Below, piece by piece: positions 1 to 64,000 of a stretch of 64,000 nt of DNA. Numbering within the stretch: the stretch's first letter is position 1; each line of letters begins with the position of its first letter. Position numbers and translations under genes: made by a program. The stretch is from contig NC_009662.1 of NCBI RefSeq assembly GCF_000010325.1, positions 454,501 to 518,500 on the forward strand, read 5' to 3'. This DNA comes from Nitratiruptor sp. SB155-2 (lineage in GTDB: Bacteria; Campylobacterota; Campylobacteria; Campylobacterales; Nitratiruptoraceae). The notes below the pieces were generated by a model. The model was given only the letters and a program-made list of their open reading frames with translations, did not search any database and was not told the origin of the DNA.

Positions 1-1
1 A

Positions 2-388
2 GGCTGCACCCTTGATGATACGCCAAGTCTGTTTGACAAAATCGTAGGCAGCAGGAGCCATATTATAAGAGCGGACAGCTCACGCCCAGAGACGATAAAT
101 TTTCTCAATTCAAGAGGATTTACGATAAAACCCGCTCCAAAATGGCCAGGAAGCGTGGAAGATGGGATCGAGTTTATGAAAAGTTTCAAAAAGATAATTA
201 TCAATCCAAACTGTAAGCATACAGCCGAAGAGTTTAGGCTCTATAGCTACAAAACAAATAGCGCTGGAGACATATTGCCGCAACTTGAAGATAAAAACAA
301 TCACTGCATTGATGCTATCAGGTATGCATTATCGCCTTTGATTCGCAAAAGAAGCAGTGCAAAATCAATGAAGATAGGATTGATATGA
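2..388 (+). CDS. Phage terminase large subunit, C-terminal part (5' end outside window)
   Basis: The frame is open from the first base of the window to TGA at 386-388, giving the last 128 residues. It matches the RNase H-like nuclease half of large terminases (PBSX/SPP1 type): an RADSSRPETI segment near residue 24 and the closing NNHCIDAIRYAL motif, equivalent to the DHAIDALRY motif of the family. Large terminases cut the phage concatemer and pump DNA into the procapsid; the ATPase half must lie to the left of the window. The stop overlaps the next start as ATGA, so the two genes are translationally coupled. The first internal ATG (155) is not the real start because the homologous sequence continues upstream of it. 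Confidence 0.88.
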   Translation, partial: GCTLDDTPSLFDKIVGSRSHIIRADSSRPETINFLNSRGFTIKPAPKWPGSVEDGIEFMKSFKKIIINPNCKHTAEEFRLYSYKTNSAGDILPQLEDKNNHCIDAIRYALSPLIRKRSSAKSMKIGLI

Positions 389-642
389 GATACGAAACAC
401 TCCCGTTTGAGACTTTACAGCTTGTGCTTGATGAAGAGAACTATAAAAAGGTACTTAAATTTTGCGCTGGATATGCGATTACATTCCCAAAAGGGAAAAT
501 TATACCAGAGCTCATAATGGATAGTTATAAAAAGATGCGAAAAGTTGGCATGAGCAAACCATCTACTGTGGCCAAGCTTGCTGAAGAATTTGGTAAGAGC
601 AAAAGATGGATATATCAAATTCTCAAAGAGAACGGACTATGA
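385..642 (+). CDS. Small helix-turn-helix protein between terminase and MuF genes
   Basis: 85 residues. The C-terminal half (KPSTVAKLAEEFGKSKRWIY) is a clear helix-turn-helix resembling Mor/resolvase-type DNA-binding domains; the N-terminal half is unassigned. It is stop-start coupled on both sides (ATGA at 385 and again at 639). Phage genes of this type at this place could be regulators of late transcription or packaging helpers. The position next to a large terminase also allows a small-terminase-like DNA-recognition role, but the protein is shorter than most small terminases and a small terminase gene may equally lie to the left of the window. Confidence 0.6.
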   Translation: MRYETLPFETLQLVLDEENYKKVLKFCAGYAITFPKGKIIPELIMDSYKKMRKVGMSKPSTVAKLAEEFGKSKRWIYQILKENGL

Positions 643-2096
643 TAGACAAAGAAGCTAAAAAGCTCTATGAACATATAAAAGAGTTGCTGCAAAAGGGGTA
701 TTCTATCAAAGAGATAGAAGAGATCTTGCTTGAAGAGTTTGGACAGTTTAACGAAAAGGTCCAGGAATACATCGAGTCTGAAATAAAACCGACTTTGAAG
801 AGTATTCCGCCAGAGATACTTATAGGACCTGAATTATCCAATGCGCTTTATGCAAATGCGAAAGAGGCAGCAAAAAGAGCGAGTTATCTCATCAAAGATC
901 ATATAAAATCGAAAAAGACGATCGGAGAACTTGCAAGGAAGCTTTATGAGGGGTATGGCTTTAGAGATAAAGAGGTGGTAGAAGTTAAAAAGAGGCTTCC
1001 AAAATATTTACAAAAAGAGCTTGGTAGTCCAAATGCCCAAAGAAAACTTTTGAAGCAGGTCAATAAACTCAAAACATCGCCGTTAAGAGCAGGTTATACG
1101 CAGCTTCTGGAAGCGATAGAAAAAGAAGACAAAAAAGCCCTGGATAAAGCGCTCAGAACCGCTATTGAGGAGAAAGCGAGGTTTTATGCCAACAGGATAG
1201 CGCAAACAGAAATCTTTAGAGCCAAAAACTGGCAAAACGCGATTGAGTATCTTGAAGATGATGAAGTAGAGTTTGTAAAGTTCGAGATGAGTTCCTCCCA
1301 TCCAAAAACAGATATTTGTGATTTTTATGCAAAACTCGATATTGGCTATGGCAAAGGCATAGTTCCAAAGACCCAGATGAGAACGCTCCCCCTGCATCCG
1401 TTTTGCAGATGCAAATATGTGCCTCATTATCTTACGTCAAAAGAGAAAGTGCGATTCAAAAAGATCAGGCCAAAAAGTTTCAAGCAGGCTCAAAAAGAGA
1501 CGATGGCGAAATTTAGCAAATATGAGCAAAAAGAGATCCTTGGTAGTTATCAAAAGCTTGAGGAGTTTAAACGAGGAGAGGACATCGAGAGGATTTTTAA
1601 TAGATTAAGGCCAAAATATCCGATAAGAAAATACGAGGAGATTGTGGGGTATAATACAGGGATGAGAAAAATTGAAGAAAAAATTATCAAATCTGCTCAA
1701 AATATACAGGATGTAAAGAGAGATTTTCCTAAACTATGGATGTCAGAGGATAATTTTATCAAGCACATCGAGAAACGTATAGAAGCAGGGCATATTGAAA
1801 GCAAAGAAGAGTATATTGAAAAAACTTTGGAGTGTTTAGCAGAATGCGATATCTATATTTTTGCGGAGCATAAAAACAGCTGGGATAATTTATGCTACAA
1901 TAAAGATAAGAGCTGGGCAGTAGTTTTTAACGAGCATGGTCAAATTATGACAAGCTATAAGATTGAACCTGAGCTAAAAAGTTTCGAGCAACTACATCTT
2001 GAGGTTGGAGCAAAGATAAAAAGAGGAGCAGCAAATGAAAGATTTCGAGAAACTTTTAAAAAATTACGAGATAGATATAAAAAGTTGGACAAGTGA
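639..2096 (+). CDS. MuF-type minor head protein with an extra C-terminal domain
   Basis: 485 residues. ATG at 639 overlaps the previous TGA (ATGA) and is preferred over the longer ATG at 606. Residues about 180-260 are a Phage_Mu_F / SPP1 gp7 head-morphogenesis domain: an ANRIAQTEIFRA segment, then a Cys-containing stretch ending LHPFCRCKYVPHY. Such proteins sit at the portal vertex, and some are ejected with DNA. Residues about 335-485 lie beyond the core: a compact region with IEKRIEAGHI, DIYIFAEHKNSWDN and WAVVFNEHGQIMTSY. This layout resembles MuF proteins that carry C-terminal BECR-fold (barnase/EndoU/RelE-like) toxin domains. The toxin reading is inference from architecture; the MuF call is firm. 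Confidence 0.8.
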   Translation: MIDKEAKKLYEHIKELLQKGYSIKEIEEILLEEFGQFNEKVQEYIESEIKPTLKSIPPEILIGPELSNALYANAKEAAKRASYLIKDHIKSKKTIGELARKLYEGYGFRDKEVVEVKKRLPKYLQKELGSPNAQRKLLKQVNKLKTSPLRAGYTQLLEAIEKEDKKALDKALRTAIEEKARFYANRIAQTEIFRAKNWQNAIEYLEDDEVEFVKFEMSSSHPKTDICDFYAKLDIGYGKGIVPKTQMRTLPLHPFCRCKYVPHYLTSKEKVRFKKIRPKSFKQAQKETMAKFSKYEQKEILGSYQKLEEFKRGEDIERIFNRLRPKYPIRKYEEIVGYNTGMRKIEEKIIKSAQNIQDVKRDFPKLWMSEDNFIKHIEKRIEAGHIESKEEYIEKTLECLAECDIYIFAEHKNSWDNLCYNKDKSWAVVFNEHGQIMTSYKIEPELKSFEQLHLEVGAKIKRGAANERFRETFKKLRDRYKKLDK

Positions 2097-2289
2097 TCTT
2101 GGAGAAGGACATCTGTTTTTGGCTCACAGGGAAGCACTTATTCCATATGAAAATGACCAGCAAGTGATTGATTTAGATAAAAAGGCTCTAGATGTAATTG
2201 CAAGAGATAAAAGCAAGGGGAGCGATAAGCTTTTTTTAGAAAAACTGAAGTCTATTATTGAGCACAATATATCTGCCCACGCTGCTTGA
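2035..2289 (+). CDS. Small acidic protein overlapping the MuF gene end; unknown, possible partner of its C-terminal domain
   Basis: 84 residues, starting 62 bases inside the 3' end of the MuF gene in another frame. A good ribosome binding site (AGGAG, 6 bases before ATG at 2035) supports real translation. No family recognised. It is hydrophilic with no membrane segment. The only context clue is the obligatory overlap with the MuF gene, the arrangement expected if the product were a cognate inhibitor of the C-terminal domain or a capsid accessory protein. It ends 3 bases before the convergent portal gene. Confidence 0.6.
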   Translation: MKDFEKLLKNYEIDIKSWTSDLGEGHLFLAHREALIPYENDQQVIDLDKKALDVIARDKSKGSDKLFLEKLKSIIEHNISAHAA

Positions 2290-2292
2290 TTT

Positions 2293-3567
2293 CTATTTTT
2301 CTAAATCCTCCAACTCGCTTTTAATCTTATCCATATCCTCAATACCAATCGAGTTTAAATCATTATTGATAATCTGCAGCAATTTTAATCTTTCATAAGT
2401 AGGTGCCGAATAGCCAAGCTCTTTGAATGCTTCAAGTGTACTGAACTCTTTTGTAATATCTACAATGCTGAAGCTTTTTGAGTATTGGATAGTTACATCA
2501 TTGTTGATGTTCAAATACCTACAAACAATATCAAATAGTCTTGCCTCAAAATCTTCCAATCTCATGGCAAAGTTGGATAATGAGCTATTGAGTCCTTGAA
2601 ATTTGATATCAAGTGCGATTCCACTCTCTTGAGTTTGATTTGTGGTAAAGTTGTAGGTAATTTTGTCTATTAAAGCTTCAAGTTTTTCAATCTCTTCTTG
2701 ATAGATGTTTGCTGGTCCTACTTCTGGAGCGATGAAGCTTGGGCGTGTCATCTCTTTCCCGTAGATGATGGCGTTGTCTGTGGACAGTTTTAACGAAAAA
2801 TCACTTGGATTGTCTGCCTGGATAGTCAAGACGCTGAATGTTTGACCTCTCATAATCTCATCTAGTTCGCTCCTAAGATTGTAATGTCTTTTCGCGATTG
2901 AAGCAACCTGTGTGAATTCTCCAATATCAGGAAACTTCCCAGTCTCGCTAAAGATTAAAACTGGAGTCAAGCCCAAATTGTGCTCTCCTGATTCAATAAC
3001 TTCGCCGCCTTGAAGCACTTGCCAGGAGGTTCTGTCGAAATATCGTTCTACATTGATGATATTTGGATTGCCAGGTTCAGATCTGTCTATTGTGTCTTTG
3101 AATTTCACGTACTCGAAGTTGCCGTATGCGTCTATTTTATATTCCGTGATGTTTTCTGGGGCAATGGATGTGAAAAACGGAAGGGCCCTGTTTTTGAGCT
3201 GATCTCCAATTGTCTGTCCGACATCTTTTGGCATATCCACAAGAACAATGCCGACTCCTCTAACTTTCGATTCTTTTGCAAAATTGGACATGAATATGTC
3301 TATATCGTTGCCTTGCTTGTCACAATCATCAAAAACCATTTGAATAAATTTGTTGGATGAAGTTCTTATCGGTCTGTTTTTGAAGATATACCCGATATAT
3401 CGTGTCACGTTTGGAGCGAAAAGGTTGGTATAGAAGGCGATTTTTTGCCTGTTGCTGTATTTCTCATCGCTTTCTCTTGGATATTTGTCGATATAGCCGC
3501 CGTCACTGAAACCGCCATCTCCCTTGTATGCTTCATAGGCAAACTGCCACATTGTTTTATAGTCCAT
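2293..3567 (-). CDS. Phage portal protein (DUF4055-like)
   Basis: 424 residues. The opening region (SNRQKIAFYTNLFAPNVTRYIGYIF) and overall layout match the DUF4055 family of siphophage portal proteins, which form the dodecameric ring through which DNA enters and leaves the capsid and to which the neck attaches. ATG at 3567-3565 overlaps the end of the next upstream gene (3557) by 11 bases. The gene is the last of a four-gene minus-strand block set inside an otherwise plus-strand structural region. It converges with the small gene ending at 2289. Confidence 0.8.
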   Translation of the reverse strand: MDYKTMWQFAYEAYKGDGGFSDGGYIDKYPRESDEKYSNRQKIAFYTNLFAPNVTRYIGYIFKNRPIRTSSNKFIQMVFDDCDKQGNDIDIFMSNFAKESKVRGVGIVLVDMPKDVGQTIGDQLKNRALPFFTSIAPENITEYKIDAYGNFEYVKFKDTIDRSEPGNPNIINVERYFDRTSWQVLQGGEVIESGEHNLGLTPVLIFSETGKFPDIGEFTQVASIAKRHYNLRSELDEIMRGQTFSVLTIQADNPSDFSLKLSTDNAIIYGKEMTRPSFIAPEVGPANIYQEEIEKLEALIDKITYNFTTNQTQESGIALDIKFQGLNSSLSNFAMRLEDFEARLFDIVCRYLNINNDVTIQYSKSFSIVDITKEFSTLEAFKELGYSAPTYERLKLLQIINNDLNSIGIEDMDKIKSELEDLEK

Positions 3568-4030
3568 CTACAAATCTCCCAAATATTTGATTTACTTCTT
3601 TGCTTGCTTCATCAAGTGCGTTGTAAAGGAATGGATCGCCTTTGTAGCCAGGATGTCTTACTGCTTTGGCAAAGGCAAAGTTGCTCTTATCGCTACCATC
3701 TTTCACCCACCGTAGAGCCCTTTTGAATCTTGGATGAATGAAATGTGGCTGTGTTCCGAAATGGACAAACAGAGCGTAGTTTACACTTTTTCCTTTCCAG
3801 TCGACCATCATCCCGTCATCACTAATTCCAACTACTGCTGCATCGCACCCACTCTTTTTTTTGTATAAATTGTGTTCCATTTTTCCGGTTTTATGGTGTT
3901 TTGCCATATTCTTTTTTGATAAATCGTATGTTTTATTCAAAAGAGTCGTTATTAAATCGCATTTGCTGTCTTTATCCAGCTTTTTAAAAAGAGTCTGTAG
4001 TTCGCTAAGTCCTTGTATCTCTACTTTCAA
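3557..4030 (-). CDS. HK97 gp10-like neck protein
   Basis: 157 residues. The beginning (KVEIQGLSELQTLFKKLD) and the later YALFVHFGTQPHFIHPR segment are typical of the HK97 gp10 / SPP1 gp16.1-like family, small head-tail joining proteins. The start overlaps the end of the upstream gene by 4 bases (4027-4030) and the 3' end overlaps the portal start. It belongs to the inverted head-tail connection block. The family call is by motif reading; its exact position in the neck is inferred. Confidence 0.7.
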   Translation of the reverse strand: MKVEIQGLSELQTLFKKLDKDSKCDLITTLLNKTYDLSKKNMAKHHKTGKMEHNLYKKKSGCDAAVVGISDDGMMVDWKGKSVNYALFVHFGTQPHFIHPRFKRALRWVKDGSDKSNFAFAKAVRHPGYKGDPFLYNALDEASKEVNQIFGRFVDGL

Positions 4031-4398
4031 CTGATATCCTTCAATGCAAAACTCATCATTGCGACCTTGAAGTTTTTGACAACGTCTTTATCAAAAACAG
4101 CTCTTTGAAAATAGCAGATACCGGTGCCAATCTGTTTTAGGTGAAGCGAATTTTTGATACTTGCAACAAAATCCATATGCTCTTGGTAGGTTTCTTGTAA
4201 AGTATCTTTGATATCAGTGCCTATATAGACTTCAAACTCAAGATCCTCTCTGTTGAATTCTCCAGCTTCATTCATGGATGGAACGATTCTGATAAATGGT
4301 GTATCGTCTGCGCTGATTCCTTCCTCTATGCCGAGTTCTACGCTTTTGGCTCCTGCAGCCAATAAAGCGTTTTTGATATCGAGCAGCAACTCAAACAT
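4027..4398 (-). CDS. Probable tail terminator / minor tail protein
   Basis: 123 residues. Size, position next to the gp10-like gene and pattern (N-terminal helix with LLDIKNALLAAGA, then strands with DTPFIRIVPS and LEFEVYIGTD) fit the tail-terminator family (gpU/gp17-like) that caps the tail tube at the neck. No catalytic motif is expected. The gene lies one base after the stop of the 97-residue gene and overlaps the gp10-like start by 4 bases, so translation is likely coupled. The assignment rests on context and fold pattern rather than on a diagnostic motif. Confidence 0.5.
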   Translation of the reverse strand: MFELLLDIKNALLAAGAKSVELGIEEGISADDTPFIRIVPSMNEAGEFNREDLEFEVYIGTDIKDTLQETYQEHMDFVASIKNSLHLKQIGTGICYFQRAVFDKDVVKNFKVAMMSFALKDIS

Positions 4399-4399
4399 A

Positions 4400-4693
4400 T
4401 CAGCCCCTTGCTATGCTCATACTGGAGATATTGGACGGCGAATTGGTTTTGGCTTTTTTGTAGGTTTCATCGAGTTGGACTTTGTACGCCTCATACTTCT
4501 CCTTCATTCCGTCCGCTTCTATATGCCTGATGGCAATTTGCGTGTAGACTTTCGCTTTGACGAGCTGCTCTTTATAGAGCTCATCTGTAATACCCAGTTT
4601 ATCAGCCTCTTGGATGGCTTTATCCTCAAGGCTTTGCAGTTCTACATCATCCACTTTTTTGATCAGAAAGCTATCTTCATATATATAAAGCAT
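4400..4693 (-). CDS. Small probable head-tail connector protein
   Basis: 97 residues, mostly helical by composition (long charged helices around residues 15-85), as in the gp6/gp15-type adaptor proteins that bind under the portal. No motif proves this. It is the first gene of the minus-strand block; its promoter must lie in the 104-base divergent gap to the scaffold gene at 4798. Call by position and size. Confidence 0.4.
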   Translation of the reverse strand: MLYIYEDSFLIKKVDDVELQSLEDKAIQEADKLGITDELYKEQLVKAKVYTQIAIRHIEADGMKEKYEAYKVQLDETYKKAKTNSPSNISSMSIARG

Positions 4694-4725
4694 TTAAAAA
4701 GCCTTTTTATTTGAGTCTAACACCT

Positions 4726-4761
4726 ATTTGTGAAGTGAGGTACCCCCAATACTTCACAAAT
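4726..4761. repeat. Perfect 11-bp inverted repeat in the divergent gap of the head genes
   Basis: ATTTGTGAAGT (4726-4736) and ACTTCACAAAT (4751-4761) are exact reverse complements separated by 14 bases. The element sits at the junction between the minus-strand portal/neck block and the plus-strand scaffold/capsid block, in the only divergent promoter gap of the structural region. There is no T-run on either side, so a terminator is unlikely. An operator for a dimeric late regulator, or a recombination remnant at an inversion boundary, are both possible. Confidence 0.6.
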
Positions 4762-4797
4762 TAGTTCTATGATTTACAAAAAAGACTGGAGGTCTGT

Positions 4798-5469
4798 ATG
4801 TTTCAAAAGCTACAAGAGATGCTTGAGGCAGGGAAGATTAGCGAAGAGGTGGCGAAAGCCTTGGATGACGAGATAGGCAAAGCGTTGAAAGACGTAAGGG
4901 ATGAGGCCGCAAGCTGGAGGGTCAAATATAAAGAACTTCAGCAAAACTACGAAGAGGTGGCCAAATCCAAAGAGAAGCTTGAGGCTGAGTTGTCCTCGCT
5001 GGACGAGAAGATCCAAAAAGCGAAAGAGGAAGGCAAAAACGAGCTTGTGAAAGAGCTTGAGGCAGAAAGAAACGAAAAAGAGGAACTGACAAAAAGGCTT
5101 AGCGAGCTTGAGGCTTCAGCAAGAAATCTAAGAATTGAAAACGAGCTGTCAAGGGCTCTATCAAAATTTGAATATGAGCCAATCGATAGTGAGATTGTCG
5201 CAGATTTTCTCAAATCGAGACATATCGATGTCGTTGACGGTGAGATTAGATTTAAAAAAGGCGATGAACTGATGCCTTTGGAAGAGGGCTTGAAAGCGAT
5301 AGTCGAAGAGCGACCAAACCTTTTTAAGGCAAAAGGCAATCCAGGGAGTGGTATCGAAAGTACGCAAAGCGGAAACTGGAGCAAGAAGAAAAGCGAAATG
5401 AGTGATGACGAAATCGAAGAATTCGTCCAGAAGCATGGACAGGAAGCATTTTTACAACTACCAGACTAA
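4798..5469 (+). CDS. Phage capsid scaffold protein (GP20-like)
   Basis: 223 residues directly before the capsid gene. Residues about 30-115 are an almost unbroken heptad-rich, Glu/Lys-rich coiled coil, followed by a small folded region and a charged C-terminus (SEMSDDEIEEFVQKHGQEAF) of the type that contacts the capsid protein. This is the standard layout of siphophage scaffolding proteins, which template procapsid assembly and are then lost. GGAGG 5 bases before ATG supports the start. No protease motif is seen. Confidence 0.72.
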   Translation: MFQKLQEMLEAGKISEEVAKALDDEIGKALKDVRDEAASWRVKYKELQQNYEEVAKSKEKLEAELSSLDEKIQKAKEEGKNELVKELEAERNEKEELTKRLSELEASARNLRIENELSRALSKFEYEPIDSEIVADFLKSRHIDVVDGEIRFKKGDELMPLEEGLKAIVEERPNLFKAKGNPGSGIESTQSGNWSKKKSEMSDDEIEEFVQKHGQEAFLQLPD

Positions 5470-5480
5470 GGAGATAGAAA

Positions 5481-6440
5481 ATGGCGATTCAAATCAAAGA
5501 TACGGTAATTCAGACTACCGCAATTGACAGCATTAGAGACAATTTGCTCAATGCCAAGAGCGCTACAGGCGGTGCAATAAGTGTTGGTAGAAATATCCAT
5601 AAAGGCGACTATATCGAGGAAACATTCTTCGATGATTTTGGAAATATTGTGCGAAGAGATCCAACGGTTGATACGGCGGTAACCCCTGAAAGACTATCTA
5701 CAAGTAAAGACGTAGCGGTCAAACTCTACTTTAGAGGCGATCTATTTGTGACTAATACCGAGCTTGAGCGATATGGCACGACAGTGAAGAATATGAACTC
5801 TAAGATCGGAAATAAGATCGGAGAAAAGATCTCGCGATGGACAATAGAAAAAGGGCTTATAGCGTTGGTCGCGGCTCTAACTTCAAGAGCGGAGCTTGTC
5901 GCAGGTGACGGAACTACTGCAGCAGATGTAAAAACACTTGCCGATGCTGTGTTCAAGCTTGGTGATATGAACGAAGATGTGAAAGTGTTCGTAACTCCTT
6001 CCATGGTTGCATATCAGCTGCTTCAAAATGCGCTTAATTCTACTGCAGATCAGATTAGCTACGGTGCTGTCTATGGCGCACAGATTGGAACACTTGGAAG
6101 AAAGCTGTGGATGGTCGATAATGCCGCACTTCAATGGAGCGAGGACCTGAATGGCGATGGAGTCAATGAAAACGGATACTACACGCTTGGATTGACTCCT
6201 GGTGCGATTACTATCGATGAGAGCGAAGTTGTAAAAATCTTGAGCGATCTCGATATTACCCAAGAAAACGCAGGGTATCGATTCAAGACTGAAGGCGCTT
6301 ACACCATCAAAGTGAAAGGTTTTAGCTATAACAAATCCCAAGGCATCAACCCTAGCGATTCTGTACTTGGCAGTACCGCAAGCTGGACGCTTGTAGGCGA
6401 TATTAAAGCTGCTGCAGGCGTCGTAGCCAAAACTGCATAA
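5481..6440 (+). CDS. Major capsid protein
   Basis: 319 residues, GGAG 8 bases before ATG. Position after the scaffold, length and sequence character (early ETFFDDFGNIVRR and VKLYFRGDLFVTNTELERYG, then KVFVTPSMVAYQLL, the pattern common in HK97-fold shells) point to the shell protein. A DLNGDGVNENG stretch around residues 222-232 is calcium-loop-like, which could stabilise the shell at high temperature; that part is inference. Confidence 0.75.
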   Translation: MAIQIKDTVIQTTAIDSIRDNLLNAKSATGGAISVGRNIHKGDYIEETFFDDFGNIVRRDPTVDTAVTPERLSTSKDVAVKLYFRGDLFVTNTELERYGTTVKNMNSKIGNKIGEKISRWTIEKGLIALVAALTSRAELVAGDGTTAADVKTLADAVFKLGDMNEDVKVFVTPSMVAYQLLQNALNSTADQISYGAVYGAQIGTLGRKLWMVDNAALQWSEDLNGDGVNENGYYTLGLTPGAITIDESEVVKILSDLDITQENAGYRFKTEGAYTIKVKGFSYNKSQGINPSDSVLGSTASWTLVGDIKAAAGVVAKTA

Positions 6441-6449
6441 AGGTAGCCC

Positions 6450-6653
6450 ATGAAAAGAGTGATTGATTTCAGCGGACAATATCAAGCGTCCGCTGATGAA
6501 GTAGTCGTAAGGGCAAACATCAGGTTTTTCAAAAAAGAGGATTTGAGAGGTTTTGACAAGGTAGTTGCTTCTGAAAAAGACAAAGAAGTGTTTACTGGGG
6601 TAGAAAACCTTGAACTGATTGGCTCTAAAAAGAGCAGAAGAGGAGCTAGGTGA
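6450..6653 (+). CDS. Small hypothetical phage protein between capsid and tail-tube genes
   Basis: 67 residues, basic C-terminus (GSKKSRRGAR). It sits between the major capsid and tail-tube genes, where siphophages often encode small head decoration or completion proteins. No family recognised. The stop (TGA 6651-6653) overlaps the next ATG by one base. Confidence 0.55.
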   Translation: MKRVIDFSGQYQASADEVVVRANIRFFKKEDLRGFDKVVASEKDKEVFTGVENLELIGSKKSRRGAR

Positions 6654-7555
6654 TGGCAAAAAGACTTGTAAAAAACAGCGTTGTTCTAGCTGCTGTTGGT
6701 GCAACGCCTACAACATCAAACGTTGTGGATATCAGCGATCCGTTTAGTCCAAGCTTTACCACAAAAACAGGTGAGTACAAGCAGTTTGACGGGCAGATGG
6801 GGACCACTAAAACATGGGTGGATGGCGATTACCTTGTGGCGAGTGGAACAATCAGTGCATTTTTGAAAAGCAACGGCGGCGGTGCAAACATTCCAAAGCT
6901 TGATGAGCTTTTCAAAATGGCAGGGCTAACCGGTCAAGCAGTCGATACTGATGGAGACGCAGTCAACGATACCTATATCTATTCTCCAAATTCTGATGAA
7001 TTGGCCACAGGTGAGGTAATCTGGTATCTCGATGGCATGAAGCGACACTTTACAGGCGTGAGTGCGAATCTCAAGCTTGATTTTGAAGTTGGCGCACCAG
7101 CTAAAGCGCAGTTTGATATTCAAGGATACAGCGATACGCCAGTTGAAGAGGCGAATCCAGCAGTCACGCTTGATGACAATGAAATATTCGTCGTCACATC
7201 GGCGCAAGCAGTGACTGTAAGTGGTCTTACGCTGTCTGTAACGAGCGTAAGCTTCGATATGGGTAATCAAATAAACGAGATTTACGCAATCGGCGACAAG
7301 AGCTTCTACCGATCCGATTTTGCGGCGAAAGTATCCATCACAGAAAAAGTTGGAAACGATATCGGATATTGGAGCGAGTTTTTGAGTGGTGCCATCAAAT
7401 CGCTTGAAGTGACTTTGAGCGATAGAAGTGGAAATAAGTTTGTATTACATCTGCCAACACTGAGCTATACAAACATCAGCGAAAGTGGGACAGATGAGCT
7501 TGAAGCCACACGAGAGTTCTTGGCAAGTAACGATTTTACGATTACATATCTATAA
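6653..7555 (+). CDS. Major tail tube protein
   Basis: 300 residues from ATG 6653 (AGGAG at 6641-6645, spacing 7); the GTG at 6650 is less likely. Position before the tail chaperones and the beta-rich sequence (TGEYKQFDGQMGTTKTWVDG, FTGVSANLKLDFEVGAPAKA, LEVTLSDRSGNKFVLHLP) fit the tail tube subunit, which polymerises into the hollow tail on the tape measure. The FTGVSANLKLDFEVGAPAKAQFDI-type middle (here shown in pieces) is the most family-like stretch. Confidence 0.72.
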   Translation: MAKRLVKNSVVLAAVGATPTTSNVVDISDPFSPSFTTKTGEYKQFDGQMGTTKTWVDGDYLVASGTISAFLKSNGGGANIPKLDELFKMAGLTGQAVDTDGDAVNDTYIYSPNSDELATGEVIWYLDGMKRHFTGVSANLKLDFEVGAPAKAQFDIQGYSDTPVEEANPAVTLDDNEIFVVTSAQAVTVSGLTLSVTSVSFDMGNQINEIYAIGDKSFYRSDFAAKVSITEKVGNDIGYWSEFLSGAIKSLEVTLSDRSGNKFVLHLPTLSYTNISESGTDELEATREFLASNDFTITYL

Positions 7556-7564
7556 GGAGGGTGA

Positions 7565-7864
7565 GTGAAAAAATTTAGTGCGAAGTTGACCGAGTTCCCC
7601 TTTGAGTTTGAATTTCTTGACGGAAGTAAAGCTGAGTTCAAGTTCAAAGACCTCAATACGAAGCAGATTCAGAAATTTTCAAAAGTAGGTGATATGGACG
7701 ATGATGAGCGCTATCAGCTTCATATTGAGTTGCTTGAAGAGAATATTGTGGGTGATGAGGAACTCAAGCAAAAAATGATCGAGGAACTTGAAGAGTATGG
7801 GAATATTTTTGAATTTGTAGCTGGTCTCCAAGAGGAGCTGGGAAAGCGACGCAAGAGGAGATAG
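7565..7864 (+). CDS. Tail assembly chaperone G (short product)
   Basis: 99 residues, GTG start at 7565 after GGAGG. Acidic, helical protein of the size and position of lambda gpG, ending GKRRKRR at TAG 7862-7864. Its last codons contain a GGGAAAG heptamer in the phase required for -1 slippage, so a fraction of ribosomes should make the longer G-T product described separately. Both products are needed in lambda-like phages to load the tape measure and recruit tail tube subunits. Confidence 0.78.
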   Translation: MKKFSAKLTEFPFEFEFLDGSKAEFKFKDLNTKQIQKFSKVGDMDDDERYQLHIELLEENIVGDEELKQKMIEELEEYGNIFEFVAGLQEELGKRRKRR

Positions 7865-8181
7865 AGAGATTCTATTTATGGTGCGAACAGAATGCAAAAG
7901 GGATCGGGGAGTTGAACCTTGATGGGGATGAGCTTGAACAGATCAAAGGTAATCAAGCATCAAAGATTGTGGTTATCGATAACCCGATCTACTTTGCAGC
8001 ATCTCGCATCTTTCTGCAAGTGCCATGGGAGTATGGCGGTATGGGTGGAGTAGTTGGAAAAAAATACGAGGCTGTAAAAGATTTTCTTGATTGGAACAAC
8101 TTTGAGGTTAAAGAGTGGACGCCGATTTTTTTACAAGGCGGACTAATTTGGGCGCAAGAAGCACAAAAAGCGAAAGGATAG
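7565..8181 (+). CDS. Tail assembly chaperone G-T (frameshift product)
   Basis: About 205 residues: 94 from the G frame, then a -1 shift at 7840-7846 into a frame that is open from 7813 to 8181. The downstream frame has no good start of its own (only a TTG at 7912) and it reads sensibly immediately after the slippery site (ATQEEIERFYLWCEQNAKGI), as expected for the T domain. T domains bind the tape measure protein; the tape measure gene follows. The last 74 bases are overlapped by the antisense membrane protein gene. Confidence 0.82.
7840..7846 (+). promoter_or_regulatory. Programmed -1 ribosomal frameshift site (GGGAAAG)
   Basis: The heptamer is placed as G GGA AAG in the zero frame, 16 bases before the zero-frame stop. 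It is the same slippery sequence known from the lambda G/T pair. After slippage the -1 frame stays open to TGA/TAG at 8181. Direct reading of both frames supports it; efficiency is not known. Confidence 0.85.
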
Positions 8182-8323
8182 AAGCTGTGACGATAGAGAA
8201 CGTATCAACCTTAACGCTTAACAGCACATACCATATAGCGCCAATGATTGCGTATCTTGCGTCCATTCGAAGTATGAAAAGCAAGATGATAGCAAATCCT
8301 AAAAAAGTAAGTACAAATTCCAT
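8108..8323 (-). CDS. Small hydrophobic membrane protein, antisense in the tail operon (candidate moron gene)
   Basis: 71 residues, with hydrophobic stretches at about 3-19, 24-37 and 43-58 and a basic tail (KLVRLVKKSASTL) that should stay in the cytoplasm. It occupies the only sizeable gap (156 bases) in the plus-strand tail operon and runs against it. A promoter-like element lies just upstream (8330-8357), placing the transcription start at or next to the ATG, so the mRNA may be leaderless; no Shine-Dalgarno is seen. This arrangement is typical of lysogeny-expressed morons (for example superinfection exclusion), but a holin-like role cannot be excluded. Confidence 0.55.
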   Translation of the reverse strand: MEFVLTFLGFAIILLFILRMDARYAIIGAIWYVLLSVKVDTFSIVTASILSLFVLLAPKLVRLVKKSASTL

Positions 8324-8329
8324 AGGATC

Positions 8330-8357
8330 ATTATACCATGGCTAAAAAAGAACTCAA
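8330..8357 (-). promoter_or_regulatory. Sigma-70-like promoter for the antisense membrane gene
   Basis: On the minus strand: TTGAGT (8357-8352), 16-base spacer, TATAAT (8335-8330). The -10 box is perfect and the -35 matches 4 of 6. Expected start of transcription is about 8323, the A of the ATG. The element lies over the start of the tape measure gene, so it is active only if lysogenic transcription is present. Confidence 0.5.
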
Positions 8358-11300
8358 GCTCATCATCAAAACTGATGCAAAAACTGGCGATCTTAAGGTA
8401 TTTGCTGGCGAAGTCAGCAAGCTGGATAAAGCCACAGAGAAATTATCGCATACTACCGCTAAATCTATCAAAAACATTGAAAGCTTCACAAAACGAATTC
8501 GAGATATGGCTCACATCGGTGTGGCCATATATGCGCTCAAACAACTTGCAGATGCAGCTGTTGCCCTTGGTGGTTCTTTTACTGGTACTGCAATGGAATT
8601 TGAAAAGTTTAACGCTGTATTGAAAACCATTGAGGGGAGCAGCCAAAAAGCAGAAAAATCAATGCAATGGATAGTCCATTTCACTAAAACTACTCCATAT
8701 CAACTTGCAGAAACGACTGAAGCGTTTGTAAAACTTCGAGCGTACGGACTTGAACCTACAAAAGGACTCCTAAAATCCCTTGGTGATACTGCAGCAGCTA
8801 TGGGTAAGCCGCTTGACCAGGCTGTTGAAGCGATAGCAGATGCAGTCAATGGTGAATTTGAGCGCCTTAAAGAGTTTGGAATAAAAGCATACAATCAAGG
8901 TAGTAAGGTAGCTTTTCAGTGGGCGGATGCAAGTGGAAAAGTAAAGCATATCGTAATAGACAATAACCAAGAGATTATACAAAGTACACTTGAGACGATA
9001 TGGAACAGCAAGTATGAAGGCGCAATGAATGAGCGCGCAAATACACTTGAGGGCATTCTTTCAAATATAGCGGACAATTGGACGATTTTAAAAAAGAATG
9101 TGATGGATGCCGGGCTATTCAATTACATCAAATCCATCACAAAGGCGATCGGTGATGAATTTGCAAGTGCAGTAGATAAAAGCAAAACAAAAGCAAAAGA
9201 GTGGAGCGAATGGCTCATAAACGGCATCCGCTTTGTAGCTAAAGCTGTTGTTCAGATGGCATACAAATGGGATGTTGTTGTCAAAGCTATCAAGGTACTC
9301 AAAATTGAATGGACAGCGTTCAAATTGGCCATTGTCACAGCAGCTGCTGGATTTGAAAAGATTTTCAATGGCATAAGAATCGGCATAGCAAAAGCATACA
9401 ACTGGATAGTGGATAAAGCGAAAGCTATCAATAATGCACTCCCAGGATTCTTAAAAATAGGATGGATAGACAATCTCCAAAAAATGAAAGTCCCTCAAGC
9501 TTTTACAGCATACGAAGAAGAATCAGAAAGACTCTATAAAGAGCTTAAAAATCAGGTTCAAGACTATGTAGATTTTGCGAATGAAAAACACAACCAGCTT
9601 GGCGACAAGTTCAAAGAAATCTTTAAAAGAGCGGAAGAATACTATAAAAAATTTCAAAGCAATGTGAAAACCACTACCAAAAAAACGACAAAAGAAGTAA
9701 AACGCGCTGTAGACGGTGCTTTTCAAAAAACAGCTTCGAAAATTAAAAAAACAACTAAAACCACCGCCAAATACATCGAAACCACTTTCGATAAAGTCTC
9801 GACAAACATATATGATAGCTTCAATAATAACTTCTTTGACGCTATCACGGGTAAATTCAAAGACTTCAAATCGTTTCTGAAAAGCTTATTTAACGACATT
9901 TTGGGCTCTATCGTCAATCCTTTTGCAAGAAGCATAAGTGCATCTTTGGCTGGATTCTTTACCAACGGACTTGCAAGCATGGTCGGTTTACCGCAAGTCT
10001 CAATGAACGGTGTGACTATCGCAAAAGAGCTTACAAAAGCTGGATGGAAAGCTTTGGGGGACGGTGTCTATCAAAACGAAGTTGGCCAAAAGATCGTCAC
10101 AACCGGCGGGCAGATTCAAGCGTATGCGGCGGATGGGAGTCCGATAAATGATATAGCTACGATTGCATCATTGCCTGCGGCTCTTAAAACTGGCTCGTCT
10201 GCTCTAAAAGGACCAGGTGCTGCACTGGCTTCCGCTCAACTTGCACTAATGAAACCGTTTTCTATGGCGGGTCAATGGCTTGTTGGAAACGGGATGACGA
10301 ATGCCGGACTTGGTGTGATTGGGTTTGGGCAAGGTTTCGCACATCCATTTACATATGTCAATCTCGGTACTACTGCTGGAACGGTAGGAAGTATTGCAGG
10401 GTCCGCATTGAGCGGTGGTTTGTTGGGTTTTGGCGCTGGAAAGCTTGGAGATATGCTTTTCGGTGCTGACACGTATGCCGGTATTGGCGGGGCATTGGGC
10501 GGAGCGATAGGCAGCGGTCTTGTATCGGCTGGACTTGTTTCAGGCCCTGTTGGTGGAATAATAGCAGGTATAGGTACAATAATCGGCGGCATCTTTGGCA
10601 AGAAAAAATACACATCCCAGGGGATAGAGGCTTTCGACTACGTTGGTGCGTCAAACATCACAGACGAAACCCTCAAAGCGTACAAACACTGGGAAAAAGA
10701 AGGATGGTTCAGTTCAAGCAGCGGTGACGAGTATAGCCTCGTTTCACAGGTTGTCAAAAACAGACTTAAAAAGACGTTTCAGGCGCTTGACGAGATACTT
10801 TTGAAAGTGTTCCAAAAAGAGGCTGAGTGGACGTATCTCGCACCTGGCAAGATATGGGACAAGGAGGATGCGCTTGAAAAAACAATTCTCTCCTCCTTCG
10901 TTCAGCATATCACCGGAAAAGATATCCAAAGCGACGAGTTCACGCAACAGCTCAAGCAGATATGGATCGACTACGCTGAATCAATCGACAAGACAATCAC
11001 GGAAACTTTGACGGAAGAGTTTGGCAAATACCTCAAGACACGAAGAGACTTCTCCATATGGAAAGCCAAGATATTCGGCAACGATATAGAAGCCCTCAGG
11101 CTCAAGATGGAGTATGCGAAAGAGGACTTGCAAAGCCTCCAAAAAGCGATGGATGCCTCAAACGTGACCGTGGACAACTATCTCGATCTTATGCAAAAAG
11201 CCATCGAGGCGAGCCCCACACCTGATACGATAGAGTCCTGGAATCAGCTTGGCCAAGCGTTGATGCAGGCAACAGATGCTGAAAGAGCATACAAACAGGC

Positions 11301-12603
11301 GATCGAACAGACTATCACACAAGGCATCTCACGATTCGAAAGCGCTCTTGCTATTTTGAACGCAAAGCCGATCGAAAATGTATCGCAGCTGCTTGAGGCA
11401 ATAGCCAACGCGACGCCAGAGACGGTGCAAAACGTTCTTGCTGCCATCAACAATCTCAAGCAAAAAGAGATACAGGATGCGCAAAAGAGCTACAACGACA
11501 GAATCAATCAGCTCAACAAAGAAAAAAGCGTCATCCAAAATATCGCACGCTATCTTGACCAGCTCAGACGCGGTGCCGACAGACTTCGAGCGATTGCCCT
11601 CAGAGGGACTACATACGCAAAAGAGCGGTTCTACGAATATCTTGGCAGGGTCCGAAACGATCTTGCAAACGGTCTCAATCCGGATAAAGACGTAGAAAAT
11701 CTCTTGAACTACGCTTCAGCGTATCAAGAATATCTTAAACAGAACTCACAAACGCAAAAAGAGTATCTGTTCGAAACCAACAAGATGGCGAACCTGCTTG
11801 ACGATATGGCGGATAGATACGACGTGAAATCCAATACCGACAGGATCGAGTCTGCAATCGTCGAGGCAAATATCGACTTGCAAAACAGGATTGGCGAGAT
11901 CAACGAAACGTATCAGCGATACACGGAAATGCTCAAACTCACCATCGAGCGAGAGTACCAATCTTTTGTGGACAAGATGATCGATCAATATGCCGAGTAT
12001 CTTGGCTACGATTCGCCAATCGTTCAACAGTTGATACAGCTGCAAAACGCAATTATGGCTGCGATCCAGGACAGCCAAAACAAGGTGGCGAGCTACCAGG
12101 TTCTCACCGCTCCAAGCGATAGCGGCGGAGGCGGAAGTGAAGCGTACAACCTTGTCTATCAAACCTACATGGAAGTGCTTGGCCGTCCACCAGATACAGA
12201 CGCCGCGGGGTGGGTTGAAGCAGTCAAAAGCGGCGATATAGCGCCTCAAGACCTTGCAAAATCTATCGCATACGCTGCTACGCAAGTATTTGATGAGAGT
12301 TCATATAATGGAGACGTACCGCATGAGGTGATCGAGGAATCCATAAAAAACGCTGCAAACTATGCGATCTTGCATCCATTCGCGGATGGCGGAATCGTGA
12401 CCGCTCCAACTGCCGCCTTGATTGGGGAAGCTGGATATCACGAAGCAGTCATTCCGCTCAAAGATCCAAACGATCCGTTGAACCAGAAGACTCTCATATC
12501 AGAGATACGAGCGCTTAGACGAGAAGTCGCAGCACTCAAAGAGTACAACAAAGAGACGGCGAACAATACAAAAGTATTGCAGACTGACAGGAGATTCGCA
12601 TGA
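8338..12603 (+). CDS. Tape measure protein with a DUF4214-like domain
   Basis: 1421 residues, the largest gene of the prophage. N-terminal helices (KLDKATEKLSHTTAKS) and a hydrophobic Gly-rich membrane-like section at about residues 684-755 are typical of tape measure proteins, which set tail length and form the DNA channel through the cell envelope. Residues about 1265-1320 (YNLVYQTYMEVLGRPPD, then AAGWVEAVKSGDIAPQDLA) look like a DUF4214 domain, usually found in secreted proteins. The C-terminus has the common phage FADGGIVTAPTAALIGEAG motif. At about 3 bases per 0.15 nm of tail rise the length implies a long siphophage tail. The start has only a weak AGGA upstream. The stop overlaps the next start (ATGA). 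Confidence 0.9.
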   Translation: MAKKELKLIIKTDAKTGDLKVFAGEVSKLDKATEKLSHTTAKSIKNIESFTKRIRDMAHIGVAIYALKQLADAAVALGGSFTGTAMEFEKFNAVLKTIEGSSQKAEKSMQWIVHFTKTTPYQLAETTEAFVKLRAYGLEPTKGLLKSLGDTAAAMGKPLDQAVEAIADAVNGEFERLKEFGIKAYNQGSKVAFQWADASGKVKHIVIDNNQEIIQSTLETIWNSKYEGAMNERANTLEGILSNIADNWTILKKNVMDAGLFNYIKSITKAIGDEFASAVDKSKTKAKEWSEWLINGIRFVAKAVVQMAYKWDVVVKAIKVLKIEWTAFKLAIVTAAAGFEKIFNGIRIGIAKAYNWIVDKAKAINNALPGFLKIGWIDNLQKMKVPQAFTAYEEESERLYKELKNQVQDYVDFANEKHNQLGDKFKEIFKRAEEYYKKFQSNVKTTTKKTTKEVKRAVDGAFQKTASKIKKTTKTTAKYIETTFDKVSTNIYDSFNNNFFDAITGKFKDFKSFLKSLFNDILGSIVNPFARSISASLAGFFTNGLASMVGLPQVSMNGVTIAKELTKAGWKALGDGVYQNEVGQKIVTTGGQIQAYAADGSPINDIATIASLPAALKTGSSALKGPGAALASAQLALMKPFSMAGQWLVGNGMTNAGLGVIGFGQGFAHPFTYVNLGTTAGTVGSIAGSALSGGLLGFGAGKLGDMLFGADTYAGIGGALGGAIGSGLVSAGLVSGPVGGIIAGIGTIIGGIFGKKKYTSQGIEAFDYVGASNITDETLKAYKHWEKEGWFSSSSGDEYSLVSQVVKNRLKKTFQALDEILLKVFQKEAEWTYLAPGKIWDKEDALEKTILSSFVQHITGKDIQSDEFTQQLKQIWIDYAESIDKTITETLTEEFGKYLKTRRDFSIWKAKIFGNDIEALRLKMEYAKEDLQSLQKAMDASNVTVDNYLDLMQKAIEASPTPDTIESWNQLGQALMQATDAERAYKQAIEQTITQGISRFESALAILNAKPIENVSQLLEAIANATPETVQNVLAAINNLKQKEIQDAQKSYNDRINQLNKEKSVIQNIARYLDQLRRGADRLRAIALRGTTYAKERFYEYLGRVRNDLANGLNPDKDVENLLNYASAYQEYLKQNSQTQKEYLFETNKMANLLDDMADRYDVKSNTDRIESAIVEANIDLQNRIGEINETYQRYTEMLKLTIEREYQSFVDKMIDQYAEYLGYDSPIVQQLIQLQNAIMAAIQDSQNKVASYQVLTAPSDSGGGGSEAYNLVYQTYMEVLGRPPDTDAAGWVEAVKSGDIAPQDLAKSIAYAATQVFDESSYNGDVPHEVIEESIKNAANYAILHPFADGGIVTAPTAALIGEAGYHEAVIPLKDPNDPLNQKTLISEIRALRREVAALKEYNKETANNTKVLQTDRRFA

Positions 12604-13760
12604 GATACGTTCAGCCGAGAACCACCACGCTGTCAGTGACCGACAATGGCTATACCTACACTAAAACGGTATATGAAGCTCCAACTACAATTAGCGGCGT
12701 GACCGATGAAACGTATCCAAACTATGATCCAGGTGCCACATATAATTTGGGTGAATACGTGATAGTACCTGAACTAAAAACGATATACAGGTGTACTGAT
12801 AGCAATGTTACTGGCGTATTCCCTCCATCAGACCAGTCCAAATGGATCGACTGGGGATTTGTAAACTCCTACAAAATGCTCTCGACGGACGAGCAAATCG
12901 GGGCGCAGACAGTAGGTACAAATATCGTTCTTGAAATGCCATTTAGCAGATGCGATACCGTAGGACTTGTGAATATCCATTTCGCTCAACTGCTTCTTGA
13001 GCTGATAGACAACGACAAAAACCCGATTACTGGAGAAAGTGTTGGGACAGGTGATGGCGCTGCCACGACATTTCAACTTGCAAACACGAACATTGTCAAA
13101 GATTCGGAGACCATATACGTTGACAGTGTAGCGCAGACGAGAGATACCGACTACACGATAGACAATGCTTCGGGGCAGATTACATTTACGACCGCTCCAG
13201 CTGACGGAGCCGCAATTACAGCCGATTATCAGTTTGCGGATGAAGTCAGGGTGGTAAGTGGTAGAGACATAGGATGTATAAGCTTTTCTGAGTATTTCTA
13301 CGACGAAATAAAAGAAAAATCACGCGTCATTGCGACGGACATCAAATGGCTTCCAAACGCTACGCTTAGGCTCACCTTTGATGGCGGAACGGAAGGAGTT
13401 GTGAAGATCGGATCAATCGTCATTGGAAGCGCAAGAGAGTTGGGATTGACGCTCTATGGCACCGAGCTTAGCTTTGAAGACAAAAGCAAAATCCAAAACG
13501 ATGAGTTCACAAACACGCGAAAAGTGATCCGATACGGACATGTTCGAGTCCTCAAAGCAAAAGTAGTCTTTGATGTACCAGATTTCAACGTAGTAGCGCA
13601 AAAAGTTGGAGAGATCGTAGGAAAAAATGTTCTATTCATTCCTGACGAGACAGACAGATTCAGCGAGATGACAAACATCGCATACATAGAGGATTTCTCG
13701 ATGCCGATAGACAATCCGGTCAAATTTGAAACCACAACAACAATAGTAGGAGTAGCGTGA
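12600..13760 (+). CDS. Tail tip protein with carbohydrate-binding-like and beta-sandwich domains
   Basis: 386 residues directly after the tape measure gene (ATGA overlap), the place of distal tail proteins. Residues about 40-85 (YNLGEYVIV, IYRCTDSNVTGVFPP, KWIDWGF) resemble short carbohydrate-binding modules of the CBM5/12 type. Residues about 148-210 (GDGAATTFQLAN, IYVDSVAQTRDTDYTID, GQITFTTAPADGAAITADY) are the beta-sandwich repeat found in many phage virion proteins. The remainder is unassigned. Likely roles are baseplate hub structure and a first sugar contact with the host surface. Confidence 0.6.
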   Translation: MRYVQPRTTTLSVTDNGYTYTKTVYEAPTTISGVTDETYPNYDPGATYNLGEYVIVPELKTIYRCTDSNVTGVFPPSDQSKWIDWGFVNSYKMLSTDEQIGAQTVGTNIVLEMPFSRCDTVGLVNIHFAQLLLELIDNDKNPITGESVGTGDGAATTFQLANTNIVKDSETIYVDSVAQTRDTDYTIDNASGQITFTTAPADGAAITADYQFADEVRVVSGRDIGCISFSEYFYDEIKEKSRVIATDIKWLPNATLRLTFDGGTEGVVKIGSIVIGSARELGLTLYGTELSFEDKSKIQNDEFTNTRKVIRYGHVRVLKAKVVFDVPDFNVVAQKVGEIVGKNVLFIPDETDRFSEMTNIAYIEDFSMPIDNPVKFETTTTIVGVA

Positions 13761-14425
13761 TGACACAATTGCCGACACTGACCGTTTTCAGCGGGCAGGT
13801 ACCAGATAAAACAACGATGGACAAGGACACGTTCGCAAACAGTGTTCATATCTATCTCAACTATTTCAACGACAGTTTCGTACCTGAGACAAACACGCTT
13901 GTGGACAATATGAACACATTGAGCGGCGAGGTTCAGACAGCTGCGGATAATGCCGCAGTTAGTGCTACAAATGCAGCAACGAGTGAAGCCAATGCTGTGC
14001 AATCAGCAACAAATGCCGCAACTTCAGAGCAAAATGCAGCTACAAGCGAAGCCAATGCAGCAAACAGTGCAAGTGCGGCAGCGAACAGTGAAGCGAACGC
14101 AGCAACGAGCGAATCCAACGCTGCGCAATCTGCAACAAACGCTGCAAACAGCGAACAAAAAGCGTTCAAGTGGGCGAACGAAGATGAGGATATCGAAGTC
14201 GAGCCAGGACAGTACAGCGCAAAACATTGGGCTGCAAAGGCAGCATATGTTGTATCGAATGGCGTGATTGACGATACTTCAGTATCTACAATAACGACGT
14301 ACTCTTCACAAATGATCGAGGATAGATTGCAAGAGTTTGCGTCTACTGCAAGCGTGATCGATGGTGGAACTGCAAGTTCTACTGTTGATGCAATCATTGA
14401 TGGTGGTGGAGCTTCAAACGCATAA
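13760..14425 (+). CDS. Tail fibre protein with Ala/Asn/Ser repeat stalk
   Basis: 222 residues from ATG 13760, which overlaps the previous TGA. Residues about 55-135 are a run of 7-residue-type repeats built on NAATSEANA / NAAQSATNA, the pattern of lambda side-tail-fibre stalks, which form trimeric coiled shafts. The flanking YSAKHWAAKA segment also occurs in fibre proteins. No tip domain is present, so the receptor-binding part is probably encoded by the following genes. The matching DNA repeat spans about 13925-14165. Confidence 0.7.
   Translation: MTQLPTLTVFSGQVPDKTTMDKDTFANSVHIYLNYFNDSFVPETNTLVDNMNTLSGEVQTAADNAAVSATNAATSEANAVQSATNAATSEQNAATSEANAANSASAAANSEANAATSESNAAQSATNAANSEQKAFKWANEDEDIEVEPGQYSAKHWAAKAAYVVSNGVIDDTSVSTITTYSSQMIEDRLQEFASTASVIDGGTASSTVDAIIDGGGASNA
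13925..14165 (+). repeat. Degenerate tandem repeat in the tail fibre gene
   Basis: Imperfect 21- and 42-base units encoding NAATSEANA-type motifs. The units differ at third positions and in a few codons, so they are coding repeats rather than a CRISPR-like array; there are no unique spacers. Such tracts recombine easily and can change fibre length. Confidence 0.75.
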
Positions 14426-14439
14426 AAGGAGGAAAATAG

Positions 14440-14850
14440 ATGGCTCAAATAATTCAACATCGTAGAGACACGAAAGCAAACTGGGAACAATACGATCCAG
14501 TTTTGGCAGCAGGTGAAGTTGCAGTCCAAACAGATACATACCAAATAAAAGTTGGTGACGGTGTCAAGAAATGGAGCGAATTACCATTTGTAAGCTTTGG
14601 ACTGCTTGATAATCCAGAAGGATACTTTGAAACTTTGAGCATAACAGGCGTTGTGTATGATGCAAACAATATGCCAACAGAAATTACATTTTCCAATGGT
14701 TCAAAGGCATTGTACACATATGACGCTGCTACTGGTTTGTTGACGGAAACGGACTATACGAAAGAGGATGGAACCACCGTGTTCTACAAAGTTCAATATA
14801 CATATGATACAAACAATCTACTCACATCAGTTACAAGGAGTTATGTATGA
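14440..14850 (+). CDS. Small tail fibre protein with Mtd-type N-terminal domain
   Basis: 136 residues, AGGAGG upstream. The start (MAQIIQHRRDTKANWEQYDP followed by LAAGEVAVQTDT and KVGDGVKKWSELPF) is the domain found at the N-terminus of the Bordetella phage Mtd and many fibre proteins, which attaches them to the tail. The C-terminal 70 residues carry YD/RHS-like repeats (ALYTYDAATGLLTETDY, VQYTYDTNNLLTSV). No variable-region or reverse transcriptase is seen nearby, so this is not evidence for a diversity-generating element. The stop overlaps the next start (ATGA). Confidence 0.68.
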   Translation: MAQIIQHRRDTKANWEQYDPVLAAGEVAVQTDTYQIKVGDGVKKWSELPFVSFGLLDNPEGYFETLSITGVVYDANNMPTEITFSNGSKALYTYDAATGLLTETDYTKEDGTTVFYKVQYTYDTNNLLTSVTRSYV

Positions 14851-16433
14851 GCATTGAATTAGCTGCAATAAGCGGACTTAAAAAAGAGTTGGGCGAAAAA
14901 GTAGGATTGGTAAGAGAATTTGATTTGGTTGCAGGTGAAGATATCACAAAGGGGCAAAAGGTCACTGTAGGAGAAGATGGAAAAGCATACACAAAATTAT
15001 CTTTAGCTGGATTTAATACTCTTGAGGAAGTTCTTGGTTCTTTTAATGATAATGAAAGCCATCCAACTTTATATACTGCCGGATATTCTCAGATAGATGA
15101 TACTAGGGCGTTATTCCTGTTCAATAGGTATTCAACAAATGCGAATGTATCAAACGAATGGCAATTGGCTCTAACGCTTGCATATCAAGACGCAAATGGA
15201 GCATTGCAAACAACAAGAAGTTTTGTCATACAAGTTGATGGATATACTGGCGGTTCTACATGGACATATAATACAATACAGTCTCCTATACTCCATAAAA
15301 TTGATGATACGCATTATCTGATCAGTTGGGCAAGGACATATTATCACTACGATGGATCAGCGTACATAATCGCATCGTATTTGGAAAGTTGTATTGCAAC
15401 ATTGGATTTAACAAATAATACATTTTCAATAGGAACAGTAACATCATCGGCTACAAACAGCACAAGCGGCGGATATACCGGTTATGTAAGTTATGCTTTC
15501 AAGTTCTTACCAGTTGATGCAGGAAACGTATTTTATCTTGAAGCAATTACTCAAGACATATGGAAAATTTCAGTAAATACAACAGATTATTCAATAACAC
15601 ATTCATCTGTAAACACTGCTTCTGCTTTTAGCGACCTATATGGTTCAGTTATACCTATTTCAACTGGTGGCTCTTTTGTTGTTGAGTATGCTAACAATAC
15701 AAGTTACTACAAAAATGTTATAACATCTAATACAGCAACAGATGTCACAAGAGTTCAAATTACAAGTGGAGAAGTCGCTTCAAATGTGGACTACATATGG
15801 ACATTAGATGTCCAAAAAGCAATAGTAAAAAATAATGATGGACTTTATATCAATGAATACAATTCGGATGCAACAATTGCTTCTCAAAGCAAACTTGAAT
15901 GTGATTTTGATGATGATGTTGTTTATATAGCTTCTTTTTCACAAGATATTTTGTCTTACAAAGATGCAGATGGAAATTACCTTGTTGCTTTCCCAACATA
16001 CGAGGTTGGAAAAGCTTATGCAGACCCATTATCAAACAATGTACATACTGCATACAATGTAATAGTTGCAAGAGTATATTACGACTCAACAACATCAAAA
16101 TGGTATGCAGAAAAAATTGGAGAAATAGAAGGCTTTGTTGCAAACATTGGTGTTAGACCAATAGTTGCAAAACTTGGAGACTATTTTGTTATTGCATCTG
16201 GAACTTGGAAAGCTTATGATAGCTTCAATGAAGTAGAACAAAGATTTACATATTCTACTGATCCAATTCAAAAACATCCTGCAAAACTTTATGCAAGAGC
16301 TGATGCTTTAGCAGGAGATACTGTTAGTTGTTTTACTCCTGAAGTGCCAATTAGTCTTGGATTGAATGTGGGAGAAAAACTTGGACAATTTATCGGTGTA
16401 GGAAACGGATATGCAATCAAGGAGGATAGATAA
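14847..16433 (+). CDS. Putative receptor-binding tail protein, propeller-like
   Basis: 528 residues with no recognised family. The short N-terminal region (EFDLVAGEDITKGQKVTV) resembles phage adhesin attachment domains. Residues about 60-470 are a series of beta-rich segments, each with an aromatic, Asp/Asn-rich core (HYLISWARTYYHYDG, VFYLEAITQDIWKI, YLVAFPTYEVGKAY), as in beta-propellers. A final ~40-residue module (AGDTVSCFTPEVPISLGLNV) may be a trimerisation or capping piece. By eye the gene is richer in A+T than the tape measure gene, which fits exchange of host-range genes. Function inferred from position and shape. Confidence 0.5.
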   Translation: MSIELAAISGLKKELGEKVGLVREFDLVAGEDITKGQKVTVGEDGKAYTKLSLAGFNTLEEVLGSFNDNESHPTLYTAGYSQIDDTRALFLFNRYSTNANVSNEWQLALTLAYQDANGALQTTRSFVIQVDGYTGGSTWTYNTIQSPILHKIDDTHYLISWARTYYHYDGSAYIIASYLESCIATLDLTNNTFSIGTVTSSATNSTSGGYTGYVSYAFKFLPVDAGNVFYLEAITQDIWKISVNTTDYSITHSSVNTASAFSDLYGSVIPISTGGSFVVEYANNTSYYKNVITSNTATDVTRVQITSGEVASNVDYIWTLDVQKAIVKNNDGLYINEYNSDATIASQSKLECDFDDDVVYIASFSQDILSYKDADGNYLVAFPTYEVGKAYADPLSNNVHTAYNVIVARVYYDSTTSKWYAEKIGEIEGFVANIGVRPIVAKLGDYFVIASGTWKAYDSFNEVEQRFTYSTDPIQKHPAKLYARADALAGDTVSCFTPEVPISLGLNVGEKLGQFIGVGNGYAIKEDR

Positions 16434-16882
16434 TGGAAAGATATGCAAAGTATGATCCACAAACAATGGAGATAGAAGGACTCTATGAAAGAGAAGTAGA
16501 AAATAGTGTACTTATGCCTATTAGTTTTGCGAAAGGAAATATTGTAGAAGCTGTTAGGGCTTGGAAGCTTTCTAAAGCAAAAAAAGCTATTGATGCAAAG
16601 TACAAAGCGTACATTGAAAAATATCCTGAGGTGGAGGTAGCTTCATTCAAAGATAAGGCAAAAGAAGCTGCATTGGTGAAAAAAGACCCAAATACACCAC
16701 TGGAAGATACGCCATATCTTACCGCTCTTGCTGGTGGCTCTATTGATGCAAGAAACGCACTGGCTGATGCGGTCAATGCAAAAGTTTTAGAAGCTGCTCA
16801 ACTTGAAGCCGAAGGTGTGGCTCTTAGAGATAAAATCAAAAATGCTACAACACTTGATGAGCTTCTTGCAATTGGAGTGTAA
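16433..16882 (+). CDS. Probable tail fibre assembly protein
   Basis: 149 residues; ATG overlaps the previous TAA by one base and follows AAGGAGG. It begins with a short beta-like segment (YAKYDPQTMEIEGLYE) followed by long charged helices, the layout of small tail-fibre chaperones (DUF4376-like) encoded right after the adhesin. Family membership is by pattern, not by a fixed motif. Confidence 0.5.
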   Translation: MERYAKYDPQTMEIEGLYEREVENSVLMPISFAKGNIVEAVRAWKLSKAKKAIDAKYKAYIEKYPEVEVASFKDKAKEAALVKKDPNTPLEDTPYLTALAGGSIDARNALADAVNAKVLEAAQLEAEGVALRDKIKNATTLDELLAIGV

Positions 16883-17190
16883 ATGTTCATAGGCAATATA
16901 GTCATAGATCATATTGAGGGAACCACCAATTTCCGCCAGTAGCTGGAAGATACCTTGAAGCTGCCATACTGCACGATGCTCTTTACAAAGCAGAAGCATT
17001 GCCGAGAAAAGAGTGTGATCTTTTGTTTCTTGAAGCTATGGAAGAGCTTGGAACGAAGAAGTGGAAGAGACTCACTATGTACTATGCGGTTCGGTGGTTC
17101 GGATGGAAAGTGTGGAGAAGTCACAAAGGTGAAGAGGTTTTGAAAGCGAGAGAATATGTCAAAGTAAAACCCATGAAGGACAGAAAATGA
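16883..17190 (+). pseudogene. Broken DUF1353 gene (frameshift or internal deletion)
   Basis: From ATG 16883 the frame reads a DUF1353-like opening (MFIGNIVIDHIEG) but stops after 19 codons. In another frame, open from 16918 to TGA at 17190, the body of the DUF1353 family follows: PPVAGRYLEAAILHDALYKA, then RKECDLLFLEAMEELG and MYYAVRWFGW. The usual central stretch with a TDGAS/TDLAS motif is missing, so roughly 25-30 codons appear to be lost with a change of frame. DUF1353 proteins are common in phage tail-lysis regions; their role is not known. A short product from TTG 16999 is possible but would lack the N-terminal half. Confidence 0.6.
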
Positions 17191-17474
17191 AACGAACTCT
17201 ACTTGCATTACTCGGTGGTTCTATCCTATTGACAGGATGCGCAACCGATCCGTACTACAATGCGGCAAAAACGATATATGTTGCTGGGAAAAAAGTTGTA
17301 ATAGCCAACTGGGACAGGCTACCTGAGGGAACAAAAGAAAAACTAAAAGAGATCGATGCGGCAGCTACGACGTATGACGCTTCGAGAAAGATCATCAAAC
17401 CAGCAATCGAGGAAGCAAAAAAGGAAGTTGCAGAGTCAAATTCGACAAAAGAGACAAATACATCATCACGATAG
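17187..17474 (+). CDS. Small lipoprotein of the phage lysis region
   Basis: 95 residues with a lipoprotein signal peptide: MKRTLLALLGGSILLTGC, cleavage before Cys18. The mature part is hydrophilic and helical. It precedes holin and endolysin genes, so an outer-membrane spanin-like or lysis-timing role is plausible. A lysogenic conversion lipoprotein is the alternative. Start overlaps the stop of the DUF1353 remnant (ATGA at 17187). Confidence 0.6.
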   Translation: MKRTLLALLGGSILLTGCATDPYYNAAKTIYVAGKKVVIANWDRLPEGTKEKLKEIDAAATTYDASRKIIKPAIEEAKKEVAESNSTKETNTSSR

Positions 17475-17500
17475 TGTGCTGGTGGTGAAAAAGGGAGGGT

Positions 17501-17818
17501 ATGCACAAAGATCCGACAAACTACAGTCTCTTGACATACGCATGGGTACTATTGCTATCAATATGGGGTGGGACGGCACACACCATACGGAAAATCAGAA
17601 CAGGCGCGCTCAAGCGTTTCTCGTTCAGCGAATGGATTGGCGATATCGTTATTTCAGGCTTTCTCGGTGTCATTACTTTCTACTTGTGTGAATACGCGAA
17701 TATCGTTCAACCACTGAGTGCCGCACTGGTCGGAATAGCTGCACATCAAGGAACGAGAGGGATCAGCGCGCTTGAAACGTATATTGCAAAAAAGATAGGA
17801 GTAAGACTGGATGGCTGA
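17501..17818 (+). CDS. Phage holin (LydA/superfamily III type)
   Basis: 105 residues. Hydrophobic segments at about 9-24 (LLTYAWVLLLSIWGG), 45-66 (WIGDIVISGFLGVITFYLCEY) and a weaker one at 68-85 (IVQPLSAALVGIAAHQG), then GTRGISALETYIAKK, matching the LydA-like holin family. Holins open the inner membrane at a set time so that the endolysin reaches the cell wall. GGAGGG lies 2-3 bases before ATG. It overlaps the endolysin start by 8 bases. Confidence 0.7.
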   Translation: MHKDPTNYSLLTYAWVLLLSIWGGTAHTIRKIRTGALKRFSFSEWIGDIVISGFLGVITFYLCEYANIVQPLSAALVGIAAHQGTRGISALETYIAKKIGVRLDG

Positions 17819-18368
17819 TTTCAACCACGCATTTGAAGTTTTGAAGCATCTTGAGTTCAAAGACTGTGAAGATGCTTTGCATCGGAATGAAGGTGAGCAT
17901 GGCTGGACATTCATGGGAATATATCAAAAAGCCCATCCTGATGCGGACATTTGGAAAGAATTGGCAAAGTATCAAGAGATTGAAAGTGATACCAAAAAAC
18001 TATCACGACTTTTGTGCAACAACGCCCATGCCATACAAGAGGTCAAAAATATCTATCGGCAAAAGTATTGGAATAGAGCAAAGCTCTATGATGTGCAGAG
18101 CCAAAAAATAGCTGAGGAGATTTTTGTATTTGGAGTAAACACAGGGATTGAAAATGCCATCAAAAAAGCTCAAGAATTAGTTGGAGTCAAAGTTGATGGT
18201 ATTGTGGGACCAAAGACTTTGAAAGCGTTGAACAGTTTTGATGTGGATCTTTTTGATGTGGGGTATGACTTCGAGGAACTCAAGTACTACAAGGAGCTTG
18301 TGAGGTCAGATCCAAAAAAATTTGCGAAGTATGAGGATGGATGGGTGAATAGGGCAAAGGCGGTGTGA
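17811..18368 (+). CDS. Endolysin, GH108 N-acetylmuramidase with C-terminal peptidoglycan-binding region
   Basis: 185 residues. The N-terminal half is a glycosyl hydrolase 108 domain; the catalytic Glu is expected in the NEGEHGWTFMGIYQKAHP segment near residue 27, followed by the family's NIYRQKYWNRA motif. The C-terminal half (GVNTGIENAIKKAQELVGV, then VDGIVGPKTLKAL) is the PG_binding_3 region of the same family. No signal peptide, so release depends on the holin encoded just upstream. It is the last gene of the prophage. Confidence 0.82.
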   Translation: MADFNHAFEVLKHLEFKDCEDALHRNEGEHGWTFMGIYQKAHPDADIWKELAKYQEIESDTKKLSRLLCNNAHAIQEVKNIYRQKYWNRAKLYDVQSQKIAEEIFVFGVNTGIENAIKKAQELVGVKVDGIVGPKTLKALNSFDVDLFDVGYDFEELKYYKELVRSDPKKFAKYEDGWVNRAKAV

Positions 18369-18371
18369 ATA

Positions 18372-18390
18372 TTATAAAAGAATTTTATAA
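18372..18390. terminator. AT-only inverted repeat after the endolysin gene
   Basis: TTATAAAA (18372-18379) and TTTTATAA (18383-18390) with a 3-base loop, four bases after the endolysin stop. It may end late transcription, although pure A/T stems are weak terminators; it could also be part of the attachment-site arm. Confidence 0.35.
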
Positions 18391-18399
18391 CAAGTTCCT

Positions 18400-18453
18400 A
18401 CTGACACTGTCAGTAAAACTGTCAGTAAATAACACCGATTTTCAACTGACACT
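18400..18453. repeat. Cluster of ACTGACA/TGTCAGT repeats next to the tRNA (putative integrase arm sites)
   Basis: A near-perfect palindrome ACTGACACTGTCAGT (18400-18414), a second ACTGTCAGT (18418-18426) and ACTGACACT (18445-18453) lie within 54 bases, about 50-100 bases from the 3' end of the tRNA-Asn gene. Repeated 7-9 base sites on the phage side of a tRNA attachment site are what arm-type binding sites of a tyrosine integrase look like. An operator is the alternative. Confidence 0.5.
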
Positions 18454-18502
18454 AAGCGAAGTTTAAGTTAAAAAGTCCGTAAAATGGGGGTTTTGGAGAT
18501 TA

Positions 18503-18577
18503 TGGCTCCGGATGCAGGATTCGAACCTGCGACCAACCGGTTAACAGCCGGTTGCTCTACCGCTGAGCTAATCCGGA
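18503..18577 (-). tRNA. tRNA-Asn (GUU), prophage attachment site
   Basis: 75 bases including encoded CCA. Acceptor stem TCCGGAT/ATCCGGA, D stem GCTC/GAGC, anticodon loop CTGTTAA with anticodon GTT, T arm GCAGGTTCGAATCCTGC. The prophage ends at its 3' side (18503), the usual layout for tRNA-targeted integrases, where the phage copy restores the 3' end. The matching att repeat should lie at the left prophage end outside the window. Confidence 0.95.
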
Positions 18578-18619
18578 ATATCGAAGTTTAGGAGCTTACG
18601 GCTCGTTTTGTTGAGTAGA

Positions 18620-18648
18620 ATTATAGAAAAAAATGTTTTGAATGTCAA
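18620..18648 (-). promoter_or_regulatory. Consensus promoter of tRNA-Asn, -35 overlapping the transposase end
   Basis: On the minus strand TTGACA (18648-18643), a 17-base spacer and TATAAT (18625-18620): a full consensus sigma-70 promoter pointing to the tRNA at 18577. The -35 box overlaps the stop codon (18645-18647) of the transposase remnant, so the insertion sequence end may supply the -35 element. Confidence 0.8.
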
Positions 18649-19406
18649 GAGTGTGTATAAGTCCAATACATATGGCACTCATAATGATTTTCAGGGAGGA
18701 ATTGTACCGGAGATTTGAGATTAAGTGAATGGTGTGGTATTTTGGTATTGTAATCGATAAGCCATTTTGCTAATTTTTTATTGAATTCTTGTAAGTCTGT
18801 AAAGAGTACATCTTCATAGTATTGAATAAACTGTTCTTGGATGGTTCTGTTAAATCTCTCATTGTGTGCATTCATTTTAGGACTTTTAGGATATGTCCAA
18901 TAATGTGTGAGACCTTTTTGTTCAAGCAGAGCGTCAAACTCTTTTTTGAACTCACTGCCATTATCAGAAAGAATTGCGAGTTTACGTTTATGTTTGATAG
19001 ATGTTATTCCATCGATGAGAGCTTCCAAGGCGTATGCAGTATGTTTTGCTCTTTTGGATGGAATTGCCACTGCGAATGCAATACGTGTGAGTGGGTCTAT
19101 CATGGTAAGGATATATCGTTTTATACCGTTTGAGACTATTTGGATGGTATCTACTGCCCAGAGTTCAAATGGTTTAGTTTTAAGGTTTTTGGGTTTGCGA
19201 CTTTTTTGAACTCTCTTTTTTGGTTGAACTTTTCCTTTGGAGTCTACTCTGTTCTTGACAATATCTTCATTAATCCATCCATTAATGATAGATTCCCATG
19301 GGCCTTACTTCTTATATGAACTTTTTAATCCTTTAGCTTGTATGGCAATGATGATGGCATCAGTGAGAATCTTTTTAGCATATCTACTTTTAGTTCCAAC
19401 AGTCAT
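18645..19406 (-). pseudogene. DDE transposase (IS481-like integrase core), broken by an in-frame stop
   Basis: The frame from ATG 19406 to the stop at 18645 is interrupted by TAA at 19307-19305. Downstream of the stop it reads a retroviral-integrase-type DDE core: first Asp in ELWAVDTIQI, second in ILSDNGSEFKKEF, Glu in the MNAHNERFNRTIQEQF segment, then LNLKSPVQFL. The N-terminal piece before the stop (33 residues) has no clear HTH, and the family is normally about 60-100 residues longer, so the gene is also short at the front. One IS end probably lies at the TGTCAAGAGTGTGTATAAG sequence from 18643; no matching inverted copy was found on the other side up to 19587. Confidence 0.75.
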
Positions 19407-19424
19407 TATATATCCTTTGATAGT

Positions 19425-19443
19425 AAAAATGAGAATAATTATT
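19425..19443. promoter_or_regulatory. Fur-box-like sequence (14/19)
   Basis: AAAAATGAGAATAATTATT matches the 19-base Fur consensus at 14 positions. It lies just upstream of the transposase frame and 31 bases from a stronger Fur box. No iron gene follows on either strand. Confidence 0.45.
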
Positions 19444-19474
19444 AAATATACCGATTCTATTCTTATTGACGTCT

Positions 19475-19493
19475 TAAAATGATAACCATTATC
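19475..19493. promoter_or_regulatory. Strong Fur-box match (16/19) without an obvious target gene
   Basis: TAAAATGATAACCATTATC matches the Fur consensus GATAATGATAATCATTATC at 16 of 19 positions. Together with 19425-19443 it forms a two-box promoter typical of iron-repressed genes, but its neighbours are the broken transposase and the 3' end of the radical SAM gene. The target gene was probably lost or displaced by the insertion sequence. Confidence 0.6.
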
Positions 19494-19586
19494 ATAAAGT
19501 ATTTCGGAAATGCCAATTATTACAGATGGTATTAAGGGACAATAAATAGCACTACTTTACATTCATAAAGTAATATGCATCAAAAA

Positions 19587-20510
19587 TCATTTTTTGACTG
19601 TATACGAGATTTCTAAAAACTTTACATTGCCGACTTTTTTTTCTTGAAGGTTGCGAGATTGGAGAAGGTTTTGTACCAATGCTTTCGTATCTTTATCAAA
19701 AAGCGTGTCGATATCTTCATACGTGAGCGGTCTGTGCAAAAAAAGTTCGAGGAGCTCTTGTTTGTTTAGATGCAATTTGTATTTTTTCTCTTTTTTTCGA
19801 GAAACAACAGTCACTGGTAGATTTTTGATGAGTTGTGATAGCTCGAAGATTTTTTCATAGCTTACGGGTTCCACTTTATATGCGGGAGGACGGTCAACTG
19901 TACCTATATCGATACGATCAGGTTTGATTTTCTCAAGGACCTCATTGAGAATTTCAAACTCTTCAGGTTTATCATTTATGCCTTGTACTACTAAGATCTC
20001 AATTACCAAAAATCCTTTATAGACTTTTCGAAATTCGATCATACCTTTGATAATATCTTGAATTTCGATATCCTTTAAAGGACGATCAAGCCGTCTGAAA
20101 GTTCTTTGACTGGCGGTGTCCAAAGAGAGTTTTACTATATCGATTTTTGCCAAAGTTTGTTGGATTGATGGTTCGCTGATACGACTGGCATTGGAGAGAA
20201 CGAGAAGTTTTTTATTCTTTTTAATTTTGCCCAATTCATCAACTAGTTCATCAAGATATGGGTAGAGGGTAGGCTCTCCATTTGCAGTTATCGTGATAAC
20301 ATCAATATCGTTAAACTCTTTTAAAGCTTTTTTGGTCTCTTGAATCACTTCTTGGACTTTTGGCGGATTAGGAATGAGATCTGTCGGTTTTGCCGGATCC
20401 AGTTCACAGTAGAGGCAGTCGAAATTACACGCTTTTTGGGAGGGTGAAAGATCGATTCCAAGAGAGAGGCCAAATCTCCTGGAGTTAATGGGACCAAAAA
20501 CTATGTTCAT
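19587..20510 (-). CDS. Radical SAM protein (COG0731/YgeW-like family)
   Basis: 307 residues. The CNFDCLYC motif (CxxxCxxC) near residue 28 holds the [4Fe-4S] cluster that cleaves S-adenosylmethionine; [11 protein letters not shown] is the usual glycine-rich SAM-binding strand. The opening [17 protein letters not shown] is typical of the COG0731 group. Reaction unknown; it may modify tRNA or protein. The C-terminal 70 residues ([20 protein letters not shown]) look like a winged-helix module. Its start overlaps the hemE stop by 4 bases, so they are cotranscribed. Confidence 0.78.
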
Positions 20511-21529
20511 CTTCGAGTCAAATCGTGGACAAGTTCTACAAGGTATTTTGCATTTTCGACTGGAAGATCGGGAAGCATACCATGCCCGAGATTGAAAATA
20601 TGTCCTTCCTTCGCTCCCATCACTTCAACGATCTTTTCTACCCCCTCTTTAGTTGCTTCTTTGGAGTAGAGTCTTGTTGGCTCCATATTTCCTTGTAATA
20701 CATATTTATTACCGAGCTTTTCTTTCGCTAAGTCGATCGGCGTTCCCCAGTCAACACCAAACACATCAAATTTTCCATAGATATCATCAAGATATCCTGC
20801 AATTCCTTTTGGAAAAAGAATAACCGGAATTTCAGGATAGCGCTCTTTTAAAAATTCTGCGATATCAACCATATAATCCCAGCTAAATTCAAAAAATTTC
20901 TCTTTTTCCAGTGCACTTGCCCAGCTGTCAAAAATTTGGACTGCATTGACCCCAGACTCTATCTGTTTGACAAGATATGCCTTGACGGCTTCTGTGATCT
21001 TGATCATAAGTGCGTGCATAAACTCAGGGTCTGTGTAGATCAGTTTTTTGATTGCTGCATAGGTTTTTGATCCGCTTCCCTCAACCATATAGGTGGCCAG
21101 TGTCCACGGAGCACCGCTGAAACCAATGAGTGCTTTATCTTTTGGTAATTTCTTTCGTACTATTTTGATTGTTTCATACACATAGGTAAGTTTTTCTTCT
21201 GGAAATTCATAGAGGCTTCCCAAATCCTCCCATGTTCTTACAGGTTTACTAAATACAGGACCTTCCCCTTTTTCAAAACGTAGATCCATTCCCATTTCCA
21301 GAGGGATCACCAAAATATCGCTAAACAAAATAGCTGCATCGACATCGAGAATCTCTACAGGTTGTAGCGTAACTTCAGCAGCCATTTTAGGATTTTTACA
21401 AAGAGTCAAAAAATCCCCCGCTTTATTTCTCACTTCCATATATTCTGGCAAATAGCGTCCAGCTTGGCGCATCATCCAAATAGGTGTATAGGGCGTCTTT
21501 TTCCGAAAGCATGCATCGATAAATACCAT
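20507..21529 (-). CDS. hemE: Uroporphyrinogen decarboxylase
   Basis: 340 residues, the usual length. Removes four carboxyl groups from uroporphyrinogen III to make coproporphyrinogen III in haem synthesis. Signature [19 protein letters not shown] at residues 16-34 (substrate-binding Arg residues), [15 protein letters not shown] and the later [16 protein letters not shown] segment. It lies in a run with asd and a YqhA-type protein and overlaps the radical SAM gene. Cytoplasmic. Confidence 0.95.
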
Positions 21530-21538
21530 GAAAATTCC

Positions 21539-22057
21539 TTAGTGTTGTTCTGAGCCTTTATGTAAAAAATATAGGGCAATGGCTAGTGCGAAGATGGAAC
21601 CGGCAAAATAGAGCATCTCCAAAGCACCATGAAACTCTGTGTGTAGTACTCGTTTAAAAAAGCTGACAATGAGGACCATCACGATCACTTTGGCGAGTTT
21701 GTCTTTTAGTTGATCAAGGCTGTGGATCTGCAAAATCTGGGAGCTTTCGCTGTGTTCTGCTGCATCAATTTTGGAAATGAAAAGCTCATAGAGTCCAAAA
21801 CTAAAAAGCAGCATTACCACAGCGATCAAATAAAGATCTACAGCCCCTATAATATCCCCAACAATCTTTTCATGAAAATTGTGAGGATGTACATGAGAGA
21901 GGAGAACGTTGATGGTATAAGCTGCTACATTATATATGTCGATACTTGCGACTATAAATAGAACTATTGCTCCAATCATACCAAAAACGACGGCTAATAT
22001 GATGAAAAGTCTACTTTGCCATAGACTAGTTTCGAAGATGTGCTCAAGCCATTTCAT
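21539..22057 (-). CDS. YqhA/UPF0114 family inner membrane protein
   Basis: 172 residues from ATG 22057, which overlaps the asd stop as ATGA; the longer frame from 22141 lies inside asd and is rejected. Four hydrophobic segments (about 16-40, 60-80, 95-120, 130-165), with LEHIFETSLWQSRLFIILAV at the start, as in the UPF0114 family. Function unknown in the family; an ion or small-solute transport role has been suggested by its topology only. Confidence 0.75.
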   Translation of the reverse strand: MKWLEHIFETSLWQSRLFIILAVVFGMIGAIVLFIVASIDIYNVAAYTINVLLSHVHPHNFHEKIVGDIIGAVDLYLIAVVMLLFSFGLYELFISKIDAAEHSESSQILQIHSLDQLKDKLAKVIVMVLIVSFFKRVLHTEFHGALEMLYFAGSIFALAIALYFLHKGSEQH

Positions 22058-23082
22058 GCTTCTTCCATCTCCAACCATTTCAGTGCGATTCTTACAGCGT
22101 TTGTTGCTGCACCAACTCTTAGATTGTCCGCTACAACCCACATATGTAGCACATTGTCTCTGTAAACATCTTTTCTGATTCGCCCAACATATGTTTCATT
22201 TTTATCAACAACCATAATAGGCATAGGATACTCACTGTTTTGTGGATTGTCTACGACAACGATGTTTTTCCCATTGTAGAGTGCTTCTCTGGCCGCATCT
22301 GCGTCGATATCTTTTTCGAACCATACGGTAACGGCTTCGCTGTGGCCTCTAAGAACCGGTACACGTACACATGTAGCGCTTACTTCGATATTTTTATGCA
22401 TGATTTTCTTGGTCTCATTGACCATTTTCATCTCTTCTTTGGTATATCCGTTGTCTAAAAATTTATCGATTTGCGGAATAACGTTAAGTGCGATTTGGTG
22501 TGGGAATTTTTTGTGCTCACTTTCATCCAGTTTAAAAGCAAAAAAATCCTTCATCTGCATTACAAGCTCTTCCATAGCGCTTTTCCCAGCACCACTGGTG
22601 GCTTGATATGTTGCTACATCAACCCGTTTTATTCCAAATATGTCATCAAGCGGTTTGAGAGCCTGTATCATTTGGATAGTTGAGCAGTTTGGATTGGCTA
22701 TTATCCCTTTGTTCTTCCAAGCGGCGATGTCCTCAGGATTGACTTCTGGAACGACCAGTGGGACTTCCGGATCCATTCGAAAATGGCTTGTGTTGTCGAT
22801 TACAACCGCACCAGCCTCTGCTGCAAAGGGGGCATAGTGTGCAGAAACACTTCCTCCTGCACTAAAAAGAGCTATCTCTATCTCTTCCTCTTCAAATACA
22901 GTTTCTGTCAACTCTTTAACGACTATTGGTTCGCCTTTGTACTCCACTTCGCTTCCAGCACTTCTAGCACTTGCCAGAGGTACCAGTTTTGCTACAGGAA
23001 AATCGACCTCTTCCATGACGCGAAGCATCTCTTCTCCGACAGCTCCTGTGGCACCGACTACTGCAACGTTAACTTTCCTCAT
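22054..23082 (-). CDS. asd: Aspartate-semialdehyde dehydrogenase
   Basis: 342 residues from ATG 23082 (GGAGG upstream); the TTG at 23085 is less likely. Reduces aspartyl phosphate to aspartate semialdehyde for lysine, diaminopimelate, threonine and methionine. NADP-binding [15 protein letters not shown] at the start, catalytic Cys in NPNCSTIQM near residue 127, catalytic His in [12 protein letters not shown]. The start overlaps the 3' end of gyrA by 14 bases. Confidence 0.95.
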
Positions 23083-25531
23083 CAACTTCCTCCTCTTCTT
23101 TTGGACATTTGGCGATACTGACTACTTTGTCACCGCTTTCTAATCGAACAATCATGACGCCGCTTGTGTTTCGACCAGCTTTTCGGATACTTTCCATATC
23201 TACTCGTATCATTTTCCCACTTGATGTGAGTACCATCAAATCTTTGTTGTTTTCAACCGTGACGACACCCACGACATCACCTGTTTTATGGGTTAGTTTC
23301 ATGGCGATAACGCCCTTGCCGCCCCGAGATTGCTCACGGTATTCGCTCGCCTGGGTGCGTTTGCCGATACCTTTTTCGCTCACTGTTAAGAGTTCTTGCT
23401 CTTCTTGCGCAATCGTTTCAGCTCCTACCACATAATCGCCTTCATATTTGAAACGAATTCCAGTTACGCCTCTGGCGCTTCTTCCCATTTCGCGTACGTC
23501 ATGTACTGGAAAACGTATACACATCCCTTTTTTGGTAATGATAAAAAGCCATTTCGTTTCTGGTTTAACGATTTTTGCCTCGACCAGTTCATCACTCTCA
23601 TCTAAGGTTATAGCCCGTACCCCTTTACTACGAATATTACTGAACTCAGCCAGATTCGTTCGTTTGACAATGCCGTTTTTGGTGAAAAAAGCCAATGATT
23701 TATCCTCGCTAAAATCTGTCGTAGGGATAATTGCTTTGATCTTTTCATCCGGTTGGAGTTGTAGGAGATTGACAACCGCTTTCCCTTTGGCTGTTCGTCC
23801 AGCTTCAGGGATTTTATAAACTTTGAGCCAATAGAGCTGTCCTCTATCCGTAACGAACATTAGGGTATCGTGTGTATTGGAGATAAAAAAGTCTTCGATG
23901 AAGTCATCTTCATAGGTTGTAACGGCAGTTTTCCCTTTACCGCCCCTTTTTTGCTTCTCATACTGCTTCAGAGGAACCCGTTTTATGTAGCCTCTATGCG
24001 TGATTGTTACCACCATCGGTTCATTCGGGATGAGATCTTCGATGTCAATCTCTTCATAGCTTTCTACGATTTCCGTGAGGCGCGGAGTGGTAAATTTTTC
24101 TTTGATTTCAAGAAGTTCGGTTTTGATGATTTCATTGAGCTTCTCTTCACTTTTCAAAATGGCACTGAGCCTTTCTATCTCTTCCATGAGCTCTTTATAC
24201 TCGTTTTCCAACTTTTCTCGCTCAAGACCCGTGAGGCGTTGAAGCTTCATATCCAAAATGGCATTGGCCTGGATTTCAGTGAGTTCAAATTTTTCCATTA
24301 AATTGACACGTGCTGTTGGCGTATCTTCGCTTGCCTTGATCGTAGCTATGACTTCGTCTATATTGTCAAGAGCTTTCAAAAGCCCCTCTAAGATATGGGC
24401 TCTTGCTTTTGCTTTCTCAAGTTCATAGATAGTTCGTCGAATAACAATGGTTCGTCTGTGGTTGAGGAAAAGATGGAGAAGCTCTAAAAGTGTAAAGACT
24501 TTTGGCTCTTTATTGACGATGGCAAGCAAAATGATTCCGAAAGTCACTTCCATTTGCGTCGATTTGTAGAGATTATTGAGAATGATATCGCTCATCACGT
24601 CTTTTTTGAGTTCAATAACAACCCGGATACCTTCTCTATCACTCTCGTCACGTATTTCACTAATTCCTTCAAGCTGCTTTTCTCGAACCATTTGGGCGAT
24701 CTGTTCGATCAGTCGTGCTTTATTGACTTGATATGGGATCTCGTCGATTACGATGACCTCTCTGTTTTTCACCTTTTCAATATGTGTTTTAGCCCGTACC
24801 TTTATCCGTCCTCGTCCTGTCTTGTAGGCATTGAGGATCCCTTGTTTTCCAAAGATGATTCCGCCTGTCGGGAAGTCCGGTCCCTGGATGTGTTCCATGA
24901 CTTCATGCAACTCGGCTTTGGGATTTTCAATGAGCAAAACGAGAGCATCGATGAGTTCATCGAGTCTATGTGGGGGGATATTGGTTGCCATACCAACGGC
25001 AATACCACTCGAGCCGTTCAGCAAGAGGTTGGGTACTCGGCTTGGAAGTACGTCTGGTTCACTCAGTGTATCATCATAGTTTGGAATAAAATCGACGGTG
25101 TCTTTATCGATATCTCTGAGGAGCTCTTCGGCGATCGGAGTCATTCTTGCTTCGGTATATCGCATCGCCGCAGCATTGTCGCCGTCGATAGAACCGAAGT
25201 TTCCTTGTCCATCCACAAGAGGGATGCGCATGCTAAAATCTTGTGCCATTCTTACAAGTGCTTCATAGACGGCACTGTCTCCATGCGGGTGATATTTACC
25301 GATCACATCCCCTACGATCCGTGCACTCTTTTTATAAGCAGCCCGGCTGGTGAGTCCAAGCTCATTCATTGCATAGAGGATTCGTCTATGTACAGGTTTG
25401 AGTCCATCTCTTGCATCAGGTAAGGCCCGACCGATGATGACGCTCATCGAATAGTCAAGATAGCTACTTTTAACAGACTCTTCTATATCGATCTCTTGGA
25501 TATCTTGATTCTTTTCAAATAGATCTGCCAT
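23069..25531 (-). CDS. gyrA: DNA gyrase subunit A
   Basis: 820 residues. Catalytic Tyr125 in RYTEARM; quinolone-region [19 protein letters not shown] (residues 79-97) has the wild-type Ser and a Glu where E. coli GyrA has Asp87. The C-terminal beta-pinwheel contains the GyrA box QKRGGKG, which separates it from ParC. With GyrB it introduces negative supercoils. First gene of the minus-strand gyrA-asd-yqhA-hemE-radical SAM run; the 100-base divergent gap to 25632 must hold its promoter. Confidence 0.96.
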
Positions 25532-25631
25532 CGTTTCCTCTAAAAAAATTTTTTGGATATTATATCTTTTTTAGACTGACACAATAGTTAAAATAAATGT
25601 AAATAAAATTTTTATATACGAAGGCTCATGT

Positions 25632-25856
25632 ATGGAGATAAATAAAAAAGTACTGTTATTGGCTATCTATAAAAAAGAGCCGCAAGAAGCTCTTTTGGAT
25701 GTGATTGCTATGTTGGAAAATTCTCATCTTTTTACTCGAAAAGAGGGAAAAAAACTTTTAAAAGAGCTCAAAGAGGAGGATCTGGTCAATGCTGCTGGTT
25801 TGACGGTAAAAGGTATGGTGCTAGCAAGAAACATCGAAGAGGAGTTTAAATTATAA
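25632..25856 (+). CDS. Small hypothetical protein, winged-helix-like
   Basis: 74 residues. Charged and helical, with a TRKEGKKLLKELKEEDLV / GLTVKGMVLARNI pattern similar to a winged helix. No family recognised. It lies 11 bases before an NtrC-like regulator gene and is divergent from gyrA; a role together with that regulator is inferred only from adjacency. AAGG lies 7-8 bases before the ATG. Confidence 0.65.
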   Translation: MEINKKVLLLAIYKKEPQEALLDVIAMLENSHLFTRKEGKKLLKELKEEDLVNAAGLTVKGMVLARNIEEEFKL

Positions 25857-25867
25857 AGGATAAAAAT

Positions 25868-26590
25868 ATGCAAAGATTTATAGCAAGATCTCCGGTCAGT
25901 AAAAAGCTGCTCAATACTCTGCGTATCTCTTCTAGATTACCGGTCAATATCTTAGTGGTTGGTGAGGAGGGGAGTGGCAAAATGACCTTAGTGAAAGAGG
26001 TCTTTCCAGATCTTGCATTTTACAGTGTGGAGGATGTGAAAAATTGGAAAGATCTGCCCCAAAAATTTGGAATTGCAGATTTGCATAATGCAATAGATAT
26101 CCAGCGGATTATGGAAGAGTTTGAAGAGCATACCATAATAGCTTTGAGCGAAGTTTCAAAAAGTGAGTATGAAGAGTTCTTCCCTGTTATTTTACATCTG
26201 CCACCACTGAGTGAAAGGCCGGAAGAATTTGACGAGCTTTTTTCACTTTATGCCAAGCAGGTTCAAAAAGAACTTGGACTCGAAAGTTTCGAACCAAAAA
26301 ACATACCAAGACATTATAATGCAATTGAATTAAAACAAAGAATGTTTAAAGAAGCTATACTGCAAACCTTGAGTGAAGAGGAGATGCTTCTATTTATCGA
26401 ACGATTTTTAGAAAAGAAACTACCGATGGACTACAAAGATATGTTGTATATATTCGAAATCCCTTTACTGAAAGCTGCAAAAAGGAAATATAAAAGTGCC
26501 TTGGCTATTTCAAAAGCTCTTGGCCTCAACAGAGCTACACTGACCAAGAAACTAAAAAAATATGAAAACCGCTTAAAGAATGAGAGGTAG
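25868..26590 (+). CDS. Degenerate NtrC-like regulator with Fis-type DNA-binding domain
   Basis: 240 residues. Resembles a shrunken sigma-54 activator: ARSPVSKKLL opening, Walker A-like GEEGSGKMTL (residues 37-46), LPPLSERPEEFDELF (a segment always found in the AAA+ domain), and a C-terminal Fis-like HTH (ALAISKALGLNRATLTKKLKKY). The receiver domain, the GAFTGA loop that contacts sigma-54, and a normal Walker B are all missing, and the AAA+ core is about 100 residues short. It probably binds DNA without activating sigma-54. AAGGA upstream. The 3' end overlaps the convergent PAS gene by 18 bases. Confidence 0.65.
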   Translation: MQRFIARSPVSKKLLNTLRISSRLPVNILVVGEEGSGKMTLVKEVFPDLAFYSVEDVKNWKDLPQKFGIADLHNAIDIQRIMEEFEEHTIIALSEVSKSEYEEFFPVILHLPPLSERPEEFDELFSLYAKQVQKELGLESFEPKNIPRHYNAIELKQRMFKEAILQTLSEEEMLLFIERFLEKKLPMDYKDMLYIFEIPLLKAAKRKYKSALAISKALGLNRATLTKKLKKYENRLKNER

Positions 26591-27244
26591 TTCTACATGA
26601 AAACCATTTTTTATAGGGTCGATCAGAAGCTCTTCCGATTGTAAATCTATTTTTGTAAAGTTTGTATCTTCTGCAACGATATCTATAGCAACGACGGCAT
26701 ATTTTTTATTTTCAATCTTTATATGTCTACCGGTAGCGTACATGACCTTAATGATAACTTTCTGACTATTTTTGCAATGCTTTAAAATTTTATTGAGTAT
26801 TTTCAAAAAATGATCGATATCGAGTTTGAATTCTGGTATAGATATATCATATTCGCGAACCAGCTTGGCCTCATCTATCATATTTGCATTGAGCGCTATA
26901 TCTATAAGAGTGAATATATTTGCTGACTGCAGTTTATCTGTAATTGTAAAAGATTTTTTACAGACGTGCTTTTGAAACTGTATACAAATATTTTCGTCAT
27001 CGATATATCCGACACTAATAGCACAAAAATTCATTTGGGGAAGGGAGAGATCTATAAAAGTATTTTTAAACCCGGGAAAATGGGTTGCGTTTTCGATAGC
27101 AATTTGAAAGATCTCTTCTTTGTCTAGAAAAGTGAGCAAATATTCTCCCTCATTGTTGTAATCAACAAGGTTCCCGTCACTATCGAAAATGAAAAAAGGA
27201 TTGATAGCGTTGTATAAAACCATTTGGTATATATTCTTTTCCAT
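26573..27244 (-). CDS. PAS-domain protein, sensor-kinase-like without kinase catalytic motifs
   Basis: 223 residues from ATG 27244; TTG at 27262 is the longer alternative. Residues about 5-100 look like a PAS domain (NAINPFFIFDSDGNLVDYN). The remainder (NIFTLIDIALNANMIDEAK, FLKILNKILKHCKNSQKVII, KNGFHVELPLIL) resembles a histidine kinase ATP-binding region with no N, G1 or G2 box, so it should not phosphorylate. It is divergent from the ammonium transporter gene and may be a nitrogen-related sensor; that is inference from position. Confidence 0.5.
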   Translation of the reverse strand: MEKNIYQMVLYNAINPFFIFDSDGNLVDYNNEGEYLLTFLDKEEIFQIAIENATHFPGFKNTFIDLSLPQMNFCAISVGYIDDENICIQFQKHVCKKSFTITDKLQSANIFTLIDIALNANMIDEAKLVREYDISIPEFKLDIDHFLKILNKILKHCKNSQKVIIKVMYATGRHIKIENKKYAVVAIDIVAEDTNFTKIDLQSEELLIDPIKNGFHVELPLIL

Positions 27245-27300
27245 GAAAAGTATTATAACCAATTCTCCGTATTAACGGTTGGCCCTCTTTAAAAAGAGCG

Positions 27301-27321
27301 ATTGTATAAAAATTATACAAT
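27301..27321. promoter_or_regulatory. Perfect palindrome upstream of the ammonium transporter gene
   Basis: ATTGTATAA-AAA-TTATACAAT: 9-bp arms with a 3-base centre, between the divergent PAS gene and amt. Size and symmetry fit an operator for a homodimeric regulator. A short second repeat (TCGGT-N5-ACCGA) follows at about 27325-27340. Confidence 0.6.
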
Positions 27322-27387
27322 TTCTTCGGTCCAAAACCGATCAATAAAAGCTATAATTTTTTCGATTACAATTTTTAAGGAGCTTCG

Positions 27388-28665
27388 ATGAAGAGATTCA
27401 AATCTTTACTCTTTCTTTTGCCATCATTTTTACTGGCAGAAGATAAACTCAATAGCGGAGACACCGCATGGATGATTGTTGCGACTGCATTTGTAATGCT
27501 TATGACTCCAGCAGGACTTGCACTCTTCTATGGTGGTATGACGCGTGCAAAAAATGTGCTCAATACCTATATGATGGTTTTCATTGCCTATGTAATAGGC
27601 TCGATTATTTGGGTTCTTTGGGGCTACTCGTTAGCGTTTAACGGCGATGGAGCAGTTATAGGTGATCTTGGTAAGATCTTTTTAAAAGGAGTTACGGCTG
27701 AAAGTTTGAGTGGTACTTATCCCGAGTTTGTGTTCATTGCTTTTCAAGGGACTTTTGCAGCTATTACAGTAGCGATTGCCAGTGGTTCTGCAATTGAGAG
27801 GATGAAATTTTCCACATGGACTATTTTTACAGTTCTTTGGGTAACGTTTGTATATGTTCCGATCACCCATATGGTATGGGGTGGTGGATTTTTATACAAT
27901 GAAGGTGCGCTTGATTTCGCAGGTGGGACAGTAGTTCACATGAATGGTGGTTTGGCAGGATTGGTGCTAGCATTGATGCTAGGGAAGAGAAAAGGATTTC
28001 CAAAAGAACCTATGAAACCATCTTCAATCATCCTAACCGCCCTAGGTGCGGCACTTCTATGGTTTGGATGGTTCGGATTTAATGCTGGAAGTGAATTTGC
28101 AGCTGATGGCGTAGCAGGAAGCGCGCTTCTCATGACAAATTTTGCAGCAGCGGTAGCGGCTTTGACATGGGTGCTTATTGAATGGATAGTCTATAAAAAG
28201 CCAACACTTCTTGGTGCGGCGACTGGAGCAGTGGCTGGACTTGTAGCTATTACTCCAGCAGCGGGATTTGTGGATGTGCTTGGAGCGCTGATTATTGGAG
28301 CTGGTGGAAGTATAGCAGGTTATTTTGGCATTATGCTCATCAAAAGAAAATTCAAAATCGATGATAGTTTGGATGCATTTGGTGTGCACTTCACAGCTGG
28401 ACTTTGGGGTGCTTTGGCAACAGGGCTGTTTGCATTGCAAAATTTGGCATGGGAAGGAAGTCCTTTGAAGGATCATGGTGACAGAATGGGGCAGATGTGG
28501 GTCCAGATTGAATCAGTTGTCGTAACAATGGTATTCACCGCAGTGATGACAGCTATTGTTTATTTTGTTTCATCATTGATTACAGGTGGCGGAAAAGTTG
28601 ATGAAGATACCCAGGCGATGGGTCTTGATGAAGCTGTTCATGGTGAACGCGGATTTAATCTATAA
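27388..28665 (+). CDS. amt: Ammonium transporter
   Basis: 425 residues with a cleavable signal peptide (MKRFKSLLFLLPSFLLAED), then about eleven membrane helices. Family signatures DTAWMIVATAFVMLMTPAG at the start of the mature protein, twin pore histidines in FGVHFTAGLWGALATG and the THMVWGGGFLYN segment are present. Moves ammonium/ammonia across the inner membrane. Followed after 10 bases by a PII gene, which normally blocks the channel when nitrogen is plentiful. AAGGAG upstream. Confidence 0.95.
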   Translation: MKRFKSLLFLLPSFLLAEDKLNSGDTAWMIVATAFVMLMTPAGLALFYGGMTRAKNVLNTYMMVFIAYVIGSIIWVLWGYSLAFNGDGAVIGDLGKIFLKGVTAESLSGTYPEFVFIAFQGTFAAITVAIASGSAIERMKFSTWTIFTVLWVTFVYVPITHMVWGGGFLYNEGALDFAGGTVVHMNGGLAGLVLALMLGKRKGFPKEPMKPSSIILTALGAALLWFGWFGFNAGSEFAADGVAGSALLMTNFAAAVAALTWVLIEWIVYKKPTLLGAATGAVAGLVAITPAAGFVDVLGALIIGAGGSIAGYFGIMLIKRKFKIDDSLDAFGVHFTAGLWGALATGLFALQNLAWEGSPLKDHGDRMGQMWVQIESVVVTMVFTAVMTAIVYFVSSLITGGGKVDEDTQAMGLDEAVHGERGFNL

Positions 28666-28672
28666 GGGGTAG

Positions 28673-29019
<347 letters not shown>

Positions 29020-29021
<2 letters not shown>

Positions 29022-29850
29022 AAAACGATTTGCTATATGAGAGTAAAAAGAGATTCGAATAGGCCCCTTTATCGCTTCCTTCATCAAATTTACTTCTGTT
29101 ATAACCAATTTTTAAAAAGTCTGTATGAGAAATAGCATACGTTAAATCGATCCCCATACCGTATTTGTATTCAGCCCCAAGGTTATAAACGACATAGCCA
29201 TCTTTGGCTACTTTATAACTATTTTTACCTATATTGAAACCGATATGTGTCGTCCATGGTCCTTTTGTATCGTAGAAATCAAAATCGGCATTTGTATAAT
29301 TATCTTTCGTAGTATATCCAGAGTTGGAAATCTTAATGAAATTTACTTTTCCTTCCAATGTGATGACACCATACTCCTGTGATAAAGAGTTCAACGTATA
29401 GGTAGCTTTTGGTGTAAATTGGTGAACTTCAAAGTTATCATAGTCACTGAAATAGTAATCAATTCCCATGCTATATTGATTGAGTACATAGTATGTTGCC
29501 CCGGCAAAGAGTACCTTGTCATAGTCGTTGTTATTGTTGGTTTGATCAATGAAAATATTATGAATACCTGCACGAAGCACGACATTTGATCCATAATAGT
29601 AGTTGCCTACTATCGTCCAGTCCCATTGTCTATATGTAGGTGTATTGTCGTTATAATCCAAAGTGAAATACTCAATATCCGTTTCAATTTTGTATTGGGT
29701 ATCGCCGTGACTGGCATATAAACCCACAATACTAGCATTGTCCCTTGTCGCTTTATCGTAGTCGATATATGAAAAGTACGGGACAAGAGAACTTCCTTGC
29801 GCGAGTGCAAAACTACATATAGCCGATAGAGCTACAATACTCTTTTTCAT
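29020..29850 (-). CDS. Outer-membrane beta-barrel protein
   Basis: 276 residues. Signal peptide MKKSIVALSAICSFALAQG, then alternating hydrophobic strands with many Tyr/Asn residues and a final aromatic residue (SNLFLLSYSKSF), the usual outer-membrane C-terminus. No known transport family. It is the last gene of the operon that starts at 35636 and overlaps the previous regulator by 4 bases. Its role is likely the surface end of whatever that operon makes or imports (inference). Confidence 0.6.
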
Positions 29851-30440
29851 GATGTCTCCTTTAGTTGATAACCCTGATTTTTATGGTTTTGAATCTGAAA
29901 ACCAAGAGAGCGAAGTCGTGACACAAGCACTTTAATGCTCTCCAGACTAGAAATTGTCTCAGATTCTTCCACAATTTCTACTTTGGAGAGTACTCTATCT
30001 CTATTTTTAATAAGGAGTTTAAGAAGGTCCTTTTCACCGGGAGATAGTTTGATTGGTTTTTTATCTTTATAAAGTTGTTCGGTTTCTACATTAAATAGGA
30101 GATCATTGTATTGAAAGATATTGCTTTTTAATTTCGTAATTTGCATATTGATTTTTTGTACTCGTAAGGGTATCTTCCATAGTTCATAAAAATCATACAC
30201 GAAATCTGTATATTGCAAAACTTTTTTATATATAAAGTAGTCTAAATGTTCATATACTGCAATACGGTAGAATTCATACACTTTGTGTAAATCGACAATT
30301 GTTTGCAAATAGCTCAGATGGAAAATGACGATATCAAATCTTTTTTTTGTCCAGGCTTCTAAAAAAAGATCTTCATCATGATAATAATAAAACTCTTTTT
30401 GAATGGATTGATGCAAACCAAGTACCGCAACGTTAATCAT
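29847..30440 (-). CDS. OmpR-type transcription regulator with a degenerate receiver
   Basis: 197 residues. C-terminal winged helix (PIKLSPGEKDLLKLLIKNRD, SIKVLVSRLRSLGFQI) of the Trans_reg_C family. The N-terminal half follows the receiver fold, but where the phosphorylated Asp is expected (after FDIVIF) there is His, and the conserved Lys is absent. It probably works without phosphorylation. Sixth gene of the 35636-29020 operon, overlapping both neighbours, so it may autoregulate it. Confidence 0.7.
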   Translation of the reverse strand: MINVAVLGLHQSIQKEFYYYHDEDLFLEAWTKKRFDIVIFHLSYLQTIVDLHKVYEFYRIAVYEHLDYFIYKKVLQYTDFVYDFYELWKIPLRVQKINMQITKLKSNIFQYNDLLFNVETEQLYKDKKPIKLSPGEKDLLKLLIKNRDRVLSKVEIVEESETISSLESIKVLVSRLRSLGFQIQNHKNQGYQLKETS

Positions 30441-31044
30441 TTACATACTCTTTTGCCGTAATATTGTTTGGATCTAAAATCAAAATATCTTCAAATATTT
30501 TTTTTGCTTCACTCTTTTTTCCTAAAGAGACATCTATAAGAGCTAATTCTGTTAAAAATTTTGTATCTGTTGGATAGAGTCGTAACATTTTTTGTGTAAT
30601 TGATAGTGCCGTTTTGAAATCTTTTATATATCTTAATGCTACTGCTTCATAATAGTTCGCATAATAGTTGTAATAATCTATACGTACAACTCCTTCACCT
30701 ATTTCCATGCACTTTTTATATTTTCCCATAGAAAGATAGGTACGCATCAATCCAAGTTTTGGTTCTAATGCAGAAGGAAGTATCAAAGAAGCTTGTTGAT
30801 AATGTTTTATAGCATTGGCGTACTCTTTATTGAGATAAAAGAGCCATCCAAGCCTAAGATTAATGGTATAACCTTGAGGAAACTTTTTATATAAGGGAAT
30901 AAGAACACGAATGGCGTCTTTATAATTACCCGTTTTCTCATAATTGTACGATTGGTAATAGATATTTTTAATTTTAATTTGATCAAAACTTTGGGCAAAA
31001 AGTAACAACGGCAAAAATAAGAGTATACATTTTTTATACTTCAA
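30433..31044 (-). CDS. Exported TPR-repeat protein
   Basis: 203 residues. Signal peptide MKYKKCILLFLPLLLFAQS, then four to five TPR units (YKDAIRVLIPLYKKFPQ, YANAIKHYQQASLILP, KSEAKKIFEDILILDPN). A periplasmic scaffold for protein contacts. It overlaps the transporter-peptidase gene by 11 bases and the regulator by 8. Confidence 0.75.
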   Translation of the reverse strand: MKYKKCILLFLPLLLFAQSFDQIKIKNIYYQSYNYEKTGNYKDAIRVLIPLYKKFPQGYTINLRLGWLFYLNKEYANAIKHYQQASLILPSALEPKLGLMRTYLSMGKYKKCMEIGEGVVRIDYYNYYANYYEAVALRYIKDFKTALSITQKMLRLYPTDTKFLTELALIDVSLGKKSEAKKIFEDILILDPNNITAKEYVND

Positions 31045-33049
31045 TTGGTTCCTTTTTGATAGTTATAGATCTGCTTTGCAGAAGTGCAAATCCCTTTTCA
31101 TAGTACGAGAATTGTACCATACCAAATGTGGAGTGAATGTGGAGTTGCTTGAGACAGTATTCGACTCTATTGAAAAAAAGTTTGTAAGAGAACGGTATGA
31201 CAAACTCTGCAAACATTTTTTTCATAGGTGAATATCGTAAATAGAGTGGCAATGTATCGTTATAGCATATGTTATCTCTTATGAAAGGAATTTTGGGAGC
31301 AAGCAGAAAAAAAAGCTGGAGATAACTTTTTTTCCCTTCATAATTATAAAAATAAAAAAGTCTTTGCGTCTGATAGAAGTAGAGTCGGTTCAATTGTTCA
31401 TCTTCAAAATAAAATTCCCCTTTATCATTCATTTTGACAGTAATAGTGAACGAATCGATTTTTTCTCCATCTTTTTCCACTGTATAGTGGAATTGTTCAT
31501 CTAGAATGAATGTTAAACGCTGTTTCATACTTACATCAGTTGGCATTGCTAGAATCTCTTCACCTCTATTTGGAAGACTATAAAAAAAGAGTTTGCCATT
31601 GACGATATATTCATGAAATACAAAAGGGAGTGTAGCACTTCCCAATGTCGGGTATTCTTGGACTTGTATATGAATATGAGGTTCAGGAGAGTAGCCGCTA
31701 TTACCACATTTTGCTATCACATCACCAGCTTCGACATATTCACCTATTTGTACCTGAATCGAGTGTTGCATGAGATGGGAAATTTCTACATAAAAACCTT
31801 CAAGACTTCTAATGATGACATAATTTCCCCAATTGTTCAGCCTGTCTACAGAGCCAATAGGGTTATCTGGTAATTCATTTTGTATATCGACCACATATCC
31901 GTTCACTGGTGAAAGAACGGATGCTCCATAAGCATAGTAATCTTCTAGAAAATGTCCATCATTTCGATAAGTCTTTCCATTTTTTTTGATGACAAAATCG
32001 TATGCATATTTCCATTTCCCTTTATGGGTCCATTCGTCATTAAAAGCTTGGTACACGCTCCATGTTCCAGAAAAAGGAAGATAGATTTTTCTTGACTTGC
32101 CTCCAAATCGGTACAGTGTAGAAAGAAAATGCTCCAATGAGCGCTCTGGTGTACCTTTTATGTCATGATTAAAATAGATATATCCTCCACCAAAGGTAAG
32201 AAGAATGATTAGTAGGGTGATAATATTAAAAGGAAGTGTATATACTGGTAAAGAATAGAGATTGAAAAAGACTTCCATAGCGTCAATCATAACCACCGAT
32301 GCAGCGACAGCCGTAAAAGCAATAAGATAACTTCTTATATGGGGAATCAAAAAGACGCCTCCAACGGCCATTGCTATAAGGATATAGTTGAAATTGTATA
32401 GAGAGTGTATAGCGCTTGGGATGGGAACAAAAAGAGAATGGACTGCTATACCAAAAAGATATCCACTGACAGCCAAAAAAAACAAAATTCGTGAATAGTA
32501 AAGTATGATTAAGGCGATAATAGCACCAGCGATGGAGTATGGCAAAAAGAAAATTGTGCCTAGTGATTGAAAAAAAGGAGCAAAAGGGAGTTGAACATCG
32601 ATGAGTGGTGAGCGATGTAACAGATTGGATAGCAGAGTCGTATATTTGAGTGAAGCCAAATAGAAAAGAAGACTTACAAGGGCAAAAGGTAAGGATAGAA
32701 TCGGTAAAGCGTAATGGATGAATATACGATTAAGGCCGAAGGATAGCAAAAATGTCAAAATTGCTAGTAATGAAGTAAGAAATATTGATAGTATAGATAT
32801 CTCATAATAAAATCCTATTCCCATACCGACGAGTAAAGAGTTGTAGAGATAAAAACCATATTTGAGATAGTGTTCTCTCAATCCAGTTAGTTCCGCAAAC
32901 AAGATAGTGGCAATGATAGCGACCAAGCCTAAAAAACCGACACTTGGAAGTAAAAAAGAGAGAAGCAAGAGAATGACTCCTGCTTTTACTTCCCGTAAGA
33001 ATAGAATCGATATATAGGATTTTGGGAAAAGACGAATAATCTGTTTCAT
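31034..33049 (-). CDS. Urea-transporter-like membrane protein fused to an M23-type peptidase domain
   Basis: About 671 residues from ATG 33049 (4 bases after the previous stop); the frame also allows ATG 33085, and neither has a clear ribosome site. Residues 1 to about 300 form a membrane domain with eight to ten helices of the urea transporter family (GLVAIIATILFAELTGL, LYNSLLVGMGIGFYYE, PIPSAIHSLYNFNYI). Residues about 335-470 are a LytM/M23 Zn-peptidase domain: KWKYAYDFV, ISHLMQHSIQVQIGEYVEAG, EPHIHIQV. The HxH pair is kept, but the first ligand of HxxxD reads KYAYD, so the enzyme may be altered or inactive. The last 170 residues are unassigned. Fused transporter and wall peptidase is unusual. 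Confidence 0.75.
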   Translation of the reverse strand: MKQIIRLFPKSYISILFLREVKAGVILLLLSFLLPSVGFLGLVAIIATILFAELTGLREHYLKYGFYLYNSLLVGMGIGFYYEISILSIFLTSLLAILTFLLSFGLNRIFIHYALPILSLPFALVSLLFYLASLKYTTLLSNLLHRSPLIDVQLPFAPFFQSLGTIFFLPYSIAGAIIALIILYYSRILFFLAVSGYLFGIAVHSLFVPIPSAIHSLYNFNYILIAMAVGGVFLIPHIRSYLIAFTAVAASVVMIDAMEVFFNLYSLPVYTLPFNIITLLIILLTFGGGYIYFNHDIKGTPERSLEHFLSTLYRFGGKSRKIYLPFSGTWSVYQAFNDEWTHKGKWKYAYDFVIKKNGKTYRNDGHFLEDYYAYGASVLSPVNGYVVDIQNELPDNPIGSVDRLNNWGNYVIIRSLEGFYVEISHLMQHSIQVQIGEYVEAGDVIAKCGNSGYSPEPHIHIQVQEYPTLGSATLPFVFHEYIVNGKLFFYSLPNRGEEILAMPTDVSMKQRLTFILDEQFHYTVEKDGEKIDSFTITVKMNDKGEFYFEDEQLNRLYFYQTQRLFYFYNYEGKKSYLQLFFLLAPKIPFIRDNICYNDTLPLYLRYSPMKKMFAEFVIPFSYKLFFNRVEYCLKQLHIHSTFGMVQFSYYEKGFALLQSRSITIKKEPIEV

Positions 33050-33053
33050 ACTT

Positions 33054-34385
33054 TTACTTGAGAGGAATCTCTTTTTCTCGAACATATTCTAAATCATCTG
33101 CTTCCCTGATGAGATGTGTTGAGCCCTCTTTATCGATCAAGACAACTCGTGGACGATATTGAATAAATTGCATTGATTGGGTGACATTGTATGCACCTAC
33201 GGGCCAAATAGAGAGAATAGAACCACGAGGCAATGGAGGAAGCATGATATTTTCAGCAATTGTATCGATATTCATACATAAAGGTCCATTGATTTGTGAT
33301 GGTTCATTTAAACCTTCATAGCGTTTATCCAAAGCGATGTCGAAATTGTACCAAAACGCAGTGTACAAGAGATTGACACCGGCATCGACAATATACGATT
33401 TTTTCCCATCAAGTAGCCGCTTAGAAGCGAAAACGGATGTTAAAAGATAGCCAGCTTCATCTATCAAGGCTCTTCCTGTTTCTAAAAAGAGTTTCGGAAG
33501 ATTGCCTTCGTTATATTCAAAAATCGCTCCAGTTACAGCTTCTGCATATTCATCAGGTGATGGAACGACAACTTCAGGTGGTTGATAGATACCTTTAAGT
33601 CTATTTTTGCTTGCGAATCCTCCGCCAATGTCTATATATTCCACTTCGTATCCAAAATCGGCAGAAATTCTATTTTTTAACTGTATCAATTTTTTTGTTT
33701 CTTCTGCATATGCATGCGCAGAAAGCATAAATGTACCGATATGAGCGTGTAGCCCTGTAATGTAGAGTTTTTTCCCTTCATAGATGCGCTCTATCGCATC
33801 ATATGCTTCCCCGTTGTCTATATTGAAACCAAATCGGCTCCATTGTGGATAGATACCTGTATTCATATTGCACCGTATTGCAACGGGTATCTCAATGCCT
33901 AGTTCATCAGCGATTGATTCAAGGTCGTTTATCTCATACCAGTGATCGATATGAATTTTGGCTCCTTCCTGTACCGCCTTTTTCAGCGCCTCTTTCGGCT
34001 TATATGGACCGTTGAATATGATATCTTTACCCGGCATACCCAATCTTCTTGCTTTATCATATTCAAAAGCACTGACAACTTCCGCTTTTGATCCAAGATC
34101 ATGATAAATCTGGCAAATAGCATCGAGATAATTTGTTTTATAGCTCCACCAAAACTCCACTTCAGGGTATCTGGATGTAAAGGCTTGTTTGAATTCTTGA
34201 TATTTCTCTTCTATGCTATTTTGAGAAAAAACAAAAAGAGGAGAGCCATATTGTTTAATTAACTCTTCTACCAAAACACCATCGATTTCGCTACGTACTT
34301 TTTGTGTTTTTAGTGGATTTCCAAAAGCGCCCGATTTTTGTGTATTTGTATAGTCGATTTTGATTATGCTCGGTTTTTGATACAT
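33054..34385 (-). CDS. PLP-dependent decarboxylase (Orn/DAP/Arg class)
   Basis: 443 residues. Fold type III (alanine racemase-like barrel plus beta domain): PLP lysine Lys83 in FWWSYKTNYL, GLHAHIGTFM and YIDIGGGFAS for phosphate binding, LPKLFLETGRALID (the family E-x-G-R segment) and GPLCMNIDTIAENIMLP with the usual Cys near the active site. Such enzymes decarboxylate a diamino acid or carboxynorspermidine-like substrate; the substrate here cannot be read. It lies 10 bases after an ATP-grasp gene, so it probably prepares the amine that the ligase attaches, or acts on the product. Confidence 0.8.
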   Translation of the reverse strand: MYQKPSIIKIDYTNTQKSGAFGNPLKTQKVRSEIDGVLVEELIKQYGSPLFVFSQNSIEEKYQEFKQAFTSRYPEVEFWWSYKTNYLDAICQIYHDLGSKAEVVSAFEYDKARRLGMPGKDIIFNGPYKPKEALKKAVQEGAKIHIDHWYEINDLESIADELGIEIPVAIRCNMNTGIYPQWSRFGFNIDNGEAYDAIERIYEGKKLYITGLHAHIGTFMLSAHAYAEETKKLIQLKNRISADFGYEVEYIDIGGGFASKNRLKGIYQPPEVVVPSPDEYAEAVTGAIFEYNEGNLPKLFLETGRALIDEAGYLLTSVFASKRLLDGKKSYIVDAGVNLLYTAFWYNFDIALDKRYEGLNEPSQINGPLCMNIDTIAENIMLPPLPRGSILSIWPVGAYNVTQSMQFIQYRPRVVLIDKEGSTHLIREADDLEYVREKEIPLK

Positions 34386-34395
34386 TGTTTACTCC

Positions 34396-35403
34396 TTACA
34401 GTTCGCTGTTTTGTATGAGTTTGCTAAAAAGAGAAAAGTCGCACACTTTCTCTTCTACATACCGCATATACATTTTTTGTTCGGGATAGGTGAGTTTTGG
34501 CTCTATTGGATGGTTGGAAATAATATCGATAACCATCTGAGGCAAATTGATGCCAAGCTGGGTTGCGAAATAGGTCCATGCTGGGAAACGGGGATTGATC
34601 TCTATCAGATAGATCTCGTTTGTACTATAAATAGCCTCGAACTCAAATGGACCATGCCAATTTGTCTCTTGAACAAATTTTTGTACACTCTCAAGAAGTG
34701 TTTTATTGTTGATGCTTACTGCACTCCATACTTTTCCAAGATCCGTCGTAGTCAATTTTTTAATGCCTACGCCCCCTAGGAGTTGACCATGTTTGGCAAC
34801 GCCTACGTAATTGATCTCTTCACCATTGACAATGCTTTGTACAAGCAGAGGAAAACCCCATTCATGTGATATTTTATAAAAGTATTCGATCGCCTCATCC
34901 AAACTATTGGCTCTGTAGGCTTTATAGTAATTTCCTTTAATAAAAAGAGGAAAGCCGATAGTTTTTGTTGCATTGATCAGATCATCCAAAGAGGCGATTT
35001 CGATCGTGAAAGGATGTTTGATATCGATTTGTTGACACAATTTTTGAAGGTTTTTCTTTTCTCTCAATTCAAACTGTTCAGTGGTCGGAACGCATGTAGA
35101 AATACCCAAGTTTTGTAAAACATTTTGGTATTTGATGATTTGTGGAAGTTCCGCATCGAGAGTGGGAAGGAGTATATCGATCTCACTTTTTTCTTTGATA
35201 TATTCAAGTCTCTCTTTCAGTGCTTCAAAACCTAGCGAAGGATAGGGCATCAAGTAGACATGTTCAAAGATATCTTGGTAGATACCCGGTTCTGTAGGAT
35301 CATAGCTTAGTCCTATGAGAGGATATTGTAAAAGACTCTTGGCAACTCCAATTCCTGGTGCTGGATTGTCGGAATTATTCAGACCACTGATGGCTATCTT
35401 CAT
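34396..35403 (-). CDS. ATP-grasp ligase
   Basis: 335 residues from ATG 35403, which overlaps the PqqD-like stop as ATGA; the longer frame from 35469 runs inside that gene and is rejected. The layout is of carbamoyl-phosphate-synthase-like ATP-grasp enzymes: N-terminal Rossmann-type region (KIAISGLNNSDNPAPGIGVA), ATP-grasp domain with LFIKGNYYKAYR and the metal-binding IEINPRFPAW near residue 285. These enzymes activate a carboxylate as acylphosphate and join it to an amine or thiol. The substrate is not visible. Partner genes are PqqD-like and PLP decarboxylase. Confidence 0.8.
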   Translation of the reverse strand: MKIAISGLNNSDNPAPGIGVAKSLLQYPLIGLSYDPTEPGIYQDIFEHVYLMPYPSLGFEALKERLEYIKEKSEIDILLPTLDAELPQIIKYQNVLQNLGISTCVPTTEQFELREKKNLQKLCQQIDIKHPFTIEIASLDDLINATKTIGFPLFIKGNYYKAYRANSLDEAIEYFYKISHEWGFPLLVQSIVNGEEINYVGVAKHGQLLGGVGIKKLTTTDLGKVWSAVSINNKTLLESVQKFVQETNWHGPFEFEAIYSTNEIYLIEINPRFPAWTYFATQLGINLPQMVIDIISNHPIEPKLTYPEQKMYMRYVEEKVCDFSLFSKLIQNSEL

Positions 35404-35636
35404 TGGATTAATCCATAAATTTTTGTTTTTTGCAAAAAGTCTTCCACATCGATATAAACTTCCTGCCAAGGAACATCATATTCTTGAGAAAGTTCTTGCG
35501 CTATAGCTTTTTTACTTTTTCCCTCTTTGAATTTTTCAATAATTTTTTTTCCGGTTTCATTAATTTGAAACGATACACCGATACTTGGAATAAACCCCAT
35601 TTCTTTGTCGTTAAAAACGATTTCATCGATCAACAT
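35400..35636 (-). CDS. PqqD-family protein (peptide-binding RRE type)
   Basis: 78 residues, AAGGAG 6 bases before ATG. Pattern GVSFQINETGKKIIEKFKEG, SKKAIAQELSQEYDVPWQEV, DVEDFLQKTKIYGL is the winged-helix PqqD fold (family rule: LNxTGxxI, then a helical part). PqqD proteins present a precursor peptide to a partner enzyme in RiPP and related pathways. It is the first gene of a seven-gene operon. No precursor-like small ORF was found beside it, so its client may be a larger protein or be encoded elsewhere. Confidence 0.72.
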   Translation of the reverse strand: MLIDEIVFNDKEMGFIPSIGVSFQINETGKKIIEKFKEGKSKKAIAQELSQEYDVPWQEVYIDVEDFLQKTKIYGLIQ

Positions 35637-35731
35637 ATTTACTCCTTCGTTACGATTTTCGAAAATTATAAGGATATGAGGTTAATGGAGTGTTAATAAA
35701 AATTCAAAAAAATATAAGAAATAATAAGTAC

Positions 35732-35750
35732 AATTATGATAATCAATTTC
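35732..35750. promoter_or_regulatory. Fur box (15/19) between the PqqD operon and the porin operon
   Basis: AATTATGATAATCAATTTC matches GATAATGATAATCATTATC at 15 of 19 positions, 17 bases before the porin start. Iron-loaded Fur is expected to repress the plus-strand operon; it may also influence the divergent one. Confidence 0.65.
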
Positions 35751-35766
35751 AAATAAGGAGAATGAG

Positions 35767-37044
35767 ATGTCATATTTTCAAAAAATTGTTCCTTTATCAT
35801 TGGTAGTTGCCATGAGTCTACCTGCATTCGCTTCAGAACTGGAGGAGCTCAAAGCCCAAATGAAAAAGATGCAAGAGCGAATTTTGGAACTTGAGATGAA
35901 ACAGCAAAAGCAGGAAGAACGTTCCCAAACGATGCTCGAAGAGCTTGGAACGATTCAAAGTGAAGGGTGGTTTCAGACGGTGGATACATCAAAAAGTCAT
36001 AGTGGACTGGGTTCAGCTGCATCAAAAGTCTACTACACGCAAAACCCTCTGTCAATTGGTGGATATGGAGAGTTATACTGGGCGGATAGCAGTGGGCAAA
36101 AGGCAATAACTGATGTGTATCGTTTTGTTCCCTATATCGGTTATAAATTTAATGATTGGATCGTTTTGAACAGTGAGCTGGAGTTTGAACATGGTGGCGA
36201 GGAAGTCGCAATAGAGTTTTTGTATCTTGACTTTTTATTGAGTGAAAATCTTAATGTGCGAGTAGGAAACCAGCTTGTTCCTGTAGGGCTTGTAAACCAA
36301 AAGCATGAGCCAACGCTCTTTCCTACTGTTTTGCGTCCAGAAACAGAAACGTATATCATCCCAAGCACTTGGAGTGAAACCGGTGTCATAGCCTACGGGA
36401 AAATTGGCAAGAGCGATTTTGACTACCATATTGGTATCATCAATGCTTTGAATGCCAACAATGCAGATGCCGTAGCGTCAGGAAAAAAATGGATACGAAA
36501 CGGTCGGTGGGGCTCGGCAAATAAAGCGACGATGCAAAAACTTGCTCTTACCGGACGACTTGATTATAGTGGTGTAGAAGGTTTGACGGTAGGAGGGTCC
36601 TTTTATTATGGAAGCGGTTCAAACGCAAAAACAAATGTACCTGATACTTCCTTGTTTATTTATGATCTGCACGCGATGTATCAAAAAGATGCTTTTATGT
36701 TTCGAGGGCTTTTTACACAAGCTTTTTTGGATAATGCCAAAAATATAGCACCTTCTGCACCTAAAAAAGCGCAAGGATACTATCTCAATGCGGAATATGA
36801 TGTTTTAAGTTTGGTAGGTTCTTCCTTTCGTCTTCCAGTTTTCATACAATATGAAAACTATAATCCCGTCAAAGAGACAGCCAATGGGCAAAACGAGATG
36901 AATGATATTGAAAACTGGACGTTTGGTTTCAATTTTTATCCACATGAGCAAGTGGTTTTGAAAGCAGATTATCAGATAAAGGACAATAATGATGGCAGTG
37001 ACAAAGTCGATACGGTTTCCCTCGGGCTTGGCTTCATTTTCTAA
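35767..37044 (+). CDS. Outer-membrane porin with coiled-coil N-terminus
   Basis: 425 residues. Signal peptide ending at AFASE, then a heptad coiled coil (ELEELKAQMKKMQERILELE) of the kind that anchors barrels to peptidoglycan, then a 16-18-strand barrel pattern closing with SLGLGFIF. Similar to porins of the phosphate/carbohydrate-selective group in Campylobacterota. A Fur box and AAGGAG precede it, and it is followed by FMN-binding and membrane genes, so uptake of an iron form is the likely job (inference). Confidence 0.72.
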   Translation: MSYFQKIVPLSLVVAMSLPAFASELEELKAQMKKMQERILELEMKQQKQEERSQTMLEELGTIQSEGWFQTVDTSKSHSGLGSAASKVYYTQNPLSIGGYGELYWADSSGQKAITDVYRFVPYIGYKFNDWIVLNSELEFEHGGEEVAIEFLYLDFLLSENLNVRVGNQLVPVGLVNQKHEPTLFPTVLRPETETYIIPSTWSETGVIAYGKIGKSDFDYHIGIINALNANNADAVASGKKWIRNGRWGSANKATMQKLALTGRLDYSGVEGLTVGGSFYYGSGSNAKTNVPDTSLFIYDLHAMYQKDAFMFRGLFTQAFLDNAKNIAPSAPKKAQGYYLNAEYDVLSLVGSSFRLPVFIQYENYNPVKETANGQNEMNDIENWTFGFNFYPHEQVVLKADYQIKDNNDGSDKVDTVSLGLGFIF

Positions 37045-37558
37045 AATGCTACTATTTTTCGTTTTATCTGTTCATGCTATGTATGCAAAAGGAATCGATA
37101 TAGCTTCGATCCTTTTGCTCTCTTGTCCAGATGCGAAAAAAGTAGAGAAAAAGACACTTTTACTGGATAAACAGCAGTTTCTTGCCGTACAAAAGTTGGC
37201 AAAAAAAAGAATCAAATCCAAAGTTGTTCGATACTATCAAGCCATGAATGGACAAAAACGTCTCTGTACAGCTATAGTGCTTTCTCAGAAAGTTCGAACC
37301 AAAAAAGCGGCTATTTTATATATCATAGATGAACATGGAACTTTAAAACAGATTGAGATTCTTGCTTTTGCTGAGCCTCCTGAATACAAACCAAAAAAGA
37401 GCTGGATCAAACTGGTAGAAGGAAAGAGTTTGCAAGAGCCTTTGAGAGTTGGAAGGGATGTTCCAAAAATCACCGGAGCGACGATGTCGGCTAGAAGCGT
37501 TGTTGACGGGGCAAGAATCGCTTTGGCGATATATGAAATTGCCATAAAAGGGAAATGA
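36989..37558 (+). CDS. Exported FMN-binding protein (NqrC/RnfG-like domain)
   Basis: 189 residues from ATG 36989 (AAGGA, spacing 5), overlapping the porin end; ATG 37046, two bases after the porin stop, is the shorter option but then the signal peptide lacks a basic start. Signal segment LLFFVLSVHAMYAKG. The covalent flavinylation motif DVPKITGATMSARSV (consensus [ST]GA[ST]x[ST]) lies near residue 164; ApbE attaches FMN by phosphoester to its Thr, and an apbE gene lies 0.8 kb downstream. The mature protein should carry electrons in the periplasm. It is coupled to the following membrane gene. Confidence 0.75.
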   Translation: MMAVTKSIRFPSGLASFSKMLLFFVLSVHAMYAKGIDIASILLLSCPDAKKVEKKTLLLDKQQFLAVQKLAKKRIKSKVVRYYQAMNGQKRLCTAIVLSQKVRTKKAAILYIIDEHGTLKQIEILAFAEPPEYKPKKSWIKLVEGKSLQEPLRVGRDVPKITGATMSARSVVDGARIALAIYEIAIKGK

Positions 37559-38022
37559 TGCGTTTTTTTGTAATAAAAGATATCCGAAAACACGCGTCCA
37601 TGCGATATTTGCTCACATGCCTGCTTAGTTTGATGATGCTTTCTCTCGTTTCACATCTGTTACTGTATGGGTGGAAGTATGGTTGGAATCCTGAAAGCGT
37701 ATCAGCAACGATTATAGGAAACGAGGAGCTTTTTACTGAACCTTTGCCTTTTGAAGAGATTCTTTTGCAGGTACATACCAATCTCTTTTATATTGTCATT
37801 GTTCTTAGTGTCATTGCTGCAAGTTTCATACGCCTCTGTGAAAAGAGAAAAAGATTTATTCATCTCCTTTTTATAACGGCACTCTTTTCTCAAATGTTCT
37901 TTTTAGAGATTCCTTTTTTAGGGATAAGTGGAGTGGTTGTATGGGCAGTATGTGAAATATTTTGGCATTTGGTAGCTCTTTATATGGCTGCCAAGACAGT
38001 ATGGGGACTCAATTTTTCATGA
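37555..38022 (+). CDS. Four-helix membrane protein with helix-borne histidines
   Basis: 155 residues; ATG 37555 or 37558. Four hydrophobic segments (about 20-40, 75-95, 103-120, 123-148), each with a histidine (SLVSHLLLYG, LQVHTNLFYI, KRFIHLLFIT, EIFWHLVALY), the pattern of small b-type cytochromes. No family is certain. In a Fur-type operon with an FMN protein and a similar second membrane gene, an electron path from the quinone pool to a periplasmic flavin is plausible. Stop overlaps the next start (ATGA). Confidence 0.6.
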   Translation: MMRFFVIKDIRKHASMRYLLTCLLSLMMLSLVSHLLLYGWKYGWNPESVSATIIGNEELFTEPLPFEEILLQVHTNLFYIVIVLSVIAASFIRLCEKRKRFIHLLFITALFSQMFFLEIPFLGISGVVVWAVCEIFWHLVALYMAAKTVWGLNFS

Positions 38023-38402
38023 AATATATCGAATCTGGATACAAGGCAATTATCTTTTGGATTGGAGTGTATACTATTGCCATAGTACTGTCTGGAGCAA
38101 CTCTTTTTTTCATGAACGGGATTTGGCAATCACACACATTTGAACACTCCTTGCAGATTGTTACGCCCCATCTTTTTTCCATGTCTGTGATGGTGTTTGT
38201 GATACTCCATTTTTTCCTGTTTATGAAAAACAGTGAGACATTTTTGCGGTGGGGTATGCTTCTCTTTGGATTCGCTTTCATTGATCAGATTGCTTTACTC
38301 CTCAATCAACCAAGCATACATCTTCTATTTTCTCTTCTATTTACTTTTCAGTTTGTCGCAGTAAGTGTATATATGCTGATACGGTTGAAGGAAAAAGGAT
38401 AA
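38019..38402 (+). CDS. Four-helix membrane protein, second of a pair
   Basis: 127 residues from ATG 38019 (ATGA with the previous gene); the longer frame from 37962 is inside that gene. Four hydrophobic helices, and histidines in QSHTFEHSL, TPHLFSM and ILHFFLF. Resembles DUF4405-like cytochrome b subunits by pattern only. Its last 62 bases are overlapped by the convergent apbE gene. Confidence 0.6.
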   Translation: MKYIESGYKAIIFWIGVYTIAIVLSGATLFFMNGIWQSHTFEHSLQIVTPHLFSMSVMVFVILHFFLFMKNSETFLRWGMLLFGFAFIDQIALLLNQPSIHLLFSLLFTFQFVAVSVYMLIRLKEKG

Positions 38403-39333
38403 AACCGGTAGGTTTGGTAATGGAAATACTTTTACCATGTTTTATCATCGTACCGTTTTTCAAGATTATGAGATAATCGATGTTTTTGAGAGAATGTGCA
38501 AGCATCAATGCTTTATCCAGAGGCATAACACCGATTGCTGTGGCCATTGCGTCTAAAAATGCGTTTTGTCGACTCCCTGCCAATGTAACCGAAGCGATCG
38601 ATTTTTGTGATCTTCTTCTTTTGGGATCTATGAGGTGATTGTAACGGGTATCTTTGATATAGCGCCTATACGTTCCGCTGGTCGATACTGCAAAATCTTT
38701 TGAGCTCGATCGAATGGTGGCTACAGTTTCAGATTCAAAAGGGTTTTGTACTTTAATTTGACATTGTCCAAGACAGCGAATGTCGCCACTGAGGCCAAAA
38801 ACTGCTTGTTGAACACCCATTTTCTTGAGTCTCGTTGCCGCAAGGTCGATAGCGTATCCCTTTCCCATGCCACCGAGGTCTATCATGATGCCTTTATCCA
38901 GGCAAATGCTATTTTGATCCATATGAATACCATCTACGCCAAGAGTTGCCTTTTTGAGATCTTTAATTGTTGGGATTTTCTCTTGAGGAGTGCCGAAACC
39001 AAAAAGTTGTTTTGTTAGAGATCCGATTGTAATATCAAAGTAGCCATCGCTTCGTTTATAGTAGTACAAACTTTTTTCTATGGCATCTTGTACTATTGGA
39101 TCTTTTTGAATACAGCGGTGATGGTTGAGTCTGTATACAAGTCCATTTGGGAAAGAGGAGAGGGAAGATTCTACTTGTTTGAGAGTTTGGAAAAAGATAG
39201 ACGTTGCAAAAGAGTATTTTTGATCAAGAGTGATAAATGCAAAAGTGCCCATGGCTACCTGTTCTCTGTGTATGGGTGCCGAGAGGAGTGAAAGAAAGAA
39301 AAAAAAGAGCATCAATATGGTTTTTACACGCAT
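38341..39333 (-). CDS. apbE: FAD:protein FMN transferase
   Basis: 330 residues with a signal peptide (MRVKTILMLFFFFLSLLSA). ApbE family motifs: AMGTFAFITL opening, SDGYFDITIGSL, IDLGGMGKGYAIDLAA, GLSGDIRCLG, TSGTYRRYI and the late DAMATAIGVM. Transfers FMN from FAD to Thr/Ser of NqrC/RnfG-type proteins in the periplasm; the FMN-binding protein at 36989 is the obvious substrate. The gene is convergent with that operon and divergent from the multicopper oxidase gene; the 52-base gap contains overlapping TATAAT boxes on both strands at 39350-39357. Confidence 0.9.
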   Translation of the reverse strand: MRVKTILMLFFFFLSLLSAPIHREQVAMGTFAFITLDQKYSFATSIFFQTLKQVESSLSSFPNGLVYRLNHHRCIQKDPIVQDAIEKSLYYYKRSDGYFDITIGSLTKQLFGFGTPQEKIPTIKDLKKATLGVDGIHMDQNSICLDKGIMIDLGGMGKGYAIDLAATRLKKMGVQQAVFGLSGDIRCLGQCQIKVQNPFESETVATIRSSSKDFAVSTSGTYRRYIKDTRYNHLIDPKRRRSQKSIASVTLAGSRQNAFLDAMATAIGVMPLDKALMLAHSLKNIDYLIILKNGTMIKHGKSISITKPTGFILFPSTVSAYIHLLRQTEK

Positions 39334-39349
39334 TTTCCATACTTTCTTT

Positions 39350-39357
39350 ATTATAAT
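39350..39357. promoter_or_regulatory. Overlapping divergent -10 boxes between apbE and the copper oxidase gene
   Basis: TATAAT at 39352-39357 on the plus strand and at 39355-39350 on the minus strand share bases. Only one of the two promoters can be occupied at a time, so apbE and the copper operon may compete. No convincing -35 boxes. Confidence 0.35.
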
Positions 39358-39385
39358 TCTTTAAGATATCAAAAAAGGATGAACA

Positions 39386-41038
39386 ATGCAACGCAGAGAT
39401 TTTTTGCGAAGTAGTGCACTCTTTGGTCTTATCGCTGTCACTCCTGCTCTTGCAAAACAGGATATCGGAGAGCATCAGCCAACACAACTCCTTGAAGGAA
39501 ACGAATTTGATCTGCATATTAAAAAGACGTGGGTACGTTTTGGCGACAAGCCTGTTATAGCAACCACGGTTAACGATATGTTGCCGGCTCCCACGCTGAA
39601 ATGGAAAAAGGGTGATTTTGTTACGATTCACGTGACGAACCATCTTGATGAGCCTACCTCTTTGCATTGGCACGGTATCATCTTACCCTATACGATGGAT
39701 GGAGTACCGGGTGTGAGTTATCCTGGGATTATGCCAGGAGAACGCTTTACGTATCGGTTCAAGGTAGAGCAAAACGGTACCTACTGGTATCACTCTCACA
39801 GCGGTTTTCAAGAACAGACCGGTTTACACGGGGCAATCGTGATTGATGACGATATAGATGCCGATAGAGACTATGTGGTAGGTTTTCACGACTGGAGTGA
39901 CGAAGATCCAGATACCATATATAGAAAGCTAAAACTTCAAAGCGGATACTACAATTTTCAAAAAAGAACAGTTTTCGATTTTGCAAAAGAGGTACAGCAG
40001 TTTGGATTTGCCAAAGCTTTGCAAAGACGAGCAATGTGGAACAAGATGCGTATGGATGATAGAGATCTTTCTGATGTGACTGCCTATACGTATACCTACT
40101 GCATCAACGAACATACAAACAAAAATCCAGCCCATTTTTTCTTTAAGCCTGGTGAGAAGGTTCGTTTAAGACTGATCAACCAATCGGCAATGAGCTATTT
40201 TGATGTAAGAATTCCCGGATTGAAGATGAAGGTTGTGGCTGCAGATGGCGTGCCCGTTGAACCGGTCGAGGTGGATGATCTTCGCATCGCGGTGGCTGAA
40301 AGTTATGATGTATTGGTTTGTCCAACGCAAGAAGCCTATACCATTTTTGCTCAAAGTATCGATCGGTATGGGTATGTGTATGGAATCTTGAGCACTTCAC
40401 CTCAAAAAAGAGCTCCTATACCAGAGTCCTATCCGTATGAACCTCTCTCTATGGTGGATATGGGTATGGCTATGGATGGGATGAAAATGAATCATATGAA
40501 GAAAAAAATGGCTCATACAACAAAGATTCCAAAGACCCCTTTGCCTATGAAAAAGGGAATTGCTTGGACGATGGAGGCAAAGGGTGCAAGGTATAGACTT
40601 GATGATCCAGGAGTTGGATTAAGAAGCGTTCAAAGAAAAGTTTTAACCTACGCTGATCTGCATACGCCAAATATCGAAAACAGATTTCCAGATCGTGAGA
40701 TCCAATTGCACTTAACAGGCAATATGGAGCGCTATATCTGGGCAATAAACGGGATTCCTTACTACGAATCAAAACCTTTGCAGTTTCGTTATGGTGAAAG
40801 ACTGCGAATAACGTTTATCAATGATACGATGATGAATCATCCGATGCATCTTCATGGTATGTGGAGTGATATCGAAAAAGCAGATGGAAAAATTTTGCGA
40901 AAACACACCGTCAATGTGCAGCCGGGCAGTAAACTGAGTATGCGCATCAATGTGGATGCAACTGGGCGATGGGTTTTTCATTGCCATCTACTGTATCACA
41001 TGGGTGGGATGTTTCGAGAAGTAAAGGTGCTCTCATGA
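39386..41038 (+). CDS. Multicopper oxidase (CopA/PcoA type)
   Basis: 550 residues, Tat signal peptide (RRDFLRSSALFGL, cut near ALAK). Cupredoxin copper motifs: HWHG (residue 94), HSH in TYWYHSHSGF, HPMHLHG (484), and HCHLLYHMGGM (531), so types 1, 2 and 3 copper sites are complete. A Met-rich segment (residues about 355-389, MVDMGMAMDGMKMNHMKKK) is as in copper-resistance CopA. Oxidises Cu(I) (or Fe(II)) in the periplasm. Coupled by ATGA to a CopB-type gene. Confidence 0.88.
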   Translation: MQRRDFLRSSALFGLIAVTPALAKQDIGEHQPTQLLEGNEFDLHIKKTWVRFGDKPVIATTVNDMLPAPTLKWKKGDFVTIHVTNHLDEPTSLHWHGIILPYTMDGVPGVSYPGIMPGERFTYRFKVEQNGTYWYHSHSGFQEQTGLHGAIVIDDDIDADRDYVVGFHDWSDEDPDTIYRKLKLQSGYYNFQKRTVFDFAKEVQQFGFAKALQRRAMWNKMRMDDRDLSDVTAYTYTYCINEHTNKNPAHFFFKPGEKVRLRLINQSAMSYFDVRIPGLKMKVVAADGVPVEPVEVDDLRIAVAESYDVLVCPTQEAYTIFAQSIDRYGYVYGILSTSPQKRAPIPESYPYEPLSMVDMGMAMDGMKMNHMKKKMAHTTKIPKTPLPMKKGIAWTMEAKGARYRLDDPGVGLRSVQRKVLTYADLHTPNIENRFPDREIQLHLTGNMERYIWAINGIPYYESKPLQFRYGERLRITFINDTMMNHPMHLHGMWSDIEKADGKILRKHTVNVQPGSKLSMRINVDATGRWVFHCHLLYHMGGMFREVKVLS

Positions 41039-41676
41039 AAAATTTTGTTGTATTGCTGTTCCTGGTTACGGGCATGTTTGCTGGAGGCGGAGATATCTTT
41101 CGATATCAGATGCTAGTCGATCAGTTTGAAGCCTCATCACAAGGAAAACCTTCTTGGGATGCCAGTTTTTTTATAGGGTATGATGCGAATAAGATCTATC
41201 TGTATAGCGAGGGAGATAGTAAAGAGCAGGAAAACGAGATCGTCTTTTCCCATGCCATTACCCCATTTTTCGATCTACAAATTGGAATGGAACACGATAT
41301 GAAAGACAAAGGAGCCACTTTTGGTGAAATTACCCTTATGGGACTGGCTCCTTACTTTATTGAAACGAGAACAAAACTGCTTTTTGGTGAAGGAGGTGTG
41401 GGAATTGATTTTGATTTTGAATATGAAACGCTCTTTACGCAAAGACTCATTTTAAATTCAAGAATCGAGAGCAGGATCTTTAGCAAAGATATTGAAAAAG
41501 CTGGCATTTTTCAAGGACTCAATGACATAACCGTTGGTTTTCGATTGCGTTATGAAATACAAAGAGAGTTTGCTCCCTATATTGGATATTCTGTTACTAG
41601 AAATTTTGGTGGTTTGAAAAGAGAAGAGGGCAAAGTGAAAGATCGATTTGTTACCGGCATTCGGTTTTGGTTTTAG
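41035..41676 (+). CDS. Copper resistance protein B-like outer-membrane protein
   Basis: 213 residues from ATG 41035 (ATGA with the oxidase); the longer frame from 40969 is rejected. Signal peptide MKNFVVLLFLVTGMFAGG, then the CopB barrel pattern: DIFRYQMLVDQFE, EHDMKDKGATFGEITLMG, APYIGYSVTRNFGGL, ending FVTGIRFWF. CopB works with CopA in copper sequestration at the outer membrane. Confidence 0.8.
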   Translation: MKNFVVLLFLVTGMFAGGGDIFRYQMLVDQFEASSQGKPSWDASFFIGYDANKIYLYSEGDSKEQENEIVFSHAITPFFDLQIGMEHDMKDKGATFGEITLMGLAPYFIETRTKLLFGEGGVGIDFDFEYETLFTQRLILNSRIESRIFSKDIEKAGIFQGLNDITVGFRLRYEIQREFAPYIGYSVTRNFGGLKREEGKVKDRFVTGIRFWF

Positions 41677-41685
41677 GAGGGTATG

Positions 41686-42193
41686 ATGAAAAAGGTTTTT
41701 ATGCTTTCTATCATTGCATGTTTTTTGATGGCATTGGAGATAGGGACGATTCCCAAACGTGTCGTACTGGAAAAAGATAAAGGCGGTACAATTGATGGAA
41801 GCCCTTTTGATACGGCTTCAATGAAAGGGAAAGTCTACTTGGTCATATATTCGGATCCTGATAAAAGGGATCTGAATGAGCCCTTTTTTGAAAAGGTAAA
41901 AGCCAAAAATTTTGATAGGAACAGGTACACCTCCATCGCAATTATCAACATGGCTGCAACCTGGATTCCCAATTTTTTATTGAATGCCATATTGAAAGCA
42001 AAACAGAAGAAGTATCCATATACCGTATATGTCAAGGACAACAAGAAAGTTTTGGTTCATGCATGGCAACTGCCGGATAACGATCAAGTCGTGATGATTT
42101 TTGATCAAAATGGAAGGGTCCAGTATATCGGACATGGGAAATTGTCGCAAAAAGAGCAAGAGAGGGCCTTGCATATCTTAGAGGAGCTTATAA

Positions 42194-42207
<14 letters not shown>
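41686..42207 (+). CDS. Exported thioredoxin-like protein (YtfJ-like)
   Basis: 173 residues; ATG 41686 has the better distance (5 bases) from AGGAGG than ATG 41683. Signal peptide MKKVFMLSIIACFLMALE. Thioredoxin fold pattern (GKVYLVIYSDPDKRDLN, YTVYVKDNKKVLVHAW, QVVMIFDQNGRVQYIGHG), but no CxxC, as in the YtfJ family. It lies at the end of the copper operon and may help to maintain periplasmic copper proteins (inference). Confidence 0.65.
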
Positions 42208-44568
<2,361 letters not shown>

Positions 44569-44579
44569 TCACCCCCTTC

Positions 44580-44849
44580 TTATTTCAAAATTCCAAGAAT
44601 ATCGTCAGTTTGTAAAATCAAATACTCTTTTCCATCTAATGTAATATCTGTTCCGCTATATTTAGCAAAAACAACTCTGTCACCAACTTTAATGTGTCCT
44701 TCTTCTTCTACTTCTGGACCGATTGCCAAAACATTTCCTTCAAGCGGTTTTTCTTTCGCATTATCAGGAATAATGATTCCGGATGGTGTCTTTTCAGGCT
44801 CATCTACTCTCTCAACTAAAACTCTGTTTCCAAGTGGTTGGAAATTCAT
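44580..44849 (-). CDS. groS: Co-chaperonin GroES (10 kDa)
   Basis: 89 residues from ATG 44849 (AAGGAGG, spacing 5); the frame from 44867 is too long. [23 protein letters not shown] mobile loop and [18 protein letters not shown] end are typical. No CIRCE element was found in the 200 bases upstream, so HrcA control by the standard operator is not supported. Confidence 0.96.
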
Positions 44850-45051
44850 TGCGGCCTCCTTTATCAAGTTTTTGTCACTTACTGTTTTTCAGTGCCAAAA
44901 TTTTACAGAGAATATGCTTAAATAAAGCTTAAACTAAACTATGAATATCATTAAATCTACATCGATAAGACTAAAATTTTTTGTCAATATAATATAAAAA
45001 AGAAATGGTTGATTATAGGCTATAATAGAGTCAAGATAAAGGAGTATTATT

Positions 45052-46533
45052 ATGAAAAAGATAGGGTTGTTCTTAATCGTCTCTATTCTTATAGGTTTAG
45101 TTGGTATCTATGGATTACTTTTTACAAAAAGTGGAAACCAAGTTTTAAAACCGGAAATAGAAAGCTACCTTAATCAAAAACTACCTGTGAAAGTTGCATT
45201 ACGAAAGTTTCAAATCGCTCCGATGGATATTGTATTGGAGATTGGAAAATCGATTGCCGTTGTACACGGGGATCTAAATCCGCTTCAAAGACGTTTCGAC
45301 CTGACATACAACATCAAAATAGATGATTTAGCGGCTCTTGAACCGTTGCACCGTCAAAAACTGCGAGGGCCTTTGAATACGAAGGGGCGTATTAAAGGCA
45401 CTTTAGATCAATTTACGATCAAAGGAATCAGTGATATAGCAAAGAGTGGTACCGAATACACAGTTGTAGTAAAAGAGTTGAATCCTGAAAGTCTAACTGC
45501 AACCATAAAAAATGCAGATTTGGCGCAATTACAATACATGGTTTATCAGCCCGTGCGTACATATGGCTTTCTTAATAGTGATATCAAACTTGATAGTCTG
45601 AATGTAAAGAATCTAAAGGGAAGTATTGTTTCGCAAATCTTGCACGGAAAAGTGAATGAAAAAGAGATCGAGAAAGAGTTTGGCATAAAGAAAGCAACAA
45701 TCAACTATAGGATTGATCAAAAAAGTATATTAGATGGTCAAAAAATCACTACAAAGATGTCATTTGATTCTACCATCGCGACAGCAAATTTGGAGAATGT
45801 TGTTTATAACTTGAAAAACAACACTCTTACGATCCCTTATGTTGTCGATATCCCAAATCTTTCAAAACTCTATTTTTTAACCAATCGGCGTATGCGGGGA
45901 AAAATCACTGTAACTGGAAAAGTGCAAAAAGCGAAAGATCTTGTTGTCACTGCACATTCACAAACTCTTGGCGGAACTGTTGATGCGGTTTTGAAAAACA
46001 GTGATTTACATGCAAAACTCAAAAATATCGAAGTAACGGCACTTACTTATATGCTCTATTATCCAAAAATCTTTGATTCCTCTATGGAAGCAGATCTAAA
46101 ATACAATATATCAACTCAAAAAGGAACGCTGGTTGCCAAAGCGTATGATGGCAGGATCTTGCCAAATAAAATGACATTTTTGCTCCAGCAAATGGCAAAC
46201 TTCGATATCACAAGAGAGGTGTATAAAGTAACTGCGCTTCATAGCATCATAGATAAAAAGAAAATCTTATCCAATCTCGATATGGAGAGTCGACTGACTC
46301 ATATCAGTTCAAAAGACGCTCTTGTTGATCTCCAGAAAGAGTATGTGAATGCAAAGTTGAAAGTGGAAATCAAAAAAAGACCAGTTTTTGTAAAAATCAA
46401 AGGCAGTCTCAAATCACCAAAAGTTTCCGTTGACGCGAAAGCTTTGTTGAAAGATCAGGTGAAACAGAAATTGCAGAAAAAATTGAAAAACAAAATACCG
46501 GCCGAAGCCGAAAAATTGTTGAATCTTTTCTAG
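45052..46533 (+). CDS. AsmA-like inner membrane-anchored protein
   Basis: 493 residues. One N-terminal membrane helix (GLFLIVSILIGLVGIYGLLF) followed by beta-rich periplasmic repeats (LRGPLNTKGRIKGTLDQF, RGKITVTGKVQKAK, VFVKIKGSLKSPKVSVD) of the AsmA/DUF748 type, and a basic C-terminus. The family is linked to lipid transport between membranes and outer-membrane assembly. AAGGAG upstream. Confidence 0.65.
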   Translation: MKKIGLFLIVSILIGLVGIYGLLFTKSGNQVLKPEIESYLNQKLPVKVALRKFQIAPMDIVLEIGKSIAVVHGDLNPLQRRFDLTYNIKIDDLAALEPLHRQKLRGPLNTKGRIKGTLDQFTIKGISDIAKSGTEYTVVVKELNPESLTATIKNADLAQLQYMVYQPVRTYGFLNSDIKLDSLNVKNLKGSIVSQILHGKVNEKEIEKEFGIKKATINYRIDQKSILDGQKITTKMSFDSTIATANLENVVYNLKNNTLTIPYVVDIPNLSKLYFLTNRRMRGKITVTGKVQKAKDLVVTAHSQTLGGTVDAVLKNSDLHAKLKNIEVTALTYMLYYPKIFDSSMEADLKYNISTQKGTLVAKAYDGRILPNKMTFLLQQMANFDITREVYKVTALHSIIDKKKILSNLDMESRLTHISSKDALVDLQKEYVNAKLKVEIKKRPVFVKIKGSLKSPKVSVDAKALLKDQVKQKLQKKLKNKIPAEAEKLLNLF

Positions 46534-46600
46534 ATTTAATAAATTTATAATCTAACAGCATGTATATTTATAAAAAATTTATAAAAATTAAAAGCTGTCT

Positions 46601-47260
46601 ATGAAAAAAAGGATTGTAATCGTAGAAGATGAAAGCCTCGTGGCTTTTGAGATCCAAAGTGCACTTGAGCAAGTTGGATTTGAGTGTATAGCGATTGTTG
46701 ATGATGCCAGTTTGGTTCTAGAAACAATACGCGACACCAAACCGGATGTAGTCATAATGGATATTTATCTTGCAAATGGTACAAATGGAATCGATGCGTG
46801 TCGGATTGTAAAAAAAGAGTTTGATATACCAATCATCTTTTTGACAGCATATTCAGATCAAACAACACTTCGTGAAGCCCTCGATTGCCAGCCCGATGGT
46901 TATTTGATCAAACCTTTTCGTAGACCTGAACTCTATGCAGCAATCAATCTTGCTTTGGGCAAGAACGCTTTCGATAACAAAATATTGGAGTTGTGCGAAG
47001 GTGTGCAGTATGATAAGAATAGATCAGTATTGAAAAAGGATAACCAGGAGATAACACTCACAAAAAAAGAGAGGGAACTGCTGCATCTCCTTCTTCAAAA
47101 CAGAGGAAAACTTGTTTCCTTCGAAAGAATCGAATTCGAATTGTGGCCCCAGAAACCTGTAAGCGAGACGACTCGTAGGACACTCATTCACAGACTTCGC
47201 TCAAAACTTTCAAAAGATTGCCTCAAAAGTATTCCAGGTATTGGGTGTATTCTCCAATAA
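46601..47260 (+). CDS. OmpR-type response regulator
   Basis: 219 residues. Receiver with acidic VEDE, phosphoacceptor Asp in DVVIMDIYL (residue about 52), Thr in IIFLTAYS, Lys in YLIKPFRRP; C-terminal winged helix (LTKKERELLHLLLQNRG, TRRTLIHRLRSKLSKD). Likely phosphorylated by the kinase encoded at 47579-49408. Two pairs of 11-base spaced direct repeats lie right after it, upstream of a small secreted protein gene. Confidence 0.88.
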   Translation: MKKRIVIVEDESLVAFEIQSALEQVGFECIAIVDDASLVLETIRDTKPDVVIMDIYLANGTNGIDACRIVKKEFDIPIIFLTAYSDQTTLREALDCQPDGYLIKPFRRPELYAAINLALGKNAFDNKILELCEGVQYDKNRSVLKKDNQEITLTKKERELLHLLLQNRGKLVSFERIEFELWPQKPVSETTRRTLIHRLRSKLSKDCLKSIPGIGCILQ

Positions 47261-47301
47261 TGTGACAAAAATGTGACATTTTAGAACGTTTTTGGAACGT
47301 T
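47261..47301 (+). promoter_or_regulatory. Two pairs of 11-base spaced direct repeats upstream of the small secreted protein gene
   Basis: TGTGACA at 47261 and 47272, and GAACGTT at 47284 and 47295; both pairs are spaced 11 bases, one helical turn, the binding pattern of OmpR-family dimers. A TATAAT box follows at 47309-47314, so the second pair covers the -35 region. The neighbouring response regulator is the natural candidate to bind here. Confidence 0.6.
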
Positions 47302-47316
47302 CTTCGTTTATAATTC

Positions 47317-47334
47317 TTTCGATTTTTATCGAAA
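47317..47334 (+). promoter_or_regulatory. Hairpin in the leader directly before the ribosome binding site
   Basis: TTTCGAT-TTTT-ATCGAAA, a 7-bp stem whose 3' side touches the AAGGAG site of the following gene. It could modulate translation, for example with temperature. Confidence 0.4.
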
Positions 47335-47346
47335 AAGGAGAGTACT

Positions 47347-47574
47347 ATGAGAATGATAGTTGGAATCTTGTTTGTAGCAGCATTTTTGTATGCCGATACG
47401 ATAAATCCATACTGGTTTCAGGAGGATAGCAAAGAGAAGCTAGAAGTTGAAGTTATTTCCAAAGACCAAAATGAGTGGGTTAACCCGTATTGGTTCCAAG
47501 AGACCAGACAGCATAATAAGGCAAAATTGCAAAGATTGACGACAATTCGAGAACAGATCCACTTTGACTCGTGA
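47347..47574 (+). CDS. Small secreted protein with duplicated NPYWFQE motif
   Basis: 75 residues. Signal peptide MRMIVGILFVAAFLYA, then a short mature part with NPYWFQE at the N-terminus and again at the middle, joined by an acidic linker (EDSKEKLEVEVISKDQNEW). No family recognised. It lies between a response regulator (upstream, same strand) and a histidine kinase (convergent, 4 bases apart) and has probable regulator-binding repeats in its promoter, so it may be the ligand, accessory or main target of that two-component system. Confidence 0.6.
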   Translation: MRMIVGILFVAAFLYADTINPYWFQEDSKEKLEVEVISKDQNEWVNPYWFQETRQHNKAKLQRLTTIREQIHFDS

Positions 47575-47578
47575 TGCG

Positions 47579-49408
47579 CTAAAAAGTGATCATATATTTC
47601 GTTCCATGGGACGTATCGATATCGATACGTCCCTTAAGCTGATGCTGAACCAATATATGGACGAGTTTCAATCCCAAACTCTCTTTTGATGCATGTGAGC
47701 TCTTGAATCCCTTTCCCGTATCTTGAATAGTGAGAACATATAGATCCCCTTTTTGCTCTAAAGTTATAAAAATAGCCCCTTTGTTATCCGGAAAAGCGTG
47801 TTTGAAGGCATTTGTAAGGAGCTCATTGATAATGAGACCCGTGTATATCGCTTTATCCATAGAAAATATTGCGTTACTTTTTACATGAATTGCTATATCT
47901 TTTTGTGAGAAAAGGTGTTGTAGTTCACTAGCCAATGTTTGGATATATTCTTGTGCGTCAATGTAGGCTATATTGTCACTTTTGTAAAGCATCTCGTGGA
48001 CGCTGCTCAACGCTCTGATACGGCTCTCTGCTTCTGTGAGGATCGATTGCATCTTTTGGTTGCTCAGTTTGTCAGATTGCAATCGTAAAAGGGATATAAT
48101 GATTTGAAGATTGTTTTTTACGCGGTGGTGGAGCTCTTTGAGGAGGACATTTTTCTCTTCGAGCGCTTTTGTGAGCTCTTGTGTCTTTTGATCTGCATAG
48201 GCTTCAAGTTTAGCTTTTTCGATCTCTTTTTTTTCTAAAAGCTGTTTGGTAGCACGCTCTTTTTCTGCTTTGTATGCGTTGATTCTTGCAGACAATGCCA
48301 TAGAAAAGAGAATTGCCTCAGAAAAAATCGAGATTTTTCCTAAATATGGAAAGTGATCGATCCATGATATAAATCCGGCCTGTTTCAGACCAAGCAGGAC
48401 GGCAACAACGAACAGAAGACTCCATCCAGTAATATAATAGATAGTATGTTTGTATCCTTTGAAATAGGCATACAATCCAATAACAATCATAATGAAAAAC
48501 ATAATCATATAGATGATCCGCTGTGGTGTGGTACTGACGATATCTGTAATGTTGAGTAGATATAGAATGAGGCTAAAAGCGATTAATAATTGAAGAAATT
48601 TATGAATTCTTGGAAAGTTTTTTTTTGTTTGTAAAAACTCGACTGTAAACATAATGATCGAGAGAGCCATAATAAGCAAAAGTGTATATATAGCGGTTGT
48701 ACTCATAAAAAAGTTTTTGAAAAAGAGTGGGAAAAATCCCGATTCGAAAAGTTCTAATACGAGAAACGAACTGACCATAATGACATAGTAAAGGTAACTT
48801 ACATCCTTTGTCATAAAAAGTAGAAAAATATTATATGCGATCAGTGCTAGCATTGCACCCAGAAACAAAAAGGTAACAAGTTTGTCTTTTTCATTTTTTG
48901 CTTCGTAGTATGCTGGATCGGCAAGATTGAGTTTTGCGAAGAACCCCACATTTTGATCCTGGGCTTTGAGCAAAAAAGTTTTTTCCTCATATGGCTTGAA
49001 AAAGATTAAAAAGGGATGGGTGAGATAGTGTGAGGGCAGTTTTTTTAATCGGTATCCACTTTCATATACTTTGGAGCTATTGAGATCGTACAGCCAGATC
49101 TTTTCTTGGATAGGATAGTCATATTCTAAAACTTTTGTGATAGCTTTATCAAAAGGGTTTTTTATGCGAAAGAGAAGCCAAAGGGTAGCATCGTATTGAT
49201 AACCGAGCAATAATTTATTGACATTCGTTTGTTGAAATAGCTGTTTGTGATGCAAAAGATAGTTTAGATTTGACTGAGAGTTTCTATCGAGATAGTAGAG
49301 TGTAGAAGGTGTGATATTTTTTATTTTGTTATCATCGAGAATGATCGTTTGCGCAAAAGAGAAAGAGAATGTGTATAGAAATATACAAAAAAAATATACT
49401 CTTTTCAT
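47579..49408 (-). CDS. Sensor histidine kinase with 7TMR-DISM sensor and HisKA_2 kinase
   Basis: 609 residues from ATG 49408 (AAGG, spacing 5; GTG 49414 is less likely). Signal peptide, then a 7TMR-DISMED2-type periplasmic domain (residues about 20-160), seven membrane helices (about 170-370), a coiled coil, and a HisKA_2 kinase: phospho-His in LLKELHHRVKNNLQIIISLL, N-box LIINELLTNAFKHAF, G-boxes IQDTGKGF and ESLGLKLVHIL. The periplasmic domain resembles carbohydrate-binding folds. Its partner is probably the regulator at 46601. Confidence 0.85.
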   Translation of the reverse strand: MKRVYFFCIFLYTFSFSFAQTIILDDNKIKNITPSTLYYLDRNSQSNLNYLLHHKQLFQQTNVNKLLLGYQYDATLWLLFRIKNPFDKAITKVLEYDYPIQEKIWLYDLNSSKVYESGYRLKKLPSHYLTHPFLIFFKPYEEKTFLLKAQDQNVGFFAKLNLADPAYYEAKNEKDKLVTFLFLGAMLALIAYNIFLLFMTKDVSYLYYVIMVSSFLVLELFESGFFPLFFKNFFMSTTAIYTLLLIMALSIIMFTVEFLQTKKNFPRIHKFLQLLIAFSLILYLLNITDIVSTTPQRIIYMIMFFIMIVIGLYAYFKGYKHTIYYITGWSLLFVVAVLLGLKQAGFISWIDHFPYLGKISIFSEAILFSMALSARINAYKAEKERATKQLLEKKEIEKAKLEAYADQKTQELTKALEEKNVLLKELHHRVKNNLQIIISLLRLQSDKLSNQKMQSILTEAESRIRALSSVHEMLYKSDNIAYIDAQEYIQTLASELQHLFSQKDIAIHVKSNAIFSMDKAIYTGLIINELLTNAFKHAFPDNKGAIFITLEQKGDLYVLTIQDTGKGFKSSHASKESLGLKLVHILVQHQLKGRIDIDTSHGTKYMITF

Positions 49409-49471
49409 TCTCACCTTTCATTATATATTGTTGACATGTTCGAGATTTTGAAGTATAATTTCACTCGCTTT

Positions 49472-49548
49472 GGCTGGGTAGCTCAGCTGGTGAGAGCGCT
49501 GGTCTCATAAGCCGGAGGTCGGGAGTTCAAGTCTCCCCCCAGCTACCA
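49472..49548 (+). tRNA. tRNA-Met (CAU), elongator type
   Basis: 77 bases with encoded CCA. Acceptor GGCTGGG/CCCAGCT (G-U first pair), D stem GCTC/GAGC, anticodon loop CTCATAA, T arm GGGAGTTCAAGTCTCCC. Without the three G-C pairs and mismatched first pair of initiators, this is the elongator; the lysidine Ile2 tRNA shares the anticodon but has a different body. Confidence 0.92.
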
Positions 49549-49705
49549 CACTCCCCTAATGTTTTGCTTCCATGACATGATTTGTACCTAAATCCATTTG
49601 TATTATAATTTTTCAAAATCAATCATTGTTGAATCTATAGTGTTTTATCGAGAATCAATATATTTTTGAGTTTTTTCACTGTATGATTATACAAAAAGGT
49701 TTGCA

Positions 49706-50512
49706 ATGATTGAAGTGGCTACTAATTTGATCAAACAGGCAGATTATCTTCTCATTACGGCTGGGGCTGGTATGGGAGTGGATAGTGGGCTCCCTGATTT
49801 TAGAGGAGTTCATGGATTTTGGAGGGCTTATCCGGCAGCGAAAAAGCTCGGCCTTCGATTTGAAGAGTTGGCAAATCCAAGATGGTTTGAAAAAGACCCA
49901 AAACTTGCATGGGCGTTTTATGGCCATCGCCTGCATCTTTATCGTGATACAAATCCTCATAAAGGATTTCGACTGCTTCTAGAGATTGCTCAGAGAAAAA
50001 AAGAGTATTTTGTGGTTACTTCAAATGTGGATGGGCAATTTCAAAAAGCCGGTTTTGATGAAATGAAAATCGATGAAGTTCATGGAAGCATTCACTATTT
50101 GCAGTGCATAAAGCCTTGTCGTGATGATATATGGAGTGCTGATGGAGTTGATATTCAAATTGACACGGAGCGTTTTTTAGCAAGGGAGCCTTTGCCAAAA
50201 TGTCCTTATTGTGGTGCGGTTGCCAGGCCTAATATTTTAATGTTTGGAGATTGGCATTGGATATCTTCTAGGGAAGATGCGCAACAAGGACGTTTCAAAA
50301 ACTTTCTGCATCGGGCGAAAGAATCCTTGGTTATTGTGGAGATTGGAGCCGGCACTGCAGTACCTACGATTCGTCTTTTAGGTGAACAAATATCGCAAAA
50401 TTATAATGCCCCTTTGATTCGTATCAATCCGAGAGAAGCGCAAGGAGCCACTGTGGGCCTTGCATTAGGAGGGCAAGAGGCAATAGAAAAAATATATGAA
50501 ATTGTACAATGA
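49706..50512 (+). CDS. Sir2-family NAD-dependent protein deacetylase
   Basis: 268 residues. Sirtuin motifs: GAGMGVDSGLPDFRG, VTSNVDGQFQKAGF, catalytic His in EVHGSIHYLQC, zinc pairs LQCIKPC and KCPYCG, and IEIGAGTAVPTIR. The sequence is of the divergent bacterial SIR2 group, longer at the Zn lobe than CobB. Removes acyl groups from Lys; Acs at 59926 is a classical sirtuin substrate, but the link here is inference. No TIR, effector or other partner is beside it, so no sign of an antiphage Sir2 system. Confidence 0.82.
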   Translation: MIEVATNLIKQADYLLITAGAGMGVDSGLPDFRGVHGFWRAYPAAKKLGLRFEELANPRWFEKDPKLAWAFYGHRLHLYRDTNPHKGFRLLLEIAQRKKEYFVVTSNVDGQFQKAGFDEMKIDEVHGSIHYLQCIKPCRDDIWSADGVDIQIDTERFLAREPLPKCPYCGAVARPNILMFGDWHWISSREDAQQGRFKNFLHRAKESLVIVEIGAGTAVPTIRLLGEQISQNYNAPLIRINPREAQGATVGLALGGQEAIEKIYEIVQ

Positions 50513-50730
50513 TAAGAGATCCCAAAAAATTGGCTTTTATCATGGCAAGGAATATCACGAAAACGAAAGCGGATATTACAAAAAATGAAGTCTGTTTTCT
50601 AGTACGTTCTTATGTAAAACTTCATAACAAGCTCTATCGTATTCGAATCGATGAAGAAGAGTTCGTCAAAAAGAGCTGCAGATATTATGAACAGTTTTTT
50701 GTCGTTTTCTTCTTGAATGGTAAAAAGTAG
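50509..50730 (+). CDS. Small hypothetical protein coupled to the sirtuin gene
   Basis: 73 residues, start overlapping the Sir2 stop (ATGA). Basic, with a mixed pattern (KLHNKLYRIRIDEEEFVKK) and no membrane segment. No family recognised. It ends 13 bases before a tRNA-Ser gene on the other strand. Confidence 0.6.
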   Translation: MIRDPKKLAFIMARNITKTKADITKNEVCFLVRSYVKLHNKLYRIRIDEEEFVKKSCRYYEQFFVVFFLNGKK

Positions 50731-50742
50731 ATGGAAATATAG

Positions 50743-50834
50743 TGGCGGACAGGGAGGGATTCGAACCCTCGGTACCCGCAATGGGTACGCCTCCTTAGCA
50801 GGGAGGTGGTTTCAGCCAGCTCACCCACCTGTCC
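50743..50834 (-). tRNA. tRNA-Ser (GCU)
   Basis: 92 bases including CCA; class II tRNA with long variable arm. Acceptor GGACAGG/CCTGTCC, anticodon loop TGCTAA giving GCT, variable arm CGTACCCATTGCGGGTACCG, T arm GAGGGTTCGAATCCCTC. Confidence 0.94.
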
Positions 50835-50862
50835 TTGAAGTGGATGAAATTATAAAGAATTT

Positions 50863-51546
50863 TTAGAGGTTTGTCAATATTTTTTCCACAACTTCAGCTG
50901 GATTGTTCGCCTGATAGATAGGACGTCCTACGACGATAAAATCCACTTTTTTCTCTTTTGCAAGATTGATGTCAGCTACACGTTTTTGGTCACCTGCACT
51001 CTCTCCAAAAGGTCTTATACCGGGAGTCAAAGTGATAAATGTATCGCTTGTGATGTTTTTGATCAAATCACTCTCATAGACACTACACACCACGCCATCG
51101 AGTCCTGCTTCGTAGGCCTCCTTGGCAAACTGCTTTGCTTTGTTTTCGATCGAATCATTGTAGATGGATCGAAACTGTTCTTCGTTGAAGGATGTAAGTA
51201 CAGTGACTGCAAGAACGAGCGGGGGATTTTGAAATTTTTGTACTCTTTGCATGACACTCTGCATCGCTTCTTTGCCAGCACTGGCGTGAATATTGAACAT
51301 TTCGACACCAAGTTTTGCGATCTCTTCGGCTGCATCGGCCATGGTATTGGGAATATCATAGAGTTTCAAGTCAAGAAAAATGTGGAAATTTGGATTGATC
51401 TGTTTGATCTGTTTTAAAAACTCTTTTCCGTCTCGAATATAGCTCCTCAGACCAACTTTGAGCCAGATGTCGTAGTTTTTCAAGGATTTTGCAAGGGAGA
51501 GATTCTCTTCTATGCTGGGTAGATCAAGTGCGACGCAAAGCTGCAT
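50863..51546 (-). CDS. pyrF: Orotidine 5'-phosphate decarboxylase
   Basis: 227 residues. Active-site motif [13 protein letters not shown] near residue 57, [19 protein letters not shown] and VVGRPIYQA. Last step of UMP synthesis. Group 1 bacterial type, usual length. Divergent from the MutS-like gene. Confidence 0.95.
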
Positions 51547-51596
51547 GAAACCCCTTTTTTAGTGATATAATATCAAAAAAAGAGTTAAGGGCCGGT

Positions 51597-54512
51597 TTGT
51601 TCGACAAAGAGTATCTTTCCAATCTTTTAAACGATAAGAAAAAACTTCTGACCCAAATCTACTTCGATCTCCAAAAATATTTTGAGAAGCTCTATGGAGA
51701 CAATACAGTCGTACTTATGGAGGTAGGCTCTTTTTTTGAAGTATATGAGCTCAATACTCCCCAAGAAAAAATAGGAAAAGCAAAAGAGATAGCAGAATTT
51801 CTTAATATTCAACTTACCCGCAAAAACAAATCGATTCTTGAAATAAGTGTTTCCAATCCATTGATGGCCGGAGTACCCAATTTCGCATTGGAACGCTATC
51901 TCAATAGGCTTATACAAAGCAAAAAATATACGGTCGTCCTCATTAAGCAAAAGGGTGAACCACCCCATGTCAAACGCTATCTCGCAAATATTATCTCTCC
52001 AGGAACAAACTTCGATTATCAGATAGAGCCTACGGAAAACTTTATTGCTTCGATGATACTGGGTGAAAATAGAGGTATCTATTATGCCGGTTATGCGGCC
52101 ATCGATGTAACGACAGGAAAATCGTTTGTCAATGAAATGTACTCCACGAGAGAGGATAAGACCTTTGCACTGGATGAAATTTTTACTCTTTTACAAACCT
52201 ATAATACTGCTGAATTGATTTTGACTTTTGAAGGAAATGTGGATAAAGATTTTATCTATAGCTATCTTGAAATACCTGCTCATTATACATTTCATGAAAA
52301 TAGAAGTCGCTTGAAAATCACCTATCAAAATGAACTTTTCGCAAAAGTCTTTTCCATTAAGTCGATTCTTTCCCCTATCGAATACCTGGATCTTGAGCGT
52401 TATCCCTATGCTAGTGAAAGTCTTGGAATACTTCTCGATTTTATTATCGATCACGATCCCGCAATCGTGGAAAAGTTGCAAAAACCTACATTTATCGGCA
52501 GTAGCCATTTCGTCTATCTGGGAAACAACGCTTTGGAACAGCTCAATATCATCTCCCGTGACCCCGATGAGATGACACTCTTAAAACTTTTGGACAAAAC
52601 CTCTACGCCTATTGGTAAAAGAGTCCTAAAAGAGCGCCTTCTCAATCCAATTCAGAACCAAAAAGAGCTGCAACGCCGATATGCTATGATAGAAAAATTC
52701 ATACCCCATTTTAAAGAGATAGAAGTTTTACTCAAACAGATCTATGATATCGAGCGAATATTAAGAAGAATCAAACTTAGAAAAGCACACCCTTTCGAGA
52801 TCAACTATTTGCATACTTCGTTGTACTATATCGAGAAACTTTCCAACACATTGAAATCATACGATATGGGTATAGAAGCGTTCAGTATCGAGGAAGTGTA
52901 TAGATTTAGAAAATCGATCGAAGATGTTTTCGATCTGGAAAAGAGTGCCAAGTACCGAAAAGAGCAAATTGATGCGAACATTTTCAAACCTGGTGTCAAT
53001 CTTTTTATTGATCAAATTGAAAAGCAGATTGGGAAAACCTTGGAAAAACTCCATGCGATTCAAAACCATGTCGCCTCCTTTTGCGATAAAGAGGAGAGTG
53101 TGCAGCTGGGATGGCTAGAGAGTGAGGGTTTTCATATAGTTATGACGAAAAATAGATTCATGCAGATTGAAAAGGATCTTTTACAGAGTTTCGTGACCAT
53201 AGAAAATGAACACTATTTTTTCAAAGATTTTCATATCAAAAAACTGAAAAACAGTGTGAAGCTTACCCATGAAATCATTGAGGAACTCTCGAAAGAGTAT
53301 ACCGCTTTGCAAACACGTCTTGTAGCTCTCGTCAAAAAAAGCTACACAGAAGTTCTTATGGAGATAGAGCTGCGATACAGTGCTTTGATGGAAAAGCTTA
53401 TAACGTTCATTGGAGAGATCGATTTTTCCATTAGCGGTGCGAAATGTGCCAAGGAGTTTAACTACTCGAAACCTGAAATTGTAAAGCAAGATATTTTAGA
53501 GTTTGTTGCTCTACGCCATCCCATCATCGAATCAAGGGAGGAGAATGGGATCTACATTCCAAACGATATCTATCTCGGAGAGCCTTTCGAGCCACAATGT
53601 GATCATGTGACATTGCAAGCGAGTGACAATAAACCGGTACAGGGTATTTTACTCTATGGAATTAATTCTAGTGGGAAAAGCTCTTTGATGAAAAGTGTAG
53701 GTATTGCAGTAGTCATGGCGCAAGCTGGAATGTTCGTTCCGGCAGCATCGATGCGGTTCGGACTTGTTGACAAGATTTTTACGAGAATCGTCTCAAAAGA
53801 TAATCTCTACAAAGGGCTCTCCACCTTTGCAGTCGAGATGCTGGAACTCAAAAACATTTTCAATCGTGCCACAAATCGATCTTTGGTTCTTGGAGATGAG
53901 ATCAGTCACGGGACGGAAACCTATTCGGCTTTGTCGATTGTCGGTGCCGCAATCCAAAGGCTCTATGAGATGGGAAGCAAATTTATATTTGCGACCCATC
54001 TGCATCAACTCACCACTATAGAACCTATCATGTCACTGAAACGTCTCGTTTTCTTGCATCTTGGTGTGACATATGATGAAGAAAATGATCGATTGATTTA
54101 TGATAGAAAGCTCCAAGTCGGCCCTGGTGGTACACTCTATGGCTTGGAGTTTGCCAAGGCTCTTCATATGGATAAAATTTTTCTCGATTATGCATATAGT
54201 ATCAGGAAAAAGTTGACAAAAGAGTACAGCGAGATCGAACTTCTCAAACAAAAGAAGCGTAGCAGGTATAATAAGGGAGTCTATTTAACGAAGTGTGCGA
54301 TTTGCAATGAAGTCGTGGAAGAGGTGCACCATATCGAACCAAAAGCGAAAGCCAAAGGAGGGTTTATCGATCATTTTAAAGCAAATCATAAATTCAACCT
54401 GATCCCTCTTTGTTCCAAACATCATAAAATGGTTCATGAAGGGAAATTGTTGATCAATGGATTTGTTATGAGTGATGAAGGATTGAAACTCCATTATACA
54501 GAGATTGACTAA
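51597..54512 (+). CDS. MutS7-type mismatch protein with C-terminal HNH nuclease domain
   Basis: 971 residues, TTG start at 51597 after AAGGG (spacing 6). N-terminal mismatch-recognition domain with the Phe-x-Glu motif in [12 protein letters not shown], connector and lever regions, then the MutS ATPase: Walker [13 protein letters not shown], Walker [22 protein letters not shown]. After the ATPase an HNH domain: [19 protein letters not shown], zinc Cys and the [11 protein letters not shown] end. This architecture is the MutS7 group, known from Campylobacterota, some giant viruses and octocoral mitochondria. HNH should cut DNA at a bound mismatch, making MutL/MutH unnecessary. Confidence 0.85.
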
Positions 54513-54521
54513 GGAGGGACC

Positions 54522-54779
54522 ATGATCGAAAAAGCGGTGGATCTATTTGAAAACGATAAATATGATGAAGCACTGCCGATTTTTAAAAAATTGGCCAAAG
54601 AGGGTGATGCAGAAGCGATGTATTACCTTGGTATGATGTATTATGAAGGATGGGGTGTAGAAAAGGATGAAAAAATGGCAGTAGAATGGTGGAAAAAGGC
54701 AAACAGACGAGGCAGTCTTGATGCCAAATATATGCTTCAGACCATTTGCGCTACATCGAGTGTCTTTGCAAGAGAGTAG
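54522..54779 (+). CDS. Sel1-repeat protein
   Basis: 85 residues, AAGGAGG before ATG. One Sel1-like unit (EAMYYLGMMYYEGWGVEKD) with a preceding TPR helix pair (YDEALPIFKKLAKEGD) and a second partial unit. A protein-contact scaffold; it lacks a signal peptide and enzyme motifs. Adjacent to the MutS7 gene, cotranscribed. Confidence 0.65.
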   Translation: MIEKAVDLFENDKYDEALPIFKKLAKEGDAEAMYYLGMMYYEGWGVEKDEKMAVEWWKKANRRGSLDAKYMLQTICATSSVFARE

Positions 54780-55031
54780 ATGTATACTTTTGTTGTGATC
54801 GTTTTTTCCGTTGGAGCAGCTATCACTGTTTATTATCTCTTCCTTCGTCAAAAATCGAAACGCCTCACTTTGATAGAACAGGGTATTTGTCCTGAGTGTA
54901 AAGAAGCCAGTATAGAAATAAAAAGAAACAAGAGTGGCGGGTGTAGCGGTACGAACAGTGTCTTATTCGAATGTGATGCTTGCGGGTATCAAGAGGAGTT
55001 TCACATCGCATCTAGTGGTTGTAGGATGTGA
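54780..55031 (+). CDS. Membrane-anchored zinc-ribbon protein
   Basis: 83 residues. N-terminal membrane helix (TFVVIVFSVGAAITVYYLFL), then a zinc ribbon: CPEC and CDAC pairs, GGCSGTNSVLFECDACGY. Function unknown. Its 3' end overlaps the convergent GGDEF/EAL gene by 20 bases. Confidence 0.6.
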   Translation: MYTFVVIVFSVGAAITVYYLFLRQKSKRLTLIEQGICPECKEASIEIKRNKSGGCSGTNSVLFECDACGYQEEFHIASSGCRM

Positions 55032-57309
55032 TGAACTCTTTGAATTCGTTCAAAGGCAAAGGCTTCGCATATAAATAGCCTTGGGCATAGAAGCATTTAA
55101 GATCTTTTAAGATGCGTTCTTGCTGTTTTGTCTCTACACCTTCTGCGATAATCTCTTTTCTGAATGTATACGCTATATCTGTGATAATCTTTGTGATCTG
55201 ATAGTCTTCAGGATCCTTGTCAATATCATCTATGAAGCTTTTATCGATTTTTATCGTATCGAATGGCAGACGTTTGAGATAATTGAGCGAAGAGTACCCC
55301 GTTCCAAAATCATCAAGTGCGACTTGAAATCCGATCTGTTTGATGGCTTCCAGCATATTGACGGTATGTGAGACATTTTCCATTGAGAGTGTCTCTGTGA
55401 TTTCGAGTTCCAGTTTCGATGGATCGATGTTATATAGTTTGAGATTCTTATCAAGAAAGTCGAGAAATTTTGGATTCCTAAATTGTCTAGCTGAAATATT
55501 TAAAGAAAGCACGATGTTTTGTAACTCTTTATCACTACTCCACTCTTGTAAATGCCGGAAACTCTTTTTTATGACAAATTCGTCGATCTTTTCTATCAAA
55601 TCGCTTCGCTCGGCTACGGGAATAAAAACATTGGGAGTAAGAAGACCCTTTTGCGGGTGATTCCAGCGAATAAGTGCTTCTGCACCGATAACTTTATTAT
55701 TTTGAATATCGATTTTAGGCTGAAAGAAAAGAGTGAGTTCATCCTCTTTTTTCAGTGCTTTGCGAAGATCCTGAGTTGTCTGTTGCAGATGATCTAGATA
55801 CTTTTTCATCTCTTCTTTAAAGAAAACGAATCTGTTTTTTCCACTTTTCTTCGCTTCATACATGGCGATATCGGCATAGCGTGTCAATGTTTCGATATCA
55901 TCCGAGTCATCGGGAAAGATAGCGATGCCAAGACTACAGGAAACGGAAAAATTGATATTTCCGTAGCGATACTCCTTTGCTACAGACTCTTTTATTTTTT
56001 CCAAAACGATATCCAAGGAATCTTTTGTTTCTACTTTCGGTATCAAAACGACAAACTCATCTCCACCGATGCGGAATATAAGATCCGAAGAACGGAGCGT
56101 TTCTTTAAGGATGGTAGCAATATCTATGAGGAGTTTGTCTCCTATCTCGTGACCGTAGGTATCATTGACAAATTTAAAATTATCGATATCAAGAAAGATA
56201 AGGGCGAAACGTTCTTTGGATCTTTGCGCAATTTTCGACAGTTTTTCTAGGATATCTTGAAAAGAGACTCTGTTTGGTAAGGATGTGAGTGGATCATTGT
56301 ATGCAAGGAATTCCACCTGTTTTTTTGCTTTGATCTCTTCGGTGACATCTATGGCAATACCTATTATCGTCGTGGATCTGTTATGTTTTTTTCGAACTTT
56401 GATAACGTTTTTAAGATATTTCTCCCCTTTAGGGGTATAGAATTTGACGACCGTTTCAAATTTTAAGCCTTTTTGATATGCCTCTTCTATTTCTTCAATA
56501 AAACGGAGCTTTTCTTGCGGATCGATCATCTGTAGGAAATGTTCCCAATCTAGACGCTCTTTCATATTGAGGCCCAAAATTCTATAGAGTTGGTCGCTGC
56601 AAAAAAAGGTGTCACTATCTTTAATATACTCCCAACTGCTCATATTGGCAATTTTTTGAGCTTCTGCTAGGTGCATTTCACTCTGTTTTATTTTTTGGAT
56701 ATAAAGGTGTATTGCATGTAGCATTTTGTTGATGGCTCTTGTAATTGCAATAAGTTCGAGGTATTCATCTGTTGGTTTGACCTGTTTGGTCGTTCGGATA
56801 TCGATATTTGATAGTTGCGAAGAGAATGTATATAAAGCGTCTATTTTTTTATTAATATAGCGAGCGAAAATGAGACCAAGAGCAAGCAGTAGCAGAGTGA
56901 AAAATGTGAAGTATATATCGAATTTTTTAAAAAATTGATTCATTATTTCATAATCATATTCAACGAAAAGATATCCGACTTTTTGATTTTTGTATTGTAT
57001 AGGATAGAGGGATTGATTCTTTTGTGTTGGGATGGGCTTTTGTGCAATCTTTAATTTTTTAATGGAACTGACGCTTGTTTGAATGTTTTGAAGTGTTTTT
57101 TGCAGTTCATCGTCAAAATGAAAATAGGCAAGAGGGGCAATCGTACGGAGATTTTCTTGAATGATAAATTTGATATTTTGTTCTTCTATGTTTTGTAATG
57201 TAGTACGAATTTGGAAATAGATAATCGTTTGAAAAACAAATAGAACGACAATTGCTAAAAGAATTGTAGCACGAATCATCCAAGCAAGTGAATATCTACT
57301 TGTTTTCAT
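55012..57309 (-). CDS. Membrane GGDEF-EAL protein (c-di-GMP turnover)
   Basis: 765 residues. Membrane helices at about 10-30 and 142-162 flank a periplasmic sensor of about 110 residues; HAMP-like region, PAS domain (about 225-335), then GGDEF: RIGGDEFVVL, and EAL: GAEALIRWNHPQKGLL with the LDDFGTGYSSL and EGVE segments kept. Both domains look catalytically complete. Third gene of an operon behind a TonB receptor and YfiR-like protein, with a 14-base overlap. Confidence 0.88.
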   Translation of the reverse strand: MKTSRYSLAWMIRATILLAIVVLFVFQTIIYFQIRTTLQNIEEQNIKFIIQENLRTIAPLAYFHFDDELQKTLQNIQTSVSSIKKLKIAQKPIPTQKNQSLYPIQYKNQKVGYLFVEYDYEIMNQFFKKFDIYFTFFTLLLLALGLIFARYINKKIDALYTFSSQLSNIDIRTTKQVKPTDEYLELIAITRAINKMLHAIHLYIQKIKQSEMHLAEAQKIANMSSWEYIKDSDTFFCSDQLYRILGLNMKERLDWEHFLQMIDPQEKLRFIEEIEEAYQKGLKFETVVKFYTPKGEKYLKNVIKVRKKHNRSTTIIGIAIDVTEEIKAKKQVEFLAYNDPLTSLPNRVSFQDILEKLSKIAQRSKERFALIFLDIDNFKFVNDTYGHEIGDKLLIDIATILKETLRSSDLIFRIGGDEFVVLIPKVETKDSLDIVLEKIKESVAKEYRYGNINFSVSCSLGIAIFPDDSDDIETLTRYADIAMYEAKKSGKNRFVFFKEEMKKYLDHLQQTTQDLRKALKKEDELTLFFQPKIDIQNNKVIGAEALIRWNHPQKGLLTPNVFIPVAERSDLIEKIDEFVIKKSFRHLQEWSSDKELQNIVLSLNISARQFRNPKFLDFLDKNLKLYNIDPSKLELEITETLSMENVSHTVNMLEAIKQIGFQVALDDFGTGYSSLNYLKRLPFDTIKIDKSFIDDIDKDPEDYQITKIITDIAYTFRKEIIAEGVETKQQERILKDLKCFYAQGYLYAKPLPLNEFKEFITSYNH

Positions 57310-57814
57310 AAAACTTTGACACCTTGAATATTATTGGATTGAGTTTTATATTTGATTGTTTAATGGCCGATGGATTGATTAAAGGGTGCACTTTGGAATT
57401 GACGGTTATAGAAATCATTGCCCCTTCAATTGCACTAGGAAGTGCACTTAAAATGAGACGTTTCTTTTTTAAAAGCGAATTGTACAGTTTCTTTGCTTTT
57501 TTAGAATCCATGAAGAGAATATAGGCTGAAGCATTTTTGAGAACCCTCGTTTTTGTAGGTATTACTTTGATTCGTTTACCGTATACCGTTTTCTTGTCAA
57601 GAAGTTTTTTCATCAAAAACGCTTCTTTACGGTACCTGTTTTGATAAACGATATTGATTAAGAGTTTGTTATTGACAAGTTTTTGATCAATATTTTCATC
57701 GAGCATGATAATTTTTGGGAACAGTTTTGCCTCAATTTCAAGGAGTGCAGGATTGAGTGAAGAGGCGAACAGAGTAATGATGGTAAGAAAAATAAGAGAA
57801 AATATCCGTATCAA
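57296..57814 (-). CDS. YfiR-like periplasmic protein (DUF4154)
   Basis: 172 residues, signal peptide MIRIFSLIFLTIITLFASS. ALLEIEAKLFPKIIMLDE opening and ISITVNSKVHPLINPSAIK end are of the YfiR family, which binds the periplasmic part of a diguanylate cyclase and blocks it. Coupled to the TonB receptor by ATGA and overlapping the GGDEF/EAL gene. The Cys pair typical of Pseudomonas YfiR is absent. Confidence 0.7.
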   Translation of the reverse strand: MIRIFSLIFLTIITLFASSLNPALLEIEAKLFPKIIMLDENIDQKLVNNKLLINIVYQNRYRKEAFLMKKLLDKKTVYGKRIKVIPTKTRVLKNASAYILFMDSKKAKKLYNSLLKKKRLILSALPSAIEGAMISITVNSKVHPLINPSAIKQSNIKLNPIIFKVSKFYENK

Positions 57815-59847
57815 AAGCTTTTCCTTATTCTAAAAAACAACTCCCTCCCACTTTGCGGTACAGCCCATCCTTGAGGGACAAACTGGAATCTATTTTGTAT
57901 GAGTTCCGATGGTGTAACGTATGCATAGTTCTTGTGATCAGTAATATTCTTCACACCAAACTGGATATCTAGATCGTTCAAAGAGTAGGTAAAAACCTGA
58001 TTCAACGACAGAGATGGTCGGACATCTCGATAAATGTCGGGGGTATCGATTTTTGAGGTCCATTTGAACATGGTATGGGAATGGAAATGGTCCCAGTCAT
58101 AATCGAACGAAGTAGAAAATATATTTTTGCGAATACCAAGATACTCTGTTTGATCATTGGGGCTTCGTTGATATTCGCGTTTGTTGAAGTTGTGCGCGTA
58201 ACGAAGTATAAGTTTTGCATGATTAAAAAGTTTCGTATAGCTCACTTCTATACCCCGTATTAAATAGTCCCCGAGATTTTCGTATATTCGTAGACCGGAA
58301 TCCGACAGATACCTATCAATGGTATCTTTTGTTTTCCCATAGTAGAAATTCGTTTTTAATACGTCTGTTTTAGTGAATTTCTTGATATATTGTAACTCCA
58401 AAAGATTGATATATTCTGGCTGCAACGATTCATTTCCATTAAATTCCGCTGCTGTATTGGCATAGAGTTCTACCCAAGATGGTGCTCGAAATGCTGCATT
58501 GTAAATACATTTCATCGTATTTTTTGGATCGAAGTTGTATACAAGACCCGCTTTTGCGGAGAATTTCCAGCCAAACTCGTTATAGTGATCAAATCGTAAG
58601 CCTCCTGTCAATGTAAAGTTATCATTGATGAAGTAGAGATCTTCGATACCCAAAGCAAAAATGGATCTATGTACATCTGATTTGATAGGTCCTGGAAGAT
58701 GTGCATAATTCCCTAAAGCAGGGACATATTGCAGATAGTATGCTCTGCTAGGTTTGGCATAGCTGGTTTCTATATGGAATTGAAGATTGTGCTTTTGTGA
58801 AAGATATTTGATATCGGCTTTCGCATACATCTCTTTTTCTGCAAAGTTCCCGCCTATGATCAAGTCCTTGTCAGGACCGCTCGTAGAATTGAGATCGTAT
58901 GGATAGACTCGAAACGCTCCATTCCAGATATAATATTTATACCCTACATTCGTTTCGATTTTCCAATCTTTGGTGAGATATTGTTGATATCCCACATCGA
59001 CAAATTGATGCTGTAGGTGAACGAATTGATCGCGTTTGAGTGGAGAAACGCGCGAGATACCAAAAAAATTTCCCTTTTTGTAGTATTGCAGTCTATATTG
59101 CACTGTCCAATTTTCATTTTTATACGTAATACCAACACCGTCATTTTTTTCAAGTGCATGGGCCGGGGTAGATTGACGAAAAATTGTCGTCGTATCGTTG
59201 AGCGTATCGATTTTGAGTGTTGTAGGAGAGAGAAGATCTGGTTTGGAATAGAGCTTATGCAGGTCAAGCAACAATGTCCCTTGCTCTGTTATGATGGATT
59301 TAAATGCACTGATTCCGTATCCATTTTCGCTGCTGTAATATGTCGAAACCATGTCTTCATCACTCTCATCGAGGGTGATGACGTTGACAACTCCTAAAAA
59401 TGCATTATCGCCGTATCGTACAGAATCGGGTGTTTTGGTGAATTCAATGCGTTTGATGAGGTCTGCCGGGAAATTGTAGTAGTAAAACTGATTGGTGTAT
59501 ATGTTGTTGGTGACTTCCACGCCATTGATCAAAAATTTGATTTTGTCGCGATAACTGTTTTTTACGCCTCTAACAATAATCTGTTTTTTCCCACTTGAAG
59601 TTATAGAAACTTCAATGCCTGGAATATAACACATCAAATCAAAAAGTGTTTTTGCTCCAGTATGCCTGATGAAATCCTTTCTTAAAACAGTGACGGTCGA
59701 TGGTGTTTTATCGATATTGAGTTTTGTAGCAGATGCAATTTCACTTGCTTCGTTGAGCGTTGTAAGAAAATCTTGCTCGATCGTTTGCGTATCTGCAGAC
59801 AATAATATAGTTGGGATACAAAATGCAAACAGCAATCGTTTGGTCAT
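57811..59847 (-). CDS. TonB-dependent outer-membrane receptor
   Basis: 678 residues, signal peptide ending LLSADT. Plug domain (STVTVLRKDFIRHTGAKTL, DLMCYIPGIEVS, QIIVRGVKNSYRDK) and 22-strand barrel closing with a terminal Phe (LFFRIRKSF). Substrate unknown: it could be iron, copper or an organic compound. No Fur box was found before it. First gene of the receptor-YfiR-GGDEF/EAL operon, which suggests that a bound ligand is reported to c-di-GMP. Confidence 0.82.
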   Translation of the reverse strand: MTKRLLFAFCIPTILLSADTQTIEQDFLTTLNEASEIASATKLNIDKTPSTVTVLRKDFIRHTGAKTLFDLMCYIPGIEVSITSSGKKQIIVRGVKNSYRDKIKFLINGVEVTNNIYTNQFYYYNFPADLIKRIEFTKTPDSVRYGDNAFLGVVNVITLDESDEDMVSTYYSSENGYGISAFKSIITEQGTLLLDLHKLYSKPDLLSPTTLKIDTLNDTTTIFRQSTPAHALEKNDGVGITYKNENWTVQYRLQYYKKGNFFGISRVSPLKRDQFVHLQHQFVDVGYQQYLTKDWKIETNVGYKYYIWNGAFRVYPYDLNSTSGPDKDLIIGGNFAEKEMYAKADIKYLSQKHNLQFHIETSYAKPSRAYYLQYVPALGNYAHLPGPIKSDVHRSIFALGIEDLYFINDNFTLTGGLRFDHYNEFGWKFSAKAGLVYNFDPKNTMKCIYNAAFRAPSWVELYANTAAEFNGNESLQPEYINLLELQYIKKFTKTDVLKTNFYYGKTKDTIDRYLSDSGLRIYENLGDYLIRGIEVSYTKLFNHAKLILRYAHNFNKREYQRSPNDQTEYLGIRKNIFSTSFDYDWDHFHSHTMFKWTSKIDTPDIYRDVRPSLSLNQVFTYSLNDLDIQFGVKNITDHKNYAYVTPSELIQNRFQFVPQGWAVPQSGRELFFRIRKSF

Positions 59848-59901
59848 AACAATCCTATGGAAAAAAATGGATTTTATAAGATTATTATAACCAAAAGTGG
59901 A

Positions 59902-59920
59902 GGGTAGCGAAAGGCTACCC
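59902..59920 (-). terminator. Stem-loop after acs
   Basis: GGGTAGC-GAAAG-GCTACCC, 7-bp stem six bases after the acs stop. On the minus strand it is followed by a short TCCACTTTTGG tract, so a moderate intrinsic terminator of the acs operon. Confidence 0.6.
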
Positions 59921-59925
59921 GATCA

Positions 59926-61878
59926 TCATCCGTTGACTATCTGGATAATCTTTTCCACTACGCTTGGATCCTCAAGGGTTGAGGTATCTTGCTTGATCTC
60001 TTCACCCTTTGCGATGGCTCTGAGGATTCTGCGCATGATTTTGCCACTTCTTGTTTTTGGAAGACCTGGAACGAATGCGATCTCATCACATTTTGCCAAA
60101 GGACCAATATCTTTTGTGATCACATCATTGATCTCTTTGATAAGCTCCATCTCATCCGCTATGCCTTCATCATCTTTAAGCACGACAAATGCGAAAACGC
60201 TTTCCCCTTTTACTTCATGCGGCTTTCCAACCACCGCGCATTCTGCCACTCTTGGGTGGTGACCTATAGCCGCTTCGATCTCGGCTGTTCCAAGTCTGTG
60301 GCCACTGACATTGATAACATCATCCATACGCCCCGTGATCCAGATATACCCTTCTTCATCATATATCGCGCCATCTCCACTGAAATAGACAGGTTTTCCA
60401 TCCTTCTTACAGGTTCCAAAATAGCTTTTGACAAATCGTTCGCTATCTCCCCAAATAGTTCTGATCATACTAGGCCAAGGTTTTGTGATACACAGATACC
60501 CTTTTTCACCCGGCTCTTTTTTGTTTCCGTCAGTATCGATAATTTCAGCAAAGATTCCCGGGAGCGGAAATGTTGCAGATCCTGGTTTGATCGGTGTGGC
60601 TCCTGGAAGAGGACTGATCATGTGACCTCCAGTTTCTGTCTGCCACCATGTATCGACGATTGGACACTGACCCCGTCCGACTTTTTCAAAATACCACATC
60701 CAAGCGTCGGGATTGATAGGTTCACCCACTGTTCCAAGAATGTAGAGGCTGCTTAGATCATACTTATCCGGTTCATCTGCACCAAGTTTGTGAAGGAGTC
60801 TAATGGCAGTAGGTGCTGTATAGAACTGATTGACCTGATACTCTTCGATCATTCTCCACCATCTTCCGGCATCTGGATAGACAGGAACCCCTTCGTACAT
60901 CAAAGTTGTAGCTCCGGCTGCGAGAGGTCCATAGACTATATAGGTGTGCCCAGTGATCCAGCCAACATCTGCTGTACACCAGTAGGTATCGGTATCTTTG
61001 ATATCAAATACCCACTCCATAGTGAGCTGCGCCCAAAGGATATATCCGGCTTGTGAGTGCTGTACCCCTTTTGGTTTGCCAGTACTTCCTGAAGTATAGA
61101 GCAAAAAGAGTGGATCTTCGCTATCCATGATTTCTGGCTCACACCGTGTTGGCATATCTTTGATGAGCTCATTGTAGTCATAGTCTCTGTGATCATGCCA
61201 TTTTATCTCTTCGTTGTTTCTTCGTACCACCAAAACAGCTTCAACACTTTCACAGTTCTTTGCAAGAGCCACATCTACAACAGGTTTCAGGAGATATGGC
61301 TTGCCTCGTCTGTAGGCTCCATCGGCGGTAATGACTAGTTTTGCCTGGGCATCTTGGATTCTGTCCCTAAGCGCCTCTGCACTGAATCCACCAAAAACAA
61401 CAGAGTGGATTGCCCCGATTCTCGCACATGCAAGCATCGCAAAAGCGGCTTCCGGAATCATTGGCATATAGATAACGACGCGATCGCCTTTTTTGATACC
61501 AAACTTGTTTTTGAGTAGATTTGCAAAGCGGTTTACTTCATAGTAAAGCTCCAAGTAAGTGATGACTCTTTTATCACCCGGTTCACCTTCCCAAATGATT
61601 GCTGCTTTGTTTTTTTTGGTTTCCAGGTGTCTGTCGATACACTGCTCGGTGACATTGAGTTTTCCACCTATAAACCATTTGTAAAATGGTGCTTCACTCT
61701 CATCGAGAACTTTTGTATAAGGATCACGCCAATTGATTTTCTCTTTTGCCAGTTTGTCCCAAAAACCCTCATAATCACTCTCAGCTTCTTTGACCATCTG
61801 CCAATACTGATCCATAGAATTGATGCGGGCTCGTTCCTTGATCCTTGGTGTCGGGTCGAAAACAGGTACTTTATCCAT
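59926..61878 (-). CDS. acs: Acetyl-CoA synthetase
   Basis: 650 residues. AMP-binding motif [24 protein letters not shown] and the C-terminal acetylation-site segment [14 protein letters not shown] with the regulatory Lys. Makes acetyl-CoA from acetate, ATP and CoA. Lys acetylation and sirtuin deacetylation is known in the family; a sirtuin gene lies at 49706. GGAG 6-8 bases before the start; its start overlaps the upstream exonuclease end by 8 bases. Confidence 0.95.
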
Positions 61879-62464
61879 ATTGTCTCCTTTTTATAAGTTT
61901 AAGATAAATCATTGCACTCATTATAGTGTCATTGAGAGCGTTGTGTGCTTTGAGTTTAGGTAAATTCAAATCTTTAAGTATTGTATCAAACTTCAAATCG
62001 ATAAACCCTTGCGGTATCGCTTTTTGTTTATAGTCATAATAGAGTCCCGAAACCTCTATCTGTTTATTTGGAAGAGTGAATCCAAAAAACTTTTTGGTAT
62101 ATTTACTTATCATCTTTACATCAAACTCCACATAATACCCCGCTACTGGGCGATTTTTGATAAAATATAAAACTCTCTCAATTGCCTCTTTTGGTTCCAT
62201 CGCACCTTGCAGATCGCAAGCTCTTAAGTGATGGATCTTGATGCTTTGTGCGCTAATATCTTTTTGTGGTTTGAGCTCAAGATAGAGCGCTTTTGAGAGA
62301 AGTATCTTATCTTTTTTGACTGGCAAACATGCAATAGATAAAATCTCATCATTTTTTGGATCGAGTCCGGTTGTTTCACAATCGATAAAAACTATCTCAT
62401 CACCACTGTATGGCTCAAAAAGAAACTTAAACTCACCTCTATAGAACCACTTCTGCCAAAACAT
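61871..62464 (-). CDS. DnaQ-like 3'-5' exonuclease (DEDDh)
   Basis: 197 residues. Exo [13 protein letters not shown], Exo [14 protein letters not shown], Exo [15 protein letters not shown]. Alone without polymerase, as in proofreading-like or RNase T-like enzymes; the substrate is not readable. It starts one base inside the stop of the CBS/nucleotidyltransferase gene, and such pairs occur in other bacteria. Confidence 0.82.
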
Positions 62465-64000
62465 CAGCTCACCATCGATAGTTTATAGTGGTATGATAAA
62501 AACTCTTTGAATTTTTCAATTGTCTTAAAACTTTCTTTCAATATATCACGTTCTAGTTTATTGAGGGTTGTAACATCGATGCTGTTGGTAGCATCTAATC
62601 CTTTTTGAATATTGTGCAGAGATGCTCTGAGCCTAAAGGAGTTGAGTGTCTCAAAGCTTTCAATGAGATCTGTAACAAAGCTCTTTTCCAAAATGCCAAG
62701 ATTACTGATCTCTTTTAGTCGCTCAACTGTGTTTGTATTATGGATATGATATTGTAGTGCCAAGACTCTAACCCCATGAACTACTGCAAAAATACCACCC
62801 TTTTTGAGATCAATTGTACGTGCTTTGCGAAAAAAACCAAACATATTGAGAGGATTTTCAAACTGCATAACAGGTCGCGCCATTTGCGATAAAAAGCCTG
62901 CATTGTCGCTTACATGATCAAAAAGTATTCTTTTGAGATTTTCGAATTGCTCCTGGTTTCCATAGACTGCTTTGGCATCGAGAAAAATGCTCATATACAT
63001 CATATTTGTCTCGTTTGGATGTTCGATCCAGCTAAGTAGAGTCTCTTCCCACTCTTTTGTAGTTTTGTTCCATTGCGGGTTATTGAGCATGATGTTGCCT
63101 TTGCAGCGTGGATAGCCAAGAAGCTCCAATGCAGCAACAAACTCTTCGGCTTTTTTCAATGCAGCTTGTTTGTCTGCCGGATTTTTTACTATAAAAGCAT
63201 TATCTTGGTCAGTTCTAAGAAGCTGTTCGCCTCTTCCTTGGCTACCAAGAAGCAAAAATGTACCATCTATGCCAAATGTGAGATCATAGACCTTTTTATA
63301 TACTTTTTCATTAAGCTCGCTTACAAGTTTTGCTAAATAGCGTGTTTTAATGCCTTTATGGTACAAGATCTCTACCATCTGGATAAACTTATCTGTAACA
63401 TATTTGAGATCTTCTGTGGAGTCTGCCCGCTCGACTTTGCGTGCAAGTAGGTAGGATTGATTGGAAAAGAAGCTGAGAAGATCTCCTATCTCCACGCTTC
63501 CTATTGAGGTATTCTCTTTTTTGACGATGAGGTGTTTGATATTTTTACTTGTCATGAGCAAAAGGGCATTGAATAAAAAGTCATCATATTGAATAGTTAT
63601 GGCAGGAAACGTCGCAATTGACTCTATTGGTGTGGCAAAATCGATTGCATGAAGAATAACTTTTTTAAGATCGCTTGAAGTTACCACTCCTTCGAGATTT
63701 CCTTTTTGTACAAGCAGAAGGTGTTGCATATTTTTCACTGCATCTTTGATGGGAGTGGAAGCCTCCACTTTGTAAAGAGGTGTGAGAGGAATATCTTCTA
63801 GTTTGGCTGAGAGTAGATCGCCCACTTGCGAAAGACTCTTTTGCTCTTTGAGTTTATCAATTTTTTGAGAAATTGTTTGAAAAAAATATTGTTTAAATGT
63901 ACTGTTTTTATGAAAAACTTCTAAAAAAGTCTCTTTATCTATCTCGTATAAAAGTGTCTCTTCTACTGCCACAAAGTGTGCATCTTTTTTTCCAAGCAGT
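62464..64000 (-). CDS. cNMP-binding/CBS/DUF294 nucleotidyltransferase protein (5' end outside window)
   Basis: At least 512 residues; the frame is open to the last base of the window. The visible start (LLGKKDAHFVAVEETLLYEIDKETFLEVF, shown in the window end) is the tail of a cyclic-nucleotide-binding domain. Two CBS domains follow (about residues 75-180), then a DUF294-type nucleotidyltransferase (LLGSQGRGEQLLRTDQDNAFI) and its helical partner domain. Similar proteins have been described as signal-transduction nucleotidyltransferases with a DnaQ-like exonuclease beside them. No signal peptide visible. Confidence 0.85.
   Translation of the reverse strand, partial: LLGKKDAHFVAVEETLLYEIDKETFLEVFHKNSTFKQYFFQTISQKIDKLKEQKSLSQVGDLLSAKLEDIPLTPLYKVEASTPIKDAVKNMQHLLLVQKGNLEGVVTSSDLKKVILHAIDFATPIESIATFPAITIQYDDFLFNALLLMTSKNIKHLIVKKENTSIGSVEIGDLLSFFSNQSYLLARKVERADSTEDLKYVTDKFIQMVEILYHKGIKTRYLAKLVSELNEKVYKKVYDLTFGIDGTFLLLGSQGRGEQLLRTDQDNAFIVKNPADKQAALKKAEEFVAALELLGYPRCKGNIMLNNPQWNKTTKEWEETLLSWIEHPNETNMMYMSIFLDAKAVYGNQEQFENLKRILFDHVSDNAGFLSQMARPVMQFENPLNMFGFFRKARTIDLKKGGIFAVVHGVRVLALQYHIHNTNTVERLKEISNLGILEKSFVTDLIESFETLNSFRLRASLHNIQKGLDATNSIDVTTLNKLERDILKESFKTIEKFKEFLSYHYKLSMVS

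Follow-up and report, generated by a model that had tools for sequence, protein, structure and literature searches.

CpxP and Spy are small periplasmic stress proteins that carry two LTxxQ motifs and are controlled by the CpxRA system. The 7TMR-DISM sensor kinases and the IscR-like operators of Fe-S and oxidative-stress genes are further points of comparison for the locus described here. In the PHO boxes, two 11-nt direct-repeat units are bound head to tail and replace the -35 element (PMC4415409). The locus, or the loci of homologues of its small gene, shares some features with each of these systems, and the locus centers on a small exported protein gene placed between the two genes of a two-component system.

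The window, as we call the whole 64-kb stretch of DNA that was analyzed, is part of a single-contig genome of 1,877,931 bases (G000). On the forward strand it encodes a 219-aa OmpR/PhoB-type response regulator (46601–47260) with Response_reg and Trans_reg_C domains (PF00072 and PF00486, above the cut-off at 9.7e-23 and 1.9e-13, respectively), and on the reverse strand a 611-aa sensor kinase (47579–49414), the ORF of which has an alternative ATG at 49408. The kinase contains DISMED2, 7TMR-DISM_7TM, HisKA_2 and HATPase_c domains (PF07696, PF07695, PF07568 and PF02518) and thus qualifies as a 7TMR-DISM histidine kinase. It has the DISMED2 and seven-helix DISM domains in common with the described sensors of this type, and the comparison gave no sign of the small protein being the kinase ligand. 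The small gene shares its strand with the regulator gene and is convergent with the kinase gene. In the relative G036 it is kept between the two, the regulator being 89% and the kinase 83% identical to those of the window.

The small gene (47347–47574, + strand) is an ORF of 75 aa. Residues 1–16 (47347–47394, ending in ...FLYA|D) were recognized by inspection as a signal peptide, which leaves a mature protein of ~59 aa; judged by eye, the hydrophobic N-terminus shows the same pattern across all homologues. We infer from it that the mature protein is Sec-exported and periplasmic. Two NPYWFQE boxes occupy residues 20–26 (47404–47424) and 46–52 (47482–47502). The G036 copy, 74 aa long due to an in-frame codon deletion, is 80% identical, and 23 of the 38 substitutions between the two genes fall on third codon positions. 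In the 14 codons of the boxes all changes are synonymous, with six codons differing between the genomes, and in both genomes the codon usage of box 1 differs from that of box 2 within the one gene. Since NPYWFQE is unchanged in the protein despite the differing codons, the repeated word is under selection, and the ORF with its two boxes is a genuine gene. No Pfam match was found up to E 1, CpxP-type families included, and searches of Pfam, NCBIfam, PHROGs and PDB sequences yielded no usable family. The sequence contains no LTxxQ, and the predicted structure of the mature protein has a mean pLDDT of 58, i.e., no confident fold. No paper on the protein or on the NPYWF motif was found in the literature searched.

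Two pairs of direct repeats with a period of 11 precede the small gene. The upstream element, TGTGAC-N5-TGTGAC (TGTGACAAAAATGTGAC, 47261–47277, + strand), is followed by GAACGTTTTTGGAACGTT at 47284–47301. Such paired repeats occur only once in the window; simulated windows gave an expectation of 0.017 pairs per window for 6-mers and none in 60 simulations for 7-mers. The repeat block (47255–47301) has one difference from that of G036, and the following ~46 bp have ~13. Within it we propose a 16-bp regulator box, AGAACGTTTTTGGAAC (47283–47298, + strand; consensus RRAACGYTWTTGRAAC), and 10 nt past the box there is a probable -10 hexamer, TATAAT (47309–47314, + strand), assigned by consensus only.

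The box RRAACGYTWTTGRAAC is found upstream of the small gene in G000, G036 and G090. In G090 the small gene is preceded by TTGGAACGCTTTTGAAAC, in register with TAGAACGTTTTTGGAAC of the other two genomes, and the box also precedes the Sel1-type gene that immediately follows the regulator, where a promoter scan for period-11 repeats detected TTGAAACGCTATTGAAAC. All four promoters (G000, G036 and two of G090) have a -10-like hexamer 10 nt after the box, compared to a background of 2.8% of window positions, in effect a window-wide rate. From base composition, ~0.05 sites matching the consensus would be expected in a genome of 1,877,931 bases, the consensus itself being drawn, after the fact, from four promoters of which one pair comes from close relatives. 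Among 197 loci scanned, the strict form of the box matches the two G090 places only, and with a looser form the promoters of G000 and G036 match as well, as do a few places scattered elsewhere; the search of whole genomes covered the strict form, GAACGT-N5-GAACGT. The box is absent from the inspected small-gene promoters of G064 and of the homologues at a second position, locus B (described below). G138 has the regulator, and the one small gene it has, at locus B, lacks the box. In the other pair-bearing genomes, i.e., the six relatives with no small gene at this place, no perfect box was found within 4–10 kb of the regulator. Sites of the TGTGTCAAAATTGTGACA type seen elsewhere, some near a CRP/FNR-like gene, are inverted TGTCA/TGACA repeats and were set aside as not being the same direct repeat.

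A box at this distance upstream of the -10 is the arrangement of PhoB-type activation. The window promoter thus shares with the PHO box the two 11-nt repeats in place of a -35, here 10 nt from the -10, but the half-site differs (RRAAC/TGRAAC). The proteins differ as well: the regulator is well below the cut-off of TIGR02154, the PhoB equivalog (93 bits against the 296 needed), and the kinase is of the HisKA_2 type with a 7TMR-DISM sensor. The original prediction, made from the letters of the window, had described a 75-residue exported protein with two NPYWFQE copies, a regulator upstream, a convergent DISM-type kinase downstream and two 11-spaced pairs of direct repeats. The ORF, the third-position bias and the box conservation in G036 bear out the first, the Pfam domains and ORF strands agree with the placement of the pair, and the repeats are there and nearly identical in G036. 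Its suggestion that an OmpR-type protein binds the repeats gains from the GAACG-type repeat, which resembles a regulator site and recurs in another genus 10 nt before a -10. These sequence features support the GAACG-type repeat as a candidate site of the adjacent OmpR-type regulator.

The small gene and the pair do not always travel together. Nine genomes of the family have an orthologue of the regulator, taken as >50% identity. In six of them (G249, G051, G213, G103, G115 and G138) the small gene is absent between regulator and kinase, the genes of which overlap or are 43–65 bp apart and therefore leave no room for an intervening gene. In G090 the gene of an exported Sel1-repeat protein (L053:13436-14143) lies between regulator and kinase, and the small gene is found beyond the kinase, ~4.5 kb from the regulator, its protein being only ~32–35% identical to that of the window. 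G064, conversely, has a homologous two-box gene after the same upstream neighbor (the gene at 45052–46533 in the window) with no regulator or kinase there, and its best match to the regulator is 36% identical and not an orthologue. Other members of the protein family are located far from any such two-component system. Pair and small gene are thus separable, and the small protein is not a fixed or required part of the neighboring sensor system. The original prediction had offered the absence of the small gene from relatives keeping the pair as grounds for giving up a secreted signal or accessory sensed by the kinase, and this absence from the place between the two is seen in six of nine genomes, which speaks against a fixed trio. 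When the trio was sought in relatives, as it had proposed, G036 kept all three genes, whereas six genomes lacked the small gene there and G064 the regulator. In view of the six pair-only relatives, of G064 and of the distant family members, the idea that the small protein serves the kinase as a dedicated signal or accessory is not supported.

The window protein belongs to what we define here as the NPYWF-box exported family: short proteins with a signal-peptide-like N-terminus followed by at least one NPYWF(Q/E)(E/D) box. Five relatives have homologues at locus B, in four cases divergent from the gene of an HtrA-type membrane-anchored protease, and G018 and G036 have a separate one-box protein. 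When 399 genomes of the order were scanned with a coding pattern, 27 matches were obtained, compared to two in the reversed control; the matches comprise Sir2, a few others and, for the rest, small exported proteins in two families of Campylobacterales. In the other family, the proteins come from one genus, are 84–108 aa long and have two boxes within ~35-aa repeats. Profile-profile comparison of the proteins of the two families gave 3.2e-13, a match resting mainly on the boxes. The exact NPYWFQE coding word is found in 14 places in 84,980 species genomes and at five loci inside an ORF of at least 25 aa, four of which encode small proteins of Campylobacterales that begin like a signal peptide. 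A match on a Woeseiaceae contig was discarded as a 26-aa chance frame, and NPYWFEEDP in the Sir2 proteins of relatives as a coincidental likeness in cytoplasmic proteins; the Sir2 protein near the small gene (49706–50512 of the window) reads NPRWFEKDP. Against TIGR04429 (Phr-type secreted Rap inhibitor), a locus-B homologue scored 17 of 25 bits over residues 1–16 (the signal peptide) only, and the window protein had no match. Another one-box exported protein, with NPYWFEE (L058:5157-5363 and L059:3545-3751), has a Fur-box-like stretch, TGATAATTATTATTA, upstream. Judging by these sequences, the tiny exported NPYWF-box proteins are a lineage-restricted family of vent-type Campylobacterales, previously unnamed and undescribed.

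A 25-bp near-palindrome, AAATNRGAY-N7-RTCYNATTT, precedes the copies at locus B and, in the other family, three out of the four genes; it is exact in most copies and with one mismatch in G064. Approximately 24 sites were found over 12 genomes (one to three each), compared to about one in the reversed control. Other sites precede sufB, desulfoferrodoxin, a Redoxin-family peroxidase, thiG and a nifS-type gene, as well as the gene of an acetolactate-synthase-like TPP enzyme; in G000 the site lies before sufB, which sufC and sufD follow (G000:C1:1032710). Like IscR-like Fe-S and oxidative-stress operators, the palindrome precedes sufB, superoxide reductase and thiol peroxidase genes, and in addition several NPYWF genes. 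The putative operator ties these sister genes to Fe-S supply and oxidative defense. The window's own small gene, however, carries no such site, nor do the other copies at its position (locus A), so for these copies a stress role is carried over from the homologues.

We consider it moderately likely that the small gene is an output of the adjacent two-component system and that its product is an envelope stress effector of the periplasm. In the window genome and two relatives, the kinase would phosphorylate its partner regulator, which would bind to RRAACGYTWTTGRAAC, the 11-bp direct repeat located 10 nt before the -10, and activate transcription of the small gene in the manner of PhoB. A promoter activated in this way would make the small protein an output gene of the system. 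Once exported by Sec, the protein would act in the periplasm as an envelope stress effector, a role proposed because homologues elsewhere are wired to the Fe-S/oxidative-stress operator. That the small protein came under the control of the neighboring regulator is our best reading; for the system as a whole, we infer that the regulator binds the DNA and activates the gene, and that the small protein is located in the periplasm and acts there as an effector.

The position of the small gene between regulator and kinase, and its being a probable target of the regulator, would also suit a CpxP-like accessory that docks on the outer domain of the kinase and feeds back on it. In being small and exported, in having a short motif twice and in lying beside a two-component system that probably controls it, the protein resembles CpxP and Spy. 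The window protein, however, has neither LTxxQ nor a match to any Pfam family, those of the CpxP type included, is about half as large and is not predicted to form a helical hairpin. Moreover, it occurs in relatives without the system, as in G064, which possesses the small gene but no orthologous regulator; six genomes have the pair alone, and homologues belong to a different regulon. The accessory role is therefore unlikely, and feedback on the kinase is possible, not favored.

The box itself may instead be a ligand word for a periplasmic receptor, either the DISM sensor or the HtrA/DegS-like PDZ protease of locus B, with the same peptide signal coming under different stress regulators from genome to genome, as a report of damage to the envelope or by oxidation; we hold this distinctly unlikely. 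The small genes of locus B (L052:5589-5980 and L056:4889-5140) diverge from the gene of an HtrA/DegS-like protease that has a single PDZ domain. The ligands of the DegS PDZ domain end in Y-x-F, and the NPYWF box contains Y-W-F.

Control of the small gene by classical PhoB through the TGTGAC repeats, as a phosphate-starvation (Pho) gene, is quite improbable in spite of several points in its favor. The pstS promoters of the family carry TGTAAC-N5-TGTAAC, which resembles the TGTGAC repeat of the window, and TGTRAC-N5-KGTRAC has three sites in the whole of G000, before the small gene, before pstS and in one unlikely place; one of the three sites in G064 also precedes the small gene, yet too near the start codon for ordinary activation, and the joint pattern was widened after the site had been seen. 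The kinase adjoins phoU in G051, and one exported-protein gene intervenes in G249 (L034:677-1342 and L033:4046-4714 for the phoU-kinase neighborhoods; pstS is divergent from phoU in G051). However, a classical PhoB-like regulator is present separately in G000 and most relatives, pstS is missing from three of the genomes with the pair, and the G090 small gene has no TGTGAC repeat. The phosphate link of the small gene is a lead. Finally, the identical heptads repeated behind a signal peptide, the ~35-aa repeat units of the other family and the failure of modeling to predict a fold might suggest that the boxes are cores released from a repeat-bearing precursor as a secreted peptide signal, but this is very improbable, since the neighborhoods of the copies have no recurring gene for a processing enzyme, exporter or receptor, the boxes are unevenly spaced and several copies have one box only.

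Small exported proteins are frequently overlooked in annotation, and the output gene proposed here belongs to a family open to testing, with an aromatic heptad that is strictly conserved. An uncharacterized 7TMR-DISM two-component pair now has a proposed binding site. Should NPYWF turn out to be a recognition word, it would count as a periplasmic stress signal of a new kind. The putative operator, unrecognized before, would join the sister genes to Fe-S repair and superoxide defense in vent-type Campylobacterales.
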